Shown piece after piece: positions 1-64,000 of a DNA stretch of 64,000 nt. Position numbers and translations under genes: made by a program. The notes under the pieces are model-generated. The model saw only the letters and a program-made list of their open reading frames with translations, was not told the DNA's origin and made no database searches. Position 1 is the stretch's first letter. Every line of letters starts with the position of its first letter. Origin of the DNA: Bacillota bacterium (GTDB taxonomy: Bacteria; Bacillota; Clostridia; Ch29); the NCBI GenBank assembly GCA_013540605.1, contig JABVCK010000001.1, positions 62,001 through 126,000 on the forward strand, read 5' to 3'.

Positions 1-999
1 AGGCTTCCCATTGAGGTAGATGGTATGAAGGTCGGAGAAGTGGAGATAGGCTATTTTGGGCCTACGGTACTCCTATCCCAGGATATTGACTTTAAGAAAA
101 AGGTCAATTCGATTCTTATCGTGTCGGTTTTTTTAGCGATGGCTTTGGCAACGGTAGCAAGCTGGATATTCAGCAGAAAGCTGACAAAGCCAATTATAGA
201 AATAATCAACACTACCAGCGATATGTCAAGGGGAAATTTGAAGAAACGGGTTACCGGGGTTGAAGGGAAGGATGAACTTGGCGAGCTTGCTAAATCAGTG
301 AATAGGCTTGGCGAGTGGGTGGAAAACCTGGAGGATTTGAGAATCCAAATGACTTCCGATGTAGCGCACGAACTCAGGACTCCCCTGACCATCGTACTGA
401 GCCACATTGAAGCAATCAAGGACGGGATATGGGAAGCTACTCCGGAAAGGCTCCAGGTCTGCTACGATGAAATACTAAGGCTTTCGTCTCTGGTTAAAGA
501 TATTGAGAAGCTTTCAGGCTTTGAAAAGGGCTCGCTAAAACTGGAAATCGAGGAATTCAACCTTGCTCTTGTAGCAGGAGAAGTAAGGGACAATTTTAAG
601 ATACTTTTTGATGAAAAAGGCGTAGAGCTCATTGCAGATATAGAGGAAGATTTGGTGTTAAAGGGAGACAAGGGCAAAATAAAGCAGGCATTGATCAACC
701 TGCTCTCCAATGCCTTGAAGTTTACGGATAAAGGCGGTACTGTAAAGCTTGAAGCTGCGAAGAAGGGCAATGATATTGTGATTGTGGTCGAGGATAATGG
801 GAGGGGTATACTCCAGGAGGACCTGCCCTTTATCTTCGAAAGGTTCTACAGGGGGGAAAAATCCAGGAACAGGGCTACGGGCGGTGCCGGCATAGGGCTG
901 TCAATTACAAAGGCCATTATAGAGGTTCACCATGGGACTATCGAAGTGAAAAGCGAGGAGGGGAAAGGGAGCAGGTTTGAGATGCGCCTGCCATCTTAA
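1..999 (+). CDS. Sensor histidine kinase, 5'-truncated by window edge
   Basis: This is the C-terminal part of a membrane sensor histidine kinase. The frame is open to base 1, so the true start lies outside the window and the ATG at 25 is probably internal. In order one sees the end of an extracytoplasmic sensor segment, one transmembrane helix (about residues 30-50 counting from the ATG), a HAMP linker, a HisKA helix whose phospho-accepting His is the codon at 367-369 in an H-E-L-R-T-P motif, and a HATPase_c domain with N, G1 (DNGRG) and G2 (GGAGIGL) boxes. A hairpin terminator follows directly. The partner response regulator presumably lies upstream. The signal sensed cannot be told. Confidence 0.9.
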   Translation, partial: RLPIEVDGMKVGEVEIGYFGPTVLLSQDIDFKKKVNSILIVSVFLAMALATVASWIFSRKLTKPIIEIINTTSDMSRGNLKKRVTGVEGKDELGELAKSVNRLGEWVENLEDLRIQMTSDVAHELRTPLTIVLSHIEAIKDGIWEATPERLQVCYDEILRLSSLVKDIEKLSGFEKGSLKLEIEEFNLALVAGEVRDNFKILFDEKGVELIADIEEDLVLKGDKGKIKQALINLLSNALKFTDKGGTVKLEAAKKGNDIVIVVEDNGRGILQEDLPFIFERFYRGEKSRNRATGGAGIGLSITKAIIEVHHGTIEVKSEEGKGSRFEMRLPS

Positions 1000-1002
1000 A
1001 TA

Positions 1003-1027
1003 AAAAAGCGCCGGAGGCGCTTTTTTA
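1003..1027 (+). terminator. Intrinsic terminator after the kinase
   Basis: A GCGCC/GGCGC stem (1008-1012 and 1016-1020) with a GGA loop is preceded by A6 and followed by T6, so it can work on both strands. The same hairpin with identical flanks recurs at 2621-2646. Confidence 0.85.
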
Positions 1028-1108
1028 TTTAAGGTATAATAGGACAACTCTACGGATATAATATAATAATTATGTTTTTATTCAGAACTGACGATGAATC
1101 ATATATAG

Positions 1109-1137
1109 TTGCAATTTCATGTGAGTTTTGGTATAGT
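1109..1137 (+). promoter_or_regulatory. Putative sigma-A-type promoter
   Basis: TTGCAA (1109-1114) and TATAGT (1132-1137) are separated by 17 bases, about 57 bases upstream of the ATG at 1195. The match is by consensus only; no transcription start is known. Confidence 0.45.
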
Positions 1138-1194
1138 ATAAAACTGTGTTGGATAAAGTTGCCAACATATATTGGGGCATCAGAAGGAGGAAGA

Positions 1195-1791
1195 ATGAAA
1201 AACCATAGAAACACGGCAGTATTTTTGCTAATACTCGTGGTCTTTGCCTGTGTTGGATGCAGTAACAGCAAAGACATGTCAGTATACGCAGATAATTATA
1301 TGGAAACTCCGGCTGCTCCCGTGCTGCCGGACCTGCGGATGAAGAGTGTGGTAGCCAGACCGAAGGTGCAGGTAAGCCGGGGAACCGGTCAGGAAATAAG
1401 CGACTGGGAACTGTATCTTTTAGCAAAGATGATCGAGTGTGAAGCAAGGTATGAGCCATACGAGGGAAAAGTGGCCGTAGGAGCGGTTATTCTGAATAGG
1501 GTTAAGAGTTCTAAGTTTCCGAACACGATAGAAGGGGTAATATTTCAAAAAGGACAGTTTCAACCAATTTCGGACGGCGGATGGGAAAAGAAAGAACCTT
1601 CGAAGCAGTCATACAATGCAGCTGAGGAAGCACTGCGAGGTATAAAACCAACTGGAGAAAACGGAGAAGATGTGGGCAATGCATTATTCTTCATATATGA
1701 GGAGATTGCAGGCGAAAGAGCAGTTTGGTGGTTCAAGAGCAGGTTGCGCTACATAACCAGCATAGGCAATCACGATTTCTATACATATTAA
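1195..1791 (+). CDS. Cell wall hydrolase, SleB/Hydrolase_2 family, probable lipoprotein
   Basis: A 198-residue exported protein. The start at 1195 follows an AGGAGG site; a longer open frame from 1072 has no ribosome site. The N-terminus has a basic stretch, a hydrophobic core (residues 8-18) and cysteines at 19 and 22 that could serve as a lipobox, although neither fits the consensus perfectly. The C-terminal ~120 residues match the Hydrolase_2 fold of the cortex-lytic enzyme SleB, including the typical segment with M-I-x-C-E-A-R and V-A-V-G-A-V-I-L-N-R-V. Family members cleave spore cortex or vegetative peptidoglycan. A role in germination is an inference from the family and from the spore-forming host; the gene stands alone. 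Confidence 0.82.
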   Translation: MKNHRNTAVFLLILVVFACVGCSNSKDMSVYADNYMETPAAPVLPDLRMKSVVARPKVQVSRGTGQEISDWELYLLAKMIECEARYEPYEGKVAVGAVILNRVKSSKFPNTIEGVIFQKGQFQPISDGGWEKKEPSKQSYNAAEEALRGIKPTGENGEDVGNALFFIYEEIAGERAVWWFKSRLRYITSIGNHDFYTY

Positions 1792-1813
1792 AAGCCTCCC
1801 GTCAAGGAGGCTT
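1792..1813. terminator. Hairpin after the hydrolase gene
   Basis: An 8-bp stem AAGCCTCC/GGAGGCTT with a 6-base loop directly follows the stop codon. The plus side is followed by A's, not T's, so it is a weak intrinsic terminator on the plus strand. It may stabilise the mRNA end. Confidence 0.4.
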
Positions 1814-1886
1814 AAAAAAAGAGGAATTCTCCGTGTAGTATAGAAAGATAAAGCATAGAATCGAGTTAAGTTAGGGAGGGTCAGGG

Positions 1887-2369
1887 ATGAAAACGGTGGT
1901 TGGAGATATAACCTCTTTGGAGGCAGATGTTATTGTCAATGCCGCAAATGGTATCGGACCAATGGGTGGTGGAGTTGCAGCGGCAATCAGGCGGATCGGG
2001 GGCATTGAAATTGAGAAGGAAGCCATTGAAGTATGTAGAAGGATAGACCCAAGCGAAGGTGAAGTATATGTCACGGGTGCAGGAAAACTTAAATTTAAAT
2101 ATGTTTTTCATGCGGTTACCATGAAGCAGCCGGCGCAGCCCTCAAGTATTGAAATCGTGAAGAAATGTATAAACTCACTGCTGGAAAAGGCCAGGGAGAT
2201 GAAGATTACTTCCATGGTACTGCCTGCCCTTGCGACCGGCGTCGGAGGAGTACCCAAAGAAGAGGTTGCCAAAGTTTATGCATCGATGCTTGGAAAGGTA
2301 ACTGACATTGATATAACGGTTGCCGATGTGAGCGGAGAATTTATAAAAAAATTGGAAAAATACATGTAG
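1887..2369 (+). CDS. Macro domain protein (ADP-ribose binding)
   Basis: A 160-residue protein that is a single macro domain. It begins with the V-G-D-I-T segment, followed by V-I-V-N-A-A-N, a G-G-G-V loop, and a later A-L-A-T-G-V-G-G segment that would bind the distal ribose and phosphate. Macro domains bind ADP-ribose or remove it from proteins, nucleic acids or O-acetyl-ADP-ribose; which applies here is unknown. The ATG follows an AGGGAGG site at about the normal spacing. It is short for the family but complete. It lies just upstream of the probable selenoprotein, with a 60-base gap. Confidence 0.88.
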   Translation: MKTVVGDITSLEADVIVNAANGIGPMGGGVAAAIRRIGGIEIEKEAIEVCRRIDPSEGEVYVTGAGKLKFKYVFHAVTMKQPAQPSSIEIVKKCINSLLEKAREMKITSMVLPALATGVGGVPKEEVAKVYASMLGKVTDIDITVADVSGEFIKKLEKYM

Positions 2370-2429
2370 CCTTTATTTGTATATAATAATAGTATAAAAT
2401 TAGGCTAAAACTAGCTGGAGGTGCCATTC

Positions 2430-2621
2430 TTGTATAATAAGGATACCATAATCAAGGACGTACTTAAAGAACACCCCGAGGCGGAAGAGGTCTTTAAGAA
2501 AAACGGAATCGCGTGCTTTGGCTGAGGAGGAGCTCTATATAAGAGCATTGAGCGGGCTGCTCAAATGTATGGTGTTGAAGAAAAGGCCATTATAGACGAG
2601 TTGAACAGGAAATATGCATAA
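2430..2621 (+). CDS. DUF1858-type redox-disulfide protein with in-frame TGA: probable selenoprotein
   Basis: Read through the TGA at 2523-2525, this frame gives 63 residues matching the DUF1858 (hybrid-cluster-protein-associated redox disulfide) family along its whole length: an N-terminal K-D-x-x-x-x-V-L-K-E-H-P-E segment, then G-I-A-C-F-G-x-G-G-A, then a C-terminal helix ending in D-E-L-N-R. The family normally has C-x-x-C here; the TGA sits exactly at the second Cys, giving C-F-G-U. The TTG start follows a CTGGAGGTG site. Coding continues in frame for 31 codons to TAA, and a terminator follows immediately. A SECIS-like hairpin lies downstream of the TGA. The alternative is a nonsense mutation or base error; reading TGA as stop would leave a 31-residue fragment ending inside the motif. 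Confidence 0.78.
2546..2567 (+). promoter_or_regulatory. SECIS-like hairpin downstream of the in-frame TGA
   Basis: The stem TTGAGC/GCTCAA (2548-2553 and 2559-2564) closes a five-base loop GGGCT, and two more pairs form below it past a bulged A. The loop starts 28 bases after the TGA. Bacterial SECIS elements are described as a short stem-loop inside the coding region with the apical loop roughly 16-37 bases after the UGA and a G among the first loop bases; the E. coli fdhF loop, GGUCU, is similar. The fit is by eye. Confidence 0.65.
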
Positions 2622-2646
2622 AAAAGCGCCGGAGGCGCTTTTTTAT
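2621..2646. terminator. Bidirectional intrinsic terminator between convergent genes
   Basis: A GCGCC-GGA-GGCGC hairpin is flanked by A and T runs and lies between the probable selenoprotein and the convergent minus-strand gene. It is the same as the hairpin at 1003-1027. Confidence 0.85.
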
Positions 2647-2662
2647 GCTTAATGTATACGTT

Positions 2663-2965
2663 CTATTTTAGTTTGTTTTCAACCGAAGCGATTTTCCCTT
2701 CCATTGTACCGACTTTATCCCTGCGGTCATCGATTCTGATAAGGGTGGATACCCTCATAGCCCCTTGTCTAAAAGGCACCTCATGCATTTTTCTGATTGT
2801 AGCTATAATCAGGTCCAGTTCGCCTTCAATCACCGTTCCCATGGGGGTCAATTGATATTTCAGGCCTTTTTCTTCTTCCAGCACCCTATGGCACCCTGCC
2901 ACGTATTTGCTCAGGCTGGTGGAACCGGTGCCAAAGGGGGCAATGGTTACCTCAACTATTGCCAT
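2663..2965 (-). CDS. MTH1187/YkoF-type thiamine-binding family protein
   Basis: A 100-residue protein of the MTH1187 family (formerly DUF77), related to the YkoF thiamine-binding fold. It shows the typical start A-I-V-E-V-T-I-A-P-x-G-T-G-S-T-S-L-S, a central Y-x-L-T-P-M-G-T-V-I-E-G segment and a V-P-F-x-x-G-A-x-R-V-S-T-L-I-R-I-D-D-R end. The start chosen has an AAGGAGG site seven bases upstream; an eight-residue longer reading begins before that site. Members are small ferredoxin-fold proteins thought to bind thiamine or related molecules; the function here is not established. It stands alone and faces the probable selenoprotein. Confidence 0.85.
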   Translation of the reverse strand: MAIVEVTIAPFGTGSTSLSKYVAGCHRVLEEEKGLKYQLTPMGTVIEGELDLIIATIRKMHEVPFRQGAMRVSTLIRIDDRRDKVGTMEGKIASVENKLK

Positions 2966-3039
2966 AAAACCGCCTCCTTTCTTAACCATTATACCATTTT
3001 TACCTATAAATTAGAAACCTCATATGCTATGAGGGAAAG

Positions 3040-3068
3040 TTGGTTAGAACTAATATTAATAATATGAT
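3040..3068 (+). promoter_or_regulatory. Putative sigma-A-type promoter of pduL
   Basis: TTGGTT (3040-3045) and TATGAT (3063-3068) are 17 bases apart, 63 bases upstream of the pduL ATG, in an AT-rich region. Confidence 0.4.
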
Positions 3069-3131
3069 AAAATAAAAAAGGATTGTTATTCTATTAACTT
3101 TTGAATTACAAATACCAAGGGAGGAATACTC

Positions 3132-3710
3132 ATGGAAAACAAAAAAGTACCCGTTGGCCTGTCCAACAGGCATTTACACCTGAGCAAAGAACACGTTGAT
3201 AAGTTGTTCGGCAAAGGTCATGAGCTGACTGAATTCAAAGCGTTGTCTCAACCCGGCCAGTATGCCTGTGAGGAGAAGGTAGACCTGGTAGGGCCAAAGG
3301 GAACGATAAAAGGGGTAAGGGTTTTGGGACCGGTAAGGAAGGAAACACAGATCGAGATATCGATCGCGGATGGTTACAGCCTTGGGATCAGACCTCCGGT
3401 TAGGGATTCCGGTGATTTAGAGGGAACACCGGGTGTAAAAATCATAGGACCCGAGGGAGAAGTAGACCTTGAACAGGGGGTCATAGCAGCAGCGCGCCAT
3501 ATACATATGCATCCCGGGGATGCAGAAAGATTTGGCGTCAAGGATTTCCAGCGGGTAAAGGTGAGAAAGGACGGGGACCGTGGTACGGTTTATGAGAATG
3601 TATTGATCCGGGTATCACCCAGCTATGCTTTGGAACTCCACCTGGATGTGGAAGAAGGAAATGCAGCAAGCATCAGTAATGGTGATTTGCTTGAGATGAT
3701 TACCGACTGA
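3132..3710 (+). CDS. pduL: Phosphate propanoyltransferase PduL
   Basis: PduL-type phosphotransacylase of 192 residues, which converts acyl-CoA plus phosphate to acyl phosphate plus CoA (acetyl or propionyl). Two copies of the PduL beta-barrel are visible. The zinc-ligand motifs N-R-H-L-H-L-S (near residue 17) and A-R-H-I-H-M (near residue 125) are intact. The N-terminus lacks the extension that targets PduL to microcompartments, and no shell genes are nearby, so a cytosolic housekeeping role, for instance with an acetate kinase elsewhere, is more likely. The ATG follows GGGAGG. Confidence 0.93.
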   Translation: MENKKVPVGLSNRHLHLSKEHVDKLFGKGHELTEFKALSQPGQYACEEKVDLVGPKGTIKGVRVLGPVRKETQIEISIADGYSLGIRPPVRDSGDLEGTPGVKIIGPEGEVDLEQGVIAAARHIHMHPGDAERFGVKDFQRVKVRKDGDRGTVYENVLIRVSPSYALELHLDVEEGNAASISNGDLLEMITD

Positions 3711-3855
3711 GTATCAGCAAATATAGCAAAGGGTCCGATAGCCACTGTCCGATTTATACGCTGGCTACTGATTTTTGGGATTTGGTTTTTTGATAAAATC
3801 ACCTTCCTGAGAAAGAATAAATATTGGGGACATTATTGGGAGGTGATTATTCATT

Positions 3856-4371
3856 TTGGTTATGAGCACTCTTAGAAAAACTCTGATAGTCTTATTAATA
3901 ATAATGCTAGTTATCATCCTTACACTTGGATGCCATACAAATAGAGGACCAACGGAAGACAGCAATGAGCTGTATAATAGGGCTAAAACCAAGCAGTCCG
4001 GAAGGAATGAAAGCGCAGTCTTGGAAGGCAGGGTTCTGATCGAAAGAGCCCGCAGGATAAAACAAGATATCGAAAAACAAAAATATATTAAGGTTTCATC
4101 GGTTATTTTAATCGGCGACACAGCGGTTATCGGAATAATCTTTTCAGGTGATAAACCCGGAGCAAACAATGGGATGCTTCGCCGGGAAATGGAGAACAGG
4201 ATCAGGAAGCTGGATAAATCCCTGAACAACGTTGTTATCACTATGGACCCGGACCTGTTTGAAAACATCTCCAGCATCGAGGATATGATAGGCAAAGGAG
4301 CATCTTTGAACTCACTGGCACGGGATATTGCTGAGGTGTTAAGGAACATTGACTTCTCCCATGAAGAGTAG
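3856..4371 (+). CDS. YhcN/YlaJ family sporulation lipoprotein
   Basis: A 171-residue predicted lipoprotein. The hydrophobic signal (residues 7-24) ends in the lipobox L-T-L-G-C. The mature part has the YhcN/YlaJ layout: a charged linker, a helix rich in R/K/E (around residues 58-75), then a beta-strand V-S-S-V-I-L-I-G-D-T-A-V-I-G-I and a C-terminal segment V-V-I-T-M-D-P-D-L-F with following helices. Family members are spore-associated lipoproteins affecting spore outgrowth. The TTG at 3856 lies nine bases after GGAGGTGA; an ATG two codons later is possible but further away. A terminator follows. Confidence 0.8.
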   Translation: MVMSTLRKTLIVLLIIMLVIILTLGCHTNRGPTEDSNELYNRAKTKQSGRNESAVLEGRVLIERARRIKQDIEKQKYIKVSSVILIGDTAVIGIIFSGDKPGANNGMLRREMENRIRKLDKSLNNVVITMDPDLFENISSIEDMIGKGASLNSLARDIAEVLRNIDFSHEE

Positions 4372-4386
4372 AAGAAGATGATCTAG

Positions 4387-4418
4387 AGCAACCTGAAATC
4401 AGAGGTTGCTTTTTTATT
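4387..4418 (+). terminator. Intrinsic terminator
   Basis: The stem AGCAACCT/AGGTTGCT (4387-4394 and 4403-4410) is followed by T6ATTT. Confidence 0.9.
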
Positions 4419-4486
4419 TGCTGTCTTGTTATTTATCCTGATTTATCTGCATAAAGATTATATTGGATAAAAGGAGGGAGGCTGTG

Positions 4487-5698
4487 ATGAAACTGAGGAT
4501 TGATACCACTTATATATTGATTATATCGCTGGGTCTTGTGGTGGGTGTTCTTTCCACTGTCAGCATGATGGCGGGAAGCTATTTGCGGATAATTGCCACC
4601 GTAATGCTATGCTTGTGCCTAATTGCCGCATTGTTTTATACATTCAGGTTTGAGAAAAAACTTAAGATAATCACTGCGCTTGTTTTAGTAATGATGCTGG
4701 GCTACCTGCTTTCCTGTGTTTATATAAACATCTTCATGGGAAGGATTTCAGGCGGTGAAATCACACCTTCGCTTGAAAACACGGGAACCGCAGTGCTCCT
4801 GGTGTCTCCGGGAGAAATCGGGAGTTATACTTCAAACGGAGCTGTCTACAGGCTAAAGACCGGTAAGGATACGTATACGGAAGGGGCAAACTGGTGGAGC
4901 ATCCCGGTTAGGGCAAGTGGGCTCAGGAAGGATTTCAAAGGCATGGATAAGGATATTTCTCCTGAAATAAGCCAAAGCCTGTACAATAAAGTAAATCAAA
5001 AATACGGGAGCGGTTACACAGTTTACAATGCTAACCTTTTTGGACCACCATACCTGGAAACGGTTACAAGGGAGATATTGAAGAACGGGCATGACAGGAT
5101 TATAGTCCTTTTGAATTTCTTGATACAGCAGCCCTATCAGGAAACAATACACAGCAGGATCATTAGGGTAATGGAAGAGAGCAAACTCAGTGCCGAAGTG
5201 AGCTTTACGTATCCCCTATGGAATCACGATGCAGTGGCATCGATATATGAGAACCGCATTCTATATAAAACCCAGGAGACCAGTCCGGAGCAGGTTGGCA
5301 TAGTGCTTATCGGTAAGGGATGCAGCGGTAAGGCGCTGCAAATTTACGCCGATGGCTATAAAGGGGAAGAGGTTTTCCTCAATAAGATTAAAGAAGGTAT
5401 GATTAAAAACGGCTACGACAGTAGAAAGATGAGGATAGCGTACTTGAAATACAGAAAACCATCGGTTGAAGAGGAAGTAGAGTATTTGCTGGATTCCGGT
5501 GTTAATAGGATTGCGGTTGTTGCCGCCGGTTACGAAAATCCGTGTATAGAGACAGAGTACAGTATTCCCAAACTGCTTTCTAAGATAAAAATACCTAAGG
5601 GGACCGAAATTCTATACATAGGTTCATGGGAAGATGATGATCTGCTGGTTAAAGCCTTGGGTGATAGATTGAAAATAGTGGCCGAAGAATTGAAATAA
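4487..5698 (+). CDS. Membrane-anchored ferrochelatase-like protein, active-site His lost
   Basis: 403 residues. The start at 4487 follows GGAGGGAGG; the open frame extends eight codons upstream without a site. Three predicted membrane helices occupy about residues 6-85. The rest resembles both halves of ferrochelatase: a first half with L-V-S-P-G-E-I, Y-x-V-Y-N-A-N-L-F-G-P-P-Y-L-E and H-D-R-I-I-V-L segments, and a second half with G-V-N-R-I-A-V-V and C-I-E-T-E-Y. The Glu of the chelatase motif (D-H-x-E-T-x-Y-E-I) is kept, but the metal-binding His of the S-A-H-x-L-P motif is replaced (I-G-K-G-C-S). Iron insertion is therefore doubtful, and a binding or structural role at the membrane is possible. 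No haem genes are nearby. The resemblance is by eye. Confidence 0.6.
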   Translation: MKLRIDTTYILIISLGLVVGVLSTVSMMAGSYLRIIATVMLCLCLIAALFYTFRFEKKLKIITALVLVMMLGYLLSCVYINIFMGRISGGEITPSLENTGTAVLLVSPGEIGSYTSNGAVYRLKTGKDTYTEGANWWSIPVRASGLRKDFKGMDKDISPEISQSLYNKVNQKYGSGYTVYNANLFGPPYLETVTREILKNGHDRIIVLLNFLIQQPYQETIHSRIIRVMEESKLSAEVSFTYPLWNHDAVASIYENRILYKTQETSPEQVGIVLIGKGCSGKALQIYADGYKGEEVFLNKIKEGMIKNGYDSRKMRIAYLKYRKPSVEEEVEYLLDSGVNRIAVVAAGYENPCIETEYSIPKLLSKIKIPKGTEILYIGSWEDDDLLVKALGDRLKIVAEELK

Positions 5699-5801
5699 AG
5701 ATTTATGCAGGAATTTCAAGGTGAACGGATAATTAAGAATTATATTTTAAATAATACTAGAAGTAGTATAGATTAGCACACGGAAGGAGGACAAGCAACC
5801 A

Positions 5802-7124
5802 ATGGAAGGGGTGTACTACCAGCAGCGGTTGGATGAAGGCGTCAATCTGTACCTGATTAAGGAGCCAAAGTTCAAAACAGTGTGGATCAGCCTTTTCTTA
5901 TACCGTCAGCTTGATGAAAATACGACAAAGAATGCTCTTTTGCCGTACGTAATAAAACGGGGTAACCAGGATTACCAGGACCTAAAGGCGATTGAAAAAT
6001 TTCTGGGAGAGAAATATGGGGCAACGCTGAGTGTGGATGTTGTTAAAAAAGGGGACCTACAACTGCTATACTTCAACAGTAATGTTATTAGTGATAAATA
6101 CACTCTCAATGGGGAAGGCGTTGTATCCGCAGTATTAAGCTTTATCCTCGATCTGATTAGAAAACCGCTTATAGGAGACAACGGATTTAAGGAAGAGTTT
6201 TTCGGCCAGGAGAAGCAAAATCTTCGTAAGTTAATATCAGCAAGAATCAATGACAAAATTCAGTATTCTCTTGAAAGATGCTACGAAGAAATGTATAAGG
6301 GGAGACCGTTCAGCAGATACAGATATGGAGATATTGAGGAATTAGATCAGATTACATCCCGGGAACTTGCAGACTATTATTACAAATTGTTATCAGAAAC
6401 CCCCATCGATATATTTGTTGTGGGAGACGTTGATATTTCCGATTTAAAGGATGTCCTGGACAGGGGGCTGGAAATCAACAGGCAGAATATATTATATCCG
6501 ATGCAGGAACAATACAATCCGGATAGAGATGTGCCGCGGGAAGTAGTTGAAGCTATGGATGTAAACCAGGGGAAGCTGGTTATGGGGTTTAAAACAGGGG
6601 TGGATTACAAAAGCGCACAGTATGTACCGATGCTGGTTTATACCAGTATTTTAGGCGGAGGCACCCATTCAAAGCTATTCAACAACGTCAGGGAAAAAGC
6701 CAGCCTGGCTTATTACTCGTTTGCAAGGATGGAAAAATTCAAGGGCCTTATGGTTATCGGCTCAGGCATAGAGACAACGAACTATCAGAAAACCGTCCAA
6801 ATAATCAACCAACAGTTGGAAGAGATGAATAAGGGGAACATCAGCGAATACGAGATAGACGGAGCCAAGAAGGCCCTTGTAAATGATATCTTGTCGATGA
6901 AGGATAATCAGGCGCAAACAGTTGATTTTCTGTTAAACAGGATAATATCGGGCCATGGGATGACTCCCCAAACCCTGATAAAAGAGATTGAAAGGGTAAC
7001 CGTTCAGGAGGTTAGGGAGGTTTCAGGCAAGGTGGAGCCGGTTGTTACATATTTTCTTACTTCAACCAAGAGCGGCGGAGGGGAGATGAATGATGGACAG
7101 TATAAAAGAATTTCGGTTTTCTAA
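5802..7124 (+). CDS. yfmF: M16 peptidase-like protein YfmF (EF-P modification associated)
   Basis: A 440-residue protein of the insulinase/pitrilysin (M16) fold without the zinc motif: no H-x-x-E-H is found where it should be, around the L-P-Y-V-I-K-R-G-N segment. It is thus the inactive partner of an M16 heterodimer. The C-terminal half keeps the M16C layout with G-G-G-T-H-S-K-L-F-N-N-V-R-E-K-A-S-L-A-Y. In Bacillus the pair (also written ymfF/ymfH) is linked to 5-aminopentanol modification of elongation factor P; that is family knowledge, and no efp gene is in this window. The start has AAGGAGG upstream, and the gene overlaps yfmH by 35 bases. A small inverted repeat, ATACTA-GAAG-TAGTAT, lies at 5754-5769. 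Confidence 0.85.
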   Translation: MEGVYYQQRLDEGVNLYLIKEPKFKTVWISLFLYRQLDENTTKNALLPYVIKRGNQDYQDLKAIEKFLGEKYGATLSVDVVKKGDLQLLYFNSNVISDKYTLNGEGVVSAVLSFILDLIRKPLIGDNGFKEEFFGQEKQNLRKLISARINDKIQYSLERCYEEMYKGRPFSRYRYGDIEELDQITSRELADYYYKLLSETPIDIFVVGDVDISDLKDVLDRGLEINRQNILYPMQEQYNPDRDVPREVVEAMDVNQGKLVMGFKTGVDYKSAQYVPMLVYTSILGGGTHSKLFNNVREKASLAYYSFARMEKFKGLMVIGSGIETTNYQKTVQIINQQLEEMNKGNISEYEIDGAKKALVNDILSMKDNQAQTVDFLLNRIISGHGMTPQTLIKEIERVTVQEVREVSGKVEPVVTYFLTSTKSGGGEMNDGQYKRISVF

Positions 7125-8385
7125 AATCAGAGAAACTCTGCATTATACAAAGCTGAGGAACGGCTTGGAAGTATTTATCCTACCCAAGGAGGGATATTCA
7201 AAGCAGTTTGCAGTGTTTGCCACAAACTTCGGGTCCATAGACACAAGGTTCACCATACCCGGAGAAGATGAAGCAACGTCGGTACCCGATGGGATTGCCC
7301 ACTTTCTTGAGCACAAGCTGTTTGAAGAGGAAAAGGGAAACGTTTTTGATAAGTTCAGCAAGCTTGGGGCATCAGCCAATGCCTATACGAACTTTACAAA
7401 CACCGCTTACCTGTTCTCATCCACCAGTAATTTTTATCAGTCCCTTGAAGTACTTGTTAAGTTTGTGCAGAACCCTTACTTTACGGACCAGAATGTCGAA
7501 AAAGAGAAGGGGATTATCGGACAGGAGATACGCATGTATGATGATAACGGGGAATGGAGGAGCTTTTTTAACCTGCTTCAGGGAATGTATAAAAACCACC
7601 CTGTCAGGATAGACATAGCGGGTGATATTGAGTCAATAAAGAAAATAGACAAAGAAACCCTGTATAAATGCTATAATAATTTCTATCACCCGGACAATAT
7701 GGTATTATTCGCTGCAGGGGATATTGATATATCCAGAGCCGTCCAGGTGATAGAAGAAAGCCTGGACAGCCGGGTACATGAAAGGAAGAGCGGGATTGAG
7801 CGCCATTATCCCTGGGAACCGGCTGAAGTGGCGAAAGAACGGGTAGAGCAAAGGCTTTCGGTTTCCCAGCCACTCTTCAACATAGGATTTAAAGACAATG
7901 ACGTTGGTTATGGCGGAGAAAGGATGTTCGTTAAAGACATCTCCACTTCTATCCTGCTCGAGATGATATTCGGAAAGGGCTCAAACCTTTATGAAAGGAT
8001 GTACAGGGAAGGGCTCATCAACGCTACCTTCAGTTTTGACTACACTGCTGAGGTGGATTACTGTTATACTATACTTGGTGGAGAATCGCCGGACCCCGAC
8101 AGGCTGGCAGAACTGATCTCACATGAGATTTCCCTGATAAATGAGGCGGACCTAACGGAGGAAGAGTTTACGCTGGCAAGAAATAAGCTTCTGGGAAGGT
8201 ATTTGAATAATTTTAATTCCCTTGAGTACGTTGCATCCAATTTCGTGTCCTACCATTTTAAGGGAGTAAACTTCCTGGAGTTCATGGACTTTATCGAAGC
8301 AATCAGCATTGATACAGTCAGGGAACGGTTCAGGGCACACCTAAGGCCAGAAACTATGGTATTATCTGTAATACTTCCAAAATAA
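7090..8385 (+). CDS. yfmH: M16 metallopeptidase YfmH (EF-P modification associated)
   Basis: The active member of the M16 pair, 431 residues. It has the zinc-binding H-F-L-E-H motif (around residue 68) and the downstream Glu region (E-K-E-K-G-I-I-G-Q-E-I), followed by the conserved Y-x-N-F-Y-H-P-D-N-M segment and an M16C domain with G-K-G-S-N-L-Y-E-R-M. It begins inside the end of yfmF, so translation is coupled and a two-subunit peptidase is expected. Two ATG codons are adjacent (7090 and 7093); GGAGGGGAG precedes both. The substrate is unknown. Confidence 0.87.
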   Translation: MMDSIKEFRFSKIRETLHYTKLRNGLEVFILPKEGYSKQFAVFATNFGSIDTRFTIPGEDEATSVPDGIAHFLEHKLFEEEKGNVFDKFSKLGASANAYTNFTNTAYLFSSTSNFYQSLEVLVKFVQNPYFTDQNVEKEKGIIGQEIRMYDDNGEWRSFFNLLQGMYKNHPVRIDIAGDIESIKKIDKETLYKCYNNFYHPDNMVLFAAGDIDISRAVQVIEESLDSRVHERKSGIERHYPWEPAEVAKERVEQRLSVSQPLFNIGFKDNDVGYGGERMFVKDISTSILLEMIFGKGSNLYERMYREGLINATFSFDYTAEVDYCYTILGGESPDPDRLAELISHEISLINEADLTEEEFTLARNKLLGRYLNNFNSLEYVASNFVSYHFKGVNFLEFMDFIEAISIDTVRERFRAHLRPETMVLSVILPK

Positions 8386-8403
8386 CGGAAAAGAGGGGGA
8401 TAT

Positions 8404-9141
8404 ATGAATCCGGTAGCATTTGAGATATTTGGTTTGTCTGTGAGGTGGTACGGTATAATAATGTCAGCGGGCATACTTATGGGGATGCTTATAGCCCTTA
8501 AGGAAGCAAAGCGCTTGGGTATGGATGAGAATCTCATCCTGGATCTGGTCATATTTGCCATACCCGCAGGAATAGTCGGAGCTCGCCTTTACTATGTAAT
8601 ATTCAACTGGGATTATTATTCTGGCAACCTGTTGCAAATTATTAATATCAGGGGAGGGGGGCTCGCTATCCATGGTACTTTGATTGCCGCTGTGATTACA
8701 GGATTGATATATGCCAGGGTTAAGAAGGTAAGCTTTTGGACCCTGGCAGATATTACTGCTCCCGGGATAATCCTTGGCCAGGCAATAGGGAGATGGGGGA
8801 ATTTTGTCAATCAGGAGGCTTACGGGGTGCCTACGGACTTGCCCTGGGGCATAATGGTCAACGGGGTTAAGGTCCATCCCACCTTCTTTTATGAGTTCCT
8901 TTGGAACATGGGAGTGTTTTTCGTTCTGCTGTGGTTCAGGAAGAGAAAAAAGGTGGAGGGAGAAGTTTTTCTTCTTTACGTCATTCTGTATTCAGTGGGG
9001 AGATTCTTCATTGAGGGTCTTAGAATCGACAGCTTGATGATCGGCAGTTTAAGGATGGCGCAGGTGGTCAGCCTGGCAGCTGTGGCGTTGGGTGCCGCAC
9101 TCATTGTATACAGACGGAAAAAGAACATAAAGAAAACTTAA
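8404..9141 (+). CDS. lgt: Prolipoprotein diacylglyceryl transferase
   Basis: Lgt, 245 residues, is an integral membrane enzyme that moves diacylglycerol from phosphatidylglycerol to the lipobox Cys of prolipoproteins. Seven hydrophobic segments are visible. The hallmark G-R-W-G-N-F-x-N-Q-E-A-Y-G motif is present near residue 125, with R-G-G-G-L-A-I-H-G before it. The spacing from yfmH is short (18 bases), so it may be cotranscribed. A strong terminator follows. Lipoprotein substrates in this window include PstS and the YhcN-type protein. Confidence 0.96.
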   Translation: MNPVAFEIFGLSVRWYGIIMSAGILMGMLIALKEAKRLGMDENLILDLVIFAIPAGIVGARLYYVIFNWDYYSGNLLQIINIRGGGLAIHGTLIAAVITGLIYARVKKVSFWTLADITAPGIILGQAIGRWGNFVNQEAYGVPTDLPWGIMVNGVKVHPTFFYEFLWNMGVFFVLLWFRKRKKVEGEVFLLYVILYSVGRFFIEGLRIDSLMIGSLRMAQVVSLAAVALGAALIVYRRKKNIKKT

Positions 9142-9168
9142 AACACCGGGGTTTCCCCGGTGTTTTTA
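9142..9168 (+). terminator. Intrinsic terminator of lgt
   Basis: A ten-base-pair stem AACACCGGGG/CCCCGGTGTT with a TTT loop is followed by TTT. Confidence 0.9.
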
Positions 9169-9202
9169 TGTTGCAATCTAAAATCCAATCGACAATTAAG
9201 CG

Positions 9203-9235
9203 GAAAAAATTACAAAATAATTGTAATTTTTTTTC
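9203..9235. terminator. AT-rich hairpin with T run upstream of mraZ
   Basis: The 12-bp stem AAAAAATTACAA/TTGTAATTTTTT (9204-9215 and 9221-9232) with loop AATAA runs into further T's. It lies between the lgt terminator and the mraZ promoter region. It could be a second terminator or an upstream element of the promoter. Confidence 0.5.
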
Positions 9236-9252
9236 AGTTGTAGGAAGGATTT

Positions 9253-9306
9253 TTTCAATACGGGTAGAATTAGTGTATAAGTGGTTGATAGTGGGATAAA
9301 GTGGAG
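9253..9306 (+). promoter_or_regulatory. mraZ promoter region with three 10-bp-spaced MraZ-type boxes
   Basis: GTGG occurs at 9281, 9291 and 9301, each within an (A/T)AGTGG context, giving three direct repeats with exact 10-base period just upstream of mraZ. MraZ is known to bind such short repeats at its own promoter (TGGGN in E. coli, AAAGTG-type in Mycoplasma). A weak promoter (TTTTCA at 9253, 17 bases, TATAAG at 9276) lies just before the boxes. Confidence 0.65.
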
Positions 9307-9331
9307 GGATTTCCCTAATTGGGGTGAGGAA

Positions 9332-9763
9332 ATGTTTATAGGTGAGTTTCAGCATTCAATAGACAACAAAGGCAGATTGATTATTCCTTCAAAGTTCAGA
9401 GACGACCTTGGAGAAAGGTTTGTATTGACCAAGGGATTGGATAACTGTCTCTTTGTTTATCCCATTCTGGAATGGCGTAATTTTGAAGAAAAGCTTAAAA
9501 CTCTGCCCCTCACGTCTAAAGACGCAAGGGCCTTTGTGAGGTTTTTCTTCTCAGGGGCAACGGAGTGTGAACTGGACAAGCAGGGGAGAATACTATTACC
9601 TTCAAACCTAAGGGAACATTCGAAGATAGAAAAGGATGCAGTTATTATCGGGGTTTCTACCAGGGTAGAAATCTGGAGCAAGGAGGAGTGGGACAAATAT
9701 AACAGCGATACTTCCATGGGTTATGATGCAATAGCGGAAAAAATGGCGCAGCTGGGGATTTAA
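9332..9763 (+). CDS. mraZ: Transcriptional regulator MraZ
   Basis: A 143-residue protein, the standard length. It contains two SpoVT/AbrB-like halves, each with the D-x-x-G-R motif (D-N-K-G-R and D-K-Q-G-R). It is the first gene of the division and cell-wall cluster and in other bacteria represses or tunes that cluster by binding repeats in its promoter; matching repeats are present at 9281-9304. The start at 9332 gives the conserved M-F-I-G-E-F-x-H-S-I-D beginning; the open frame extends 17 codons upstream through the operator and is not expected to be used. Confidence 0.95.
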
Positions 9764-9841
9764 CCGTATCGATTTGTCCCGTATGTATGACGGAAAGCGA
9801 GGAAAACTATCGATGAACATACCGGACTGGAGATGAACATA

Positions 9842-10777
9842 ATGGAGTTCAAGCACGTATCAGTTTTGCTTCGGGAAAGCATAACATATCTGAATTTGAA
9901 ACCGGATGGAGTTTACGTAGATGCGACAATCGGAGGCGGAGGCCATGCAAGGGAGATCCTGAAGCATCTGGGGGCGAATGGAAGGCTTATCGGCATTGAC
10001 AGGGACGAGAGAGCAATCGAAGCTGCGGCTAAGGCATTGGAAGGATTTGAGGGGAAGTTTGTCCTTATTCACGGCAACTTCGCTGATATGCACCATCTAA
10101 TTACAGAGCTTGGTTTTGAAGGGGTAGATGGAATACTGATGGACCTCGGGGTGTCATCACACCAGCTGGACCAGGCGGACAGGGGATTCAGCTATATGCA
10201 GGATGCGCCGTTGGACATGAGGATGAACAGGCAGCAGGAATTGACGGCGGAGCATGTTGTCAATAGATATCCTGAGGAAGATTTGAAAAGGATAATAAAG
10301 GAGTACGGGGAAGAAAAATGGGCGGGAAGGATAGCATCTTTCATACACCGGGAGAGGGTTAAAAAGCCCATAACATCAACGGCTCAACTGGAAGGGATAA
10401 TAAAAGCCGCGATACCGGCTTCCGCTAGGAGGACAGGCCCTCATCCCGCGAAAAGAACCTTCCAGGCAATAAGGATAGAGGTGAACAATGAACTCGGAAT
10501 TTTGGAGCAATCGCTAAGGGAAGGAGTTAGACTGCTTAACCCGGGCGGCAGGATATGCGTAATATCCTTTCATTCTCTGGAAGATAGGAGAGTCAAGGAT
10601 ACATTCAAAGAACTGGAGGATCCCTGTTCCTGCCCAAAGGATTTTCCGTTTTGCGTTTGCGGGAAAAGGGCGGAGGTAAGAGTCATCACAAAGAAGCCGG
10701 TTTCACCGGACATAGAAGAGGTTTCGATAAACCCCAGGGCAAGGAGCGCACTGCTCAGGGTGGCGGAGAAACTATGA
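9842..10777 (+). CDS. rsmH: 16S rRNA (cytosine(1402)-N(4))-methyltransferase
   Basis: RsmH (MraW), 311 residues, methylates N4 of C1402 in the decoding centre of 16S rRNA using S-adenosylmethionine. It has the SAM-binding motif [10 protein letters not shown] near residue 31, the [12 protein letters not shown] motif, the internal [11 protein letters not shown] segment, and a C-terminal S-F-H-S-L-E-D-R. The ATG at 9842 gives the usual [10 protein letters not shown] start and lies nine bases after GGAG; the in-frame ATG at 9833 directly abuts that site. A cysteine-rich insert (C-S-C-P...C-V-C-G) near residue 262 is common in clostridial members. Confidence 0.96.
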
Positions 10778-10808
10778 AAGTTCTAAACACTACAGGGGGT
10801 GAATAAAC

Positions 10809-11291
10809 TTGATAGTAGCCGAAAATAGACAATACCTTGGAACTATGCCCCAAGAATACAACCGGTCAAAACCGGACAGGTCAAGAGCGAACAGGCAGAA
10901 ACAAAAAAATAGACGGAAAGTCAGGGCCTTTGTACAGGTGATTGCTGCTTTTGCGGTTGCTCTGTTGATAATTTCCCGTTTTGCAGTGATTTCTGAATAT
11001 AATTATGGTATCAGGAACCTCAAAAGAGAGCTTCAGGAGCTGCAGAAGACCAATGAAAGGCTGAGTCTTCAACTTGCACAAGCCCAGGATATAAACTGGA
11101 TAGAAGAATACGCCACTACGCATCTCGGAATGATATATCCCGATAATAGAGATATTGTATACATTGCTGTAGAGGATATACAGGATGAAGATAGTCACTT
11201 TCAAATTACAGAGGAGAAACCGGAGGGGAGATTAGCCACAGATGGATGGATTGCTGCCCTGATAGGAAAATTTAATACCATTTTTCATTGA
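10809..11291 (+). CDS. ftsL: Cell division protein FtsL
   Basis: A 160-residue bitopic membrane protein. A basic cytoplasmic N-terminus (residues 1-38, many K/R) is followed by one membrane helix (about 39-60), then a coiled-coil segment (L-K-R-E-L-Q-E-L-Q-K-T-N-E-R-L) and a short C-terminal domain. This layout, and its place between rsmH and the transpeptidase gene, identify FtsL, which forms a complex with FtsB/DivIC and FtsQ/DivIB in the divisome. Sequence conservation is low, so position is the main support. It starts with TTG behind GGGGGTGA. The C-terminal tail is longer than usual. Confidence 0.82.
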   Translation: MIVAENRQYLGTMPQEYNRSKPDRSRANRQKQKNRRKVRAFVQVIAAFAVALLIISRFAVISEYNYGIRNLKRELQELQKTNERLSLQLAQAQDINWIEEYATTHLGMIYPDNRDIVYIAVEDIQDEDSHFQITEEKPEGRLATDGWIAALIGKFNTIFH

Positions 11292-11308
11292 TATAAGGGG
11301 GAAGTAAG

Positions 11309-13480
11309 TTGACGGCGCCTGGAATAAGGGTCAGGAAAAGGTTAATATTCTGCCTATTTGCAGTTTTTTTTCTGTTTTTTGCACTTATCATGAGACTTTT
11401 ATGGATACAGGTTGTTAACGGAGATGTTTATAGGGATATGGCGGTTGAGCAGTGGACCAGAGATATTCCGGTTCCGTCCAAAAGGGGTATAATTTACGAC
11501 AGAAATGGCAAAAAACTAGCTATAAGCGCCAGCATCGAGTCCATATACGTAAGACCGGTAGAAATAAGCAATCCCGAGGAGATATCCTATAAAATCGCAG
11601 AAGTGCTTGACATGAAAAGGGAAGAGGTTCTGGATAAGCTGACCAAAAAAATGGATACTGTGCTGCTGAAAAAGAAAGTTGAAAAGGAGATTGTAGATCA
11701 GATTAGGGATATTCCAGGGATCCATGTCGTGGATGACAGCAAGAGGTACTATGTTAATAGAAACTTTGCGGCACATATTCTGGGGTTCATAGGGACAGAC
11801 AACCAGGGACTTGATGGCGTAGAAGCAATATTCGACAAGTACTTGTTCGGTCTTCCGGGGAGAAATATATCGGAAACCGATGCGGCCGGCCGGCCAATAC
11901 CTTTCGGATATGATACCCAGTATTCGCCCCAGGACGGGTATAACCTTGTTTTAACCATCGATGAGGTGATTCAGCATTTTGCCGAGAAGGCGATAGAAGA
12001 AGCCCTCCTGGTGAACAAAGCCCGAAAAGCTACCGCTATAGTGATGGATCCTAAGAACGGGGACATCCTGGCGATGGTTGTTAAACCCGACTACGATCCG
12101 AATTCTCCCTTTAGCCCCATAGGGGAACAGGAAAAGAAGGTCTGGGAAGGTCTTTCAGAAGAGGAACTGAGGGATGAAAGGCTGAAGATGTGGAGGAATT
12201 ACGCGGTTTCTGATATATATGAGCCCGGCTCAACGTTCAAAATGATTACGGCAGCAGCGGGATTGGAAGAAGGAGTTGTAACTCCCAGCAGCACCTTTTA
12301 CGACCGGGGATATATAAAGGTTGGAGGGGTGACGCTGAAATGCTGGAGGTATTATTCACCCCACGGCCATGAGACCTTTGTGGAGGCAGTGCAAAATTCG
12401 TGCAATCCTGTGTTTATTGAAGTGGGGCAGCGGCTTGGAAAGGAAAAGTTTCTCAAATATGTTGAGGCCTTTGGGTTCGGGGAGCCGACCGGAATCGATT
12501 TACCCGGTGAAGCTTACGGGCTGGTAATGAATCCATCCGCTGTAGGCCCGGTGGAACTGGCAACGATGGCTTTTGGGCAGGGCATTGCTGTAACTCCGAT
12601 TCAGCTCATTACGGCAGCCTCCGCCATAGCAAATGACGGTATGCTGATGCAGCCGAGGATAGCCCTTGAATTGAGGGACGAAGAAGGCAACACGGTACAC
12701 GAATTCAAACCCAGAACGCGGCGGCAGGTGATTTCTCCCGAGACCGCACGCACATTGATGCAGATATTGGAATCGGTTGTTTCTGAAGGTACGGGTTCAA
12801 ATGCATATGTACCGGGTTACAGGGTCGCCGGGAAAACAGGAACCGCCCAAAAAGTGGTTAACGGGAGATATATTGAAGGGAAATACGTAGCGTCCTTCAT
12901 TGGCATGGCCCCGGCCGATGATCCAAGAATAGCCGTACTGGTAGTAATTGATGAGCCGGATCCTTCAAATTACTACGGAGGACAGATTGCTGCGCCGGTT
13001 GTTGCTTCTATTGTAAAGGATACCCTGCGTTATCTCAATGTTAAACCGATGTATACCGAAGAAGAGGCTGCAAAGCTGGTTAAAGACAAGGTAAAGGTTC
13101 CGGACATCAGGAATGTTCCTCTCCAGGAAGGTCTGAAGGCACTTAAAGCCAATAATTTGCAGTTCCAGGTAGTAGGTAATATAATTGAGAATGACAAGAA
13201 CCTGATAGTTGACCAGACACCCAAACCTGATATAATGGTTTCGGAGAATTCTATAGTATTGATTTACCTGGAATCCTTCGAGAACCAGAGCAGCGAGACA
13301 ATTGTGCCGAATGTGATAGGAAGAACGGTCAATGGAGCAACGAATCTGCTCAACATGTCGCATTTGAAGATACAGATTTCGGGTACGGGAATAGCCGTAA
13401 GCCAGGACCCCTTTCCGGGTGAAGTGGTTGAACGGGAAAGCGTAGTGAAAGTGGAATTTAAGGAACCTGAAAACCATTAA
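11309..13480 (+). CDS. spoVD: Penicillin-binding transpeptidase SpoVD/FtsI with two PASTA domains
   Basis: A class B penicillin-binding protein of 723 residues. A short cytoplasmic start and one membrane helix (about 10-32) lead to the dimerisation domain (R-G-I-I-Y-D-R-N-G), then the transpeptidase domain with the active Ser308 (S-T-F-K), the S-C-N motif and K-T-G-T-A, and two C-terminal PASTA repeats (about 580-645 and 650-720). Bacillus has pbpB and spoVD in tandem here; this window has one gene, so it may serve both septal and spore-cortex synthesis, paired with the FtsW-type protein downstream. SpoVD is named for its PASTA-bearing form; FtsI/PBP2B is the alternative. TTG start behind AGGGGGAAG. 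Confidence 0.88.
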   Translation: MTAPGIRVRKRLIFCLFAVFFLFFALIMRLLWIQVVNGDVYRDMAVEQWTRDIPVPSKRGIIYDRNGKKLAISASIESIYVRPVEISNPEEISYKIAEVLDMKREEVLDKLTKKMDTVLLKKKVEKEIVDQIRDIPGIHVVDDSKRYYVNRNFAAHILGFIGTDNQGLDGVEAIFDKYLFGLPGRNISETDAAGRPIPFGYDTQYSPQDGYNLVLTIDEVIQHFAEKAIEEALLVNKARKATAIVMDPKNGDILAMVVKPDYDPNSPFSPIGEQEKKVWEGLSEEELRDERLKMWRNYAVSDIYEPGSTFKMITAAAGLEEGVVTPSSTFYDRGYIKVGGVTLKCWRYYSPHGHETFVEAVQNSCNPVFIEVGQRLGKEKFLKYVEAFGFGEPTGIDLPGEAYGLVMNPSAVGPVELATMAFGQGIAVTPIQLITAASAIANDGMLMQPRIALELRDEEGNTVHEFKPRTRRQVISPETARTLMQILESVVSEGTGSNAYVPGYRVAGKTGTAQKVVNGRYIEGKYVASFIGMAPADDPRIAVLVVIDEPDPSNYYGGQIAAPVVASIVKDTLRYLNVKPMYTEEEAAKLVKDKVKVPDIRNVPLQEGLKALKANNLQFQVVGNIIENDKNLIVDQTPKPDIMVSENSIVLIYLESFENQSSETIVPNVIGRTVNGATNLLNMSHLKIQISGTGIAVSQDPFPGEVVERESVVKVEFKEPENH

Positions 13481-13512
13481 GTAAAGGCAACTGAAGCTTT
13501 GGTTGCCTTTAC
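13481..13512 (+). terminator. Hairpin between the transpeptidase gene and murE
   Basis: An 11-bp perfect stem GTAAAGGCAAC/GTTGCCTTTAC (13481-13491 and 13502-13512) begins right after the stop codon. There is no T run after it, so it is more likely an attenuator or RNA-processing hairpin than a full terminator inside the cluster. Confidence 0.55.
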
Positions 13513-13536
13513 CAATGCAAAGCGAGGGTGTTTAAC

Positions 13537-14994
13537 GTGAAGATTTCTGATCTGTGGGACTTTATCGAGGTGCTGGAAGCAAGTGGAGATACTAATAAGG
13601 AAATAACAGGGGTAAGCTATGATTCAAGAAAGGTTGAACCGGGACACATGTTTGTCTGTGTTGAAGGGTTCAACAGCGACGGCCATGACTATATAGACGA
13701 TGCGGTCCGCAGGGGAGCGTCTTCTTTGCTGGTCCAGAAGAAGGTCCAGGCACCGGCGGATACGACTGTTATAAGGGTCAAGGATTCAAGGAAAGCAATG
13801 GCTGCTGTTGGACATGTCTTCTACAACTTCCCCTCACAAAGGCTCAAAATAATTGGAGTTACGGGTACAAACGGGAAAACCACAACAACCTACCTGTTAA
13901 AATCTATACTGGAAAAGGCAGGCTTTAATGTAGGCCTTCTTGGAACTATTGCCATAAGAATTGGCAATAAGGAATTTCCTTCTCTCAGGACAACACCGGA
14001 GTCCCTCGACCTGCACCGGTTGTTTGCAAAAATGGTGGAGGAAGGGGTTGATTACGTGGTAATGGAGGTCTCTTCCCATTCCCTAGACCTGGATAGGGTG
14101 GGTTATGTGGATTTTGACATAGGGATTTTTACTAATCTTACCAGGGACCATCTTGACTTCCACGGAAATATGGAGAACTATCTGGATGCAAAGATAAAAC
14201 TCTTTAAGAGCACCGATAGGATAAATATAATTAACAGTGACGATCCGTCAAAGGAGAAAATCATTGAAAGAATCAAGCACCTTCCAACGCCTATACTTAC
14301 GTATGGGATAAAAAACCGGGCCGACTTCATGGCGTCGGATATAGTCCTTGGCTCGAGCAGCGTAAAATATAATATGGTATGGAAGGACAAAATACTGCCC
14401 ATACAGGTGAAGATTCCGGGAATTATAAGCGTGTATAACAGTCTGGCCGCTGCATCCGCTCTCATAGCCGAGGGCATACAACCCGTGCACATCATGGAGG
14501 GACTTAATGGGGTTGAGGGGGTTAAGGGAAGGTCAGAATCCATAGACACAGGGCGAGGGTTCAATGTGATTATCGATTACGCCCATACTCCCGATGGATT
14601 GGAAAATATCTTATCTACTATAAATGGATTTGCCAAAGGAAGAGTGATTACTGTATTTGGATGTGGAGGAAACAGGGATAGGGAAAAGAGACCGATCATG
14701 GGTGAAATTGCAGGGGAGTTGTCCGATTTTGTAATAATTACTTCTGACAACCCCAGAAAAGAGGAACCGCATCAGATTATTGATGAGATTTTACCCGGTG
14801 TAGAAAAAACCGGCAGCAGCTACATCTGTATTGTGGACAGAAGGGAAGCCATCGAGTACGCCATCAGGATGGCGAAGCCTGACGATGTGGTTGTGCTGGC
14901 CGGTAAGGGGCACGAGACATACCAGGAATTTGGAGATAGAATTATAGAGTTTGACGAAAGAAAAATAGTTATGGAGATCTTGGAGAGGATTTAA
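13537..14994 (+). CDS. murE: UDP-MurNAc-L-Ala-D-Glu:meso-diaminopimelate ligase
   Basis: MurE, 485 residues, adds the third stem residue to UDP-MurNAc-dipeptide with ATP. The N-terminal uridine-binding domain has S-Y-D-S-R; the ATP loop is G-V-T-G-T-N-G-K-T-T-T; a central D-Y-A-H-T-P-D segment follows; and the C-terminal domain carries D-N-P-R-K-E-E, the signature for meso-diaminopimelate rather than lysine. The GTG at 13537 lies six bases after GAGGGTG; the frame is open three codons further back. The stop is followed two bases later by the murF ATG. Confidence 0.96.
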   Translation: MKISDLWDFIEVLEASGDTNKEITGVSYDSRKVEPGHMFVCVEGFNSDGHDYIDDAVRRGASSLLVQKKVQAPADTTVIRVKDSRKAMAAVGHVFYNFPSQRLKIIGVTGTNGKTTTTYLLKSILEKAGFNVGLLGTIAIRIGNKEFPSLRTTPESLDLHRLFAKMVEEGVDYVVMEVSSHSLDLDRVGYVDFDIGIFTNLTRDHLDFHGNMENYLDAKIKLFKSTDRINIINSDDPSKEKIIERIKHLPTPILTYGIKNRADFMASDIVLGSSSVKYNMVWKDKILPIQVKIPGIISVYNSLAAASALIAEGIQPVHIMEGLNGVEGVKGRSESIDTGRGFNVIIDYAHTPDGLENILSTINGFAKGRVITVFGCGGNRDREKRPIMGEIAGELSDFVIITSDNPRKEEPHQIIDEILPGVEKTGSSYICIVDRREAIEYAIRMAKPDDVVVLAGKGHETYQEFGDRIIEFDERKIVMEILERI

Positions 14995-14995
14995 T

Positions 14996-16375
14996 ATGGA
15001 AATAATTAACGCTTATGAAATAGCAGAAGCTGTTGGCGGAAAGATAAAATGCGGCAGCGGTACAACCGAAATTACAGGTGTATCTACCGACACCAGGATA
15101 CTCCGTGAGGGAAATATGTTCATCCCCTTAAAGGGAGAGAGGTTCGACGGACACCAGTTTATTAACCAGGCAGTTGAAAGAGGGGCAAGGGTACTGCTGG
15201 TAGAGAAAGATGAACATTACGGATTCAACGGAGTTGTGGTAATTAAAGTGGATGACACAATGACAGCGCTGCACAGCCTGGCAAAGTGGTATAGAAACCG
15301 CTTTTGCGCTGAATTTGTTGCGGTCACTGGGAGTACCGGTAAAACGACAACAAAAAATATGATTGCTTCTGTGCTGTCAAAGCGGTTTTCAGTTATTAAG
15401 ACTCCGGGGAACTACAATAATCAGATAGGTTTACCCCTTACCATCATGCAGATGGACAGTACTCATCAAGCCGGGGTAATCGAAATGGGAATGAGCTCAT
15501 TCGGGGAAATAAGAACGCTCATGGAAATAGTCAGACCCCGGGTATCTGTAATAACCAACATAGGGATGTCTCATATTGAGAAACTGGGAAGCAGGGAAAA
15601 TATTTTGAAAGCTAAGATGGAAATATTCGAAGGGATGGGGGAAAACCCTGTGGCGGTGGTTAACGGAGATGATGAACTGCTCAGGAAAGGGACCGCCGAA
15701 ATTAATATTCCGGTGATTTACTTCGGGATTGAAAGTGGAGATTATAGAGCGGCTAGAATAGATATGTTAGGGGAAAGACGCTCCGAATACACCCTTTGTG
15801 CTGAGGGAAATGAGTATCATGTTAGTATTCCGGTGGCCGGCAAACATAACATATACAATTCCCTGGCAGCTATAGCTGTGGGAAGAACGTTCGGGATGGA
15901 TTTCGCAGATATAATCCTGGGATTGGAAGATTTAGAGGAAGAAAAGATGCGATTGGTAATAGAGGATGGACCCGGCGGCATCAAAGTCATAAACGATACA
16001 TACAATGCCAGCCCTGATTCCATGAAATCCGCCCTTGAGGTGTTAAGAATGGTAGAGGGCAGAAGAAAGATTGCGGTTCTGGCGGATATGCTTGAGATGG
16101 GACAGTATGCGGAGGAAGGGCACAGGATGGTAGGCCGCTATGTGGCAGAAAATGAAGTGGATATCCTGATAACGGTTGGCCATAACAGCAAGTATATTGC
16201 TCAAGGGGCTATGGACCGGGGTATGAAGCGGGATTGCATATACTGCTTTGAGCATAAAAAGGATGCGGAGAGGCTGCTGGAAACGCTTGTAACGGAACAG
16301 GATGTCCTTCTGTTTAAGGGGTCGAGGGGGATGAAGATGGAGGAACTCGTCCACAGTATACAAGAGAGGAGCTAA
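14996..16375 (+). CDS. murF: UDP-MurNAc-tripeptide:D-Ala-D-Ala ligase
   Basis: MurF, 459 residues, attaches D-Ala-D-Ala to UDP-MurNAc-tripeptide, the last cytoplasmic step of precursor assembly. It has the S-T-D-T-R uridine-domain motif near residue 28, the ATP loop V-T-G-S-T-G-K-T-T-T-K near residue 110, N-Y-N-N-Q-I-G-L-P, and the C-terminal D-x-Y-N-A-S-P-D-S-M signature. It is translationally close to murE (one spacer base) and mraY, as in other dcw clusters. Confidence 0.96.
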   Translation: MEIINAYEIAEAVGGKIKCGSGTTEITGVSTDTRILREGNMFIPLKGERFDGHQFINQAVERGARVLLVEKDEHYGFNGVVVIKVDDTMTALHSLAKWYRNRFCAEFVAVTGSTGKTTTKNMIASVLSKRFSVIKTPGNYNNQIGLPLTIMQMDSTHQAGVIEMGMSSFGEIRTLMEIVRPRVSVITNIGMSHIEKLGSRENILKAKMEIFEGMGENPVAVVNGDDELLRKGTAEINIPVIYFGIESGDYRAARIDMLGERRSEYTLCAEGNEYHVSIPVAGKHNIYNSLAAIAVGRTFGMDFADIILGLEDLEEEKMRLVIEDGPGGIKVINDTYNASPDSMKSALEVLRMVEGRRKIAVLADMLEMGQYAEEGHRMVGRYVAENEVDILITVGHNSKYIAQGAMDRGMKRDCIYCFEHKKDAERLLETLVTEQDVLLFKGSRGMKMEELVHSIQERS

Positions 16376-16379
16376 ATTG

Positions 16380-17342
16380 ATGCAACAGTACCAGCAGATA
16401 ATTTTTCCCATAATAATTTCATTTCTCATTGTAATTATTACCGGCCCCATAGTTATCCCAATCCTTGAAAAATTGAAAATGGGCCAGAGTATAAGGGGGG
16501 ACGGACCAAAAACCCACTTTAAAAAGTCAGGCACCCCAACAATGGGTGGAATTATTATGGTTATCGCAATATTTTTTTCGGTCCTGATAACCGCCCAATG
16601 GGAAAGTGAAATGGTAATAATACTGATAAGCACTCTCGGTTTCGGGCTGATAGGCCTTGTTGACGATTCCATTAAAGTGGTAATGAAACGTTCTCTTGGA
16701 CTGAGGGCGACCCATAAGCTTATAGGACAGTTTTTACTAGCCGGTATCCTTGCATATTATGCGTATTTTTCGCCAGATACCGGTTCTGCCATATTGGTTC
16801 CTTTTACATCATGGTTTATCGATCTTGGGGTATGGTTTATCCCATTCACTGTCCTGGGAGTCGTGTTTACTGTAAACAGCGTAAATCTGACCGATGGACT
16901 GGATGGTCTGGCTGCAGGTGTTACAATGATAGTGATGGCTTTTTTGAGCCTGGTTTCTTTAAAAGCGGGACACAGGGAAATTGCGATAATATCCGCAGCG
17001 GTGACCGGAGCAAACCTGGGTTTTCTTAGATTTAACTCCCACCCGGCTCAGGTGTTTATGGGAGATACCGGATCAATGGCCCTTGGGGGAGCATTGGCAT
17101 CGGTTATAGTCCTGCTGAGACTGCCGCTCTTATTGCCCATCATCGGCGGCGTTTACGTTGCTGAAGCTATGTCCGTAATACTGCAGGTGATAAGCTATAA
17201 GATGACGGGGAAGCGGATCTTTCTTATGAGTCCTCTGCATCACCACTATGAGGTAAAGGGCTGGGAGGAAACAAAGGTTGTGGTTGTGTTCTGGATCGCA
17301 ACGATCATTTTAGTGTTGGTGGGGGTTCTCGCGATAAGATAA
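16380..17342 (+). CDS. mraY: Phospho-N-acetylmuramoyl-pentapeptide-transferase
   Basis: MraY, 320 residues and about ten membrane helices, transfers phospho-MurNAc-pentapeptide to undecaprenyl phosphate to make lipid I. The typical motifs are present: G-P-K-T-H-x-x-K-x-G-T-P-T-M-G-G near residue 40, a D-D motif in G-L-V-D-D-S-I-K, N-L-T-D-G-L-D-G-L-A-A-G, F-M-G-D-T-G-S-M-A-L-G-G-A and P-L-H-H-H-Y-E. The ATG at 16380 is preceded by AGGAG; a TTG directly before it could also serve. Confidence 0.96.
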   Translation: MQQYQQIIFPIIISFLIVIITGPIVIPILEKLKMGQSIRGDGPKTHFKKSGTPTMGGIIMVIAIFFSVLITAQWESEMVIILISTLGFGLIGLVDDSIKVVMKRSLGLRATHKLIGQFLLAGILAYYAYFSPDTGSAILVPFTSWFIDLGVWFIPFTVLGVVFTVNSVNLTDGLDGLAAGVTMIVMAFLSLVSLKAGHREIAIISAAVTGANLGFLRFNSHPAQVFMGDTGSMALGGALASVIVLLRLPLLLPIIGGVYVAEAMSVILQVISYKMTGKRIFLMSPLHHHYEVKGWEETKVVVVFWIATIILVLVGVLAIR

Positions 17343-17367
17343 AGGTGCAAAGGGAGGATTATAAATA

Positions 17368-18738
17368 ATGGATATCAAGGGACAAAAGATATTGGTAATA
17401 GGGCTAGCAGTAAGCGGGATACCCACCGTACAGGTCCTGTCGGAAATGGGAGCACGAATAATGGTGAACGACCGGAAGAAAGCCCAGGACCTTGAAGAGG
17501 GCTTGAAACAGCTAAGTGGCATACAGGCGGATTATGTGCTGGGGGAGCATCCTGTCAGGCTCGCCGAATGGCCTGATTTTGCTGTGATAAGTCCCGGAGT
17601 GCCGCCGGGCATACCCCTTGTACAGGAGCTAATGAAAAAAGGCAAGGAAGTAATCAGTGAGGTAGAGCTATCTTTCAGATTGATGGAAGCTCCGGTGGTA
17701 GCGATAACCGGAACCAACGGCAAGACCACTACCACGGCGCTGACGGGCCAGGTTTTCAAAGAATCCGGTAGAAACACCTATGTGGTGGGAAACATCGGGA
17801 AACCGATTATTTCAGTTGCTTCTTCGGCACTTGAGAATGACGTGGTTGTTGCGGAAATCAGCAGTTTTCAGCTTGAAGGCATCGCTATGTTCCGTCCGAA
17901 ATCTGCTGCTATCCTTAATATTACCCCTGACCACCTTGACCGTCACGGCACGTTCCAGAACTATGTGGATGCAAAGGCAAGGATATTTGAAAACCAGGAC
18001 CAGGGCGATTTCCTTGTGCTTAACGCCGATGACGAAGTGACAGCCGGTCTGGGGCATAAGAGCAGAGCCAGGGTGGTCCATTTCAGCAGAAGAAAGGTTC
18101 TTGAGGCGGGGAGCTTTGTGCAGGATGGGTATATTGTTGTTGGAGAAGGGAATGCGAAGGAAAAGATATGCCTTGCGTCAGAACTTAGGATTCCCGGAAC
18201 GCATAACCTGGAGAATGCCCTCGCGGCGGCGGCACTGGGTTGGACTATGGGTGTCCCGTTTGAATCGATAGAAAAGGCCTTGAAGAGCTTTGAAGGTGTG
18301 GAACACAGGCTTGAAAGGGTGGATGTGGTTAACGGCGTCAGCTACATAAATGATTCCAAGGGAACAAACCCCGACGCTTCGATCAAGGCAATTCAGGCAG
18401 TGGAAAAACCGATTATTCTAATTGCAGGCGGTTATGATAAGGGGAGCAGCTATGAAGAGTTCGTGAAGAACTTCGATGACAAAGTGAAAGCCGTTGTATT
18501 GCTGGGAGAGACAGCGGAAAAGATTAAAAAAACCTGTCAAAATAATGGCTTCAATAATATATATATAGTAGACAGCGTGGAAGAGGCTGTAAACTGTGCG
18601 AGCGGAATGGCGGTAAGCGGGGATACCGTTCTGCTATCCCCGGCATGCGCCAGCTGGGATATGTTCAGGAATTTTGAAGAAAGAGGAGAAGCATTCAAGA
18701 AGGCTGTGCAATCTTTGAGGAGGATTCAGCATGAATAA
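17368..18738 (+). CDS. murD: UDP-MurNAc-L-alanine:D-glutamate ligase
   Basis: MurD, 456 residues, adds D-Glu to UDP-MurNAc-L-Ala. The N-terminal Rossmann-like domain begins with I-L-V-I-G-L-A-V-S-G; the ATP loop I-T-G-T-N-G-K-T-T-T-T is near residue 115; N-I-T-P-D-H-L-D-R-H and the N-D-S-K-G-T-N-P motif follow; the C-terminus has L-L-S-P-A-C-A-S-W-D-M-F. It overlaps the next gene by eight bases, implying coupled translation with the lipid II polymerase gene. Confidence 0.96.
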   Translation: MDIKGQKILVIGLAVSGIPTVQVLSEMGARIMVNDRKKAQDLEEGLKQLSGIQADYVLGEHPVRLAEWPDFAVISPGVPPGIPLVQELMKKGKEVISEVELSFRLMEAPVVAITGTNGKTTTTALTGQVFKESGRNTYVVGNIGKPIISVASSALENDVVVAEISSFQLEGIAMFRPKSAAILNITPDHLDRHGTFQNYVDAKARIFENQDQGDFLVLNADDEVTAGLGHKSRARVVHFSRRKVLEAGSFVQDGYIVVGEGNAKEKICLASELRIPGTHNLENALAAAALGWTMGVPFESIEKALKSFEGVEHRLERVDVVNGVSYINDSKGTNPDASIKAIQAVEKPIILIAGGYDKGSSYEEFVKNFDDKVKAVVLLGETAEKIKKTCQNNGFNNIYIVDSVEEAVNCASGMAVSGDTVLLSPACASWDMFRNFEERGEAFKKAVQSLRRIQHE

Positions 18739-19837
18739 GGAAAACACGGTGGATTTCACCCTTCTTTTCACCGTAATCTTGCTGGTTGTTTTCGGCATAA
18801 TAATGGTTTTTAGTTCAAGCTCGGCCAGCGCATACTATAAGATAGGCGACAGTTACTATTTTCTAAAGCGCCAGATGTTATGGGCTGTTGTGGGCTTTGT
18901 TTCAATGGTAGTTTTAATGAATTTCAACTACGAGAATTACCAGAGACTTGCCAGGTACATACTTGCAGGTGGAGTGCTTTTTCTGCTTACGGTATTTATT
19001 CCCGGCCTGGGAATAACACTGAACGGCGCTTCAAGATGGATAGAAATAGGGGGTTATACGATACAGCCCTCTGAATTTGCAAAACTTGCAGTCATAATAT
19101 ATACAGCCAACTGTATTGCGAAGAAGAAGGAGGACATAAGGAGCTTTACCAAAGGGGTCGTACCCTTTCTGATCGTTGCAGGTATTGTTTTCGGGATTAT
19201 TATGCTTCAGCCCGATTTCAGCACAGGAGTGAGCATAGTAGGCGTTGTCTTTGTCATGATATTTATTGCGGGCGCTAATATCGGACACCTCCTCGGGCTT
19301 ACACTGCCGGGGATTGTGGCTGTGGTGGCGCTGGTAATTTCCGAGGAGTACAGACTAAAAAGATGGACTTCGTTTCTAAGACCGTTCAGTGATCCGCAGC
19401 GCAGCGGGTATCAGATCATTCAGTCGTTATACGCACTGGGCTCGGGTGGGCTGTTCGGTTTGGGCCTCGGGAGAAGCAGGCAGAAGTTCTTTTATATACC
19501 TCTACCCCAGAACGATTTCATCTTCTCAATAATAGGAGAGGAACTTGGTTTTATCGGCGCCACTACGGTGGTCTTGCTGTTTATGCTCTTGATATGGAGA
19601 GGCGTAAGGATCGCTTTACATGCGCCCGACCTGTTCGGATGCATGCTCGCAACGGGAATCATTGCCATGATTGGGATGCAGGTGATAATGAACATAGCGG
19701 TTGTAACATCCTCCATGCCGGTTACGGGTATTACGCTGCCGTTTATCAGCTCAGGAGGTTCTTCCCTGCTGTTAAACCTGTCATGCATTGGCATCCTGCT
19801 GAACATATCGAAAAAAACATCCATCAATTGGAGCTGA
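18731..19837 (+). CDS. ftsW: SEDS-family peptidoglycan polymerase FtsW/SpoVE
   Basis: A 368-residue polytopic membrane protein of the SEDS family (FtsW/RodA/SpoVE), which polymerises lipid II into glycan strands together with a class B penicillin-binding protein. About ten hydrophobic segments are visible. The motifs include G-A-S-R-W-I-E-I-G-G-Y-T-I-Q-P-S-E-F-A-K, L-Q-P-D-F-S-T, a G-S-G-G-L-F-G-L-G-L-G loop, P-Q-N-D-F-I-F-S and P-F-I-S-S-G-G-S-S. Position between murD and murG fits SpoVE of Bacillus or a general FtsW; only one such gene is in the cluster. Confidence 0.93.
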   Translation: MNKENTVDFTLLFTVILLVVFGIIMVFSSSSASAYYKIGDSYYFLKRQMLWAVVGFVSMVVLMNFNYENYQRLARYILAGGVLFLLTVFIPGLGITLNGASRWIEIGGYTIQPSEFAKLAVIIYTANCIAKKKEDIRSFTKGVVPFLIVAGIVFGIIMLQPDFSTGVSIVGVVFVMIFIAGANIGHLLGLTLPGIVAVVALVISEEYRLKRWTSFLRPFSDPQRSGYQIIQSLYALGSGGLFGLGLGRSRQKFFYIPLPQNDFIFSIIGEELGFIGATTVVLLFMLLIWRGVRIALHAPDLFGCMLATGIIAMIGMQVIMNIAVVTSSMPVTGITLPFISSGGSSLLLNLSCIGILLNISKKTSINWS

Positions 19838-19845
19838 TATACGCT

Positions 19846-20958
19846 ATGAAGGTCATAATATGCGGTGGCGGGACAGGAGGACATATATACCCTGCGCTCT
19901 CTATCGCGGATTGTCTGGTTGAAAAGCGAAAAAATACAGAGATCCTGTTCATAGGAACCGCTGCAGGGCTGGAAAGCACTCTGGTTCCTCAAAAGGGGTA
20001 TGCTTTCAAGACTATCAGGGTTAGGGGTTTTAGACGGAAACTATCTCTGGATACGCTGAAAACCCTGATCGAACTGGCAAGGGGTTTAACTGATGCATCA
20101 AGGGTGTTGAAAGAGTTCAGGCCGGATATTGTAATAGGAACAGGGGGATATGTTGCCGGACCGGTGCTGCTGATCGCCGCTCTGAAAGGTGTTCCCACCT
20201 TGGTCCATGAGCAAAATGTACTCCCCGGGGTTACCAACAGGATTTTGGGAAGGTTTGTCGACCGTATTGCTGTGAGTTTTGAAGAAGCTAAAAAACATTT
20301 TTCAAATACGTCAAAGGTAGTGGTAACCGGTAACCCTGTCAGGAAGGAGATACTGGGCAATAATAAGGAGATGTCCACAAGAGCATTCGGGTTTGAGCCG
20401 GGAATACCCTTGGTTCTTATCTTCGGGGGAAGCAGAGGATCCAGCAAGCTCAATAACGCCGTATTGGATGTGATGTCCCGTATTACTGCGCAATCCCGGG
20501 TTCAGCTTCTGCATGTGACCGGAGAGGCCCATTTCGAGTACTTCAGCAGTGAGCTGAAGTCACGGGGGATTGACCTGGACAGGTTATATAATGTAAAAGT
20601 TGTACCTTATATGCACCGAATGCCCGACGCCCTTGCAGCGGCAGATGTTGTGGTTACCAGTTCCGGTGCTATAACTCTTGCAGAAATAACAGCGATCGGT
20701 GTTCCGTCCATACTGATACCGAAGGCACACGCAACGGATAACCACCAGGAGTACAACGCAAGGGCCATGGAGGGAAAGGGTGCAGCGACAGTAATACTTG
20801 AAAAAGAACTCAGCGGAGAGAGACTGTACACTGAGATTAACCGCCTCGTTAATGATAAAAGAACCCTCGCACAGATGAGGGAAGCAAGCAGAATGCTCGG
20901 CAGGACGGATGCAGCGGACAGGATATTCGATGTGGTATCTCAAATGCTGAAACTGTAA
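19846..20958 (+). CDS. murG: UDP-N-acetylglucosamine:lipid I GlcNAc transferase
   Basis: MurG, 370 residues, converts lipid I to lipid II on the inner membrane face. It has the N-terminal G-G-G-T-G-G-H-I-Y-P-A-L loop, the I-G-T-G-G-Y-V-A-G-P segment, H-E-Q-N, and the C-terminal UDP-GlcNAc-binding F-G-G-S-R-G-S and S-S-G-A-I-T-L-A-E segments. The ATG at 19846 gives the canonical start eight bases after the ftsW stop; the open frame extends far upstream inside ftsW but is a shadow there. GGAG lies 12 bases upstream, a slightly long spacing. Confidence 0.96.
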   Translation: MKVIICGGGTGGHIYPALSIADCLVEKRKNTEILFIGTAAGLESTLVPQKGYAFKTIRVRGFRRKLSLDTLKTLIELARGLTDASRVLKEFRPDIVIGTGGYVAGPVLLIAALKGVPTLVHEQNVLPGVTNRILGRFVDRIAVSFEEAKKHFSNTSKVVVTGNPVRKEILGNNKEMSTRAFGFEPGIPLVLIFGGSRGSSKLNNAVLDVMSRITAQSRVQLLHVTGEAHFEYFSSELKSRGIDLDRLYNVKVVPYMHRMPDALAAADVVVTSSGAITLAEITAIGVPSILIPKAHATDNHQEYNARAMEGKGAATVILEKELSGERLYTEINRLVNDKRTLAQMREASRMLGRTDAADRIFDVVSQMLKL

Positions 20959-21051
20959 CACTTCGTGGGTCTCTGCATAGAATGGAATATATAGTGCTGT
21001 TCAATACATACCCTATATTCCAGGCAGAAACCCCGGAGGTGAAAAAATTTT

Positions 21052-22299
21052 ATGTCAGTGTACAGAGTAGTGGGAGGAAACCGGCTGCAGGGTGAGATAA
21101 AGGTTGAAGGTTCAAAGAACGCGGTTCTTCCGATATTGGCAGCAACAGTATTAAACAAGGGTGAGAGTATAATAGAAAATGTTCCTGAACTCAATGATGT
21201 TATTACAATGCTGCGAATTCTCGAGAGTTTAGGCTGCAGGGTAGAATATAAAGATCAGAGTGTCTGGGTTGACGCATCAAATATCACTTCCAGTGAAATG
21301 CCGGCCAACCTGGTGAAGCAGATGAGGTCCTCTATAATACTGTTGGGATCCCTTCTGGGAAGGACTGGGAGGGTTGTTTCAACGTATCCAGGCGGTTGTG
21401 CCATAGGAGTCCGGCCGATAGACTTGCATTTAAAAGGTTTACGGCGGCTTGGAGCTAAAATAGATATGCAGGGACAAATAGTGTGCGAAGGCGAGACATT
21501 AAAGGGTACAGAGATACAGCTTGACTATCCCAGTGTTGGCGCTACGGAGAACATCATGTTGGCAGCGGTGCTGGCTAAGGGGACCACAATAATAAGGAAT
21601 GCGGCAAAGGAGCCCGAAATTGTGGATTTGCAGGACTTCCTGAACTCTATGGGTGCAAAGGTATATGGTTCGGGAAACCATATTATCAGGATTGAAGGTG
21701 TAGGCAAACTTCATTCTACAAGGTATTCTGTAATTCCTGACAGGATTGCTGCCGGAACGTATATGGCTGCAGCTGCTGTTACCGGTGGAACGGTTTTGCT
21801 CAAGGATGTGGTTGTGGAGCATCTTCACCCGTTGATTGATAAATTTAAGGAAAGCGGATGTGAAATTGAAACGAACTGCACTAGGCTAAGGATCAGCGCT
21901 CCTAAGCAGATTAAAGCAATAGAACTTGTAAGGACACTTCCTTACCCTGGCTTTCCCACCGATGCGCAGCCCCAGATGATGGCTGCCATGTGTACTGCAC
22001 AGGGAACCAGTATATTCGTTGAAAACATTTTTGAGAATAGATACAGGCATGTGGATGAATTGACAAAAATGGGCGCTGACATCAAAGTAGACGGAAGAAT
22101 AGCGGTTGTAAAAGGAGTACGAAGGTTAAACGGTACAACAGTACTTGCTAAGGATCTAAGGGGCGGAGCGGCTTTAGTGCTGGCAGGTATGGTAGCGGAG
22201 GGAACAACCGTTATTGAAGGTGTGGAGCATATCGATAGGGGATATGAAGAACTGGGGAACAAACTGAAAAGCCTGGGAGCAGATATAACTGTGATTTGA
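21052..22299 (+). CDS. murA: UDP-N-acetylglucosamine 1-carboxyvinyltransferase
   Basis: MurA, 415 residues, transfers enolpyruvate from PEP to UDP-GlcNAc, the first committed step of peptidoglycan synthesis. The EPSP-synthase fold begins with G-x-N-R-L-Q-G-E-I-K-V-E-G-S-K-N-A. The catalytic Cys is Cys116 in P-G-G-C-A-I-G-x-R-P, so the fosfomycin target residue is present. Clostridia often keep a murA copy between murG and ftsQ; a second copy elsewhere would be usual. A good GGAGGTG site precedes the ATG. Confidence 0.95.
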   Translation: MSVYRVVGGNRLQGEIKVEGSKNAVLPILAATVLNKGESIIENVPELNDVITMLRILESLGCRVEYKDQSVWVDASNITSSEMPANLVKQMRSSIILLGSLLGRTGRVVSTYPGGCAIGVRPIDLHLKGLRRLGAKIDMQGQIVCEGETLKGTEIQLDYPSVGATENIMLAAVLAKGTTIIRNAAKEPEIVDLQDFLNSMGAKVYGSGNHIIRIEGVGKLHSTRYSVIPDRIAAGTYMAAAAVTGGTVLLKDVVVEHLHPLIDKFKESGCEIETNCTRLRISAPKQIKAIELVRTLPYPGFPTDAQPQMMAAMCTAQGTSIFVENIFENRYRHVDELTKMGADIKVDGRIAVVKGVRRLNGTTVLAKDLRGGAALVLAGMVAEGTTVIEGVEHIDRGYEELGNKLKSLGADITVI

Positions 22300-22311
22300 G
22301 GGGATGTTAAC

Positions 22312-23049
22312 ATGGAAAGAAGAGCCGGGAAATGGAGCAAGAAGGGGCCGCTGTTGATGCTGCTTGTTCTGATTTTTGCTCTCTCTCTATTAGTTGTTTC
22401 TAGGACAAGCTATTTTATGATTGGAGAAATAATAATACAGGGTAATCGCTATGTTTCGGATGAAGAAATAAGGGACAGGGCCGGAATACAGCCAGGTGAG
22501 AATATTTTTACGGTTAGGCCGGGAGAAATAAAAAACCAGCTGGAAACGCACCCGCTAATAGCTGAAGCCGAAGTTAATAGGAAGCTTCCCGGAGTAATAA
22601 CAATAACAGTTAAAGAGAGAGGGCTGGTTGGATACACTCCGTTTATCGGGAGTTACCTTCTTCTTGATGATGAGTGCAAGGTCATAAGCGCCACCACAAG
22701 CATGCCGGTTAACGGGTTACCGGTGTTTTACGGGATTGAAGTGGGAGATTTTGAGCTGAACAAGATTTTGGCAGTTGAAAACCAGGAGTTATTTGATAGA
22801 ATTAAATATATTTCCAAATATGCAGTAGTTTATTTAAGCGATTATTCACCGGTTGAGGTGGACGTCAGCGATTTGGAGGATATAAAGATTCTTCTGGATG
22901 AAAGGTTTCAAGTCAAAATTGGAAATATAAATAGTATTGAGTATAAACTCAGATTTGCCGATACAATTCTTGAGAAGCTTTATCTTCAGGATGTAGGAGG
23001 CGAAGTTGACGTGTCGAGTGGAGAAAAGGCATTTTTCAGGCCATGGTAA
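22312..23049 (+). CDS. ftsQ: Cell division protein FtsQ/DivIB
   Basis: A 245-residue bitopic membrane protein: basic start, one membrane helix (about 13-33), a POTRA domain (I-G-E-I-I-I-Q-G-N-R-Y-V-S-D-E-E-I through about residue 105) and a FtsQ/DivIB beta domain. It links the membrane divisome proteins with FtsL and FtsB/DivIC. Position after murA and before the DUF881 pair is typical of Clostridia. It is followed by an intergenic block of dispersed repeats. Confidence 0.92.
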   Translation: MERRAGKWSKKGPLLMLLVLIFALSLLVVSRTSYFMIGEIIIQGNRYVSDEEIRDRAGIQPGENIFTVRPGEIKNQLETHPLIAEAEVNRKLPGVITITVKERGLVGYTPFIGSYLLLDDECKVISATTSMPVNGLPVFYGIEVGDFELNKILAVENQELFDRIKYISKYAVVYLSDYSPVEVDVSDLEDIKILLDERFQVKIGNINSIEYKLRFADTILEKLYLQDVGGEVDVSSGEKAFFRPW

Positions 23050-23180
23050 TTGGGGACATTCCTTCTACGCAGTTGCCAGTGATCAGAATAAAGACCTCAT
23101 AGACTCACTCTAGCATCTGTGATCTGCGAACTACTAACTGCTAACTGCTAACTGCTAACTGGTAATGGTGTGTCCCCTGA
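23041..23180. repeat. Dispersed intergenic repeat block A with CTAACTG tandem repeat
   Basis: This block starts just before the ftsQ stop and reaches almost to the next gene. It contains GGGGACA (near 23052) and, inverted, TGTCCCC (near 23171) at its ends, the modules CAGTTGCCAGT and GATCTGCGAACTAC, and four tandem copies of CTAACTG (23134-23161). The same modules recur near 27598, 37096, 44990 and 48830. Confidence 0.7.
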
Positions 23181-23200
23181 CATTAAAGGGAGGAAAAAAC

Positions 23201-23905
23201 ATGAAATCATTGAAGGGACAACTATCTATAGGAATCGTTTGTCTCGCCCTTGGGCTTATGCTTGCTTTACAGTTCAGAAACGTGCAGAACTATGGTGGTA
23301 TAATGTCTGTTCAAAGGGCGCAGGAATTGGCCACCGAACTGAAACAGGTTAAAGGCCAGAGGGATTCGCTGCAGCAAAAGGTCAGAGAATATGAAAGCAG
23401 GATACTGCAGTATGAGGAGTCCGCAGCAAAGGTGAGCAGTGTCGCTGAGGACATGAAGAAGGACCTGGAAAAAGCGAGACTGCTGGCAGGCCTTACCGAT
23501 GTAGAGGGACCTGGGATTACAGTTACTCTTACGGAGGCGCAGCCCAACCAGGAATTTAACGTGTTTTATATTCATTATGATAAACTGCTTAGAGTGGTGA
23601 ACGAATTGAATTCTGCAGGGGCTGAAGCAATCTCAATCAACGAACAGAGAGTTATTGCAATGACCGAAATCAGGCTGGCAGGGTCCCATATTAATATCAA
23701 TTATCAAAGATTTGCACCCCCCTTTGTGTTCAAGGCTATTGGTGATCCCCAAACCCTGGAAGCAGCGCTGAAACTCAAGGGTGGAATAGCTGAAGAGCTG
23801 GAGTTTTACGGGATATCCGTAACCATCAAAAGGGAACAGGAAGTATTTATCCCCCGGTATAGCAAGGTTCTTGAGTTCAAATATGCAAAGCCTGTAATAA
23901 AGTAG
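23201..23905 (+). CDS. DUF881 family protein (first of a tandem pair)
   Basis: A 234-residue protein with an N-terminal membrane helix (about 6-24), a coiled coil (about 38-90, with heptad-like L/V spacing) and a DUF881 domain starting near L-A-G-L-T-D-V-E-G-P-G-I. The domain contains the conserved A-E-A-I-S-I-N-E-Q-R and P-F-V-F-K-A-I-G-D-P motifs. DUF881 proteins (YlxW/YlxX in Bacillus) sit between divIB and ftsA and are presumed to be division-linked or sporulation-linked, without known activity. The start follows GGGAGG; the open frame runs 12 codons further into the repeat block. Confidence 0.85.
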   Translation: MKSLKGQLSIGIVCLALGLMLALQFRNVQNYGGIMSVQRAQELATELKQVKGQRDSLQQKVREYESRILQYEESAAKVSSVAEDMKKDLEKARLLAGLTDVEGPGITVTLTEAQPNQEFNVFYIHYDKLLRVVNELNSAGAEAISINEQRVIAMTEIRLAGSHININYQRFAPPFVFKAIGDPQTLEAALKLKGGIAEELEFYGISVTIKREQEVFIPRYSKVLEFKYAKPVIK

Positions 23906-23916
23906 GGGGAAGGCAA

Positions 23917-24642
23917 ATGGATAGGTTTTTCAAAAGAGTATTGATTTTTTCCGCTACCCTTGTACTTGGATTTGCGTTTACTATGCAGGTCAGAACCGGA
24001 CAGCTTGGGGTGGGAATAGTTACGGCCGAAACGATTCCCCAGCTTAAGAATGAACTCCACAATTATAATTCAGAAATAGAAGGACTCAGGGAGCAGCTTG
24101 CTGCGCTTAGAGAGAGAGTTGAGGAATACGAAGATGCAATGGGAAAACAGGGGAACCTCAATGAACTGTTGGAAAAACAGCTGCTAAATGCGCAGGCTTT
24201 GGCGGGACTGACGGATGTTGAAGGCCCGGGGATTGAAATCGTGCTGAACGATAGCAAAGAAGAAGCCGCACTGGGAAACGATCCGAACCTCCTTCTGGTG
24301 CACGATGAGGATATACTCATTGTAGTTTCGGAACTCAAGGCGGCGGGGGCTGAAGCGATTTCCATCAATGGGCAGCGAATAATGTTCAATTCAGAGATTC
24401 GCTGCGGCGGACCGACTATCAATGTTAATTCGGTGAGATACGCCCCTCCCTATATAATAAGGGCTATTGGCGATACGAATACTCTGTACGGTTACATGAG
24501 CGGACCTGAGAGCGGATACCTTGACCTTCTTGAGTATTACGGCCTGCAGGTCAGTATCCTGCAAAGGGAGAGAATCGTGATCCCGGCATATTCCGGTGTT
24601 GTTAATCTTAAATATGTAAAACTACGCAAAGAAGGTGAGTGA
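23917..24642 (+). CDS. DUF881 family protein (second of a tandem pair)
   Basis: A 241-residue paralogue of the preceding gene with the same plan: membrane helix (about 6-25), coiled coil (about 40-85) and a DUF881 domain with the same L-A-G-L-T-D-V-E-G-P-G-I start, A-E-A-I-S-I-N-G-Q-R and P-Y-I-I-R-A-I-G-D-T motifs. The pair probably arose by tandem duplication, and the proteins could form a heteromeric coiled-coil complex. It is 11 bases from the first copy and runs right up to the next gene. Confidence 0.85.
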   Translation: MDRFFKRVLIFSATLVLGFAFTMQVRTGQLGVGIVTAETIPQLKNELHNYNSEIEGLREQLAALRERVEEYEDAMGKQGNLNELLEKQLLNAQALAGLTDVEGPGIEIVLNDSKEEAALGNDPNLLLVHDEDILIVVSELKAAGAEAISINGQRIMFNSEIRCGGPTINVNSVRYAPPYIIRAIGDTNTLYGYMSGPESGYLDLLEYYGLQVSILQRERIVIPAYSGVVNLKYVKLRKEGE

Positions 24643-24643
24643 A

Positions 24644-24991
24644 TTGATATTACCTCTGTTAGGTCTGATTATCGGAGTAATTATAGGAGTGCTTTTCCCT
24701 TATAATATTCCGATTGCATACTCGGCATATTTATCGGTAGCTGTGCTTGCGGCCCTGGATTCTGTATTTGGTGGAATAAGGGCGTCCCTTGAGGAGAGCT
24801 TTGACAGCGATATATTCATTACCGGGTTTTTCGGCAATGCTATTCTGGCGGCTTTGCTGGCATATATAGGGGACAGGCTTGGGGTACCGATATACCTGGC
24901 AGCCGTTGTTGCATTCGGGACCAGATTATTCCAGAATTTTGCCATAATTAGAAGGCATTTTTTCAAAGGCAGAGTAAAAACCGGCAAATAA
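24644..24991 (+). CDS. sbp: Small basic protein Sbp (DUF1290)
   Basis: A 115-residue membrane protein of the DUF1290/Sbp family with three or four hydrophobic segments and a basic C-terminus (F-F-K-G-R-V-K-T-G-K). The conserved core A-A-L-D-S-V-F-G-G-I-R-A and the G-D-R-L-G-V-P-I-Y-L-A-A-V-V-A-F-G segment are clear. Function is unknown; it is regularly placed before ftsA in Firmicutes. The TTG at 24644 is seven bases after GAAGGTGA; a GTG at 24635 overlapping the previous stop is the alternative. Confidence 0.85.
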   Translation: MILPLLGLIIGVIIGVLFPYNIPIAYSAYLSVAVLAALDSVFGGIRASLEESFDSDIFITGFFGNAILAALLAYIGDRLGVPIYLAAVVAFGTRLFQNFAIIRRHFFKGRVKTGK

Positions 24992-25076
24992 TTTTTAAAG
25001 ATAAAAGGAAAACGTATGTATATGTTGAAATCTATTAATACATTGTTATTGTTAGCCGAGGGAGGGCATAGTAGTA

Positions 25077-26330
25077 ATGGATAATATTATTGCCAGTCTG
25101 GATATTGGAACATCGAAAGTAAGTGCAGTGTTAGGCAAGTTCAGCTCCAACGGCTTACAGGTTCTGGGGGTCGGTATCAGCCCGAACAACGGGATGCGGA
25201 AGGGTGTAGTCGTTGATATAGACAGCACCACCAGGGCTATTGAGCAGGCTGTCGAGCAGTTGCAAAATATGACTAATATTGAAATTAACTCTGTCTATAT
25301 AAATATTTCCGGTGGACATGCCAGCCTGTATCAAAACAAGGGCGTTATTGCTGTAACCCGGGAAGATAAAGAAATTACAACTGATGATGTCAAACGGGTG
25401 ATGCAGTCCGCCAGGGTATTTGCTATGCCGCCGGACAAGCAGATCGTTGACGTTATTCCCCGGCAATTCATTGTGGACGGATATGATGAGATCAGAGATC
25501 CGGTAGGCATGTTTGGGACAAGGCTGGAAGTTGAAGCTACAATCGTAGCATGCAGCAGTACTACACTGCAAAACCTGATCAGGAGTGTTGAACGGGCAGG
25601 ATTGGATATTTTGGGTGTGGTAGTGGAACCGTTTGCCCTTGGGGAAGTGCTCCTGACAACGGATGAAAAGGATCTTGGAGTTCTTGTGGTTGATGTGGGA
25701 GCGGGGAAAACGGAGTACTCGGTTTTTGAAGGTGGATCTCTCAAAAGCTCCAGCATCATACCGATAGGCGGAGATAACATTACTAACGACATTGCAGTGG
25801 GATTGCGTATACCCTTTGCAGAGGCGGAAAAAACAAAAAAGGATTATGGATTTGCACGGGTTGACTATGCCGAACAAGTGAGCTCAATCACCGTTAAGAA
25901 TATTGGCGACGACAATACGCGGGAAATTGAGGTTGACGAATTTGCAGAGATAGTGGAAGCAAGGGTCTATGAAATCTTTTTTTTAGTAAACAGGGATTTG
26001 GTTAAAAGCGGTATAAAAGCGAGGCTATCGGCGGGAGTTGTAATAACAGGCGGCGGGGTTAGTTTTTTAAGAGGCAGCAAAGAGATTGCCCAGGAGGTGA
26101 TGGGGTTGCCCGTCAGAATTGGCTCCCCTGATTACATAGGCGTCAGTTCTCCGGTTTATTCCTCCGGTGTTGGTGTTATCAGGTATATTGGCAGCAGAAA
26201 ATACTATGAGCATGACGATTCTGAAAAGGCTTCAAGAAGGACGGGACTGTTTGCAAAAGCGCGTGGCAAGCAATCCCAGAGAGGTGGAACCTTTGAAAGA
26301 ATAAAGAGTTTTATAGATGAGTATTTCTAG
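25077..26330 (+). CDS. ftsA: Cell division protein FtsA
   Basis: FtsA, 417 residues, is an actin-like ATPase that tethers FtsZ to the membrane. It has the phosphate-1 loop S-L-D-I-G-T-S-K, the 1C domain with V-Y-I-N-I-S-G-G-H, a phosphate-2 V-V-D-V-G-A-G-K-T and the adenosine motif V-I-T-G-G-G-V. The C-terminus ends in a short amphipathic stretch (F-E-R-I-K-S-F-I-D-E-Y-F), the usual membrane-targeting sequence. ATG behind GGGAGG. Confidence 0.95.
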   Translation: MDNIIASLDIGTSKVSAVLGKFSSNGLQVLGVGISPNNGMRKGVVVDIDSTTRAIEQAVEQLQNMTNIEINSVYINISGGHASLYQNKGVIAVTREDKEITTDDVKRVMQSARVFAMPPDKQIVDVIPRQFIVDGYDEIRDPVGMFGTRLEVEATIVACSSTTLQNLIRSVERAGLDILGVVVEPFALGEVLLTTDEKDLGVLVVDVGAGKTEYSVFEGGSLKSSSIIPIGGDNITNDIAVGLRIPFAEAEKTKKDYGFARVDYAEQVSSITVKNIGDDNTREIEVDEFAEIVEARVYEIFFLVNRDLVKSGIKARLSAGVVITGGGVSFLRGSKEIAQEVMGLPVRIGSPDYIGVSSPVYSSGVGVIRYIGSRKYYEHDDSEKASRRTGLFAKARGKQSQRGGTFERIKSFIDEYF

Positions 26331-26363
26331 TAGTGGTGCACATAAAAAAAGGGGGTTTTATGT

Positions 26364-27440
26364 TTGCTGGAATTTGATATCGATAGTCAACAATTTGCAG
26401 TAATTAAGGTTATAGGCGTTGGCGGAGGAGGAAGTAACGCAGTTAACAGGATGATTGAAGCAGGGCTTAAGGGGATAGAGTTTATTGCAGTGAATACAGA
26501 TAAGCAAGCCCTCTTATTATCGAATGCTGCACAAAAAATCCAGATAGGAGAAAAGCTCACAAAGGGTTTGGGAGCAGGTGCAAATCCGGAAATCGGACAA
26601 AAAGCAGCTGAAGAAAGCAAGGAACTGATTCATAATTCAATTAAAGGTGCGGACATGGTGTTCATTACCTCCGGCATGGGTGGCGGAACGGGTACAGGAG
26701 CGGCCCCAATAGTAGCAGAAACGGCAAAGGAATTGGGCATTCTAACAGTTGGTGTTGTTACCAAGCCCTTCAGTTTCGAAGGGAGAAAGAGGATATTACA
26801 GGCGGATGAAGGAATAAAGGAACTGAAAAGCAAGGTTGATACTCTGGTGATTATTCCAAATGATAGGCTGCTGCAGGTTTCGGAAAAGAAAACATCTATC
26901 GTTGAGGCTTTCCGTATAGCTGATGATGTGCTTAGGCAGGGCGTTCAGGGAATATCGGACCTGATTGCGGTCCCAGGGTTGGTAAACCTTGATTTCGCCG
27001 ACGTTAAAACCATCATGTTGAATACAGGGATGGCCCACATGGGTATAGGCTGCTCAAATGGCGAGAACAGAGCGACTGAGGCTGCCAAACAGGCAATCCA
27101 GAGCCCTCTGTTGGAGACGTCCATTGAAGGGGCCAAGGGAGTGCTGCTGAACATTACCGGGGGACCAAATCTGGGACTCTTTGAAGTAAACGAAGCCGCG
27201 GAGTTGGTTGCCCAGTCGGCTGACCCCGATGCCAACATAATCTTTGGCGCAGTAATTGACGAAAACCTTAAGGATGAAATCAGAATAACGGTTATAGCAA
27301 CGGGTTTCAGCAATGAAAAACCCAGCAAACCCAAACCGGCCGTTGAAGAGAAAAAACCGAGGGGAAATATGCTAGGCGACTATGAAGGTGTTGACCTGGA
27401 GATACCGACCTTCTTGAGAAAGAACAAGAGTACAAAATAG
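26364..27440 (+). CDS. ftsZ: Cell division protein FtsZ
   Basis: FtsZ, 358 residues, is the tubulin-like GTPase that forms the division ring. It has the [13 protein letters not shown] start, the tubulin signature [10 protein letters not shown] near residue 105, and the T7-loop region V-N-L-D-F-A-D-V. A linker rich in K, P and E leads to a C-terminal peptide ([10 protein letters not shown]) that binds FtsA. The start is TTG at 26364, the only in-frame choice after a stop at 26343; GGGGG lies upstream. An ATG at 26360 in another frame opens a five-codon frame that overlaps the start. Confidence 0.95.
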
Positions 27441-27460
27441 AAAAACCAGATTATAGCACC

Positions 27461-27543
27461 TGCAGCCCACCCTTAGGGGGCTGCAAGCCTATGCTCTGTA
27501 GTGGGGAAAACTCAAGGGATGGCTGATACCGGCCATCCTTTTT
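27461..27543 (+). terminator. Two hairpins downstream of ftsZ, the second an intrinsic terminator
   Basis: The first is TGCAGCCC/GGGCTGCA (27461-27468 and 27478-27485), without a T run. The second is GGATGGC/GCCATCC (27517-27523 and 27532-27538), followed by T5, and is a good terminator for the dcw cluster. The rest of the gap up to 27677 holds a repeat-like fragment GTAATCTGCGAACTG at 27598-27612 and no gene. Confidence 0.8.
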
Positions 27544-27677
27544 GCAGCGTTAAGAATAATATGGAAAATTCCCATAGATACGGACACATTTTCCGGGTAA
27601 TCTGCGAACTGTTATTATAGAAATACATCAGATAAAGACAAGCCTTGAAATAATAAAGAGACGAGGAGGATGTAAAT

Positions 27678-28616
27678 ATGAAAAATTCAAAAAGGTTTTT
27701 AGCTTTATTCCTCATCATGGTTATGGCCCTATCATTCCCGTTGTACGCTTTGGCCGACAACGCAGGCGAGGATGATGGGGACCGCATTGAGCAGCCCAAT
27801 GATGAAAACGGCATGTCTAAAGGCAAAGGCAACACCAAACAAAAACCTGCAAAAGCCCTGAAGGACCTCGTTGAAATGCAAAAGGATGAAATTGAGCTTG
27901 TAAAGGATCAGCTGGAGCAGGAAATTGATGAGCTTGAGGCTTTGTATGAAGCAGCAGAAGAGAGCGGCAATCTGGAGCTTGCAGCGCAGTTAATGCTGCA
28001 ACTGCAGGAGATGAAAGCCCAGAAGGAAAGTTACAAGGCGCAGATGAGGGACTTGATAGGGCAGATGAAACTGACAATGAGAAACAGGTATACAGAGGCA
28101 GAGTTGGAACAGTTAAGGAGGCTCGCGGAAGAACTTGGACAAGACCCGGATTTGTTTGTTCTTCCTGTAGAAAATATTATTTCGACCAAGGTAAATTTCA
28201 AGTTCGATACTCCGCCCGTAATAAAGGGCAGCAGGACGCTGATCCCTGTCAGGGCTATAGTGCAGGCCTTCGGCGCAGGAGTCGCCTGGGACCAAGAAAC
28301 CCAAACAGTGACAATAAGCAAGGATGACAAGGAGATAGTGCTTACGCTCGGAAGCAGCACTATATATGTGAACGGGGAAGAGTATGAAATAGATGCCCCG
28401 GCAGAATTGATAAACAACAGGACGTTTGTTCCCTTAAGGTTTCTGATACATAATTTCGGGCTAAAGGTAAAATGGGATGAAGATACCCAGACAATAGAGA
28501 TAGACGATGGAGAAGAGGTGGAACAGGAAGAAGAGCTGGAGGAAGAGCCTGATGATGAACAGCCCGGGGAAGAGCCGACGGAAGAAGTCGATGAAGAAAC
28601 GGGTGAAAATCAATAA
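27678..28616 (+). CDS. Secreted stalk-domain protein (copper amine oxidase N-terminal-like)
   Basis: A 312-residue exported protein. A signal peptide (about 1-25, ending near A-L-A-D) is followed by a charged segment, a helical coiled-coil region (about 55-150, rich in E, L, Q and K), then a copper-amine-oxidase N-terminal-like domain (about 165-275) with the T-P-P-V-I-K-G-S-R-T-L-I-P-V-R-A-I and N-R-T-F-V-P-L-R-F-L hallmarks. The C-terminal ~35 residues are almost all acidic with Pro and Gly. Such stalk domains are common in clostridial surface proteins and carry no amine oxidase activity. Its role is not known. Confidence 0.83.
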   Translation: MKNSKRFLALFLIMVMALSFPLYALADNAGEDDGDRIEQPNDENGMSKGKGNTKQKPAKALKDLVEMQKDEIELVKDQLEQEIDELEALYEAAEESGNLELAAQLMLQLQEMKAQKESYKAQMRDLIGQMKLTMRNRYTEAELEQLRRLAEELGQDPDLFVLPVENIISTKVNFKFDTPPVIKGSRTLIPVRAIVQAFGAGVAWDQETQTVTISKDDKEIVLTLGSSTIYVNGEEYEIDAPAELINNRTFVPLRFLIHNFGLKVKWDEDTQTIEIDDGEEVEQEEELEEEPDDEQPGEEPTEEVDEETGENQ

Positions 28617-28650
28617 TAGTATCGCTCAAGCAGCATTGCCGTTATTATTA

Positions 28651-28677
28651 AGGTGCCCCTTAGCGGGACACCTTTTT
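28651..28677 (+). terminator. Intrinsic terminator
   Basis: AGGTG(C)CCC/GGG(A)CACCT with loop TTAGC and a following T5. It also lies at the 3' end of the convergent nitrilase gene. Confidence 0.75.
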
Positions 28678-28717
28678 CGCTTTTCAATATACACCGCAGA
28701 TATCCAAAGCTACCCTG

Positions 28718-29617
28718 CTACCTCGGTTCCCTGGCAACCTCGTGATAGCCAAGCATCTCATCATAAAGGTCACATCTTCTTTCACGCAGGTTCTCATCCA
28801 GGTTCAGCAGCCTGATACGCCTTCCTTCTTCAATGTCTATATCCGCATATAGTATTTCTTCCCTGTCCTTTGCAGCGGGGCCTGAAATGGGCCATCCGTT
28901 AGGTCCGGTTACGATGCTGCATCCCGAAAACAGCTGTCCTCGCTCGTTCCCAATCCTGTTGGCACAGGCAACATAGATCTTGTTCGCGTTGGAATGGACC
29001 ATGGCTCTGTAATTACCCATGCAGTACCCCTTTTCATCCCATGTGGCTTCCGGCTTCCCGGCCGGCCAGTTAGTCGATACTACTACAATATCCGCTCCCT
29101 TTAAAGCTAAAATCCTTGTTCCCTCAACGAAATAAAAATCGTAGCATATCTGTATACCTAACCTGGCAAAGGGCAGGTCGAATACCGGCAGGCCCAGATT
29201 GCCCGGTTCAAATATCAGCTTTTCCTTATACCAGAGATGGCATTTCCGGTATTTCCCCAAATATCCTTCGGGTCCGATAAGCACGGCAGAATTGTATAGT
29301 TTGCCGTCCTCCTTTTCTGCCAGACCAGCTATGATATACACGTTGTTTTCCTTTGCTTTCACCGTCCAGGCCTTTACCGTATCTCCCGCAGGTATCTCTT
29401 CAGACAGCCTTGCTAATTCGCTACGGTTCTTAAACATGTAACCGGTGTTACATAGCTCGGGAAACACTATTAAATCTGCTCTCTTTTCCGAAGCCTTGTC
29501 TATAAAATCCAACATCCGCTTAATATTTGTTTCCTTTTCTCCGAAAACAGGGTTCATCTGAACAACTGCAATTCGGACTTCGTTTCTACGCTTGTCGTTG
29601 CCCGGCTTTACGTTCAA
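28718..29617 (-). CDS. Carbon-nitrogen hydrolase (nitrilase superfamily)
   Basis: A 299-residue amidohydrolase of the nitrilase superfamily. The catalytic triad is visible: Glu in F-P-E-L-C-N-T-G-Y, Lys in Y-R-K-C-H-L-W, and Cys in I-Q-I-C-Y-D. Members hydrolyse amides such as carbamoylputrescine, omega-amidated acids or NAD-synthetase glutamine. The substrate is not determined, though neighbouring arginine genes make an amide linked to arginine or putrescine metabolism conceivable. The TTG start at 29617 lies eight bases after GGAGGGGG; an upstream ATG at 29659 has no site. Confidence 0.85.
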   Translation of the reverse strand: MNVKPGNDKRRNEVRIAVVQMNPVFGEKETNIKRMLDFIDKASEKRADLIVFPELCNTGYMFKNRSELARLSEEIPAGDTVKAWTVKAKENNVYIIAGLAEKEDGKLYNSAVLIGPEGYLGKYRKCHLWYKEKLIFEPGNLGLPVFDLPFARLGIQICYDFYFVEGTRILALKGADIVVVSTNWPAGKPEATWDEKGYCMGNYRAMVHSNANKIYVACANRIGNERGQLFSGCSIVTGPNGWPISGPAAKDREEILYADIDIEEGRRIRLLNLDENLRERRCDLYDEMLGYHEVAREPR

Positions 29618-29777
29618 AATAACTGCCCCCTCCGTATGATAAAAAACATCCGTCTTCATTTAACATTTTAAATGCCGGAAGAATATACTTCAACATATTT
29701 TTCCACATACTATTGCTTATAAGAAGTATTCCCAAGACAAGACCCAGGAATGGCAAAAACTCATGAAGAGTGTGGAG

Positions 29778-30992
29778 TTATTGGGGATATTGTGAACAGG
29801 CTTGTATTTTCGCAAAAACCCCATCGAGTATTCCAACCGCAAGGTCTGCTTCTTCCCTCGTTATGATATACGGCGGCAGCATCCTGAGCACCCTGCCGCC
29901 CACGCAGTTTATAATCAGGCCTTCCTTCAAACACTCTTCCACCACTTTGTTCCCATCGGTTTCCACTTCAATGCCTATCATAAGCCCCATGCCCTTGATA
30001 TCTCTAATGAAAGGATATTTACCCCTAAGCTGCCCGAACTTTTCCTTCAGATAATTACCCATGTCCAGAACATGCTCCATGATGCTGTTATCCAGGATAT
30101 AATTAATGACAGCCAGGGCGGTACTGCACGCCAGCTGATTGCCCCCGAAGGTGGACGCGTGGTCTCCGGGGCCAAAACCGGTAGCAACCTCGTCGCTTGC
30201 AAGCATGGCGCCTATGGGGAAACCTCCGGCCAGGGATTTGGCAAGGGTCAGGATGTCGGGCTGTATTCCGTAGTTCTGGTACGCAAACATCTTGCCGGTT
30301 CTCCCTATTCCGCACTGCACTTCGTCAAATATAAGTAGCAGCCCTTTGTCCCTGCACAGGTCTTTTACCCCATTTAAAAATTCCGGAAGCGCTGCGTTGA
30401 TTCCTCCCTCTCCCTGTATGGGCTCCAGCATAACGGCGCAGGTATTGGCATTTATCTTCGATTTCAAATCCTCCAGGTCGTTGAATACTGCATATCCGAA
30501 CCCCCGGGGCAGCGGGTCGAAGCCCTTCTGGTATTTGGTCTGCCCCGTCGCGGTCACAGTGGCAAGGGTTCTGCCGTGGAATGAGTTGGAAAAGGTTATT
30601 ATCTCGTATTTTCCTTCCCCCATTTTGCTCCTGGCATATTTCCTTGCCAGTTTGATTGCAGCCTCGTTTGCCTCTGCGCCGCTGTTGCAGAAAAACGCCT
30701 TGCCAAGGCCGCTCTGTTTCACCAGTATTTCGGCAATTTCAACCTGCTGTTTTATCCAGTAAAGGTTGGAAGTATGCATAACCTTTTCCGCCTGCTCGGC
30801 TATTGCCTTAACCAGAACAGGATGATTGTACCCCAGGCAGTTTACCGCCAAACCGCTTAAAAAATCCAGATACCTGTTGCCGTCAGCATCCCACAGCCAG
30901 CTTCCTTCCCCCTTTTCAAAGGCCAACGGAAGCCTGTTGTAGGTATTCATAACATAAGCGGCACCCTTTGCTGCTATCTCTGAGTTGTTCAT
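29778..30992 (-). CDS. argD: Acetylornithine aminotransferase
   Basis: ArgD, 404 residues, is a class III pyridoxal-phosphate aminotransferase that converts N-acetylglutamate semialdehyde to N-acetylornithine. The features include the early L-D-F-L-S-G-L-A-V-N segment, N-S-G-A-E-A-N-E-A-A-I-K-L-A-R, the F-D-E-V-Q-C-G-I-G-R-T-G-K motif and the PLP lysine in L-A-K-S-L-A-G-G-F-P-I-G. It is the last gene of the argC-J-B-D operon, 22 bases after argB. Confidence 0.95.
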   Translation of the reverse strand: MNNSEIAAKGAAYVMNTYNRLPLAFEKGEGSWLWDADGNRYLDFLSGLAVNCLGYNHPVLVKAIAEQAEKVMHTSNLYWIKQQVEIAEILVKQSGLGKAFFCNSGAEANEAAIKLARKYARSKMGEGKYEIITFSNSFHGRTLATVTATGQTKYQKGFDPLPRGFGYAVFNDLEDLKSKINANTCAVMLEPIQGEGGINAALPEFLNGVKDLCRDKGLLLIFDEVQCGIGRTGKMFAYQNYGIQPDILTLAKSLAGGFPIGAMLASDEVATGFGPGDHASTFGGNQLACSTALAVINYILDNSIMEHVLDMGNYLKEKFGQLRGKYPFIRDIKGMGLMIGIEVETDGNKVVEECLKEGLIINCVGGRVLRMLPPYIITREEADLAVGILDGVFAKIQACSQYPQ

Positions 30993-31014
30993 AAATAAAC
31001 CTCCCTTGTAATTG

Positions 31015-31902
31015 TCATTTCTCTATCATGGTTCCTATTCCGCTCTCGGTAAATATCTCCAGAAGGAGCGAATGCATTACTGTACCATTGATTATATGTA
31101 TCCTCTCCACACCCTTTTCGAGGGCTTCCAGGCAGCAGTTGACCTTGGGGAGCATACCTCCCGTAATCACTTTTTCTTCAATCAACCGTTCCGCTTCTTC
31201 CCTGTTTATATGCGGGATAAGCCGCCTTTCTCCCCTGCGGTTGTCAATTACTCCTTCCACATCCGTAATTAGGACAAACTTGTCAGCCTTTAGGGCCCAG
31301 GCAATGGCTCCGGCCGCATAATCCGCATTAATATTATAGCTTTGCCCTCCGGGACCCACTCCAACAGGAGCAATAACCGGTATAAATCCTTTATCGGTTA
31401 AGACGTCGAGTATTTCGGTATCAATTTCCTTCACCCGCCCCACCAGGCCTATATCCTTCTTTACCGTACCGGCACCGTCTTTAACTTCAACCAGCTGCTT
31501 ATCCACCTTTATGAAATCAGCGTCCTTGCCGCACAGGCCTACAGCCTTAGCACCGTGTTTATTGATAAGGGTGACTATTTCCTTGTTTATCTTTCCTACA
31601 AGCACCATCTGGGCTATTTCCATGGTTTCTCCATCGGTTATTCGCAGCCCGTTGATGAAGTCGTTTTTTTTGCCTACCCTGCTCAGCATACTGCTTATGT
31701 CAGGACCTCCCCCGTGAACTATTATGGGTTTAATCCCAACGTATTTCATCAGGACTATGTCCTGCGTTATTGCATCCTTTAATTCTTCATTTATCATGGC
31801 GTTTCCCCCGTACTTGATTACAACCCTTTTACCGCAGAATTTCTTAATATACGGCAGGGCCTCCACCAGGACGGCCGCTTTTTCGTACCAACCGGAAGTC
31901 AT
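31015..31902 (-). CDS. argB: Acetylglutamate kinase
   Basis: ArgB, 295 residues, phosphorylates N-acetylglutamate. The amino-acid-kinase fold begins with V-V-I-K-Y-G-G-N-A-M, followed by V-H-G-G-G-P and a C-terminal V-I-T-G-G-M-L-P-K segment. An N-terminal helix of the arginine-sensitive hexameric type is present (A-A-V-L-V-E-A-L-P-Y-I), which suggests feedback inhibition by arginine. The start at 31902 follows AAAGGAGG; a nine-codon longer reading begins before that site. Confidence 0.95.
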   Translation of the reverse strand: MTSGWYEKAAVLVEALPYIKKFCGKRVVIKYGGNAMINEELKDAITQDIVLMKYVGIKPIIVHGGGPDISSMLSRVGKKNDFINGLRITDGETMEIAQMVLVGKINKEIVTLINKHGAKAVGLCGKDADFIKVDKQLVEVKDGAGTVKKDIGLVGRVKEIDTEILDVLTDKGFIPVIAPVGVGPGGQSYNINADYAAGAIAWALKADKFVLITDVEGVIDNRRGERRLIPHINREEAERLIEEKVITGGMLPKVNCCLEALEKGVERIHIINGTVMHSLLLEIFTESGIGTMIEK

Positions 31903-31934
31903 GAAAACATCCTCCTTTAATGTTACCATTTTTA

Positions 31935-33164
31935 TCAGGTCCTATAGCTCCCGTTTATCTTCACATAATCGTAGGATAGGTCGCATCCCCAGGCAGTAGC
32001 CTGATGTTCGCCATGGTGCAGGTTTACAACTATTTCTATATCCCTTTCCCCGAGTATTGAAGATGCCTTGTCTTCATCAAAATCCAGACCTTCCCCCATG
32101 TCCACCAGTTTTATAGTGCCCTTCGAGCTGTTGATATGCATTTCTACCTTGCCGGGGTCAAAATCGGCTCCCGAATAACCCAGAGCGCATAGTATCCTGC
32201 CCCAATTAGCATCCTCGCCGAAAAAAGCTGCTTTGACCAGATTGGAAGACACAATGGCTTTAGCGCCAACCCTTGCATCCTCTGTAGTAGGAGCGTTTAT
32301 AACCCTCACCTGCAAAAACTTGGTGGCTCCTTCCCCGTCCCTGACAATTTCCTTGGCCATAGCCGTTGCTGCAGTTTTAAAGGCTCCCAACAGCCTGTAG
32401 TAGTCCCCGTTCTTTTCGGTAATTCTCCTGTTGCCCGCCATCCCATTAGCTAAGGCTATTACCGAATCGTTGGTGCTGGTATCCCCGTCAACCGAAATCA
32501 TGTTGAAGGTATCATTCACTGTCTCTTCCAGGATTTCCTGGAGCAGTCCTTTTTCCACAGCTGCGTCGGTTAGTATATAGCAGAGCATCGTGGCCATATT
32601 GGGGTGAATCATTCCGGAACCCTTTGCTATAGCCCCTACCCTGGCTTCTCCTCCTTCGAGATTGACTTTAACAGAAATCTTCTTTTGCCTGGTGTCAGTG
32701 GTCATTATGCCCCTCGCTGCGGCATCTCCTCCGTCCGCCGAGAGGCTTTCCACCGCTTTTGTTATGCCGGTTTCTATTTTCTTCATCGGCAGCTGCACTC
32801 CAATAAGCCCTGTAGAACTCACCAGTACCTCCCGGTAGTCCACTCCCAGCATCCCGGCGGCAAGCCTTACCATTTTTAGCGCATTCTCCATACCCCTTTG
32901 GCCGGTGCAGGCGTTTGCTATACCGCTGTTGATTATCACAGCGCGGGCCACCGGGTTCTTTATATTTTCCTGGTCAACCAATACCGGGGCTGCCTTGGTT
33001 TTGTTGGTTGTGAACACCCCGGCAGCTACTGCTGGCACCTCGGAGAATAACAGGGCAATATCCTCCCTGCCGCTTCTTTTGATTCCACAGCATACGCCTG
33101 CATATTTAAATCCCTTGATACCATTTATGCCTTCTTCGGTTATCTGACAGCCTTCAATATTCAT
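31935..33164 (-). CDS. argJ: Bifunctional glutamate N-acetyltransferase / amino-acid acetyltransferase
   Basis: ArgJ, 409 residues, transfers the acetyl group from acetylornithine to glutamate (and may also acetylate glutamate from acetyl-CoA), closing the cyclic arginine pathway. The autoproteolytic site is K-G-S-G-M-I-H-P-N-M-A-T-M, whose Thr becomes the nucleophile of the beta chain. The start follows GGGAGG at 33164. A separate argA is therefore not needed. Confidence 0.95.
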   Translation of the reverse strand: MNIEGCQITEEGINGIKGFKYAGVCCGIKRSGREDIALLFSEVPAVAAGVFTTNKTKAAPVLVDQENIKNPVARAVIINSGIANACTGQRGMENALKMVRLAAGMLGVDYREVLVSSTGLIGVQLPMKKIETGITKAVESLSADGGDAAARGIMTTDTRQKKISVKVNLEGGEARVGAIAKGSGMIHPNMATMLCYILTDAAVEKGLLQEILEETVNDTFNMISVDGDTSTNDSVIALANGMAGNRRITEKNGDYYRLLGAFKTAATAMAKEIVRDGEGATKFLQVRVINAPTTEDARVGAKAIVSSNLVKAAFFGEDANWGRILCALGYSGADFDPGKVEMHINSSKGTIKLVDMGEGLDFDEDKASSILGERDIEIVVNLHHGEHQATAWGCDLSYDYVKINGSYRT

Positions 33165-33183
33165 ATTTATTCCTCCCATCCAT

Positions 33184-34224
33184 TTATAGGTATGCCGGCG
33201 GCATATCCAAACCTTCTTTTTCATTAAAACCGCACATTATATTCATGTTCTGTACCGCCTGGCCGGAGGCTCCCTTTACAAGATTGTCTATCACTCCGCA
33301 CACTACAACCCTTCCGGCCCGTTGGTCAACGGCTATGCCGATATCGCAGAAATTGGAGTTCCTCACCTGTCCTGTAGCCGGCATTTTCCCCTTTTCCATT
33401 ACCCTTACAAAATATTCCCCGTGATAGAAGTCGGTGTACAGCTCGTTTAGTTCTTCTGCCTCAGTGTCTTTTTTTAAACTCCCGTAGCCGGTAACCAGCA
33501 TGCCCCTGTTCATGGGTACCAGGTGGGGGGTAAAACTTATTGTCACTTTTTTGCCCGCTATAGCTGAAAGCTGCTCCTCTATTTCGGGCGTATGCCTGTG
33601 CCCTGCTGTGCCGTAAGCTTTTACGCTTTCATTGCACTCGCAGAAATGGCTTCCCAGCTTCAAAGCCCTGCCGGCACCGGATACCCCTGATTTGGCGTCT
33701 ATTATAATGGAGTTATCTTCCAGCATATCCTCTTTCAGCAGGGGAGCGAAGGCCAAAATGCTGCAGGTGGGATAACAGCCTGGGTTGCCCACTATCGCTG
33801 CATCCCTTATCCTGTCCCTGTTCAGTTCAGGAATTCCATAAACTGCGGTCTCCAGCAGCTGCGGGCAGGGATGGTCTGTTCCATACCATTGTTCGTAAAC
33901 CTTTGCATCGGCAAACCGGAAATCTGCTCCCATATCTATAACTCTTTTCCCTTTTCTGTTGGCCTCCGAAACAATAGGCCCGGAAAGACCGTGGGGAAGC
34001 GCTGCTATAACGATATCTGAGCGGTCTATAAGCCCATTGTCCTCAAAGTCCGCGCAGCTTAAGTCGGCAAAGCCCTTTAAATTTGCATAAATATTCGAGT
34101 ACATTTCCCCTGCGCTACTTCTGCTGGATATCCCCTCCAATCTAATTTCCGGATGTCTGCACAGCAGTCTGACCAACTCCTGGCCGGTATATCCTGTTCC
34201 GCCTATTATCCCTACCTTTATCAA
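33184..34224 (-). CDS. argC: N-acetyl-gamma-glutamyl-phosphate reductase
   Basis: ArgC, 346 residues, reduces N-acetylglutamyl phosphate with NADPH. The Rossmann loop G-I-I-G-G-T-G-Y-T-G-Q-E-L is at the N-terminus, the catalytic Cys is in G-N-P-G-C-Y-P-T, and P-H-L-V-P-M-N-R-G occurs later. A TTG at 34224 lies five bases after GGAGGTG and is preferred; a TTG at 34239 would place that site within the coding sequence. It is the first gene of the arginine operon. Confidence 0.95.
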   Translation of the reverse strand: MIKVGIIGGTGYTGQELVRLLCRHPEIRLEGISSRSSAGEMYSNIYANLKGFADLSCADFEDNGLIDRSDIVIAALPHGLSGPIVSEANRKGKRVIDMGADFRFADAKVYEQWYGTDHPCPQLLETAVYGIPELNRDRIRDAAIVGNPGCYPTCSILAFAPLLKEDMLEDNSIIIDAKSGVSGAGRALKLGSHFCECNESVKAYGTAGHRHTPEIEEQLSAIAGKKVTISFTPHLVPMNRGMLVTGYGSLKKDTEAEELNELYTDFYHGEYFVRVMEKGKMPATGQVRNSNFCDIGIAVDQRAGRVVVCGVIDNLVKGASGQAVQNMNIMCGFNEKEGLDMPPAYL

Positions 34225-34267
34225 ACCCGGCACCTCCAACTTCTATGTTAATAATAAGAATAATTAT

Positions 34268-34296
34268 AATTATACATATTAAAGAATAAATATGCA
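34268..34296 (-). promoter_or_regulatory. Promoter of the arginine operon
   Basis: On the minus strand, TTGCAT (34291-34296) and TATAAT (34268-34273) are 17 bases apart, about 45 bases upstream of the argC start. Confidence 0.65.
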
Positions 34297-34301
34297 ATAC
34301 T

Positions 34302-34327
34302 CGAATTAAAATTTTGAATTAAAATTT
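34302..34327. repeat. Tandem 13-bp repeat, candidate ArgR operator
   Basis: GAATTAAAATTTT occurs twice in direct tandem (34302-34314 and 34315-34327), ending five bases short of the -35 element of the arg promoter. ArgR/AhrC boxes are AT-rich imperfect palindromes of similar size built around TGAAT and ATTCA, and TGAATTAAAATTTT resembles one arm. The assignment rests on position and composition. Confidence 0.4.
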
Positions 34328-34444
34328 TCGTGCAATATTATTGTTTGTATATGCCGCAAGATTGAGGACAACAAAACGAAAACAGGAATAATTTCAGATA
34401 TTATGGAAGGATTGAAGGAATGTTTAGGTTTTTCAAACCACAGC

Positions 34445-34479
34445 ATATGACAAAATTTTAAAAACTCATGGGATATAAT
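34445..34479 (+). promoter_or_regulatory. spoIIG-like promoter with long spacer and 0A-like box
   Basis: ATGACA (34447-34452) and a perfect TATAAT (34474-34479) are separated by 21 bases. The Bacillus spoIIG promoter is known for a 22-base spacer and activation by Spo0A. The sequence TATGACAAA here is the complement of TTTGTCATA, matching the 0A box TTTGTCRAA at eight of nine positions and overlapping the -35 element. Confidence 0.55.
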
Positions 34480-34554
34480 AATCATACAGGCACCCTTAAC
34501 TGAATATGAATTTATATATGGGCTGAATACTACTGTTTGTTTCGGGGGGTCAGC

Positions 34555-35436
34555 ATGGATGTATATGTCGACGTTCTTATAGCCGAAAATCTAGTAATGA
34601 ACTACCTGATCATATGGCTGACAACAAAGATTATAAAAGAGAAAACGAATAGAGCCAGGATGCTTGCTGCTTCTGCAGTTGGTGCGCTTTATGCTCTGCT
34701 GCTGTTTTTCCCAGGGTACAAGGTATTGTATTCAGTCGTGATGAAGGTAATTCTATCGTTCCTGATTGTAGTTATTGCATTTGCTCCAGCAACCTTGAGC
34801 GGCTTTGTTAAACAGCTTTCGGTATTCTATCTTGTTTCCTTTGTCCTTGGGGGCGCAGTTTTTGGATTGTTCTATTTTACAAACACCGGGATCACTATAG
34901 GAAGAGGTATCTTCTTTATTAAGGGTATTCCCCTCTCCATTCTGATAGGAGCAGGTGGGATTACCATGGTCTTCATAAAATTTTGCGTTATTCCTCTATA
35001 TAACTACCTTGAGAGAAAATCACTCTATATCACATTTGATGTTTTGATAGGCGATATGGAGGCCTCAATACGGGGATTGATTGATACAGGCAACGAGCTT
35101 TATGACCCTATCACCAGCTATCCGGTGATTATTGTTGAGTATACAAAGATAATGGCGCTGATACCGCCAAGTATCAGGAGAATTTTCGAGAATCACCTTG
35201 AAGACAATTTGGAAGAAATATATTCAAGTGTAAAGTCGTCCAATTGGATGCCGCGTCTTAGGCTAATTCCGTTTTCTTCCCTGGGTAAAGAGAGGGGAAT
35301 GCTTCTTGGGTTTAAGGCTGATAGAGTAAGGTTGAACAACAAAGAATTTACAGAAGTGATAATAGGTGTTTACTCAAAAAACCTTTCGCCTAATGGAGAA
35401 TACGGAGCTTTACTTAACCCTGATTTGATCAGGTAA
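34555..35436 (+). CDS. spoIIGA: Sigma-E processing peptidase SpoIIGA
   Basis: A 293-residue membrane-bound aspartic protease that cleaves pro-sigma-E in the mother cell. The N-terminal half has five predicted membrane helices ([11 protein letters not shown] onward). The C-terminal half contains the retropepsin-like motif [11 protein letters not shown] near residue 180, which carries the catalytic Asp. The ATG at 34555 follows GGGGGG by six bases. It is 14 bases from sigE, the usual pairing. Confidence 0.94.
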
Positions 35437-35450
35437 GGAGGGGATTTTAT

Positions 35451-36185
35451 TTGATTTCACCAGTTAGAAAGATTAAGCTTATAATGCAAATATGCTTTGT
35501 CAAGGTGTTGCAGTATATCCGGTTATCCCCTGGCAGCAGAGTGTTTTATATCGGGGGAAGTGAAGCATTGCCTCCGCCATTAACGGCAGATGAAGAGAAT
35601 TATCTTGTTGCAAGGCTTAAAGAAGGTGAGAGGTCTGTACAGACCATATTAATTGAAAGAAACCTAAGGCTGGTCGTATACATAGCAAGGAAATTTGAGA
35701 ACACCGGAATCTGTGTTGAAGACCTGATCTCAATAGGTACCATAGGGTTGATAAAAGCAGTAAATACCTTTGACCCGGATAAACAGATCAAGCTGGCTAC
35801 ATACGCCTCAAGATGCATTGAAAATGAGATACTTATGTTTATCAGGAGGAATAGCAAACTGAAGACCGAAATATCCTTTGATGAACCTCTGAACATAGAT
35901 TGGGACGGAAATGAACTGCTGCTTTCGGATATTCTTGGAACCGAGAACGACATCATATTCAAATGCCTGGAGAAGGAAGTTGATAAGGAACTCCTCCGCC
36001 TTGCGATGAAAAAGCTCAGCGACCGCGAGAAACGAATTATGAAACTAAGGTTCGGCCTTGATGGGGGACAGGAAAAGACACAAAAGGAGGTCGCAGAGCT
36101 CCTGGGTATATCTCAATCATACATTTCCCGCCTTGAAAAGCGGATAATCAAGAGATTAAAGAAAGAAATAAGCAGGATGATCTGA
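35451..36185 (+). CDS. sigE: RNA polymerase sporulation sigma factor SigE
   Basis: Pro-sigma-E, 244 residues, the mother-cell sigma factor active after asymmetric division. The pro-sequence (roughly 1-28, hydrophobic and basic) precedes sigma region 1.2/2 ([23 protein letters not shown]), the polymerase-core motif [13 protein letters not shown] and region 4 with a helix-turn-helix ([18 protein letters not shown]). TTG start behind AAGGAGGGG. Confidence 0.95.
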
Positions 36186-36191
36186 AATAAG

Positions 36192-36215
36192 CTGCCGCTT
36201 AAGTGGCAGTTTTTT
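36192..36215 (+). terminator. Intrinsic terminator between sigE and sigG
   Basis: CTGCCGC/GTGGCAG with loop TTAA, followed by T6. It separates the spoIIGA-sigE unit from sigG. Confidence 0.85.
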
Positions 36216-36284
36216 CATGTATAAAAGAATCCGGCAGGTGGAATAATCAGAATGTTAATTGAAGTGGAAAAGAGGGTAAAATCC

Positions 36285-37058
36285 ATGCATATAAACAAGG
36301 TAGAAATTTGCGGGGTTAACACATCCAAGCTCCCGGTATTAACAAACGAAGAGATGCGGGAACTTTTCAAAAAAATGCATGATGGAGATAAATCTGCCCG
36401 GGAAAAGTTTATAAGAGGAAACCTGAGACTTGTTTTAAGCGTGATTCAGAGGTTTAATAACCGGGGGGAGTATCTGGACGACCTTTTCCAAGTTGGTTGT
36501 GTTGGTCTGATAAAGGCGATTGACAATTTTGACCTGAGCCAGAATGTCAAGTTTTCTACCTACGCAGTTCCTATGATCATAGGAGAAATCCGGCGGTACC
36601 TAAGGGACAATAATTCAATAAGGGTAAGCCGTTCTCTGAGGGATATAGCGTATAGAGCCTTGCAGGTGAGGGACCAACTGATAAACAAGCATTCCAAAGA
36701 GCCGACGATATCCGAGATATCCCAGGAATTGAATCTCCCGAGGGAAGAAGTGGTTTTTGCCCTGGATGCTATACAGGACCCGGTGTCCCTATTTGAACCT
36801 ATTTATCACGACAGCGGCGACGCTATTTTTGTTATGGACCAGGTAAAGGACGAAAAAAATTCCGACGAGGTTTGGCTTGAGGGAATTGCCCTGAGGGAGG
36901 CAATGAGAAAACTGAACGAGCGGGAAAAACTCATATTAACGCTTAGATTCTTTGAAGGCCGCACGCAAATGGAGGTTGCTGAGGAGATCGGCATCTCCCA
37001 GGCCCAGGTGTCGCGGCTGGAAAAGTCTGCCCTTACGCATATGAAAAAGTATATGTAG
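36285..37058 (+). CDS. sigG: RNA polymerase sporulation sigma factor SigG
   Basis: Sigma-G, 257 residues, the late forespore sigma factor. It opens with the diagnostic N-K-V-E-I-C-G-V-N-T-S-K-L-P-V-L, followed by the core-binding motif D-D-L-F-Q-V-G-C-V-G-L-I-K-A, region 3 (V-S-R-S-L-R-D-I-A-Y-R-A-L-Q-V-R-D-Q-L) and a region 4 helix-turn-helix (V-A-E-E-I-G-I-S-Q-A-Q-V-S-R-L-E). The ATG at 36285 matches the family start; an in-frame ATG at 36252 with a weak AGGTGG site would add 11 residues. A GTATA followed 16 bases later by GGAATAATCA (about 36219-36250) loosely resembles a forespore promoter. Confidence 0.94.
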   Translation: MHINKVEICGVNTSKLPVLTNEEMRELFKKMHDGDKSAREKFIRGNLRLVLSVIQRFNNRGEYLDDLFQVGCVGLIKAIDNFDLSQNVKFSTYAVPMIIGEIRRYLRDNNSIRVSRSLRDIAYRALQVRDQLINKHSKEPTISEISQELNLPREEVVFALDAIQDPVSLFEPIYHDSGDAIFVMDQVKDEKNSDEVWLEGIALREAMRKLNEREKLILTLRFFEGRTQMEVAEEIGISQAQVSRLEKSALTHMKKYM

Positions 37059-37060
37059 AA

Positions 37061-37090
37061 AATCTGTGAGTAAAACTCATGGATTTTTTA
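37061..37090 (+). terminator. Intrinsic terminator of sigG
   Basis: AATCTGTGAG/CTCATGGATT, ten base pairs including two G-T pairs, loop TAAAA, followed by TTTT. Confidence 0.8.
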
Positions 37091-37095
37091 ATTTC

Positions 37096-37160
37096 GTATA
37101 GTTCGTAGTTGGTAGTTCGTAGAATATAGATCGCAGTTGGCAGATCGCAGATCACAGCTC
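37096..37160. repeat. Dispersed intergenic repeat block B
   Basis: The block is made of the modules AGTTCGTAG, TTGGTAG, AGATCGCAG and TTGGCAG. Bases 37111-37157 match the complement of 49003-49049 at 44 of 47 positions by direct comparison, and the block resembles 44997-45050 in the same orientation. Confidence 0.8.
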
Positions 37161-37273
37161 ATCCTTTAACGGGGTGGGCTTTTTGTTGGAGACATTCCGT
37201 GGAAGTTGAATTATAGCATAATGACTACCTGTCCAACATAGAATTAACTGAGAAGGGTTGGGAGGTGTTTTTT

Positions 37274-37543
37274 ATGATTAGAACAACGGACCTTGCGGAG
37301 AAGGAAGTAATAACCATTAAGGATGGCAGGAATCTGGGGCCCATATCGGATATTGAGATAAACCTGGAAGAAGGAAGAGTGGAAGCGATCATTGTGCCTG
37401 CTCCCGGTAAACTGCTTAGCTTTTTTAATAGAGAGAACGATTATATAATACCCTGGAAGAACATTGTTAACATTGGCGTCGATGTAATCCTTGTAGATAT
37501 TAAGGACATAATTGAACTCGAAAGGGAAAGAGAAGATATTTAG
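37274..37543 (+). CDS. YlmC/YmxH family sporulation protein (PRC-barrel)
   Basis: An 89-residue protein with a single PRC-barrel-like domain, of the YlmC/YmxH family: K-E-V-I-x-I-K-D-G-R-N-L-G-P-I-S-D-I-E-I-N, G-R-V-E-A-I-I-V-P-A-P-G-K and W-K-N-I-V-N-I-G-V-D-V-I-L-V. Its position just after sigG is conserved in Clostridia. The molecular role is unknown. The ATG at 37274 follows GGGAGGTG at normal spacing; a GTG three codons earlier abuts that site. Confidence 0.88.
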   Translation: MIRTTDLAEKEVITIKDGRNLGPISDIEINLEEGRVEAIIVPAPGKLLSFFNRENDYIIPWKNIVNIGVDVILVDIKDIIELEREREDI

Positions 37544-37612
37544 CTGGCAAATCGCGAAATTTTATAATATAATCTTAACAACAATACAGTAAATAACCTG
37601 GAGGATTGAACC

Positions 37613-38074
37613 ATGCGATGTCCTTACTGTGGATATTATGAGACCAAGGTAATAGACTCAAGGCCTGCGGATGAAGGCACAAGTATACGCAGGCGGAGGG
37701 AGTGCTATGATTGCAGTAAAAGGTTTACCACGTATGAGAAAATAGAGGGTATACCCCTGATGGTTGTAAAAAAGGATGGCAGGAGAGAATCATACAGCAG
37801 GAATAAGATAATAAACGGTCTCATCAAAGCCACAGAAAAAAGACCTGTTCCTATGGATAGGCTGATGAAAATGGTGGACGAAATCGAAAAAGAGTTATAT
37901 AACTACATGGAAAAGGAAGTCACAAGCAAGTGGATCGGGGAAATCGTAATGGAAAAACTCAAGGAAACGGATGAAGTGGCCTATGTTAGGTTTGCATCCG
38001 TATACAGGCAGTTCAAGGATATAAATACTTTCATGGAGGAACTGTCTAAGCTCCTGGAAAAGGATAACACTTGA
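37613..38074 (+). CDS. nrdR: Transcriptional repressor NrdR
   Basis: NrdR, 153 residues, represses ribonucleotide reductase genes in response to ATP/dATP. The N-terminal zinc ribbon is C-P-Y-C-G...[12 protein letters not shown] (Cys residues at about 3, 6, 31 and 34). An ATP-cone domain (about 49-139) begins with V-V-K-K-D-G-R-R-E and contains the S-R-N-K-I-I-N-G-L segment. Its targets carry NrdR boxes; none is seen here, so its operon partners are elsewhere. Confidence 0.95.
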
Positions 38075-38086
38075 TGGAGGAACTAA

Positions 38087-38899
38087 ATGGCATTCATACG
38101 ACATGAGAAGGACGGGATAGTATATTTCACAATAGAATCCTTTGAACGGACCGGGCTTGTCCGGCACTGTTTCTCAACCAGGATCGGCGGTGTCAGCAGC
38201 GGCAGGGTAAAAGGGTTGAACTTAGGATTTTCACGCCCTGACAGCAGAGATAGTGTCATGGAAAACTTCCGCCTTATTTGCAGTGCGGTTGGGTTTGAAC
38301 TGAACAACCTGGTCTTTACCCGCCAGGTGCATAGTTCAACTGTGTTGAGGGTGGGACAGAGTGATAGGGGCAAAGGGATAACAAAAGAAAATGATTTTTC
38401 GGACGTAGACGGTTTTGTAACGGATGAAAGGGATGTGGTACTGACTACCTTTTATGCCGATTGCGTGCCCTTGTTTTTTTTGGATACAGAGAAAGCCAGT
38501 ATAGGTCTGGCCCATGCCGGATGGCGCGGGACTGTCGCCGGGATAGCGAAAGAAACTATAAAATTAATGATGAAAGAGTTTGATTCCGTTCCCAGAAACA
38601 TACTTGTGGGTATAGGACCGTCCATATGCAGGAACTGCTATGAAGTTGACGAACCCGTCGTGAAAAGGCTTAAGGAAACGCTTGAGTGCTGGCGGGATGT
38701 TGTTGTATATACCGGTAAGGGCAAGTATCTGTTTGATCTCCAAAGGACAAATCGGCTAATTCTTATAAATTCAGGGGTTCCCGATGAGAACATAACAGAA
38801 AGTGAAATGTGTACAAAATGCAACGCCGACCTGTTTTATTCATTCAGGAGAGAAAAGGAGAATACGGGAAGCCTTGCCGCTCTGATGCAGCTGCTGTAG
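38087..38899 (+). CDS. pgeF: Peptidoglycan editing factor PgeF (laccase-domain, YlmD/YfiH family)
   Basis: A 270-residue protein of the multicopper polyphenol oxidase/YfiH (DUF152) family. It has the family signature near C-F-S-T-R-I-G-G-V-S, R-Q-V-H-S, T-F-Y-A-D-C-V-P-L, H-A-G-W-R-G-T and G-P-S-I-C-x-x-C-Y-E-V. In E. coli PgeF removes peptidoglycan precursors carrying L-Ser in place of L-Ala; other members act on purine nucleosides. The zinc-type ligands (His of R-Q-V-H-S, Cys of A-D-C, His of H-A-G-W-R-G) are intact. It is 12 bases after nrdR. Confidence 0.92.
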   Translation: MAFIRHEKDGIVYFTIESFERTGLVRHCFSTRIGGVSSGRVKGLNLGFSRPDSRDSVMENFRLICSAVGFELNNLVFTRQVHSSTVLRVGQSDRGKGITKENDFSDVDGFVTDERDVVLTTFYADCVPLFFLDTEKASIGLAHAGWRGTVAGIAKETIKLMMKEFDSVPRNILVGIGPSICRNCYEVDEPVVKRLKETLECWRDVVVYTGKGKYLFDLQRTNRLILINSGVPDENITESEMCTKCNADLFYSFRREKENTGSLAALMQLL

Positions 38900-38924
38900 G
38901 CACTAAGGATAAGGGGGAATCTGA

Positions 38925-39635
38925 GTGAGCAGAGAACTTATACTTGTTATCGATGACGAGGAACATATTCTTGAGCTCATAAAGTATAACCTTGAGAAAG
39001 AAGGTTATAGGGTCATTACATGCGAGACGGGCGAAGATGGATTCAAGGCAATGGACAAGGAAATACCGGACCTTTTGATACTTGACCTGATGCTTCCGGG
39101 TATTGATGGCCTTGAGGTGTGCAAGAAAATAAGAAGAGAGGATATCACGGCAAACCTCCCAATAATAATGCTTACCGCCAAGGGTGAAGAAATAGACAAA
39201 GTAGTGGGTCTGGAGACAGGGGCCGATGATTACCTGACCAAGCCCTTCAGTATACGGGAGCTGATCGCCAGGGTTAGAGCTATTCTTAGAAGGTCGGCCC
39301 GGAGTCCTCAGGAACCTGATGCGATTCATATAGGCGATCTGACTATAGATATTGCTGCATACAGGGTTTACAAGGATAACAGGGAGATAGAACTGACGAG
39401 CAAGGAGTTTGACTTGCTGAAGGTCCTTGCATTGAACAAAGGTAAAACCCTGACAAGGGATTACCTGTTGGACAAAGTCTGGGGATACGACTATTACGGG
39501 GAAACCAGAACGGTTGACGTGCATGTCAGACATCTGAGAAAGAAAATAGAGGATGATGACAGCAATCCTCAGTATATCCAAACAGTAAGAGGTATTGGAT
39601 ATAGTCTGAACTACAAAGGTGATGGGAATGCTTAA
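38925..39635 (+). CDS. phoP: Phosphate-type response regulator (PhoP/PhoB family)
   Basis: A 236-residue OmpR/PhoB-family regulator. The receiver domain has the acidic pair D-D-E-E, the phospho-acceptor Asp in D-L-M-L-P-G, the T of M-L-T-A-K and the K of D-Y-L-T-K-P-F-S. The C-terminal winged helix contains L-T-S-K-E-F-D-L-L-K and R-T-V-D-V-H-V-R-H-L-R-K-K-I-E. It overlaps the kinase gene by eight bases, and the pst genes follow, so control of phosphate uptake is the natural inference. GTG start behind AAGGGGGA. Confidence 0.9.
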   Translation: MSRELILVIDDEEHILELIKYNLEKEGYRVITCETGEDGFKAMDKEIPDLLILDLMLPGIDGLEVCKKIRREDITANLPIIMLTAKGEEIDKVVGLETGADDYLTKPFSIRELIARVRAILRRSARSPQEPDAIHIGDLTIDIAAYRVYKDNREIELTSKEFDLLKVLALNKGKTLTRDYLLDKVWGYDYYGETRTVDVHVRHLRKKIEDDDSNPQYIQTVRGIGYSLNYKGDGNA

Positions 39636-41403
39636 GAGGCTTATGGGGGCGTTCACCGCCCTTATTTTGATAGGCGTCTTGATTACGGGGCTGCTCTCTA
39701 TGGAGATTGGAAAGACGTACTATTTCAACAGCGTTGAAGAAAAACTTATTTCAAACGCAAGGCTCATACAGAGAGAGCTGGAGAGCAAACTGGAAGAAGG
39801 CAGCACTCCTGACTACGAAAAGTTTAGTGAAGAATATGGCAGAATAACGGGTGAAAGGATAACCATTGTTAGTGTTGACGGTACAGTGCTTGGAGATTCG
39901 GAAAAAAGAGCAGGGGAAATGGAGAACCATGCAGATAGGCCCGAAATAGAGCAAGCCCTCGAAAAGGGCTTTGGGAGGAGCACAAGAAGGAGCAGTACCC
40001 TTGGCAAGGAGATGCTGTATATAGCCTATCCACTTAGGGCGAATGATGATACCGTGGGAGCCATTAGAGTAGCCCTAACCCTGAACGATATTAACAGTAT
40101 ACAGACAAAAATCTGGCACTATATTTTCCTGGCGATTTTTGCGGGAATATCTGTGGCGGTAGTGCTTGGCTACAGGTATCTGTCACAGATTACAAAATCG
40201 GTCAGGGAAATGACAGAGATGGCTACTACCATAGCCGGAGGCAAGTTTGACAAAAGGGTCCAGGTGAAAAGCGATGATGAGATAGGCAGACTTGTATCTG
40301 CTTTTAATAATATGGCTGAGAAGCTGAACAACACCATCAATGAGCTTGTGAACGACAAGTCCAAGATGGAGGCAATTCTTACCAGTTCGGTAAACGGTGT
40401 CATTGCTGTAGATAACGATGTTAAGACATTGATCATCAACCCGGCAGCAGAGAAGCTCCTTGATATCCGGGAAAAGGATTTTTCCGGCAAGTACCTGTAT
40501 GATATTGTAAGAAACAGTGAGATGGAAAGGGTGCTAAGAAGTGTTATCGAATCAATAAAAGACCGATCCTTTGAGTTTGAACTTACATGGCCTGAGGAAA
40601 GGATGATCCGGGTTTTCTCAGCTCCGATCAGACCCAAGGTCAAGCATGGAAGAACCATAGGAACGCTCATAATAATACAGGATGTTACCGATATAAGGAA
40701 GCTGGAAAAAATAAGATCCGACTTTGTAGCAAATGTTACCCATGAACTCAGAACACCCCTCACTTCCATAAGGGGTTTCATTGAAACATTAAAGGAAGGA
40801 GCCATAGAAGACGTCAAGAAAAGGAACCGTTTCCTTGATATTATCGACATCGAGGCCGAGAGGCTGGAAAGGCTGATTGAAGACATCCTGCTGTTGTCTG
40901 AGATTGAGAGCGGCAAGCCTTATTCCCTGCCGGTTACCGATATCGATGTTAAAAGGGTTATCGAGGATGAAATCGTTTCAATTCTGAGAAAAAAGGCTGA
41001 GGAAAAGGATATCAGGATAAAGACCATTTATCATGGTGATGTACCACCGCTGAAAATGAACGTTGACCGGTTTAAACAGATGATGATAAACCTTATTGAC
41101 AACGCGATAAAATACAGCAGAGAAAATGATGAAGTGACGGTATCGGCCTATGGCATAGAAGATGCGGTTGTGCTGAAGGTAAGGGATACAGGCATAGGTA
41201 TACCGAAGGAACATCAGGAAAGGTTGTTCGAGCGTTTTTACCGGGTAGACAAGGGCAGGTCCAGAAAGGTTGGCGGGACCGGCCTTGGTCTTGCTATTGT
41301 AAAACACATAGTGCTGTCAGTGGACGGTTCTATCAAAGTAAGCAGTGAACCCGGTGTCGGAACCGAATTCAGGATTGAAATACCGTTAAAAAGAGGAGAG
41401 TAA
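39628..41403 (+). CDS. phoR: Sensor histidine kinase PhoR-like
   Basis: A 591-residue sensor kinase. The order is membrane helix 1 (about 7-25), an extracytoplasmic domain of about 125 residues, membrane helix 2 (about 155-175), HAMP, a PAS domain (about 240-340, starting I-L-T-S-S-V-N-G-V-I-A-V-D), HisKA with phospho-accepting His372 (T-H-E-L-R-T-P), and HATPase_c with G-I-G-I-P-K-E and G-G-T-G-L-G-L. The layout is that of PhoR/PnpS kinases. The ATG at 39628 is six bases after AAGGTG; an in-frame GTG and an ATG lie slightly upstream. The stop codon lies in the loop of the terminator. Confidence 0.9.
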   Translation: MLKRLMGAFTALILIGVLITGLLSMEIGKTYYFNSVEEKLISNARLIQRELESKLEEGSTPDYEKFSEEYGRITGERITIVSVDGTVLGDSEKRAGEMENHADRPEIEQALEKGFGRSTRRSSTLGKEMLYIAYPLRANDDTVGAIRVALTLNDINSIQTKIWHYIFLAIFAGISVAVVLGYRYLSQITKSVREMTEMATTIAGGKFDKRVQVKSDDEIGRLVSAFNNMAEKLNNTINELVNDKSKMEAILTSSVNGVIAVDNDVKTLIINPAAEKLLDIREKDFSGKYLYDIVRNSEMERVLRSVIESIKDRSFEFELTWPEERMIRVFSAPIRPKVKHGRTIGTLIIIQDVTDIRKLEKIRSDFVANVTHELRTPLTSIRGFIETLKEGAIEDVKKRNRFLDIIDIEAERLERLIEDILLLSEIESGKPYSLPVTDIDVKRVIEDEIVSILRKKAEEKDIRIKTIYHGDVPPLKMNVDRFKQMMINLIDNAIKYSRENDEVTVSAYGIEDAVVLKVRDTGIGIPKEHQERLFERFYRVDKGRSRKVGGTGLGLAIVKHIVLSVDGSIKVSSEPGVGTEFRIEIPLKRGE

Positions 41404-41416
41404 TCTCCTCTTTTTA
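41391..41416 (+). terminator. Intrinsic terminator of phoPR
   Basis: AAGAGGAGA/TCTCCTCTT, nine base pairs; the loop GTAA includes the TAA stop of phoR; TTT follows. Confidence 0.85.
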
Positions 41417-41455
41417 CATTTATTTAACCTGCCTTTTATCCTGCCTTAACAATAG
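41414..41455 (+). promoter_or_regulatory. Array of Pho-box-like repeats upstream of pstS
   Basis: Four TTA-type hexamers (TTACAT 41414, TTAACC 41424, TTATCC 41436, TTAACA 41446) lie 10-12 bases apart. The PhoP boxes of Bacillus are TT(A/C/T)A(C/T)A direct repeats about 11 bases apart. A second array with similar units precedes pstC. Confidence 0.6.
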
Positions 41456-41505
41456 AGGAGTAAATTTAAATTGTAACAAATATTGATTAAGGGAGGATCA
41501 ACCCA

Positions 41506-42351
41506 ATGAAAAAGCTTTTTACAATAAGTATATTAGTAATAGCATTAGCTCTAGTACTTATAGGATGCCAGAAAGCTGCAGAACCGGCCGAACCAAGCAG
41601 TGGGAGCCAAAATGAAGTATTGTCCGGCAATATAACAATTGCAGGTTCAACCTCTGTACAACCCCTTGCAGAACAATTAGCTCAAATCTTTATGGAAAAG
41701 AACCAGGGGGTAAGGATAGACGTACAGGGTGGTGGCTCTTCGGTGGGCGTACAATCTGCCCATGAGGGAGTAGCAGATATCGGGACATCATCCAGGGAAC
41801 TGAAAAATGAAGAGAAACCTTACAATCTTAAAGAATTTGTTATAGCTAAGGATGGTATAGCTGTAATAGTTAACAGCGGCAATCAGGCGGTTAGTGAATT
41901 GACATTGGAGCAGGTTAAGAAAATCTTTACCGGACAGGTCACTAACTGGAAAGAAGTTGGTGGCGCGGATGCTAAGATAACGGTTGTCAATAGGGAAGAA
42001 GGATCCGGAACAAGGGGAGCCTTCGAAGAAATAGTTTTAGGCAAGGACAAGTTTGTTGAGAATGCGATAATTCAGCCATCTACCGGCGCTGTAAAACAAA
42101 CCGTATCGACTGATCCAAATGCTATAGGATATATATCAATGGGATCCCTTGATAATAGCGTTAAGGGGGTTAAGGTTGAAGGTGCAGAGCCCACTTCAGA
42201 AAATGTAGTAAACGGCAGCTATAAAATATCACGACCATTCCTGATGCTGACAAAAGAAGAGCCCCAGGGTGCTGTAAAAGCATTCCTAGACTTCATCTTC
42301 TCACCTGAAGGACAGAATATTGTGGGGCAGGAATTCATCAAGGTAAGATAA
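41506..42351 (+). CDS. pstS: Phosphate ABC transporter substrate-binding protein PstS
   Basis: PstS, 281 residues, is a lipoprotein: signal helix (about 5-20) ending in the lipobox L-I-G-C. The mature protein has the phosphate-binding segments A-G-S-T-S-V-Q-P-L, G-G-S-S-V-G, S-R-E and the R-E-E-G-S-G-T-R-G-A-F loop. It captures phosphate for the PstCA-B transporter. The Cys should be lipidated by the lgt product. It is set off from pstC by a terminator and a long hairpin, which would give more PstS than membrane subunits. Confidence 0.96.
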   Translation: MKKLFTISILVIALALVLIGCQKAAEPAEPSSGSQNEVLSGNITIAGSTSVQPLAEQLAQIFMEKNQGVRIDVQGGGSSVGVQSAHEGVADIGTSSRELKNEEKPYNLKEFVIAKDGIAVIVNSGNQAVSELTLEQVKKIFTGQVTNWKEVGGADAKITVVNREEGSGTRGAFEEIVLGKDKFVENAIIQPSTGAVKQTVSTDPNAIGYISMGSLDNSVKGVKVEGAEPTSENVVNGSYKISRPFLMLTKEEPQGAVKAFLDFIFSPEGQNIVGQEFIKVR

Positions 42352-42362
42352 CAAAACATTTC

Positions 42363-42394
42363 AACAAGGCTGCTAAAAGCAGCTTTGTTGTTTT
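42363..42394 (+). terminator. Terminator-like hairpin after pstS
   Basis: An 11-bp stem AACAAGGCTGC/GCAGCTTTGTT (42363-42373 and 42379-42389, one G-T pair) is followed by GTTTTC. Confidence 0.75.
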
Positions 42395-42417
42395 CAAGTA
42401 ATAACAGGGTTGCTCCT

Positions 42418-42462
42418 AAAATAGTTAGCGGAAGAATGTGTTTATCTTCCGTTAACTATTTT
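42418..42462. repeat. 18-bp inverted repeat between pstS and pstC
   Basis: The arms 42418-42435 and 42445-42462 pair over 18 positions with one G-T wobble and a nine-base loop. No T run follows. This very stable hairpin may block read-through or protect the pstS message. Confidence 0.8.
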
Positions 42463-42498
42463 ACATAGATTTAACAATATATTAATTATCGTTTAATA
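42460..42498 (+). promoter_or_regulatory. Array of Pho-box-like repeats upstream of pstC
   Basis: TTA-type units start at 42461, 42471, 42482 and 42493 (TTACAT, TTAACA, TTAATT, TTAATA), periods of 10, 11 and 11 bases. The array overlaps the right arm of the preceding hairpin, and pstC starts 47 bases later. This suggests a second Pho-regulated promoter inside the pst locus. Confidence 0.6.
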
Positions 42499-42544
42499 AT
42501 TGAGGTATAGAGTTAAGAATGAATGTGGTACGGAGGGGAGACGG

Positions 42545-43399
42545 ATGAGGTCTTACGAAAGATGGATACAGTTTATCCTGTTTGTATGTGCAATAACGGC
42601 AGTCTTAACGGTGCTCGTTATAGCTTTCTTTATTTTTAAGGAGGGTTTGCCTGTTATGCTTGAAAAGGGTGTCCTAAGTTTTGTGGCAAATTCTCACTGG
42701 GCACCGCTATCCGGAAGCTTTGGTATACGGAATATGATCATAGGTTCAATCCAGGTAACACTGGGAGCAATAATTCTGGGTGTTCCAATCGGGCTTGCCT
42801 GCGCTGTATATCTTGCAGAAATAGCCGGCAAGAGGTTAAGTAAAACAATACGCTCCGGTATAGAACTTCTCGCCGGAATACCATCCGTTGTCTACGGATT
42901 TTTCGGCCTATCGGTTCTTGTGCCTTTCCTGAGGGCACACTTTACCGGCAATGGTTTTAGCGTGTTGGCCGGTTCGATAATACTGGCGATAATGATTTTA
43001 CCGACGGTTGTCAGCATATCGGAGACCTCCATAAGGAGCGTGCCAAAGGAATACAAATCAGGGTCACTGGCCCTCGGGGCATCCCACTGGCAAACCATAT
43101 ACAGGGTGATAATACCGGCTGCCAGGTCCGGGATCGTTGCATCGGTAATCCTTGGCATGGGAAGGGCCATCGGTGAAACCATGGCAGTAATAATGGTTAC
43201 CGGGAATGTTACAACCATGGCAAAGAGCGTCTTTGACCCGGTAAGGACCCTTACGGGCAATATTGCAATAGAAATGGGCTATGCGGCAGGAGACCACAGG
43301 AGCGCTCTCTTTGCGACCGGTGTCGTATTATTCGTTTTTATAATGATATTAAACCTTATGGCCACCTATTTTTCCAGAAAGGTAGGCGAAATAAAATGA
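42545..43399 (+). CDS. pstC: Phosphate ABC transporter permease PstC
   Basis: PstC, 284 residues, with six predicted membrane helices and the ABC permease EAA-loop region (Y-K-S-G-S-L-A-L-G-A-S-H-W-Q-T). The G-I-P-S-V-V-Y-G-F-F-G segment is typical. The start at 42545 is behind GGAGGGGAG; the open frame extends 15 codons upstream over that site. Its stop overlaps the pstA start (ATGA). Confidence 0.95.
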   Translation: MRSYERWIQFILFVCAITAVLTVLVIAFFIFKEGLPVMLEKGVLSFVANSHWAPLSGSFGIRNMIIGSIQVTLGAIILGVPIGLACAVYLAEIAGKRLSKTIRSGIELLAGIPSVVYGFFGLSVLVPFLRAHFTGNGFSVLAGSIILAIMILPTVVSISETSIRSVPKEYKSGSLALGASHWQTIYRVIIPAARSGIVASVILGMGRAIGETMAVIMVTGNVTTMAKSVFDPVRTLTGNIAIEMGYAAGDHRSALFATGVVLFVFIMILNLMATYFSRKVGEIK

Positions 43400-44220
43400 C
43401 CGGCAAGAACCTTAATCAGAGAATCGCGTTTGTCCTGCTGAAGTTTGCCGCCTTTGCCACGGTCTTTATTCTGGTAATAATAATCTCCTATATCTTGATA
43501 AACGGCTTTAAATACGTCAGCCTGGATTTCCTAACCCAGAAATCGTATAGAATGGGCCGCGAAGGCGGCATATTTCCCTTTATTATTACAACGGTATATG
43601 CAACGGTTGTTTCAATAGCGATAGCTGCTCCTATCGGGGTCGGAGCATCGATATACCTGACCGAATATTCCAGGGAAGGACGAATAATTGAATTAATCAG
43701 ATTCTGTACCGAAACCCTTGCCGGTATACCTTCAATAATATACGGGCTGTTTGGGTTTGTGTTCTTTGTAATATTTATGGGTCTGGGGTGGTCTATACTG
43801 TCGGGGGGCCTTACCCTTGCCTGTATGGTACTTCCAACAATAGTACGCACCTCAGAAGAGGCAATCAAAACAGTGCCTGTATCCTACAGGGAAGGGAGCC
43901 TGGCCCTGGGAGCCACCAGGTGGCAAACCATAGTAAAGGTGGTGCTGCCCAGCAGTATACCCGGAATAATAACAGGGATAATCCTTAGCATCGGCAGAGC
44001 GATAGGGGAGACTGCCGCCGTAATACTTACGGTGGGGAGCTCACTGAGCATCCCTGCTTCGGTTATGCAGCCGGGAAGGACAATGGCTGTTCACCTCTAT
44101 ATATTGACTATGGAAGGATTGTCCAATGAGAAGGCCTTTGCAACAGCCACAGTACTCATATTTTTTGTTGTTATTATAAATTACGCTGCCAACAGGATGG
44201 TAGGACTAATCAGAAGGTAG
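43396..44220 (+). CDS. pstA: Phosphate ABC transporter permease PstA
   Basis: PstA, 274 residues with six membrane helices, is the partner of PstC in the phosphate channel. It has G-I-P-S-I-I-Y-G-L-F-G and the EAA loop Y-R-E-G-S-L-A-L-G-A-T-R-W-Q-T-I. The start overlaps the pstC stop by four bases. Confidence 0.95.
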   Translation: MTGKNLNQRIAFVLLKFAAFATVFILVIIISYILINGFKYVSLDFLTQKSYRMGREGGIFPFIITTVYATVVSIAIAAPIGVGASIYLTEYSREGRIIELIRFCTETLAGIPSIIYGLFGFVFFVIFMGLGWSILSGGLTLACMVLPTIVRTSEEAIKTVPVSYREGSLALGATRWQTIVKVVLPSSIPGIITGIILSIGRAIGETAAVILTVGSSLSIPASVMQPGRTMAVHLYILTMEGLSNEKAFATATVLIFFVVIINYAANRMVGLIRR

Positions 44221-44229
44221 GTGAATGCA

Positions 44230-44982
44230 ATGGAAAACATTATTGAAATTAGGGATATGAATTTTTACTACGGAAATAAAATTGCCTTAAAGGATATAAA
44301 TATTGAAATCCCTTCAAATCTGATAACGGCACTGATCGGACCTTCGGGGTGCGGTAAATCCACCTTCTTAAGGGTTCTGAACAGGATGAACGACATAATT
44401 GAAGGGACAAAGGTCGAAGGGGAAGTATTTTTTGAGGGGAAAAATATATATAAGGACTTCGACGTAATTGAGCTCAGGAAAAAAATCGGTATGGTATTCC
44501 AGAAGCCAAACCCCTTCCCTATGTCGGTATATGATAACGTTGCCTATGGACCCAGGCTGCACAGGAAAATGAGCAGCGGAGAAATGGACGATATAGTGGA
44601 AAAGAGCCTGAAGGGCGCAGCCCTTTGGGAGGAAGTCAAGGACAGGCTTAAGGATAATGCCTTGGGCCTTTCGGGGGGACAGCAGCAGAGGCTTTGCATA
44701 GCGAGGTGCCTTGCGGTAGAACCCGAAGTCCTGCTGATGGATGAACCGACATCGGCTCTGGATCCGATATCGACCTTTAAGATTGAAGAGCTTGTAAAAA
44801 CGCTTAAGGAAAAATATACCATAGTCATAGTAACCCATAACATGCAGCAGGCGGGCAGGATATCCGATTATACGGCACTTTTCCTGAACGGGGAAATAAT
44901 CGAGCACGGAGCTACCGAGGAGATTTTCTACAGGCCAAGGGATAAAAGAACAGAGGATTATATAACAGGAAGATTTGGATAG
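44230..44982 (+). CDS. pstB: Phosphate ABC transporter ATP-binding protein PstB
   Basis: PstB, 250 residues, is the ATPase of the phosphate transporter. It has Walker [10 protein letters not shown], the Q-loop in [10 protein letters not shown], the signature L-S-G-G-Q-Q-Q-R-L, Walker [11 protein letters not shown] and the switch His in V-T-H-N-M. The ATG at 44230 gives the usual length; a GTG at 44221 directly follows the pstA stop. Confidence 0.96.
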
Positions 44983-44989
44983 GAGGCAT

Positions 44990-45075
44990 ATCAGTTCGTG
45001 GTTGGTAGTTCGTAGTTCTCAGATCGCAGTCGGCAGATCGCAGGTACTAGATGCTAGTCACTGACCACTGGTCCG
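44990..45075. repeat. Dispersed intergenic repeat block C between pstB and phoU
   Basis: The modules AGTTCGTGG, TTGGTAGTTCGTAG, CAGATCGCAG and GGCAGATCGCAG lie in the same orientation as block B (37096). The block separates phoU from the rest of the pst operon, where other Firmicutes usually have only a few bases. Confidence 0.75.
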
Positions 45076-45111
45076 CAAAAGGAATGTGCCCAATGAAAGG
45101 AGGAAGGATAA

Positions 45112-45771
45112 ATGGGAGCAAGAAGCTACTTTGACAGGGAATTGTCGCAATTGTATGGTATGCTGAAGGATATGGGTTATATGGTGGAGGATGCTATAGA
45201 TAACTCCATAAAGTCCCTTGTTAACCAGGATACCGAACTGGCTGAGCAGGTAATTAAAAATGACGATGTGGTTGACGAGATGGAGCTTAGAATAGAAGAA
45301 AGGTGTATAAAGCTTATTGCAACCCAGCAGCCGCTGGCCGGCGACCTGCGTGAAATATTCACCACATTGAAAATAGTAACAGACCTTGAACGCATGGCTG
45401 ACCATGCGGTGGATATTGCGAAGGTTGCAAAACGGCTGGCCGGAGAGCGTTATATAAAACCATTGATAGACATACCCCGGATGGCCGGTCTGGTCAGGGA
45501 AATGGTAAGGGACTGCCTCCAGGCGTATATAAATAAGAACCCGGACCTTGCCCACTCCATCAGCGAAAAGGATGACGAGATCGATGCACTTTATAAGCAG
45601 GTCTTCAGGGAACTTCTCGTTTATATGATGGAGGATCCCAAAACCATAAACCAGGCAACGCAGTTCCTGCTGGTGTCAAGGTTTCTGGAGAGAATAGGCG
45701 ACCATACGACTAATGTATGCGAGTGGGTAATATACATGGTAACCGGGCAGAGAAAGGATTTGAACCAATAG
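45112..45771 (+). CDS. phoU: Phosphate signalling complex protein PhoU
   Basis: PhoU, 219 residues, is all-helical and made of two similar three-helix halves, each with an E/D-x-x-x-D metal-site motif (D-D-V-V-D-E-M-E and D-D-E-I-D-A-L). It transmits PstSCAB status to PhoR and tempers phosphate uptake. The motifs L-A-G-D-L-R-E-I and L-E-R-I-G-D-H are canonical. A terminator follows. Confidence 0.95.
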   Translation: MGARSYFDRELSQLYGMLKDMGYMVEDAIDNSIKSLVNQDTELAEQVIKNDDVVDEMELRIEERCIKLIATQQPLAGDLREIFTTLKIVTDLERMADHAVDIAKVAKRLAGERYIKPLIDIPRMAGLVREMVRDCLQAYINKNPDLAHSISEKDDEIDALYKQVFRELLVYMMEDPKTINQATQFLLVSRFLERIGDHTTNVCEWVIYMVTGQRKDLNQ

Positions 45772-45812
45772 GAATCGTCAAATCTATATATTAATTTTTG
45801 TTTAACATCCCA

Positions 45813-45836
45813 ACTCCATCCCGGAGTATTTTTTTA
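45813..45836 (+). terminator. Intrinsic terminator of phoU
   Basis: A short ACTCC/GGAGT stem with loop ATCCC is followed by AT7. Confidence 0.7.
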
Positions 45837-45927
45837 TCCATGTCACAATCAGGCCATACAGCCCCTTTGAATAGTTTTATCCGCCCAGGGAAACCTAATT
45901 ATTGAAAAACTACAAAGGGGTGAAAAG

Positions 45928-46623
45928 ATGCCAGTAGGATTGATTATTCTGATTATTGTTTCAGCGCTTATTTTTCTGGGATTGGCTCACAGGGTTCTTG
46001 ACAGGCTTCGGTTAAGCGATGGAGGAGCCCTTGCTGTTATAGCGATTATACTGATAGGGACTTTTATTCCTAATATACCTATAACAGACAGGGTGGAAGT
46101 CAACATAGGAGGTGCAATCGTCCCGGCAGCCCTTGCGGTATATCTGTTCATTAAGGCCGGAACAGCCGGGGAAAAGACCAGAGCGGTTATAGCATCCGTA
46201 GTTGCCGGGGCGGTTGTGTTCGGCTTGAGCAAAGTCCTCCCGGCCGGCCCTGAAGAAAATCAGTTTATGAATTATTATTACCTCTACGCTGCGATAGGCG
46301 GATTGACCGCATACATACTGGGCAGGTCCAGAAGGTCGGCCTTTATTGCCGGAATAATGGCGATAATTCTCAGCGACCTGGTGCAGGGGGTTGTGAACTG
46401 GTACGTTGGGATGCCGGGGAAAACGGTCTTCGGCGGTGCCGGAGCCTTTGACGCTACGGTCATATCCGGGGTATTTGCAGTAGTCCTGGCGGAGGTTGTA
46501 GGGGAAACAAGGGAAAAGATGCAGGGCGGCACCGCAAAAAAGGGTATGCGGTTTGACAAGGGAGAATTTGCAGGTGAAGAGGGAAAAAGGGGAAAGGACA
46601 GGGGGAATGAAGATGTTGAATAG
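45928..46623 (+). CDS. DUF1614 family membrane protein
   Basis: A 231-residue polytopic membrane protein of the DUF1614 family, with about seven hydrophobic segments: G-G-A-I-V-P-A-A-L-A-V-Y-L, the A-A-I-G-G-L-T-A-Y-I-L-G-R segment and a F-G-G-A-G-A-F-D-A-T-V-I-S-G-V-F pore-like end. The C-terminal 40 residues are charged. The function is unknown. The end overlaps the spoIIP start by 17 bases, which makes co-translation and a link to SpoIIP likely. Confidence 0.85.
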   Translation: MPVGLIILIIVSALIFLGLAHRVLDRLRLSDGGALAVIAIILIGTFIPNIPITDRVEVNIGGAIVPAALAVYLFIKAGTAGEKTRAVIASVVAGAVVFGLSKVLPAGPEENQFMNYYYLYAAIGGLTAYILGRSRRSAFIAGIMAIILSDLVQGVVNWYVGMPGKTVFGGAGAFDATVISGVFAVVLAEVVGETREKMQGGTAKKGMRFDKGEFAGEEGKRGKDRGNEDVE

Positions 46624-47710
46624 GCGTATTGGTGTTTTCACGGTACTGCTGCTGGCGGTAATCATTCTTGCTCCTGGCTTCGCCTTTGGAGAAGAGCACA
46701 GCGGAAAAGATTACTATGTTGTTTATGATGATGAAACAGGGGAGGAAATCTTCGCAACCTCCTGGCAGGTCAGCTTAGCCGACCGGTATATCAGCACGGA
46801 CAACAAGCTTTATGAGGTAGTAAAGGTAAACACAGAGGAATTCAAGGCTTATGCCCATTATGTGCAGACCATTCAGCTTCCTGAGGTGGATGAAATATTC
46901 GTCGAGGAAACCTTCAATACAGCTCAGAAGGGTAAAAAAATCGGATTGTACTTCAGTCACAGTGCTGAATCCTATGTTCCTACCGACGGTACCGATTCGA
47001 AGCCCGGCAACGGGGGCATTTTTAGAGTGGGCGAAGCATTCAGGAACGGTCTGGAGAAGAATGGGATAGAAGTCATTCTGGACAAAACGCCCCATGACCC
47101 TCACGATGCGAATGCCTACGTACGGTCCAGGAGAACAGCTACCAAGCTGCTTAAAGAGAGATTGGACGCAATCTTTGATATTCACCGGGATGCGATTCCA
47201 AAGGAATACTATATCGATGAGATTGACGGGAAACCCGTTACTAAGGTAAGAATTGTCCTGGGCAGAAGAAATCAGAACCTTAATGCAAATGAGCAGCTTG
47301 CGTTTAAAATAAAGGCGGTGGCAGATAAAATGTACCCGGGATTTGCCAGGGATATTTACTATGCCCGGGGCAACTATAACCAGGACCTTGCCCCCAGGGC
47401 CCTGCTCTTCGAATTCGGCACCCACGAGCATACGAGGGAGAGGGCGGAAAACAGCGCGGCGCTTTTTGCGGATGTAGTCGCAAAGGCCCTGTATGGTGGA
47501 GAGACGCCGGAGGGGACAAGAGTCAGGGCAGAGCAGCAGGAAAGTAAAGGAGCAGGTTCAGGTATGCTGTGGGTGCTTGCGCTGGCCGGTCTTGGCGGAT
47601 TGGGGTTTCTGTTTCTCAGCACCGGAGGCAAGGAATTCCGCTCAAAGGCAGGCAAGTTCGCAAAAAAAGAATTTGGCAGCTTTTTGGGAAGAATAAAAAG
47701 GAAAAAATAG
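46607..47710 (+). CDS. spoIIP: Stage II sporulation protein P
   Basis: SpoIIP, 367 residues, is a membrane-anchored amidase/endopeptidase that degrades septal peptidoglycan with SpoIID and SpoIIM during engulfment. A signal/anchor helix (about 5-22) is followed by the catalytic domain with Y-F-S-H-S-A-E-S-Y (His and Glu for zinc), I-F-D-I-H-R-D and F-E-F-G-T-H. A second hydrophobic helix occurs near the C-terminus (about 318-335), followed by a basic tail. The start overlaps the DUF1614 gene. ATG at 46607 is behind GGGGGA. Confidence 0.94.
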   Translation: MKMLNRRIGVFTVLLLAVIILAPGFAFGEEHSGKDYYVVYDDETGEEIFATSWQVSLADRYISTDNKLYEVVKVNTEEFKAYAHYVQTIQLPEVDEIFVEETFNTAQKGKKIGLYFSHSAESYVPTDGTDSKPGNGGIFRVGEAFRNGLEKNGIEVILDKTPHDPHDANAYVRSRRTATKLLKERLDAIFDIHRDAIPKEYYIDEIDGKPVTKVRIVLGRRNQNLNANEQLAFKIKAVADKMYPGFARDIYYARGNYNQDLAPRALLFEFGTHEHTRERAENSAALFADVVAKALYGGETPEGTRVRAEQQESKGAGSGMLWVLALAGLGGLGFLFLSTGGKEFRSKAGKFAKKEFGSFLGRIKRKK

Positions 47711-47725
47711 TAACGGTGGAGACGG

Positions 47726-48619
47726 ATGGACAGGTATGCAGATATAGTCATATCGGGGATACTGGCAGGGGGCATAGGCAGGATTTTGCTCCTAAGGGCG
47801 GACTACAGGCAGTATCCAAGCTATCCACGGGGCTATGTTACACATCTGGTGCTTGGACTAATAGCCGCGGCCCTGGGAGCGATCGCCGTACCGGCATTAA
47901 TCGAAAAAGAGTATACGGCTGTTACCTTCCTTGCTCTCGCAGCACAGCAGTTCAGAGATATTCGCAGCCTTGAAAGGGAGAGCCTTGAACGCATTGACAA
48001 ATCAGAGCTGGTACCCAGGGGAGATTGTTATATAGAGGATATTGCAAAGACCTTTGAAGCAAGAAACTATATTGCCATGCTGACGGCCCTTATTACAAGC
48101 CTGTCAACGTATTATTTCAAAAATGCCGGGACAGGCTTAGGGTTTGGGGCCGCCACATTTTTAATAGTACAGTATTCGCTGCGGGGGCAATTGGTTAAGG
48201 ATATCGCTGAAGTGGTTAAAGGAGAAATAAGCTTCGAAGGGCCGCTGATGAAGGTTGACGGAGTGGTTATAATGAACGTGGGGAATGCTGTGGCCAGGGA
48301 GAAATACCTGAGTAGAGCAATTGCAGCAAGGATTATTCCCAGAGACGATAACGCCAGAGCGACATTGGGGAATATCGGGCAAAGGCTGGCAATACAGCAT
48401 AATGCGGCAATACAGCTGGGCATCCGAAAGGATGTTGATGAACCGGAATTCACTCCCGTTGCAAGGAGAAATACGGAAAACGGGGAAATAGTGATGGCAA
48501 TATTCTCGGTTGAACCGGATGTTGAATGCCTTATTGAGGCTATTAGAAGGACTCCTGTCCTTGAAAGCTCAAAAAGAAAACCCTTAGATTCTCCGGCAGG
48601 AAGGAAGGCGGCAGATTAG
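47726..48619 (+). CDS. YIEGIA-family membrane protein
   Basis: A 297-residue protein of the YIEGIA family, named for a conserved motif that reads Y-I-E-D-I-A here (near residue 101). The N-terminal half has predicted membrane helices (about 8-25, 38-58), a further pair follows the motif, and the C-terminal half is soluble. Nothing biochemical is known for the family. It lies 15 bases after spoIIP and 11 bases before its small partner, which suggests a sporulation-linked membrane complex. Confidence 0.85.
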   Translation: MDRYADIVISGILAGGIGRILLLRADYRQYPSYPRGYVTHLVLGLIAAALGAIAVPALIEKEYTAVTFLALAAQQFRDIRSLERESLERIDKSELVPRGDCYIEDIAKTFEARNYIAMLTALITSLSTYYFKNAGTGLGFGAATFLIVQYSLRGQLVKDIAEVVKGEISFEGPLMKVDGVVIMNVGNAVAREKYLSRAIAARIIPRDDNARATLGNIGQRLAIQHNAAIQLGIRKDVDEPEFTPVARRNTENGEIVMAIFSVEPDVECLIEAIRRTPVLESSKRKPLDSPAGRKAAD

Positions 48620-48630
48620 GAGTGGAATGC

Positions 48631-48825
48631 ATGGGAACGGAATTCAAGGAGTGCATACTGGCTGTAGTCACCACAAATAGAGATAAAGTGCTGGGTTCCG
48701 CAGCACCGGTATTCTTTGCAGAAAACGACGAGGAAAGGGAAAGGGTTTCTTTGCTGATTGGGAAGGCTACCAAGGGTATGGTTCACGACCTTGAGAACGG
48801 CTGCTATATTATTGTAAAGCATTAA
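48631..48825 (+). CDS. Capping-complex subunit for YIEGIA (small partner protein)
   Basis: A 64-residue protein that matches the small protein annotated alongside YIEGIA proteins: M-G-T-E-F-K-E-C-I-L-A-V-V, A-P-V-F-F-A-E-N-D-E-E and a C-terminal I-V-K-H. The function is not established. The ATG at 48631 follows AGGAGTGG; a GTG three codons earlier overlaps that site. Confidence 0.8.
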   Translation: MGTEFKECILAVVTTNRDKVLGSAAPVFFAENDEERERVSLLIGKATKGMVHDLENGCYIIVKH

Positions 48826-48829
48826 ATGC

Positions 48830-49050
48830 AGTTATCAGTGCGCAGTGGATGGCGGACAGGGGACATACCATCTATCAGTTGCCAGTTACCAGTTGCCATC
48901 TAAGTGACAGGGGGACGGGGTTGTTGACACCTGGGTATCAACAACCCCGTCCCCCTGTCACCTCCTGTGAACTGTGATCTGTACTCTAGTAGCACCTAGC
49001 ACCTGCGATCTGCGATCTGCCAACTACGATCTATATTCTGCGAACTACCA
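48830..49050. repeat. Dispersed intergenic repeat block D
   Basis: The 295-base gap between the capping gene and the radical SAM gene is filled by repeat modules: CAGTTGCCAGTTACCAGTTGCC, then a 24-bp perfect inverted repeat (48904-48927 and 48938-48961) containing ACAGGGGGACGGGG, then CTGCGATCTGCGATCTGCC. The last part is the complement of block B (37111-37157), at 44 of 47 positions. Confidence 0.8.
48904..48961. repeat. 24-bp perfect inverted repeat
   Basis: The arms 48904-48927 and 48938-48961 are exact complements, G/C rich in the centre, with a ten-base loop. No T run follows. Confidence 0.9.
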
Positions 49051-49120
49051 AAATTATGATATACTATGTAGGGTTATATGGTATAATATTTAGTATCAGG
49101 TATTAAATGGAGGTAACAAA

Positions 49121-50446
49121 ATGGCCGGCAGGCGCCACAGGATTGATGCAGTGACCAAGGGCAGCATAGCAGAGGAAGCTGGGGTTGAACCGGGAGACTA
49201 TCTGATTTCCATAAATAATATTATGGTAAACGACATTATTGAATACAGGTTTCTAATAAACGATGAGACTATAGAACTCATCGTGCAAAAGCCCACAGGG
49301 GAAGAATGGGTAATTGAGATAGACAAGGAGCCGTCGGAGGACCTTGGAATGGTTTTTGCTGATGAAATGATGGATAAGGCAAAAAGATGCAGAAACAAGT
49401 GTGTCTTCTGTTTCATCGACCAGCTTCCCAAGGGCATGAGAGAGAGCCTGTATTTCAAGGATGACGATTCCCGCCTGTCATTTCTCCAGGGGAATTTTAT
49501 AAGCCTCACTAACCTTACGGACGACGACGCAGATAGAATAATCCGGTACAGGATAAGCCCGCTGAACGTTTCGGTACATACGACAGACCCGGAGACGAGA
49601 AACCGGATGCTGGGGAATCCGAGGGCAGGGGAAGCGTTGAAGCTGCTTGAGAGATTCGCAGAAAATGGTATAATACTAAATTGTCAGATAGTTTTATGCC
49701 CGGGGATTAATGACAGAGATTGTCTTGATAATACAGTTTCGGATCTGGGCATATTGTGGCCCTCTGTAAGAAGCATAGGCATTGTGCCTGTGGGTTTGAC
49801 CAAGTACAGGGAGGGTCTATACCCTATTGACCCCTGCGATGATATATGTTCAAAGGGCATAATAGATAAGGTCAGGAAATGGCAGAATGAGTTTTTGACG
49901 ACAAAGGGGAGCCGTCTTGTGTTTATCGCGGATGAATTCTATCTAAGGGCCGGGGAGGATATACCCCCCTTTGAAGAGTATGAGGATTTTCCCCAACTGG
50001 AAAATGGTATCGGACTGATGGCATTGTTTAAACGCGAACTTGAAGATGAATTATCTGCGATAAGAGTTAAAGGAGAGCCGAAGGGCGCGTACTCATTGGC
50101 GACCGGCAACGCTGCCTGCGGTTTTATGCGGCGCATGAGCAGTTTAATAGAGAGTGAATACAAGAGCATCCGGATACAGGTTTACCCGATAACAAACTGT
50201 TTTTTTGGAGATACTATTGATGTTTCAGGCCTTATTACCGGAAAAGACCTCATTGAGCAGCTGCGAAACAAACCTCTGGATAACGCCCTTTTGATTCCTC
50301 AAAACATGCTCAAATCAGGAAGCAGGGTGTTTCTTGATGATGTAACGGTTGAAGATGTTGAGAAGGAACTGGGAGTCAAGGTGATAGTCTGCCCTGTAAA
50401 GGGAGATGAGTTTGTCAGAAAAACGGTTCGGGAGGATGCTGTATGA
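49121..50446 (+). CDS. Radical SAM protein with PDZ and DUF512 domains
   Basis: A 441-residue protein of the DUF512 family. An N-terminal PDZ-like domain (about 5-75, [15 protein letters not shown]) precedes a radical-SAM-type Cys cluster C-R-N-K-C-V-F-C (near residues 87-94, C-x3-C-x2-C) and the DUF512 C-terminal domain. The family is widespread in Firmicutes and Cyanobacteria beside der; its substrate is unknown. The stop overlaps the der start by four bases (ATGA), implying translational coupling. Confidence 0.9.
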
Positions 50447-51771
50447 GTAAGCCGATAGTGGCAATAGTAGGACGTCCAAACGTGGGCAAATCTACGTTTT
50501 TCAACAGGATTGCCGGGAAAAGGATCTCTATCGTGGAGGATACCCCCGGCGTCACCCGGGACAGGATATATACCGAGGTCGAATGGCTCGATCACCGTTT
50601 TACCCTCATAGACACCGGAGGTATCGAACCCAGGAGCAAGGATATTATCCTTGAACAGATGAGAATCCAGTCCCAGATAGCCATAGAAACTGCGGATGTG
50701 ATTCTCTTCATGGTTGACGCAAGGGAAGGCCTTACTGCGACAGATTACGAGGTTGGGGATATGCTCAGGAAAACCCGGAAACCGGTTATCCTTGTATGTA
50801 ATAAAGTTGACAATAGAAAGCTTGAGGATGAGGTTTTCGAGTTTTATAACCTGGGGCTGGGCACTCCGGTAGCCATTTCCTCCGAACAGGGGTTGGGCCT
50901 TGGCGACCTCCTGGACAGGGTGGTGGAGAATTTCCCAAAAGTTGAGCAGCAGGAGTATGACGACGACGTCATAAAGGTTGCGATACTGGGGAAACCGAAT
51001 GTGGGCAAGTCTTCCCTTCTCAATAAAATACTGGGCGAGGAAAGGGTCATAGTAAGCGATGTGCCGGGAACCACAAGGGATGCGATAGATACCTATATTA
51101 CGATTGAAAACAGGGATTATGTTTTGATAGATACCGCGGGTATCCGGAAAAGAAGCAGAGTTGAAGAAGCGATCGAGCGGTACAGCGTAATCAGGTCCTA
51201 TGCGGCGGTCACCAGAAGCGATGTGTGCCTGCTGGTAATTGATGCCCTTGAGGGAGCGACAGAACAGGATACCAAGATAGCCGGGCATATTCACGAGGAG
51301 GGCAAGGGCTGTATAATAGTAGTGAATAAATGGGATCTTGTAGAAAAGGACAGCAAAACCGCCGACGAGTATATGGCGAATATAAGGTTGAAGCTGGGCT
51401 TTGTCGAATATGCGCCGGTGATTTTTGTTTCCGCCAAGACCGGGCAGAGGATAAACAAAATTATTGAGCTGGTGGAGGCTATCTTTGAGCGCTCTTCGCT
51501 CCGGGTGTCAACGGGGGTCCTGAACGATGTCATAGGTGAAGCGGTACTTATGAATCAGCCTCCTTCCGACAAAGGGAAGCGGTTGAAAATATTTTACGGG
51601 ACGCAGGTGTCGGTTAAACCCCCGACCTTTGTAATATTTGTCAACAGTAATGAACTGATGCATTTTTCCTACCTCAGGTATCTTGAAAACCGTATCAGGG
51701 ACGCCTTCGGCTTTGAGGGGACGCCTGTCAGGATGATAGTCAGGGAGAGGACAGATAAGGGGGGAGCGTAA
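50443..51771 (+). CDS. der: Ribosome biogenesis GTPase Der (EngA)
   Basis: Der, 442 residues, has two GTPase domains and a C-terminal KH-like domain, and assists 50S subunit assembly. The first G domain has G-R-P-N-V-G-K-S-T and D-T-G-G; the second has [13 protein letters not shown] and N-K-W-D. It is coupled to the radical SAM gene and followed closely by plsY. Confidence 0.96.
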
Positions 51772-51772
51772 T

Positions 51773-52366
51773 TTGCAAAATGTTCTTTTCGGGTCTGTAA
51801 TAGCATATCTGCTGGGCTCGATGAATTGGTCTTACATAGCAGGGAGAGTTTTTGGCGGTATAGACATACGGCAGCACGGCAGCGGCAACGCCGGAGCGAC
51901 AAACGTGAACAGGATCCTTGGGGCCAAGGCGGCGGCCTTTGCTTTTGCCGGTGACCTTCTGAAAGGTGTGGCGGCGGTACTGATAGGCAGGAACATTGCC
52001 GGTGACATGGGAGCAATCCTTGCGGCGGTCGCAGTGGTATGCGGCCATAACTGGCCGGTGTTCCTGGGGTTCAAGGGTGGAAAAGGGATAACGACTTCCG
52101 TTGGAGCACTGCTGAGCCTCGACATAAGAATTGCGTTAATACTGCTGGCAGTCGGGGTGTTGATAATAGCGGTTACCAGGTATGTTTCCCTCGGTTCGGT
52201 TACCGGAGCCATCCTCTACCCGATCCTTGTTGTTATGTTCAGGTCTTCTAAGGAAATGATTGTGTTTTCTTTAGTTATTGCAATGTTTGCGCTGGTAAGG
52301 CACCGCGGCAATATAAAGAGGCTGCTGCGGGGAGAGGAGTCAAAGCTTGGTAAAAAGGAGGGTTAA
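51773..52366 (+). CDS. plsY: Glycerol-3-phosphate acyltransferase PlsY
   Basis: PlsY, 197 residues and about five membrane helices, acylates glycerol-3-phosphate from acyl phosphate at the first step of phospholipid synthesis. It has the conserved G-S-G-N-A-G-A-T-N, G-H-N-W-P-V-F-L-G-F-K-G-G-K-G and the later S-L-G-S-V. The TTG start is behind GGGGGAG, one base after the der stop. gpsA, which makes the substrate, follows two bases later. Confidence 0.95.
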   Translation: MQNVLFGSVIAYLLGSMNWSYIAGRVFGGIDIRQHGSGNAGATNVNRILGAKAAAFAFAGDLLKGVAAVLIGRNIAGDMGAILAAVAVVCGHNWPVFLGFKGGKGITTSVGALLSLDIRIALILLAVGVLIIAVTRYVSLGSVTGAILYPILVVMFRSSKEMIVFSLVIAMFALVRHRGNIKRLLRGEESKLGKKEG

Positions 52367-52368
52367 AC

Positions 52369-53388
52369 ATGGATAAAGCGAAGGTGGCCATAGTAGGGGC
52401 AGGGAGCTGGGGTACCGCTCTTGCTACGGTGCTTGACAGGAAAGGCACAGAGTTGAAGCTGTGGGTGAGGGAAGAGGACCTGCTTGAGATCATGAAGGAG
52501 AAAAGGGAGAATGAATTCTATCTGCCGGGTGTCGAATTAGGGAATAACATTCACCTGACAGGAGATATGGAAGAATGCGTCCACGGCTGTGATATCATCA
52601 TATTCTCGGTACCTTCCCATGCCGTAAGGGCGGTAATCGGCGAGATATCTCCGGCGATAAAACCTGAGCAGAGAATAGTTAACGTAGCCAAAGGGCTGGA
52701 CACTGACACCCTGAAGCGGCTGTCCGAGGTGATCAGCGACAGGCTGCCGCAGAATCCGGTGGCCGTATTATCCGGACCAAGCCACGCGGAAGAGGTGGGG
52801 AGGAAGATACCGACCACTGTGGTGGCCGCGGCCCCTGACAGGGAAGTTGCGGAATACGTCCAGGACCTTTTCATGTCACCCAACTTCAGGGTATATACAA
52901 ACCCGGATATAATAGGCGTGGAAATCGGAGGAGCCTTAAAAAATGTCATAGCCCTGGGAGCGGGTATTTCCGACGGCCTTGGCTTCGGTGACAACACAAA
53001 GGCAGCGCTGATGACACGGGGAATTGTGGAAATAGCAAGGCTGGGCATTGCAATGGGGGCAAAGGCGTCTACCTTTGCAGGCCTTTCGGGGATAGGGGAT
53101 TTAATCGTCACATGCACCAGCATGCACAGCCGGAACCGGAGGGCAGGAATACAAATAGGCCAGGGAAAATCGCTGGAAGAAGTGCTTGGCGGAACCAGGA
53201 TGGTGGTTGAAGGTGTCAAGGCTACCCAGGCCGCATATAATCTGTCGAAAAAATTCGATGTGGTAATGCCGATTACCGAGGAGATATACAGGGTACTGTT
53301 TGAAAACGCCGATGTTAAAAAGTCGGTTGAAAACCTGATGCTGAGAAGTAAAACCCATGAAGCTGAGGAGATAGTTGATCAGTGGTAG
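52369..53388 (+). CDS. gpsA: Glycerol-3-phosphate dehydrogenase [NAD(P)+]
   Basis: GpsA, 339 residues, reduces dihydroxyacetone phosphate to glycerol-3-phosphate for membrane lipids. It has the nucleotide loop G-A-G-S-W-G-T-A-L-A, S-G-P-S-H-A-E-E, the catalytic Lys in G-G-A-L-K-N-V and G-D-L-I-V-T-C-T-S. With plsY it forms a lipid-synthesis pair. Confidence 0.96.
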   Translation: MDKAKVAIVGAGSWGTALATVLDRKGTELKLWVREEDLLEIMKEKRENEFYLPGVELGNNIHLTGDMEECVHGCDIIIFSVPSHAVRAVIGEISPAIKPEQRIVNVAKGLDTDTLKRLSEVISDRLPQNPVAVLSGPSHAEEVGRKIPTTVVAAAPDREVAEYVQDLFMSPNFRVYTNPDIIGVEIGGALKNVIALGAGISDGLGFGDNTKAALMTRGIVEIARLGIAMGAKASTFAGLSGIGDLIVTCTSMHSRNRRAGIQIGQGKSLEEVLGGTRMVVEGVKATQAAYNLSKKFDVVMPITEEIYRVLFENADVKKSVENLMLRSKTHEAEEIVDQW

Positions 53389-53405
53389 ACTATAGAATCT
53401 AGGTG

Positions 53406-53447
53406 AAGGGGGACACGCCTTTTCTTACAAGAAGGTGTGTCCCCCTT
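53406..53447. repeat. Long hairpin with GGGGGACAC module after gpsA
   Basis: AAGGGGGACACGCC..TTCTT pairs with AAGAAGGTGTGTCCCCCTT (one G-T pair and a two-base bulge). It shares the GGGGACA/TGTCCCC module with repeat block A (23041-23180). Confidence 0.65.
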
Positions 53448-53458
53448 TGGCTTTGTAA

Positions 53459-53487
53459 AGGGCCGGGGGGTGTTGGCCCCATTTTTT
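53459..53487 (+). terminator. Probable terminator upstream of spoIVA
   Basis: A GGGCC/GGCCC stem (53460-53464 and 53475-53479), or an alternative GGGG/CCCC pairing, is followed by AT6. Confidence 0.55.
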
Positions 53488-53564
53488 AGTAATAATACGT
53501 TTTTCCGGTCATATATATATAATGTTAATGCATGTTCAATTTTGAAGGAGGAGGGATAGAGAGG

Positions 53565-55043
53565 ATGGAAGAATTCAATATATACAAGGACATTGCCGAG
53601 AGGACCCAGGGTGATATTTATATCGGCGTTGTAGGACCCGTTAGAACCGGAAAATCAACCTTCATAAAACGATTCATGGATCTGCTGGTTTTACCCAATA
53701 TAGAGAATCCATATGTCAGAGAGAGGGCAAGGGATGAGCTGCCCCAAAGCGGCGCCGGCAGAACCATATCAACGACTGAGCCGAAGTTTGTCCCGAACGA
53801 AGCGGTGGAAATTATCTTAAAGGATAACGCTGAGTTCAAGGTAAGGATGGTTGACTGTGTCGGATACATGGTAAAAGGAGCTATGGGCCATACTGAGAAC
53901 GATACTCCAAGGATGGTGTCGACCCCATGGTTTGAGAATAAAATACCCTTTGAGGAAGCGGCAGAGCTGGGCACAAAGAAGGTGATTACAGACCACTCAA
54001 CCATAGGGGTTTTGATTACAACGGACGGTTCAATAACTGAAATACCCAGGCAGAATTACATACAGGCCGAAGAAAGGGTGGTCAAGGACCTCAAGAACCT
54101 TAACAAACCCTTTGTTATGGTACTTAACAGCACCAGGCCGAGGGCCGAAGAAACCAAGAATATGGCAGAGGCTCTCGAGGCAAAATATAATGTACCGGTA
54201 TGCGTGGTGGACTGCATGAACATGTCCATGAATGACGTAAACGGTATCCTTGAAAGAGTATTGTTCGAGTTCCCGGTTATGGAAATTCATATCAACCTGC
54301 CGCGGTGGATCGACGGCCTTGATTATGAGCACTGGCTGAAAAAAGAGATTATTACCGCTGTAAGGCAGAGCACCCTGGATGTGCACAAACTTAAAGATAC
54401 GAGAAAAATAATCGAAGCCTTTGAGAAATATGAATTTACCGAGGAAGCGGAAGTGGAGGGCATCAGCCTTGGAGAGGGCGTAGCAATAATCAACCTTGAA
54501 CCGGTGAACAGCCTTTTCTATAAGGTCATTGGCGAAATCACGGGTTATTCCCTTGAGGGAGAGCATCAGCTCCTGGGTCTGGTCGAGGAGCTTTCCAAAG
54601 CAAAAAGGCAGTTTGACAGGGTCGAACTGGCGCTGCGAGAGGTGTGGGACCATGGATACGGAGTAGTTTCACCAAAGCTTGACGAGTTGAAGCTTGAAGA
54701 ACCGGAGATATTCAAGCAGGGCAACCGGTTCGGCGTGAAACTCAGGGCAAGCGCACCCTCAATCCACATGATAAGGGCAGACATACAAACCGAGGTATCG
54801 CCGCTGGTTGGAACCGAGAAACAGAGCGAAGAGCTTCTCAACTATTTGATTGCAGAGTTTGAAAACAATCCGTCTAAGCTTTGGGAATCGAATATATTCG
54901 GAAAGTCCCTGTATGATCTGGTAAGGGAGCAGCTCCAGAACAAGCTGACCAAAATGCCGGAGGACGCCCAGAGCAAGCTGCAGCTAACGCTTCAAAGGAT
55001 CGTTAATGAAGGAAGTGGGGGACTGATCTGTATAATTTTGTAA
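53565..55043 (+). CDS. spoIVA: Stage IV sporulation protein A
   Basis: SpoIVA, 492 residues, the same length as in Bacillus, is an ATPase of the spore-coat basement layer that polymerises on the forespore surface. Walker A is G-P-V-R-T-G-K-S-T; D-C-V-G-Y is the Walker B region. The middle and C-terminal domains are all present, ending G-L-I-C-I-I-L. Expression by sigma-E, encoded at 35451, is expected from family knowledge. The ATG at 53565 follows GGAGGAGGG; the open frame extends 11 codons upstream over it. Confidence 0.96.
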   Translation: MEEFNIYKDIAERTQGDIYIGVVGPVRTGKSTFIKRFMDLLVLPNIENPYVRERARDELPQSGAGRTISTTEPKFVPNEAVEIILKDNAEFKVRMVDCVGYMVKGAMGHTENDTPRMVSTPWFENKIPFEEAAELGTKKVITDHSTIGVLITTDGSITEIPRQNYIQAEERVVKDLKNLNKPFVMVLNSTRPRAEETKNMAEALEAKYNVPVCVVDCMNMSMNDVNGILERVLFEFPVMEIHINLPRWIDGLDYEHWLKKEIITAVRQSTLDVHKLKDTRKIIEAFEKYEFTEEAEVEGISLGEGVAIINLEPVNSLFYKVIGEITGYSLEGEHQLLGLVEELSKAKRQFDRVELALREVWDHGYGVVSPKLDELKLEEPEIFKQGNRFGVKLRASAPSIHMIRADIQTEVSPLVGTEKQSEELLNYLIAEFENNPSKLWESNIFGKSLYDLVREQLQNKLTKMPEDAQSKLQLTLQRIVNEGSGGLICIIL

Positions 55044-55046
55044 TAT

Positions 55047-55074
55047 GGGGCCGTCAAGGTCCTGTTTTTATTTT
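55047..55074 (+). terminator. Weak terminator after spoIVA
   Basis: GGGGCC/GGTCCT (with two G-T pairs) is followed by GT5ATTTT. Confidence 0.45.
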
Positions 55075-55148
55075 CCGCATATAATAGATAAAAACCAGTT
55101 GAAATATCGTTGAAAATATGCTATATTAATATACGTCGCATTATCTAT

Positions 55149-55225
<77 letters not shown>

Positions 55226-55237
55226 CGAATAAAAGCT

Positions 55238-55279
55238 AAAAGCCGGCAATCCGAATGGATTGCTGCCTTTTATTTTTTT
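55238..55279 (+). terminator. Intrinsic terminator of tRNA-Pro
   Basis: A 15-base stem (55238-55252 and 55257-55271, one mismatch and one wobble) with loop GAAT is followed by AT7. Confidence 0.8.
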
Positions 55280-55304
55280 GTATTAGTCCTATAAGCTCAA
55301 TGTT

Positions 55305-55646
55305 TCAATTATCACTGTTTCTCATTTTATTTCCCCAGGTAGCTAGAGCTTTAAGAGCCGGGATAAGACTTTCTCCATTATCGGTCAGCGAATACTCAAC
55401 CCGCGGCGGTATCTCCATAAATTGCTTCCGCTTTATAATGCCACACAATTCCAATTCTTTTAGTGACTGAGTTAGCATCATGTTGGTAATTCCATCAATA
55501 CTCCTTTTTAATTCATTATATCGCATAGTTCCATTTTTACTTAATGCCCAAATTATAGGCAATCTCCACTTTCCACCGATAAGGTTTAAAGCGAATGTTA
55601 ACGGGCAGTTGTCAAGGTTGCTTTTATACAATGCTTTGTCATTCAT
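55305..55646 (-). CDS. HxlR-family transcriptional regulator
   Basis: A 113-residue winged-helix protein of the HxlR family: C-P-L-T-F-A-L-N-L-I-G-G-K-W-R-L-P-I-I-W-A-L, then R-Y-N-E-L-K-R-S-I-D-G-I and L-E-L-C-G-I-I-K-R. The conserved N-terminal Cys (residue 14 or so) may sense reactive electrophiles. It is divergent from the acetyltransferase gene. The ATG at 55646 follows GGAGTGG on the minus strand; a longer reading to 55712 is less likely. Confidence 0.85.
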   Translation of the reverse strand: MNDKALYKSNLDNCPLTFALNLIGGKWRLPIIWALSKNGTMRYNELKRSIDGITNMMLTQSLKELELCGIIKRKQFMEIPPRVEYSLTDNGESLIPALKALATWGNKMRNSDN

Positions 55647-55699
55647 AATACCACTCCAATACTCAGTTTTTACTTTCTTAAGCAGAAAATACTGCATAC

Positions 55700-55727
55700 T
55701 TGTTATAATCATTGTAACTGCTATAAT
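55700..55727 (+). promoter_or_regulatory. Putative promoter of the acetyltransferase gene
   Basis: TTGTTA (55700-55705), 16 bases, then TATAAT (55722-55727). The operator-like palindrome lies ten bases further on, where a repressor would block initiation. Confidence 0.55.
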
Positions 55728-55737
55728 GATATCAAAG

Positions 55738-55753
55738 TTGATTGATCAATCAA
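55738..55753. promoter_or_regulatory. 16-bp perfect palindrome, candidate HxlR operator
   Basis: TTGATTGATCAATCAA lies in the 142-base gap between the divergent HxlR and acetyltransferase genes. It is self-complementary over all 16 bases. Confidence 0.55.
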
Positions 55754-55788
55754 ACCTGTTTTCAATTTTTTTGGAAAGGAAGGTTAAT

Positions 55789-56331
55789 ATGAGTATCCAT
55801 TATGAAGTTATTTCAGAAGATAATATTATTTGCATTAAGGATTTATGCAATGATTTAATGGCTTATCAGAAATCTAAAGCATATATCCATCCTGAATTTT
55901 TTGACGACATGTGTTTTGAAACCAGAATGATTCCTTCCGTCAAGAGCGCTAAAGCTAACTATATAGTGGTAGCCAAAGATGACAATGAAATTGTTGGATA
56001 TGCCTATAGCACTATTTCACCTAAGGAGATATATTCCGGTGGTTTTGCCACTTTAAACTGTGACGCCTTCTTTGACTTTGATTCTGTAAAAAATGATGAC
56101 GTAGGCTGTCTTTCTCAGTTTTTTATAAAAGAAGGTTACCGTAATACCGGCATTGGCAGCGTTTTGTTTGAAAAGTCAATGGATTGGTTAAGTTCATTTA
56201 AGTCAATAAGTGATGTGTTTATCTTTGTATCAAACGGGAATGATAATGCGCTGAAATTCTATGTAGGCAAAGGCTTCAAAATAAGCCACCAGATTCTCGA
56301 CGGGTTTATTACGGTGTTAAGGAATGCTTAA
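55789..56331 (+). CDS. GNAT-family N-acetyltransferase
   Basis: A 180-residue acetyltransferase of the GNAT fold. The acetyl-CoA loop reads Q-F-F-I-K-E-G-Y-R-N-T-G-I-G-S-V-L-F, near residue 118; a strand V-F-I-F-V and a C-terminal A-L-K-F-Y-V-G-K-G-F are typical. The substrate is unknown. The start at 55789 follows GGAAAGGAAGG; the open frame extends over the promoter to 55480 but has no site. The divergent HxlR gene is probably its regulator. Confidence 0.85.
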   Translation: MSIHYEVISEDNIICIKDLCNDLMAYQKSKAYIHPEFFDDMCFETRMIPSVKSAKANYIVVAKDDNEIVGYAYSTISPKEIYSGGFATLNCDAFFDFDSVKNDDVGCLSQFFIKEGYRNTGIGSVLFEKSMDWLSSFKSISDVFIFVSNGNDNALKFYVGKGFKISHQILDGFITVLRNA

Positions 56332-56400
56332 ACCTTGAATATGCAACTTATTTTGATGAAAGTATCTAAAATGGAATACAGGCAAAGGTGTGAGGATTAT

Positions 56401-56426
56401 GGTTTGCTGTGGCTGCTCGGCAAACC
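56401..56426 (+). other. Leader hairpin upstream of the hydroxyacid dehydrogenase
   Basis: GGTTTGCTG/CGGCAAACC, nine base pairs with one G-T pair, 30 bases before the start codon. It is not followed by T's, so a leader-structure role is possible. Confidence 0.4.
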
Positions 56427-56455
56427 GTTAGAAATAACAGTTTGGAGGGGTAAAA

Positions 56456-57475
56456 ATGGACTATAGAGAAGTGTTGGAGAATGCAAAATCAAGAATAGGG
56501 GCAAAATGCAGGGTTTGCCGGGAATGCAACGGCATAGTCTGCAGGGGAGAACTGCCCGGTATGGGAGGCAAGGGTACGGGAAGCAGTTTTATTAGAAACT
56601 TTGAGAAGCTGAACGAGATAAAGCTGAACATGGATACTATATATGAATTCAAAGGAGTTGACACTTCAATAGAGCTGTTCGGAAAACGGTTCAGTTTTCC
56701 CATATTTGCCGCTCCCATAGGAGGACTTCATATACATTACGGAAATTTCTACAATGATGAAGGTTATACGCAGGCTATAGTGCAGGGCTGCAAGAAAGCG
56801 GGCACTGCGGGGTTTACTGCGGACGGTGTCGATGATGAAAGCTATGATTTGCCGTTGAAAGTCGTTTCTGAAGCTGGCGGGTGGGGCATACCCACGATAA
56901 AACCATGGCAGAAGGAGGAAGTTAAGGCAAAAATAAAGAAGGCAGAGGCTGCGGGGGCTTTAGCCGTAGCGATGGATATCGACGCCGCGGGCCTGACGAC
57001 GCTCGCGCTTTTGGGCAAACCCGTATCCCCCAAGCCTGTCGAGGAAATCAAGGAAATAGCGGCAAGCACAAATCTGCCGTTTATTATAAAAGGCATAATG
57101 ACCGTAAAAGGAGCTATGAAGGCAGTAGAGGCAGGTGCATACGGAATAGTGGTCTCCAATCACGGGGGAAGGGTTCAGGATCATACTCCTGCACCGGTTG
57201 AAGTGCTTCCTGAAATAAGCAGGGCTGTCGGGGGAAAAATAAAAATATTTATAGACGGCGGCATAAGAACCGGTACCGATGTACTTAAGGTGCTGGCGTT
57301 AGGTGCAGATGCCGTGCTTATAGGAAGGCCCTACGGCGTTGCCGCTTACGGCGGGGGAGCGGAAGGAGTGGAGCTATATACGAAAAAAATCGGCTCCGAG
57401 CTAATTGAAGCTATGATAATGACAGGCTGCAGCAAGCTGTCGGACATAAATGAAGATATTATATATAAGGGATGA
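56456..57475 (+). CDS. FMN-dependent alpha-hydroxy-acid dehydrogenase
   Basis: A 339-residue protein of the FMN-dependent alpha-hydroxyacid oxidase/dehydrogenase family. It has the TIM barrel with a P-I-F-A-A-P-I-G segment near the start, the catalytic His/Arg motif S-N-H-G-G-R and the FMN-phosphate motif I-D-G-G-I-R-T-G-T-D-V-L-K and G-A-D-A-V-L-I-G-R-P. A Cys-rich N-terminus (C-R-V-C-R-E-C-N-G-I-V-C, about residues 16-27) is typical of clostridial members. The substrate (lactate, glycolate or other) is not known. Confidence 0.88.
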   Translation: MDYREVLENAKSRIGAKCRVCRECNGIVCRGELPGMGGKGTGSSFIRNFEKLNEIKLNMDTIYEFKGVDTSIELFGKRFSFPIFAAPIGGLHIHYGNFYNDEGYTQAIVQGCKKAGTAGFTADGVDDESYDLPLKVVSEAGGWGIPTIKPWQKEEVKAKIKKAEAAGALAVAMDIDAAGLTTLALLGKPVSPKPVEEIKEIAASTNLPFIIKGIMTVKGAMKAVEAGAYGIVVSNHGGRVQDHTPAPVEVLPEISRAVGGKIKIFIDGGIRTGTDVLKVLALGADAVLIGRPYGVAAYGGGAEGVELYTKKIGSELIEAMIMTGCSKLSDINEDIIYKG

Positions 57476-57541
57476 GAAAGAAGATATAGAGCCACATAAA
57501 ATTATCAATAAGCTATTGGTAAAATAATGAAAAAATAAAAC

Positions 57542-57577
57542 AATAACCACAATAAATATGTTGTGGTTATTTAATTT
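57542..57577. terminator. Hairpin after the hydroxyacid dehydrogenase gene
   Basis: An 11-bp stem AATAACCACAA/TTGTGGTTATT with loop TAAATATG is followed by TAATTT, a weak T run. Confidence 0.55.
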
Positions 57578-57671
57578 ATATGTGTTAGACATGAGTAGGC
57601 AGCTTACGATATACTTTGATTAAATACAGTTTCACATAAATCTGGGATTTGTGAGAGGATCGGTGAGCAAT

Positions 57672-58433
57672 ATGCCAAATGACGCTTTATCAGAGTTAAG
57701 CGGAGTGTTGCCTGGTCATGCGCCATCATACCCGCTGGAATGGAGTTGTTCTGATGCACATACTTTTACCATTACAATAGAGGGAGAAGACACGGCAATC
57801 AAAGAAATTCTAGCCTATACACCGTTTGAGTATGTGTCAAATATTTACCAAATCTCGTTTAGTAGTTTGAATGAACATACTCTAGCATTGAATGACGGTG
57901 GCTATCTCGAATGTGCAGTCACATTACCCGTCCGATATAAGGATATCTGTGGAGGTTATATTCCTTATATGTATTGCACATATATCCCTGCCATCCTTGC
58001 CGGCAGAGAAGTTTATGGCTATCCTAAACAACACGCTGATATCACATGGATTGAAACTTCTATTGCTGCTGCTTCTTCCGTCCGAAAAAATGGCGTGGAG
58101 CTTGTCAAATCCTCCTTCGTATATGATGACACAAATGATTACTACCTAAAGGAAGTAGAAGAAATTGAGAAAATCAATGCTACCCGTTTACTATATAAGA
58201 CGGTTCCAAGCGGCTTTGGGGGCAAACCGGACATAAGACAGATTATCCTTCGGGACACAGGAAGAAAGACTTTAAGTGAAAGTATTGGCAGGGCTGCAGT
58301 CAAACTTGGTGTACTAAAAAGCGATCCGATCTACCGACTGGGCATAAAGCGAATTCTCGGAGCAAAGTTTTCAGTAAGCAAGTATGGAGGTGGTTCCAAA
58401 ATAGAAAGATGCACCCTAATTACAACCCTTTAA
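57672..58433 (+). CDS. Acetoacetate decarboxylase family protein
   Basis: A 253-residue protein of the acetoacetate decarboxylase family. The hallmark A-G-R-E-V-Y-G-Y-P-K-Q segment includes the Schiff-base Lys, and G-G-Y-I-P-Y-M-Y precedes it. Members decarboxylate acetoacetate or act as aldolase-dehydratases on related beta-keto acids. The start is unclear: GTG 57651, GTG 57663 (AGAGGA three bases before) or ATG 57672. The ATG is listed here, but GTG 57663 has the better-placed site. Confidence 0.8.
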   Translation: MPNDALSELSGVLPGHAPSYPLEWSCSDAHTFTITIEGEDTAIKEILAYTPFEYVSNIYQISFSSLNEHTLALNDGGYLECAVTLPVRYKDICGGYIPYMYCTYIPAILAGREVYGYPKQHADITWIETSIAAASSVRKNGVELVKSSFVYDDTNDYYLKEVEEIEKINATRLLYKTVPSGFGGKPDIRQIILRDTGRKTLSESIGRAAVKLGVLKSDPIYRLGIKRILGAKFSVSKYGGGSKIERCTLITTL

Positions 58434-58519
58434 TGGCAGATTACATTGAAAGGAGGAGATAACCCTAAGATTGAGAAGATCTCTAGCATGGACACACAGG
58501 GACGGCATACTGTGCCAAA

Positions 58520-58815
58520 ATGGATATCGATAGAGGCTGCCAGTATGCGAGCAAAGAATATCAAGAACTTCTTAAAAAGCATGGTTTCAAGGCCAGCATG
58601 AGCCGTAAAGGCAATTGCTACGACAATGCTTGTATGGAGTCGTTTTTCGGATCACTAAAGACAGAGTTGATTTATTTGACAAGCTTCAGGACAAGGGCTC
58701 AAGCCCGGTTGGCTATCTTTGAATACATAGAAGTCTCTATAACCGTATCAGGCTGCATTCAAAGCTTGAATACAAAGCACCTGTTGACTTTGAAAGGCCA
58801 AGCAGGGTCGCTTGA
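58520..58815 (+). pseudogene. Broken IS3-family transposase (OrfB C-terminus)
   Basis: The C-terminal end of an IS3/IS150-type transposase: [30 protein letters not shown] and F-R-T-R-A-Q-A-R. The usual H-S before D-R-G is absent, so the start is cut near 58525. After I-E-V one base is missing, and the sequence continues in another frame as [10 protein letters not shown] to a TGA at 58813. No inverted repeats or first ORF were found. It is a remnant. Confidence 0.88.
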
Positions 58816-58880
58816 ATGAATATATATGATACAAAGAAAACCGGAGATAACCCGCCATTCTTTGTGTCTATTTTATAGAG

Positions 58881-58890
58881 GTGACGTCAC
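58881..58890. other. 10-bp palindrome upstream of the M24 gene
   Basis: GTGACGTCAC, self-complementary, lies 83 bases before the M24 start. It could be an operator, but ten bases can occur by chance. Confidence 0.25.
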
Positions 58891-58972
58891 AGCCAGGAGA
58901 TTTCTCGGATTAGACGAGGCAGTTTGATAACTTGTAAAGTAGTGATCAAAAACTTAAAGGAGGAGAATCATA

Positions 58973-60214
58973 TTGGCAACTAATGTAGAACTAGGAACTA
59001 TGGGCGTAGACTGGGAAGAACGTATTGATTTTGACAGGATGCGAAGAGAGAGACTGAATAGAGCAAAAAAAGCTCTTGATGAATCAGATCTAAACGCTTT
59101 AATAGTTTTCAGCCTTGAGGACATAAGGTATTTAACAGGTTTTCGTACTCATTTAGGCCCGGTACTTAATTTAAGCTTAGCAGCAGTAGTTCTTCCTAAA
59201 GGCGGAGATCCAATTCTTTGGTGTCTTGACAAAGAGCATGTAAAAGCACGCATGCCTTGGCTGAATTCAGATGATGTATTAGGAAGGCCATGTATCCGTA
59301 CTGAAGGCGGCACATTAAGGTGGGCTGAAGAGGTTAAATCAAAGATAGGAAATCTTGCCGAGGGTAAAATTGGTGTTGACATTTTAACACCTTCACTTAT
59401 CAAATGGATGGAAAAGGGCTTCCCCAAAGCGGAATTTGTAGACGCCAAGCCAATAATCACAAAGGCAAAGGCAGTTAAGACTGCTGATGAGCTGGAATGC
59501 CAAAGAGCAGTTACAATGATTACTGAAGCCGGTTTCCATGCACTGCTTGAAAAGATGAAACCCGGAGTAAAAGAATGTGAACTGTTGGCTGCTGCATGGG
59601 CAAAGTTCACCGAACTGGGAAGTGAATGGTCCCAGTGTTCAAATATTGTAGCTTCAGGTCCGTACACTGCGCCATATAGAAGATTCACTTCTGATCGTAT
59701 TATTCGTGAGGGAGACCTTGTTATTGTAGATATAGGCGCCGGCTTTAACGGATATTGGGGAGATTTTACAAGAACATATGTATGCGGAGATATTATGCCA
59801 ACAAAGGAACAGATAGAATTGCACCAGGAATGCTATGATACACTTTTTGCAGCTTGCAATGAAGTTAGGGTAGGCAACAAAAATACTGATGTTGACAAAT
59901 GGTTGAATCATCCCGAATTGAACCCGCATTCATTTGGAATGTCAAGCGGACATGGCGCAGGAGTAAATCCTTGGGAGCAGCCATGGGTAGTAAATATAAC
60001 CGATGAGGATGCTGTGCCGTTTGAAGTAGGAAATTATATGAGCATTGAACCGTATGCAGGTATTGTCGGCATTGGTGGTATAAGGCTGGAAAATCAGGTA
60101 TTGGTTACTGAAGAAGGTCCCGACATATTCACATCACTTCCGTTTGATGAAAGACTGTTGAAAGATGTACATCCTTTGGATAAAACTACCGGAAGAAAAA
60201 TGAGACGCGGTTAA
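58973..60214 (+). CDS. M24-family hydrolase (Xaa-Pro peptidase/creatinase type)
   Basis: A 413-residue protein of the M24 pita-bread fold. The N-terminal creatinase-like domain is followed by the catalytic domain with all five metal ligands: Asp in V-D-I-G-A-G, Asp in D-F-T-R-T-Y, His in G-H-G-A-G, Glu in S-I-E-P-Y and Glu in R-L-E-N-Q-V. M24 members include Xaa-Pro peptidases, creatinase and ectoine hydrolase; the substrate is not clear from the sequence. The TTG at 58973 follows AAAGGAGGAG by six bases. It is the first of the metabolic cluster at the right end. Confidence 0.88.
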   Translation: MATNVELGTMGVDWEERIDFDRMRRERLNRAKKALDESDLNALIVFSLEDIRYLTGFRTHLGPVLNLSLAAVVLPKGGDPILWCLDKEHVKARMPWLNSDDVLGRPCIRTEGGTLRWAEEVKSKIGNLAEGKIGVDILTPSLIKWMEKGFPKAEFVDAKPIITKAKAVKTADELECQRAVTMITEAGFHALLEKMKPGVKECELLAAAWAKFTELGSEWSQCSNIVASGPYTAPYRRFTSDRIIREGDLVIVDIGAGFNGYWGDFTRTYVCGDIMPTKEQIELHQECYDTLFAACNEVRVGNKNTDVDKWLNHPELNPHSFGMSSGHGAGVNPWEQPWVVNITDEDAVPFEVGNYMSIEPYAGIVGIGGIRLENQVLVTEEGPDIFTSLPFDERLLKDVHPLDKTTGRKMRRG

Positions 60215-60260
60215 TAAACATTTGCATCCGGAAGTAGCCGGACCAAGAAGTTAAGTTGAT

Positions 60261-60287
60261 TTGGGCAAAGCTTTATGCTTTGCCCAA
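60261..60287. other. Hairpin between the M24 and oxidoreductase genes
   Basis: An 11-bp perfect stem TTGGGCAAAGC/GCTTTGCCCAA with loop TTTAT in the 238-base gap. No T run follows. The rest of the gap shows nothing I recognise. Confidence 0.5.
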
Positions 60288-60452
60288 TAAGAAAACTATT
60301 CGACTATTAGAAAGTTGGAAATTGCTTATAAAAGCACTGTTAAGCCGTTGTAATTTACATTGCATTTTCTCATGAACTTTTTGCAGAAAAATGGTGAAGT
60401 CAAAAATGTTTATTATTAACGGTTGTTCACCGGCAGGGGAGTGGAGGATAAT

Positions 60453-62318
60453 ATGAATGGTTATCAAAACAGACTTGCATATATAGATCTCACATTAAAC
60501 AAGTTTGAATTTGATACTATACCTGCGGAGAATCTTTACAGGTATGTAGGAGGAAGAGGTTTAGGCATAAAATTGCTTTATGACCTTCTGCCGCAGAATA
60601 CAGACCCTTTATCACCTGAAAATCTACTTATTTTAACAGTGGGACCAACATGCGGAACATTTCTTCCGGGAACTTCGCGATGGAATGTGACTACAAAAGC
60701 TCCGCTGACAGGAATACTAGGTTCCGGAAATGCAGGAGGTTCATGGGGATCGGAGCTGAAATGGGCAGGTTATGACGGTATTGTGATCAAGGGAAAGGCT
60801 CAAGAGCCTTCGATATTAGTAATTACTGACGATCATATTGAGTTGATGCCTGCAGGTGAAATATGGGGCAAGAATACATGGGAAACTGAAGATGATATTC
60901 GCAGCTTACTAAGAGATCCTGATTATAAAGTAGTGTCCATTGGACCTCCGGGTGAGAATCTAGTACCAATTGCAAATCTGATATGCGATAAGGTTAGAGC
61001 AGCTGGACGCGGAGGCGTTGGAGCTGTGATGGGAAGCAAAAATCTCAAGGCTATAGCTGTCAAGGGCACCGGCGGGGTGTCCTTGCATGACCCGGAGGAA
61101 GTCAAGTCTATTGCCTTGGATTTATTGCAACGTGCGATAACAGATCCGGCATGGACTGCATACACAAGAAATACATCTATGAATGCTTTTTTGAATCGAT
61201 ACGCGAAAAACGGAGGATTAGGGGTTAAGAATCATCAGGCCTCCGTATATGAATACATGGATCAGATAAATCACGAAGTTTTCATTGAAAAATATAAGAA
61301 CAGGGCAAAAACGTGTCAGAGTTGTCCCCTGTGCTGTTCCCATGTATATGCGATAAATGAAGGCAAGTGGAAGGGCGTTATTGGGGAAGCGCCTCAATCT
61401 GCAACACTGCAGGGATTTGGCGCCAGATGCCTGCTTTCTGATTATGGGGCAATTTTGCTGGGCCAGACATTGGTGGACCAATACGGATTGGATATGCTTT
61501 CTACCGAAGCTATTATCGCCTTTGCCTTTGAATGCTATCAGAGGAATCTGATCACTGCTGAAGATACCGGAGGCATTGAATTGACATGGGGGAATGCTGA
61601 TGCAGTCCATACGTTAATTCATCTGATGGCCCAGAATAAGGGTTTCGGCAAATTCTTGGGCCGTGGAGTAAAGGCTATGGCATCAGAAATAGGTGGCGGC
61701 AGTGAAAGTTTTGCTTTACATGTAAAAGGGCAGGAGATAACTAATACTGATCCTCGCGCAGTCAAGTCATGGGGTCTGGCATATGCTGTCTCCAGTCGTG
61801 GGGCAGACCACATGAGAGCTTATGCAATGGTTGAGTTTGGCAATTTCCCTGAGGAAAAGGTCAGACAGGTTTTAGGAGACGACAAATCCTTTGCTGAGTT
61901 GGAGCAATACGGATATAAGGGCAAAGGAAAGCTTGTGGCATACTTTGAGAACCTGAGGGCGCTTAATGATTCTCTGGAAATGTGCAAGTTTTTTTATAGG
62001 AATGATTGGACTTTTGAAGAAAGTATTGCCAGAATCTATTCTGCCGTAACCGGCATGAAAATGTCCCCGGATGAAGCTTTACTGGCTGGTGAAAGGATTG
62101 TACAGTTGGAAAGGTTGTTTAATTTACGGGAAGGATTAAAGGTAGAAGATGATACTCTTCCGCCCCGGATTATTAATGAGCCTTTGATTAATGGGCCTGC
62201 AGCTGGAGAAGTGTGTGACCCGACATTTATGTTGAAAGAGTATTACGGCATAAGAGATTGGGATATGAATGACGGATATCCGTCTAATGCACGTTTGCAA
62301 AAGCTAGGTTTGGCTTAA
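60453..62318 (+). CDS. Aldehyde ferredoxin oxidoreductase (tungsten/molybdenum type)
   Basis: A 621-residue member of the AOR family, which oxidises aldehydes to acids with ferredoxin using a bis-pterin tungsten (or molybdenum) cofactor and one [4Fe-4S] cluster. The N-terminal G-G-R-G-L-G and G-P-T-C-G-T-F-L-P-G segments, R-A-A-G-R-G-G-V-G-A-V-M-G-S-K-N-L-K-A-I near residue 190, the cluster motif C-Q-S-C-P-L-C-C (C-x2-C-x3-C) and the later M-C-K-F-F cysteine are all present. The start at 60453 follows GGAGG. It is followed 26 bases later by a ferredoxin gene, a likely electron acceptor. Confidence 0.93.
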   Translation: MNGYQNRLAYIDLTLNKFEFDTIPAENLYRYVGGRGLGIKLLYDLLPQNTDPLSPENLLILTVGPTCGTFLPGTSRWNVTTKAPLTGILGSGNAGGSWGSELKWAGYDGIVIKGKAQEPSILVITDDHIELMPAGEIWGKNTWETEDDIRSLLRDPDYKVVSIGPPGENLVPIANLICDKVRAAGRGGVGAVMGSKNLKAIAVKGTGGVSLHDPEEVKSIALDLLQRAITDPAWTAYTRNTSMNAFLNRYAKNGGLGVKNHQASVYEYMDQINHEVFIEKYKNRAKTCQSCPLCCSHVYAINEGKWKGVIGEAPQSATLQGFGARCLLSDYGAILLGQTLVDQYGLDMLSTEAIIAFAFECYQRNLITAEDTGGIELTWGNADAVHTLIHLMAQNKGFGKFLGRGVKAMASEIGGGSESFALHVKGQEITNTDPRAVKSWGLAYAVSSRGADHMRAYAMVEFGNFPEEKVRQVLGDDKSFAELEQYGYKGKGKLVAYFENLRALNDSLEMCKFFYRNDWTFEESIARIYSAVTGMKMSPDEALLAGERIVQLERLFNLREGLKVEDDTLPPRIINEPLINGPAAGEVCDPTFMLKEYYGIRDWDMNDGYPSNARLQKLGLA

Positions 62319-62344
62319 GATAAAAAGAAAGGACTGTATAATTC

Positions 62345-62653
62345 ATGAAAGCGTTAAATTTCTTTGTTAAGAAGGATGCTTGTGGAGGATGCCGCCTTTG
62401 TGAAGTTGCCTGTTCATTTTATAAGACAAATAGCTGTAAACCTTCAGCTTCAGCAATCAGTATCCTTAACAATCCTGTCAGAGGCATACCGACACCTGCA
62501 TTTACACCGGACTGTGATTGCAAGGATGGGGAAGAGGAATGCATTAAATTCTGTCCTAAGAAAGTAATTCAATATGTTCCTGATGATAAAATTGCAGAAT
62601 ACATGTGTTCACCTGATTGGACCAGTTGTATCATTTTGCCATCACAAAAATAA
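62345..62653 (+). CDS. Ferredoxin-like 4Fe-4S protein, AOR partner
   Basis: A 102-residue iron-sulfur protein. Residues 13-23 form a C-G-G-C-R-L-C-E-V-A-C motif (CxxCxxCxxxC). A second Cys set (C-D-C, then C-I-K-F-C-P) near residues 56-75 could complete the site or hold a second cluster. Two more Cys lie near the C-terminus. It lies between the AOR and dehydrogenase genes, so it is probably the small electron-transfer partner of the AOR. Confidence 0.85.
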   Translation: MKALNFFVKKDACGGCRLCEVACSFYKTNSCKPSASAISILNNPVRGIPTPAFTPDCDCKDGEEECIKFCPKKVIQYVPDDKIAEYMCSPDWTSCIILPSQK

Positions 62654-62678
62654 CTTTAAAGAAAGGATACATGAATCA

Positions 62679-63650
62679 ATGAACAGTAGGTTTAAAGTAG
62701 TAATAACGGATCATAGATTTCCGAATATTGATTCTGAGCGCCAGGTACTTTCAGAGGTAGGCGCTGAAGTGATAGTAAGCGAAGCTAAGAATGATGAAGA
62801 ATTGATAGAGCTTGTTAAAGATGCGGATGGGATATTGAATGCCCGTTTAAAAATAAATCCAAAAGTAATCGAATCAATGGAACGCTGCAAAGTGATGGTC
62901 CGTTATGGAATTGGCGTTGACACAATAGACATTGAAAGTGCAACGAAGAAAGGTATAATGGTATGCAATGTTCCTGATTATTGTATAGATGAAGTTGCTA
63001 ATCATGCACTTGCGTTAATTCTCTGTCTGGGACGCAAGATAATGCTGTCTTCACGCCAGGTCTTGGCAGGTGAATGGAGCATTGCCAGCCTGAAACCGTT
63101 GAAGAGATTTACTGAACAAACAATAGGGATTGTTGGTTTTGGCCGAATCGGGAGAAATCTGGCGAATAAAGCAAAACATCTCGGCTTTAAGATAATTGCT
63201 TTTGATCCATATGTCGGCGAAAACATATTGGTAGATGATGTTCAAATGGTTTCATTGGAAAAATTAATAAGGGAATCAGATTATATTTCATTACATGCTC
63301 CTTTGGTTTCCGAGAATAAAGGTATGATTGGCAAAAAGCAGCTGGATATTATGAAGAAAGATGCATATTTAATAAACGTCAGCCGTGGCCCTCTTATTGA
63401 TGAGTTAGCTTTAATCGAGGCTTTAGAGAATAAAAAGATAGCAGGCGCCGGACTTGATGTTCTGGTTGACGAACCTCCTCATCGGGACAATCCGCTGCTT
63501 AAGCTTGACAATGTATTAATCACACCTCATTCTGCCTGGTATTCGGATGAAGCGATAGCAGAGCTGCAGCTAAAGGCTGCGAAAACTGTTGCTGCAGTTT
63601 TATCCGGTGATATACCGAATTCTGTTTTGAACAAAGAAGTAATTAAATAA
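62679..63650 (+). CDS. D-isomer-specific 2-hydroxyacid dehydrogenase
   Basis: A 323-residue NAD-dependent 2-hydroxyacid dehydrogenase of the phosphoglycerate dehydrogenase/CtBP group. It has the Rossmann motif G-F-G-R-I-G-R-N-L, the catalytic Arg in V-S-R-G-P-L-I-D, Glu in D-E-P-P and His in P-H-S-A-W-Y. The start at 62679 follows GAAAGGA; the open frame reaches back to 62574 within the ferredoxin gene, but without a site. The substrate is unknown. Confidence 0.9.
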   Translation: MNSRFKVVITDHRFPNIDSERQVLSEVGAEVIVSEAKNDEELIELVKDADGILNARLKINPKVIESMERCKVMVRYGIGVDTIDIESATKKGIMVCNVPDYCIDEVANHALALILCLGRKIMLSSRQVLAGEWSIASLKPLKRFTEQTIGIVGFGRIGRNLANKAKHLGFKIIAFDPYVGENILVDDVQMVSLEKLIRESDYISLHAPLVSENKGMIGKKQLDIMKKDAYLINVSRGPLIDELALIEALENKKIAGAGLDVLVDEPPHRDNPLLKLDNVLITPHSAWYSDEAIAELQLKAAKTVAAVLSGDIPNSVLNKEVIK

Positions 63651-63704
63651 ATAAAAGATTTAGCAATGGAATAGAAAAAATCAATAATGATTGGAGTGAA
63701 GAAT

Positions 63705-64000
63705 TTGAAGGAGCCTTGGTTTAATGATAACTGGTATGTAAGCAAGGCAAATTATTGGGATGAGGTGGTAGAGAAATTCCAACTGCCTGAAAAAGTTATT
63801 TTTCATGACGCTACACTGCGTGACGGAGAGCAGATGCCCGGTGTCGTTTTTCTTCCGGAAGACAAGGTAAGAATAGCAAAAATGCTGGATAAGCTGGGAG
63901 TTCAGCGTATAGAAGCAGGTATGCCCGCTGTGAGCAGTCAGGATTTCCAGGCAGTGAAGGATATTGTTAATTTGAAGCTCAATTCAAAAATAATGGCTTT
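63705..64000 (+). CDS. DRE-TIM metallolyase (HMGL/isopropylmalate-synthase type), 3'-truncated
   Basis: The start of an HMGL-like (DRE-TIM) enzyme: F-H-D-A-T-L-R-D-G-E-Q-M-P-G, the metal-binding D-x-x-x-R-D-G motif, followed by L-G-V-Q-R-I-E-A-G-M-P-A-V-S. This group includes isopropylmalate, citramalate and homocitrate synthases and HMG-CoA lyase; the visible 98 residues do not decide which. The TTG at 63705 lies six bases after GGAGTG; an ATG at 63687 has no site. It runs off the window. Confidence 0.87.
   Translation, partial: MKEPWFNDNWYVSKANYWDEVVEKFQLPEKVIFHDATLRDGEQMPGVVFLPEDKVRIAKMLDKLGVQRIEAGMPAVSSQDFQAVKDIVNLKLNSKIMA

Follow-up and report, generated by a model that had tools for sequence, protein, structure and literature searches.

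The window, i.e., the whole 64,000-nucleotide stretch of Bacillota bacterium DNA that was analyzed, contains a very small gene of the DUF1858 family interrupted by an in-frame TGA codon, which raises the question of whether this codon ends translation or is decoded as selenocysteine (Sec). The initial annotation called the gene a likely selenoprotein. This reading is supported by the presence of selenocysteine machinery in the genome, a conserved TGA, a covarying SECIS-like hairpin, the contrast between Sec and Cys copies in genome G534 and the use of TGA as a stop elsewhere. We infer that the gene is almost certainly that of a real selenoprotein, with UGA decoded as Sec. The features of the locus are listed in Table 1.

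Table 1. Features of the selenoprotein locus (positions within the window)
Feature	Position	Strand	Remarks
Shine-Dalgarno-like GGAGGTG	2417..2423	+	6-nt gap to the TTG start; read in the sequence
Selenoprotein gene, DUF1858/TIGR03980	2430..2621	+	63 aa, U at residue 32; TTG start, TAA stop (2619-2621)
Redox motif C-F-G-U	2514..2525	+	Cys29 = TGC 2514-2516; Sec32 = TGA 2523-2525
SECIS-like hairpin (bacterial)	2548..2564	+	6-bp stem TTGAGC/GCTCAA, arms 2548-2553 and 2559-2564; loop GGGCT 2554-2558
Stem-loop with flanking A/T runs, across the stop codon	2616..2648	.	terminator-like; pattern scan scored the minus strand only

The TGA is the sole interruption of the frame. The proposals that it occupies the place of the family's second redox Cys and that the frame stays open for 31 codons beyond it were both borne out: a Cys paralogue encoded in the same genome (at C29:119447) reads GMHCLGCPASS where the window protein reads GIACFGU, and the frame is intact in 22/22 genes. 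Relatives likewise carry a GGAGGT-like sequence upstream of the start. The stem-loop spanning the stop codon may be terminator-like for both the selenoprotein gene and the gene converging on it (2663-2989, minus strand), which codes for an MTH1187-family thiamine-binding protein.

When the read-through product, with TGA taken as Cys, was searched against curated profiles, it scored above the cut-offs of both PF08984 (DUF1858; 46.8 bits vs. 32.2) and TIGR03980 (57.8 bits vs. 44.95, whole-length match), which confirms the family originally proposed. Alignments A1 and A3 show no variation at residues C29 and G31 or at the TGA position, and the CxxC signature of the family, with Cys or Sec at its second position, is present as C29-F-G-U32.

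The gene, with TGA at the same codon, is kept in 6/6 sampled genomes of the window's GTDB family, and the same TGA is found in 22 genes from three families. Since these 22 genes come from separately assembled genomes, a base-call error at one site is excluded in practice; the source of the window is a draft assembly (36 contigs; genome of 3.35 Mb, 99.55% complete), but with relatives independently showing the same TGA, plus the hairpin, the chance that TGA is a sequencing or assembly error for TGC or TGT, a correction named at the outset as fatal to the selenoprotein reading, is negligible. In the 22 loci read, the motif is C-F-G-U-G-G in 21 and C-Y-G-U-G-G in one. Across 391 genomes sampled from the class, each of the 24 top profile matches has one in-frame TGA; the next match, at 67 bits, is a Cys form, and from there downward Cys forms predominate. 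A phylum sample contained a second group, C-[VLI]-G-U-G-G. At the site in question, relatives thus have either TGA or, in Cys forms, Cys; close relatives devoid of both, which had also been named as an argument against Sec, were not what we found.

Were the TGA an ordinary stop, the locus would hold a decayed DUF1858 copy or a gene for a 31-residue peptide, and a mechanical list of open reading frames of 50 aa or more indeed has no entry there. However, 22 genes keep the TGA and the next 31 codons, the frame being intact in each and the substitutions following a coding-type pattern. Column identity at the three codon positions is 80/88/60% after the TGA vs. 78/89/51% before it; it follows from this similarity that the downstream part is translated. 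As with sequencing error, the relatives rule out a pseudogene in practice, and we consider termination at this codon very improbable.

Other collections were also searched. No relative was found in viral contigs, and matches in the plasmid collection were Cys forms. The sole match in the contig collection, Geobacter L078, was rejected as spurious, as no DUF1858 frame surrounds it. A second TGA-containing DUF1858 type, in which additional residues precede the motif (DRIGCGUGG and SNVSCGUGG), occurs at loci L038 and L041; the CFGU form is present in the same genomes as well. At L042, a classical-looking DUF1858 gene with TGA (GMGCVGUPSAQ), apparently a separate Cys/Sec exchange, lies between a gene for the RIC iron-cluster-repair protein and a hemerythrin-like-looking gene.

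The initial annotation called for a check of selA, selB, selC and selD. Family searches detected selA (E 3e-184), selB (7e-113), selD (5e-117) and a tRNA-Sec with a UCA anticodon in the window's own genome, clustered within ca. 6.2 kb of contig C11. An in-frame TGA also occurs in selD (SSGUAAKVG), a feature shared with the genes of many known SelD proteins. Among the relatives, G004 carries the TGA gene along with selA and selB, and its draft assembly of ca. 190 contigs contains no selD over the cut-off and no high-scoring tRNA-Sec; we tentatively ascribe this to an assembly gap. Three genomes of the same class chosen for absence of a DUF1858 match (G008, G041 and G042) also lack selA, an observation that describes three genomes and is not a test.

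A further possibility is that, through a changed genetic code or a suppressor tRNA, TGA specifies an amino acid other than Sec (Trp, Cys or Gly), since the frame would be open whatever sense meaning TGA has. Yet TGA terminates full-length genes here: it is the stop codon of PduL in the window (3708-3710) and, in G001 and G072, of the same selenoprotein gene, so TGA is not simply reassigned. The presence of tRNA-Sec and SelA/B/D in the genome, the Cys found at the site in homologues and the SECIS-like hairpin that accompanies the TGA also speak against such a meaning, which we regard as highly unlikely. Selenocysteine remains the preferred meaning of the codon, and SelB and tRNA-Sec would decode it.

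The hairpin that presumably directs this decoding begins closer to the TGA than the initial annotation suggested: the 28 nt given there is the distance to the GGGCT loop, while the stem starts at 22 nt; the hairpin itself is real. The published bSECIS model (PMC13188914) describes an apical loop of 3-9 nt located 16-37 nt past the UGA, an upper stem of 4-16 bp and a G in the first two loop positions. With a 5-nt loop (GGGCU) at 28 nt, a 6-bp stem and G as the first loop base, the window hairpin agrees with this description on all four counts. Its predicted stability is modest: the isolated hairpin has a minimum free energy of -7.0 kcal/mol, slightly above the maximum of -7.5 in the bSECIS model, and the 48-nt stretch that begins with the UGA has one of -13.3 (z -1.5), below that maximum. 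An Rfam search at the locus returned sub-threshold noise only, without a match to any bacterial SECIS family.

In the alignment of 22 genes, 88.6% of stem cells are paired and two-sided changes occur at four pairs, giving a covariation score of 0.302 vs. 0.091 in shuffles and no more than 0.06 in slid controls; this alignment scores L091, whose hairpin is shifted (GCATC-GGC-GATGC), only in part. In a broader set of 24 genes, the stem is 95.8% paired, and pair 27-41 is U-A, A-U or C-G. Because the stem falls in coding sequence, each gene was also recoded synonymously 1000 times using local codon usage. About 1 in 1000 recodings (ca. 0.1%) equaled the window hairpin. For 19/22 genes the native hairpin was equaled by about 5% of recodings or fewer, and for L086, L089 and L097, each of which has one stem mismatch, by 7.5-14%; since the genes are related, these values are not independent.

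Genome G534 provides a natural control, as it contains one TGA copy and two Cys copies aligned at the Sec site. As can be seen from their sequences, the stem is TTGAGC/GCTCAA in the TGA copy vs. TCGAGC/GCTAAA, with two mismatches, in both Cys copies, a difference that a role of the stem in Sec insertion would predict. As both Cys copies have the same sequence at this place, the contrast is counted as a single event, probably one in evolution. TGA/Cys homologue pairs are formed by the G534 paralogues and by the window gene with the Cys paralogue of its own genome.

The product would be a helical DUF1858 protein of 63 residues with a C-F-G-U redox pair. Its AlphaFold model is a small helical fold (pLDDT 95) in which Sec32 opens the third helix and Cys29 lies in the preceding loop; the best solved match is 2k53, from a clostridial relative (TM 0.87). 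Of the C-x-x-U thiol-redox protein proposed initially, the motif is observed directly, and the redox role is one that we infer: the protein is probably a small selenol/thiol redox carrier. It would most likely cycle between a reduced form and a Cys-Sec selenenylsulfide, acting as a carrier or reductase that is reduced by a flavoprotein and passes electrons on to a partner. A flavoprotein-reduced carrier is favored because reductase-like flavoprotein genes adjoin in family f21 and in G072. In most f21 loci, a thioredoxin-reductase-like flavoprotein gene ends just upstream of the DUF1858 gene; its product has the CATC active site but neither of the two NAD(P)H motifs, GxGxxA and HRRxxxR, which are both present in the TrxB of the window's genome. 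Clostridial reductases without these motifs are probably ferredoxin-dependent (PMC10880999). Genome G072 has a CoA-disulfide-reductase-like gene whose start is approximately at the end of the DUF1858 gene. No redox partner gene adjoins the selenoprotein gene in the window's own genome, nor is a flavoprotein gene adjacent to it in the window's own family, and for this reason the partner step is put forward conditionally.

The selenoprotein could instead bind a metal or iron center or have a regulatory role. The read-through product reaches 28 bits, under the cut-off, with ScdA_N, a related domain that occurs in di-iron cluster-repair proteins, and a TGA-containing DUF1858 gene of G025 adjoins a di-iron cluster-repair gene. 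Against this, many redox selenoproteins have the same CxxU spacing, and in two families the gene has flavoprotein disulfide-reductase-like neighbors, so that a role other than that of a carrier is possible but rather unlikely. For the redox carrier, a more specific and more doubtful proposal is that the C-[FY]-G-U-G-G subgroup forms a DUF1858 branch committed to selenium and serving as a dedicated small carrier for a clostridial ferredoxin-type flavin thioredoxin reductase. No Cys member of this subgroup was seen in the sampled genomes, and we found no description in the literature of a redox pair of a small Sec-DUF1858 carrier and such a reductase.

Gene neighborhoods differ among the families. 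The macro-domain gene noted initially does lie upstream of the selenoprotein gene (1887-2369), but it has this position only in the window's genome and in G001, i.e., in 2/6 family members; its place directly upstream is taken by a cell-wall hydrolase gene in G002-G005. The neighbor is therefore of little functional meaning and was rejected as a partner. At f21 loci L039, L040, L087, L088, L090, L093-L096 and L098-L100, the Sec-DUF1858 gene is flanked by the gene of the motif-less flavoprotein and by a SCIFF peptide maturase-like gene (TIGR03974; the L087 copy scores 685.9 bits). Two families have a gene for a PduL-type phosphotransacylase no more than ca. 2 kb downstream from the Sec-DUF1858 gene (window 3132-3710; L034-L037, L039, L040 and L097), and this shared neighbor suggests an old common locus.

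Standard annotation tends to drop a TGA-containing DUF1858 gene, and a conserved redox protein is consequently overlooked throughout a clostridial family. In the set gathered here, a series of covarying SECIS elements comes with natural Cys controls, and the neighborhoods in related families point to redox partners that can be tested for this domain, whose function is unknown.

Whether a Sec form had been described before was left open by the initial annotation; it had been. A DUF1858 selenoprotein family with CxxU (representative WP_012065717.1) is catalogued in two reviews (PMC9312934, PMC13188914), which cite surveys of 2008 and 2016. The window protein shares with it PF08984 and Sec at the second CxxC position, a likeness that concerns domain and motif. 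In the literature searched, no description of the function of a DUF1858 selenoprotein was found. What may be new is the apparent Sec commitment of the C-[FY]-G-U-G-G subgroup and its putative flavoprotein link. The Cys form of TIGR03980 (hybrid cluster protein-associated redox disulfide domain) corresponds to the window protein over the whole length, the latter having Sec for the second Cys; after the motif, the window protein continues with GGALY, whereas PSxxxE, PGATGE or MAARFE stands there in most of the Cys forms read. Two solved structures, PDB 2k53 (A3DK08, Clostridium thermocellum) and 2k5e (GSU1278), have the same fold and belong to the same sequence family; they are 31-35% identical to the window protein and were deposited as uncharacterized proteins, in non-selenoprotein form. 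Since the two reviews already catalogue DUF1858 CxxU selenoproteins, the window gene is a well-supported addition to this known group and not a new type.
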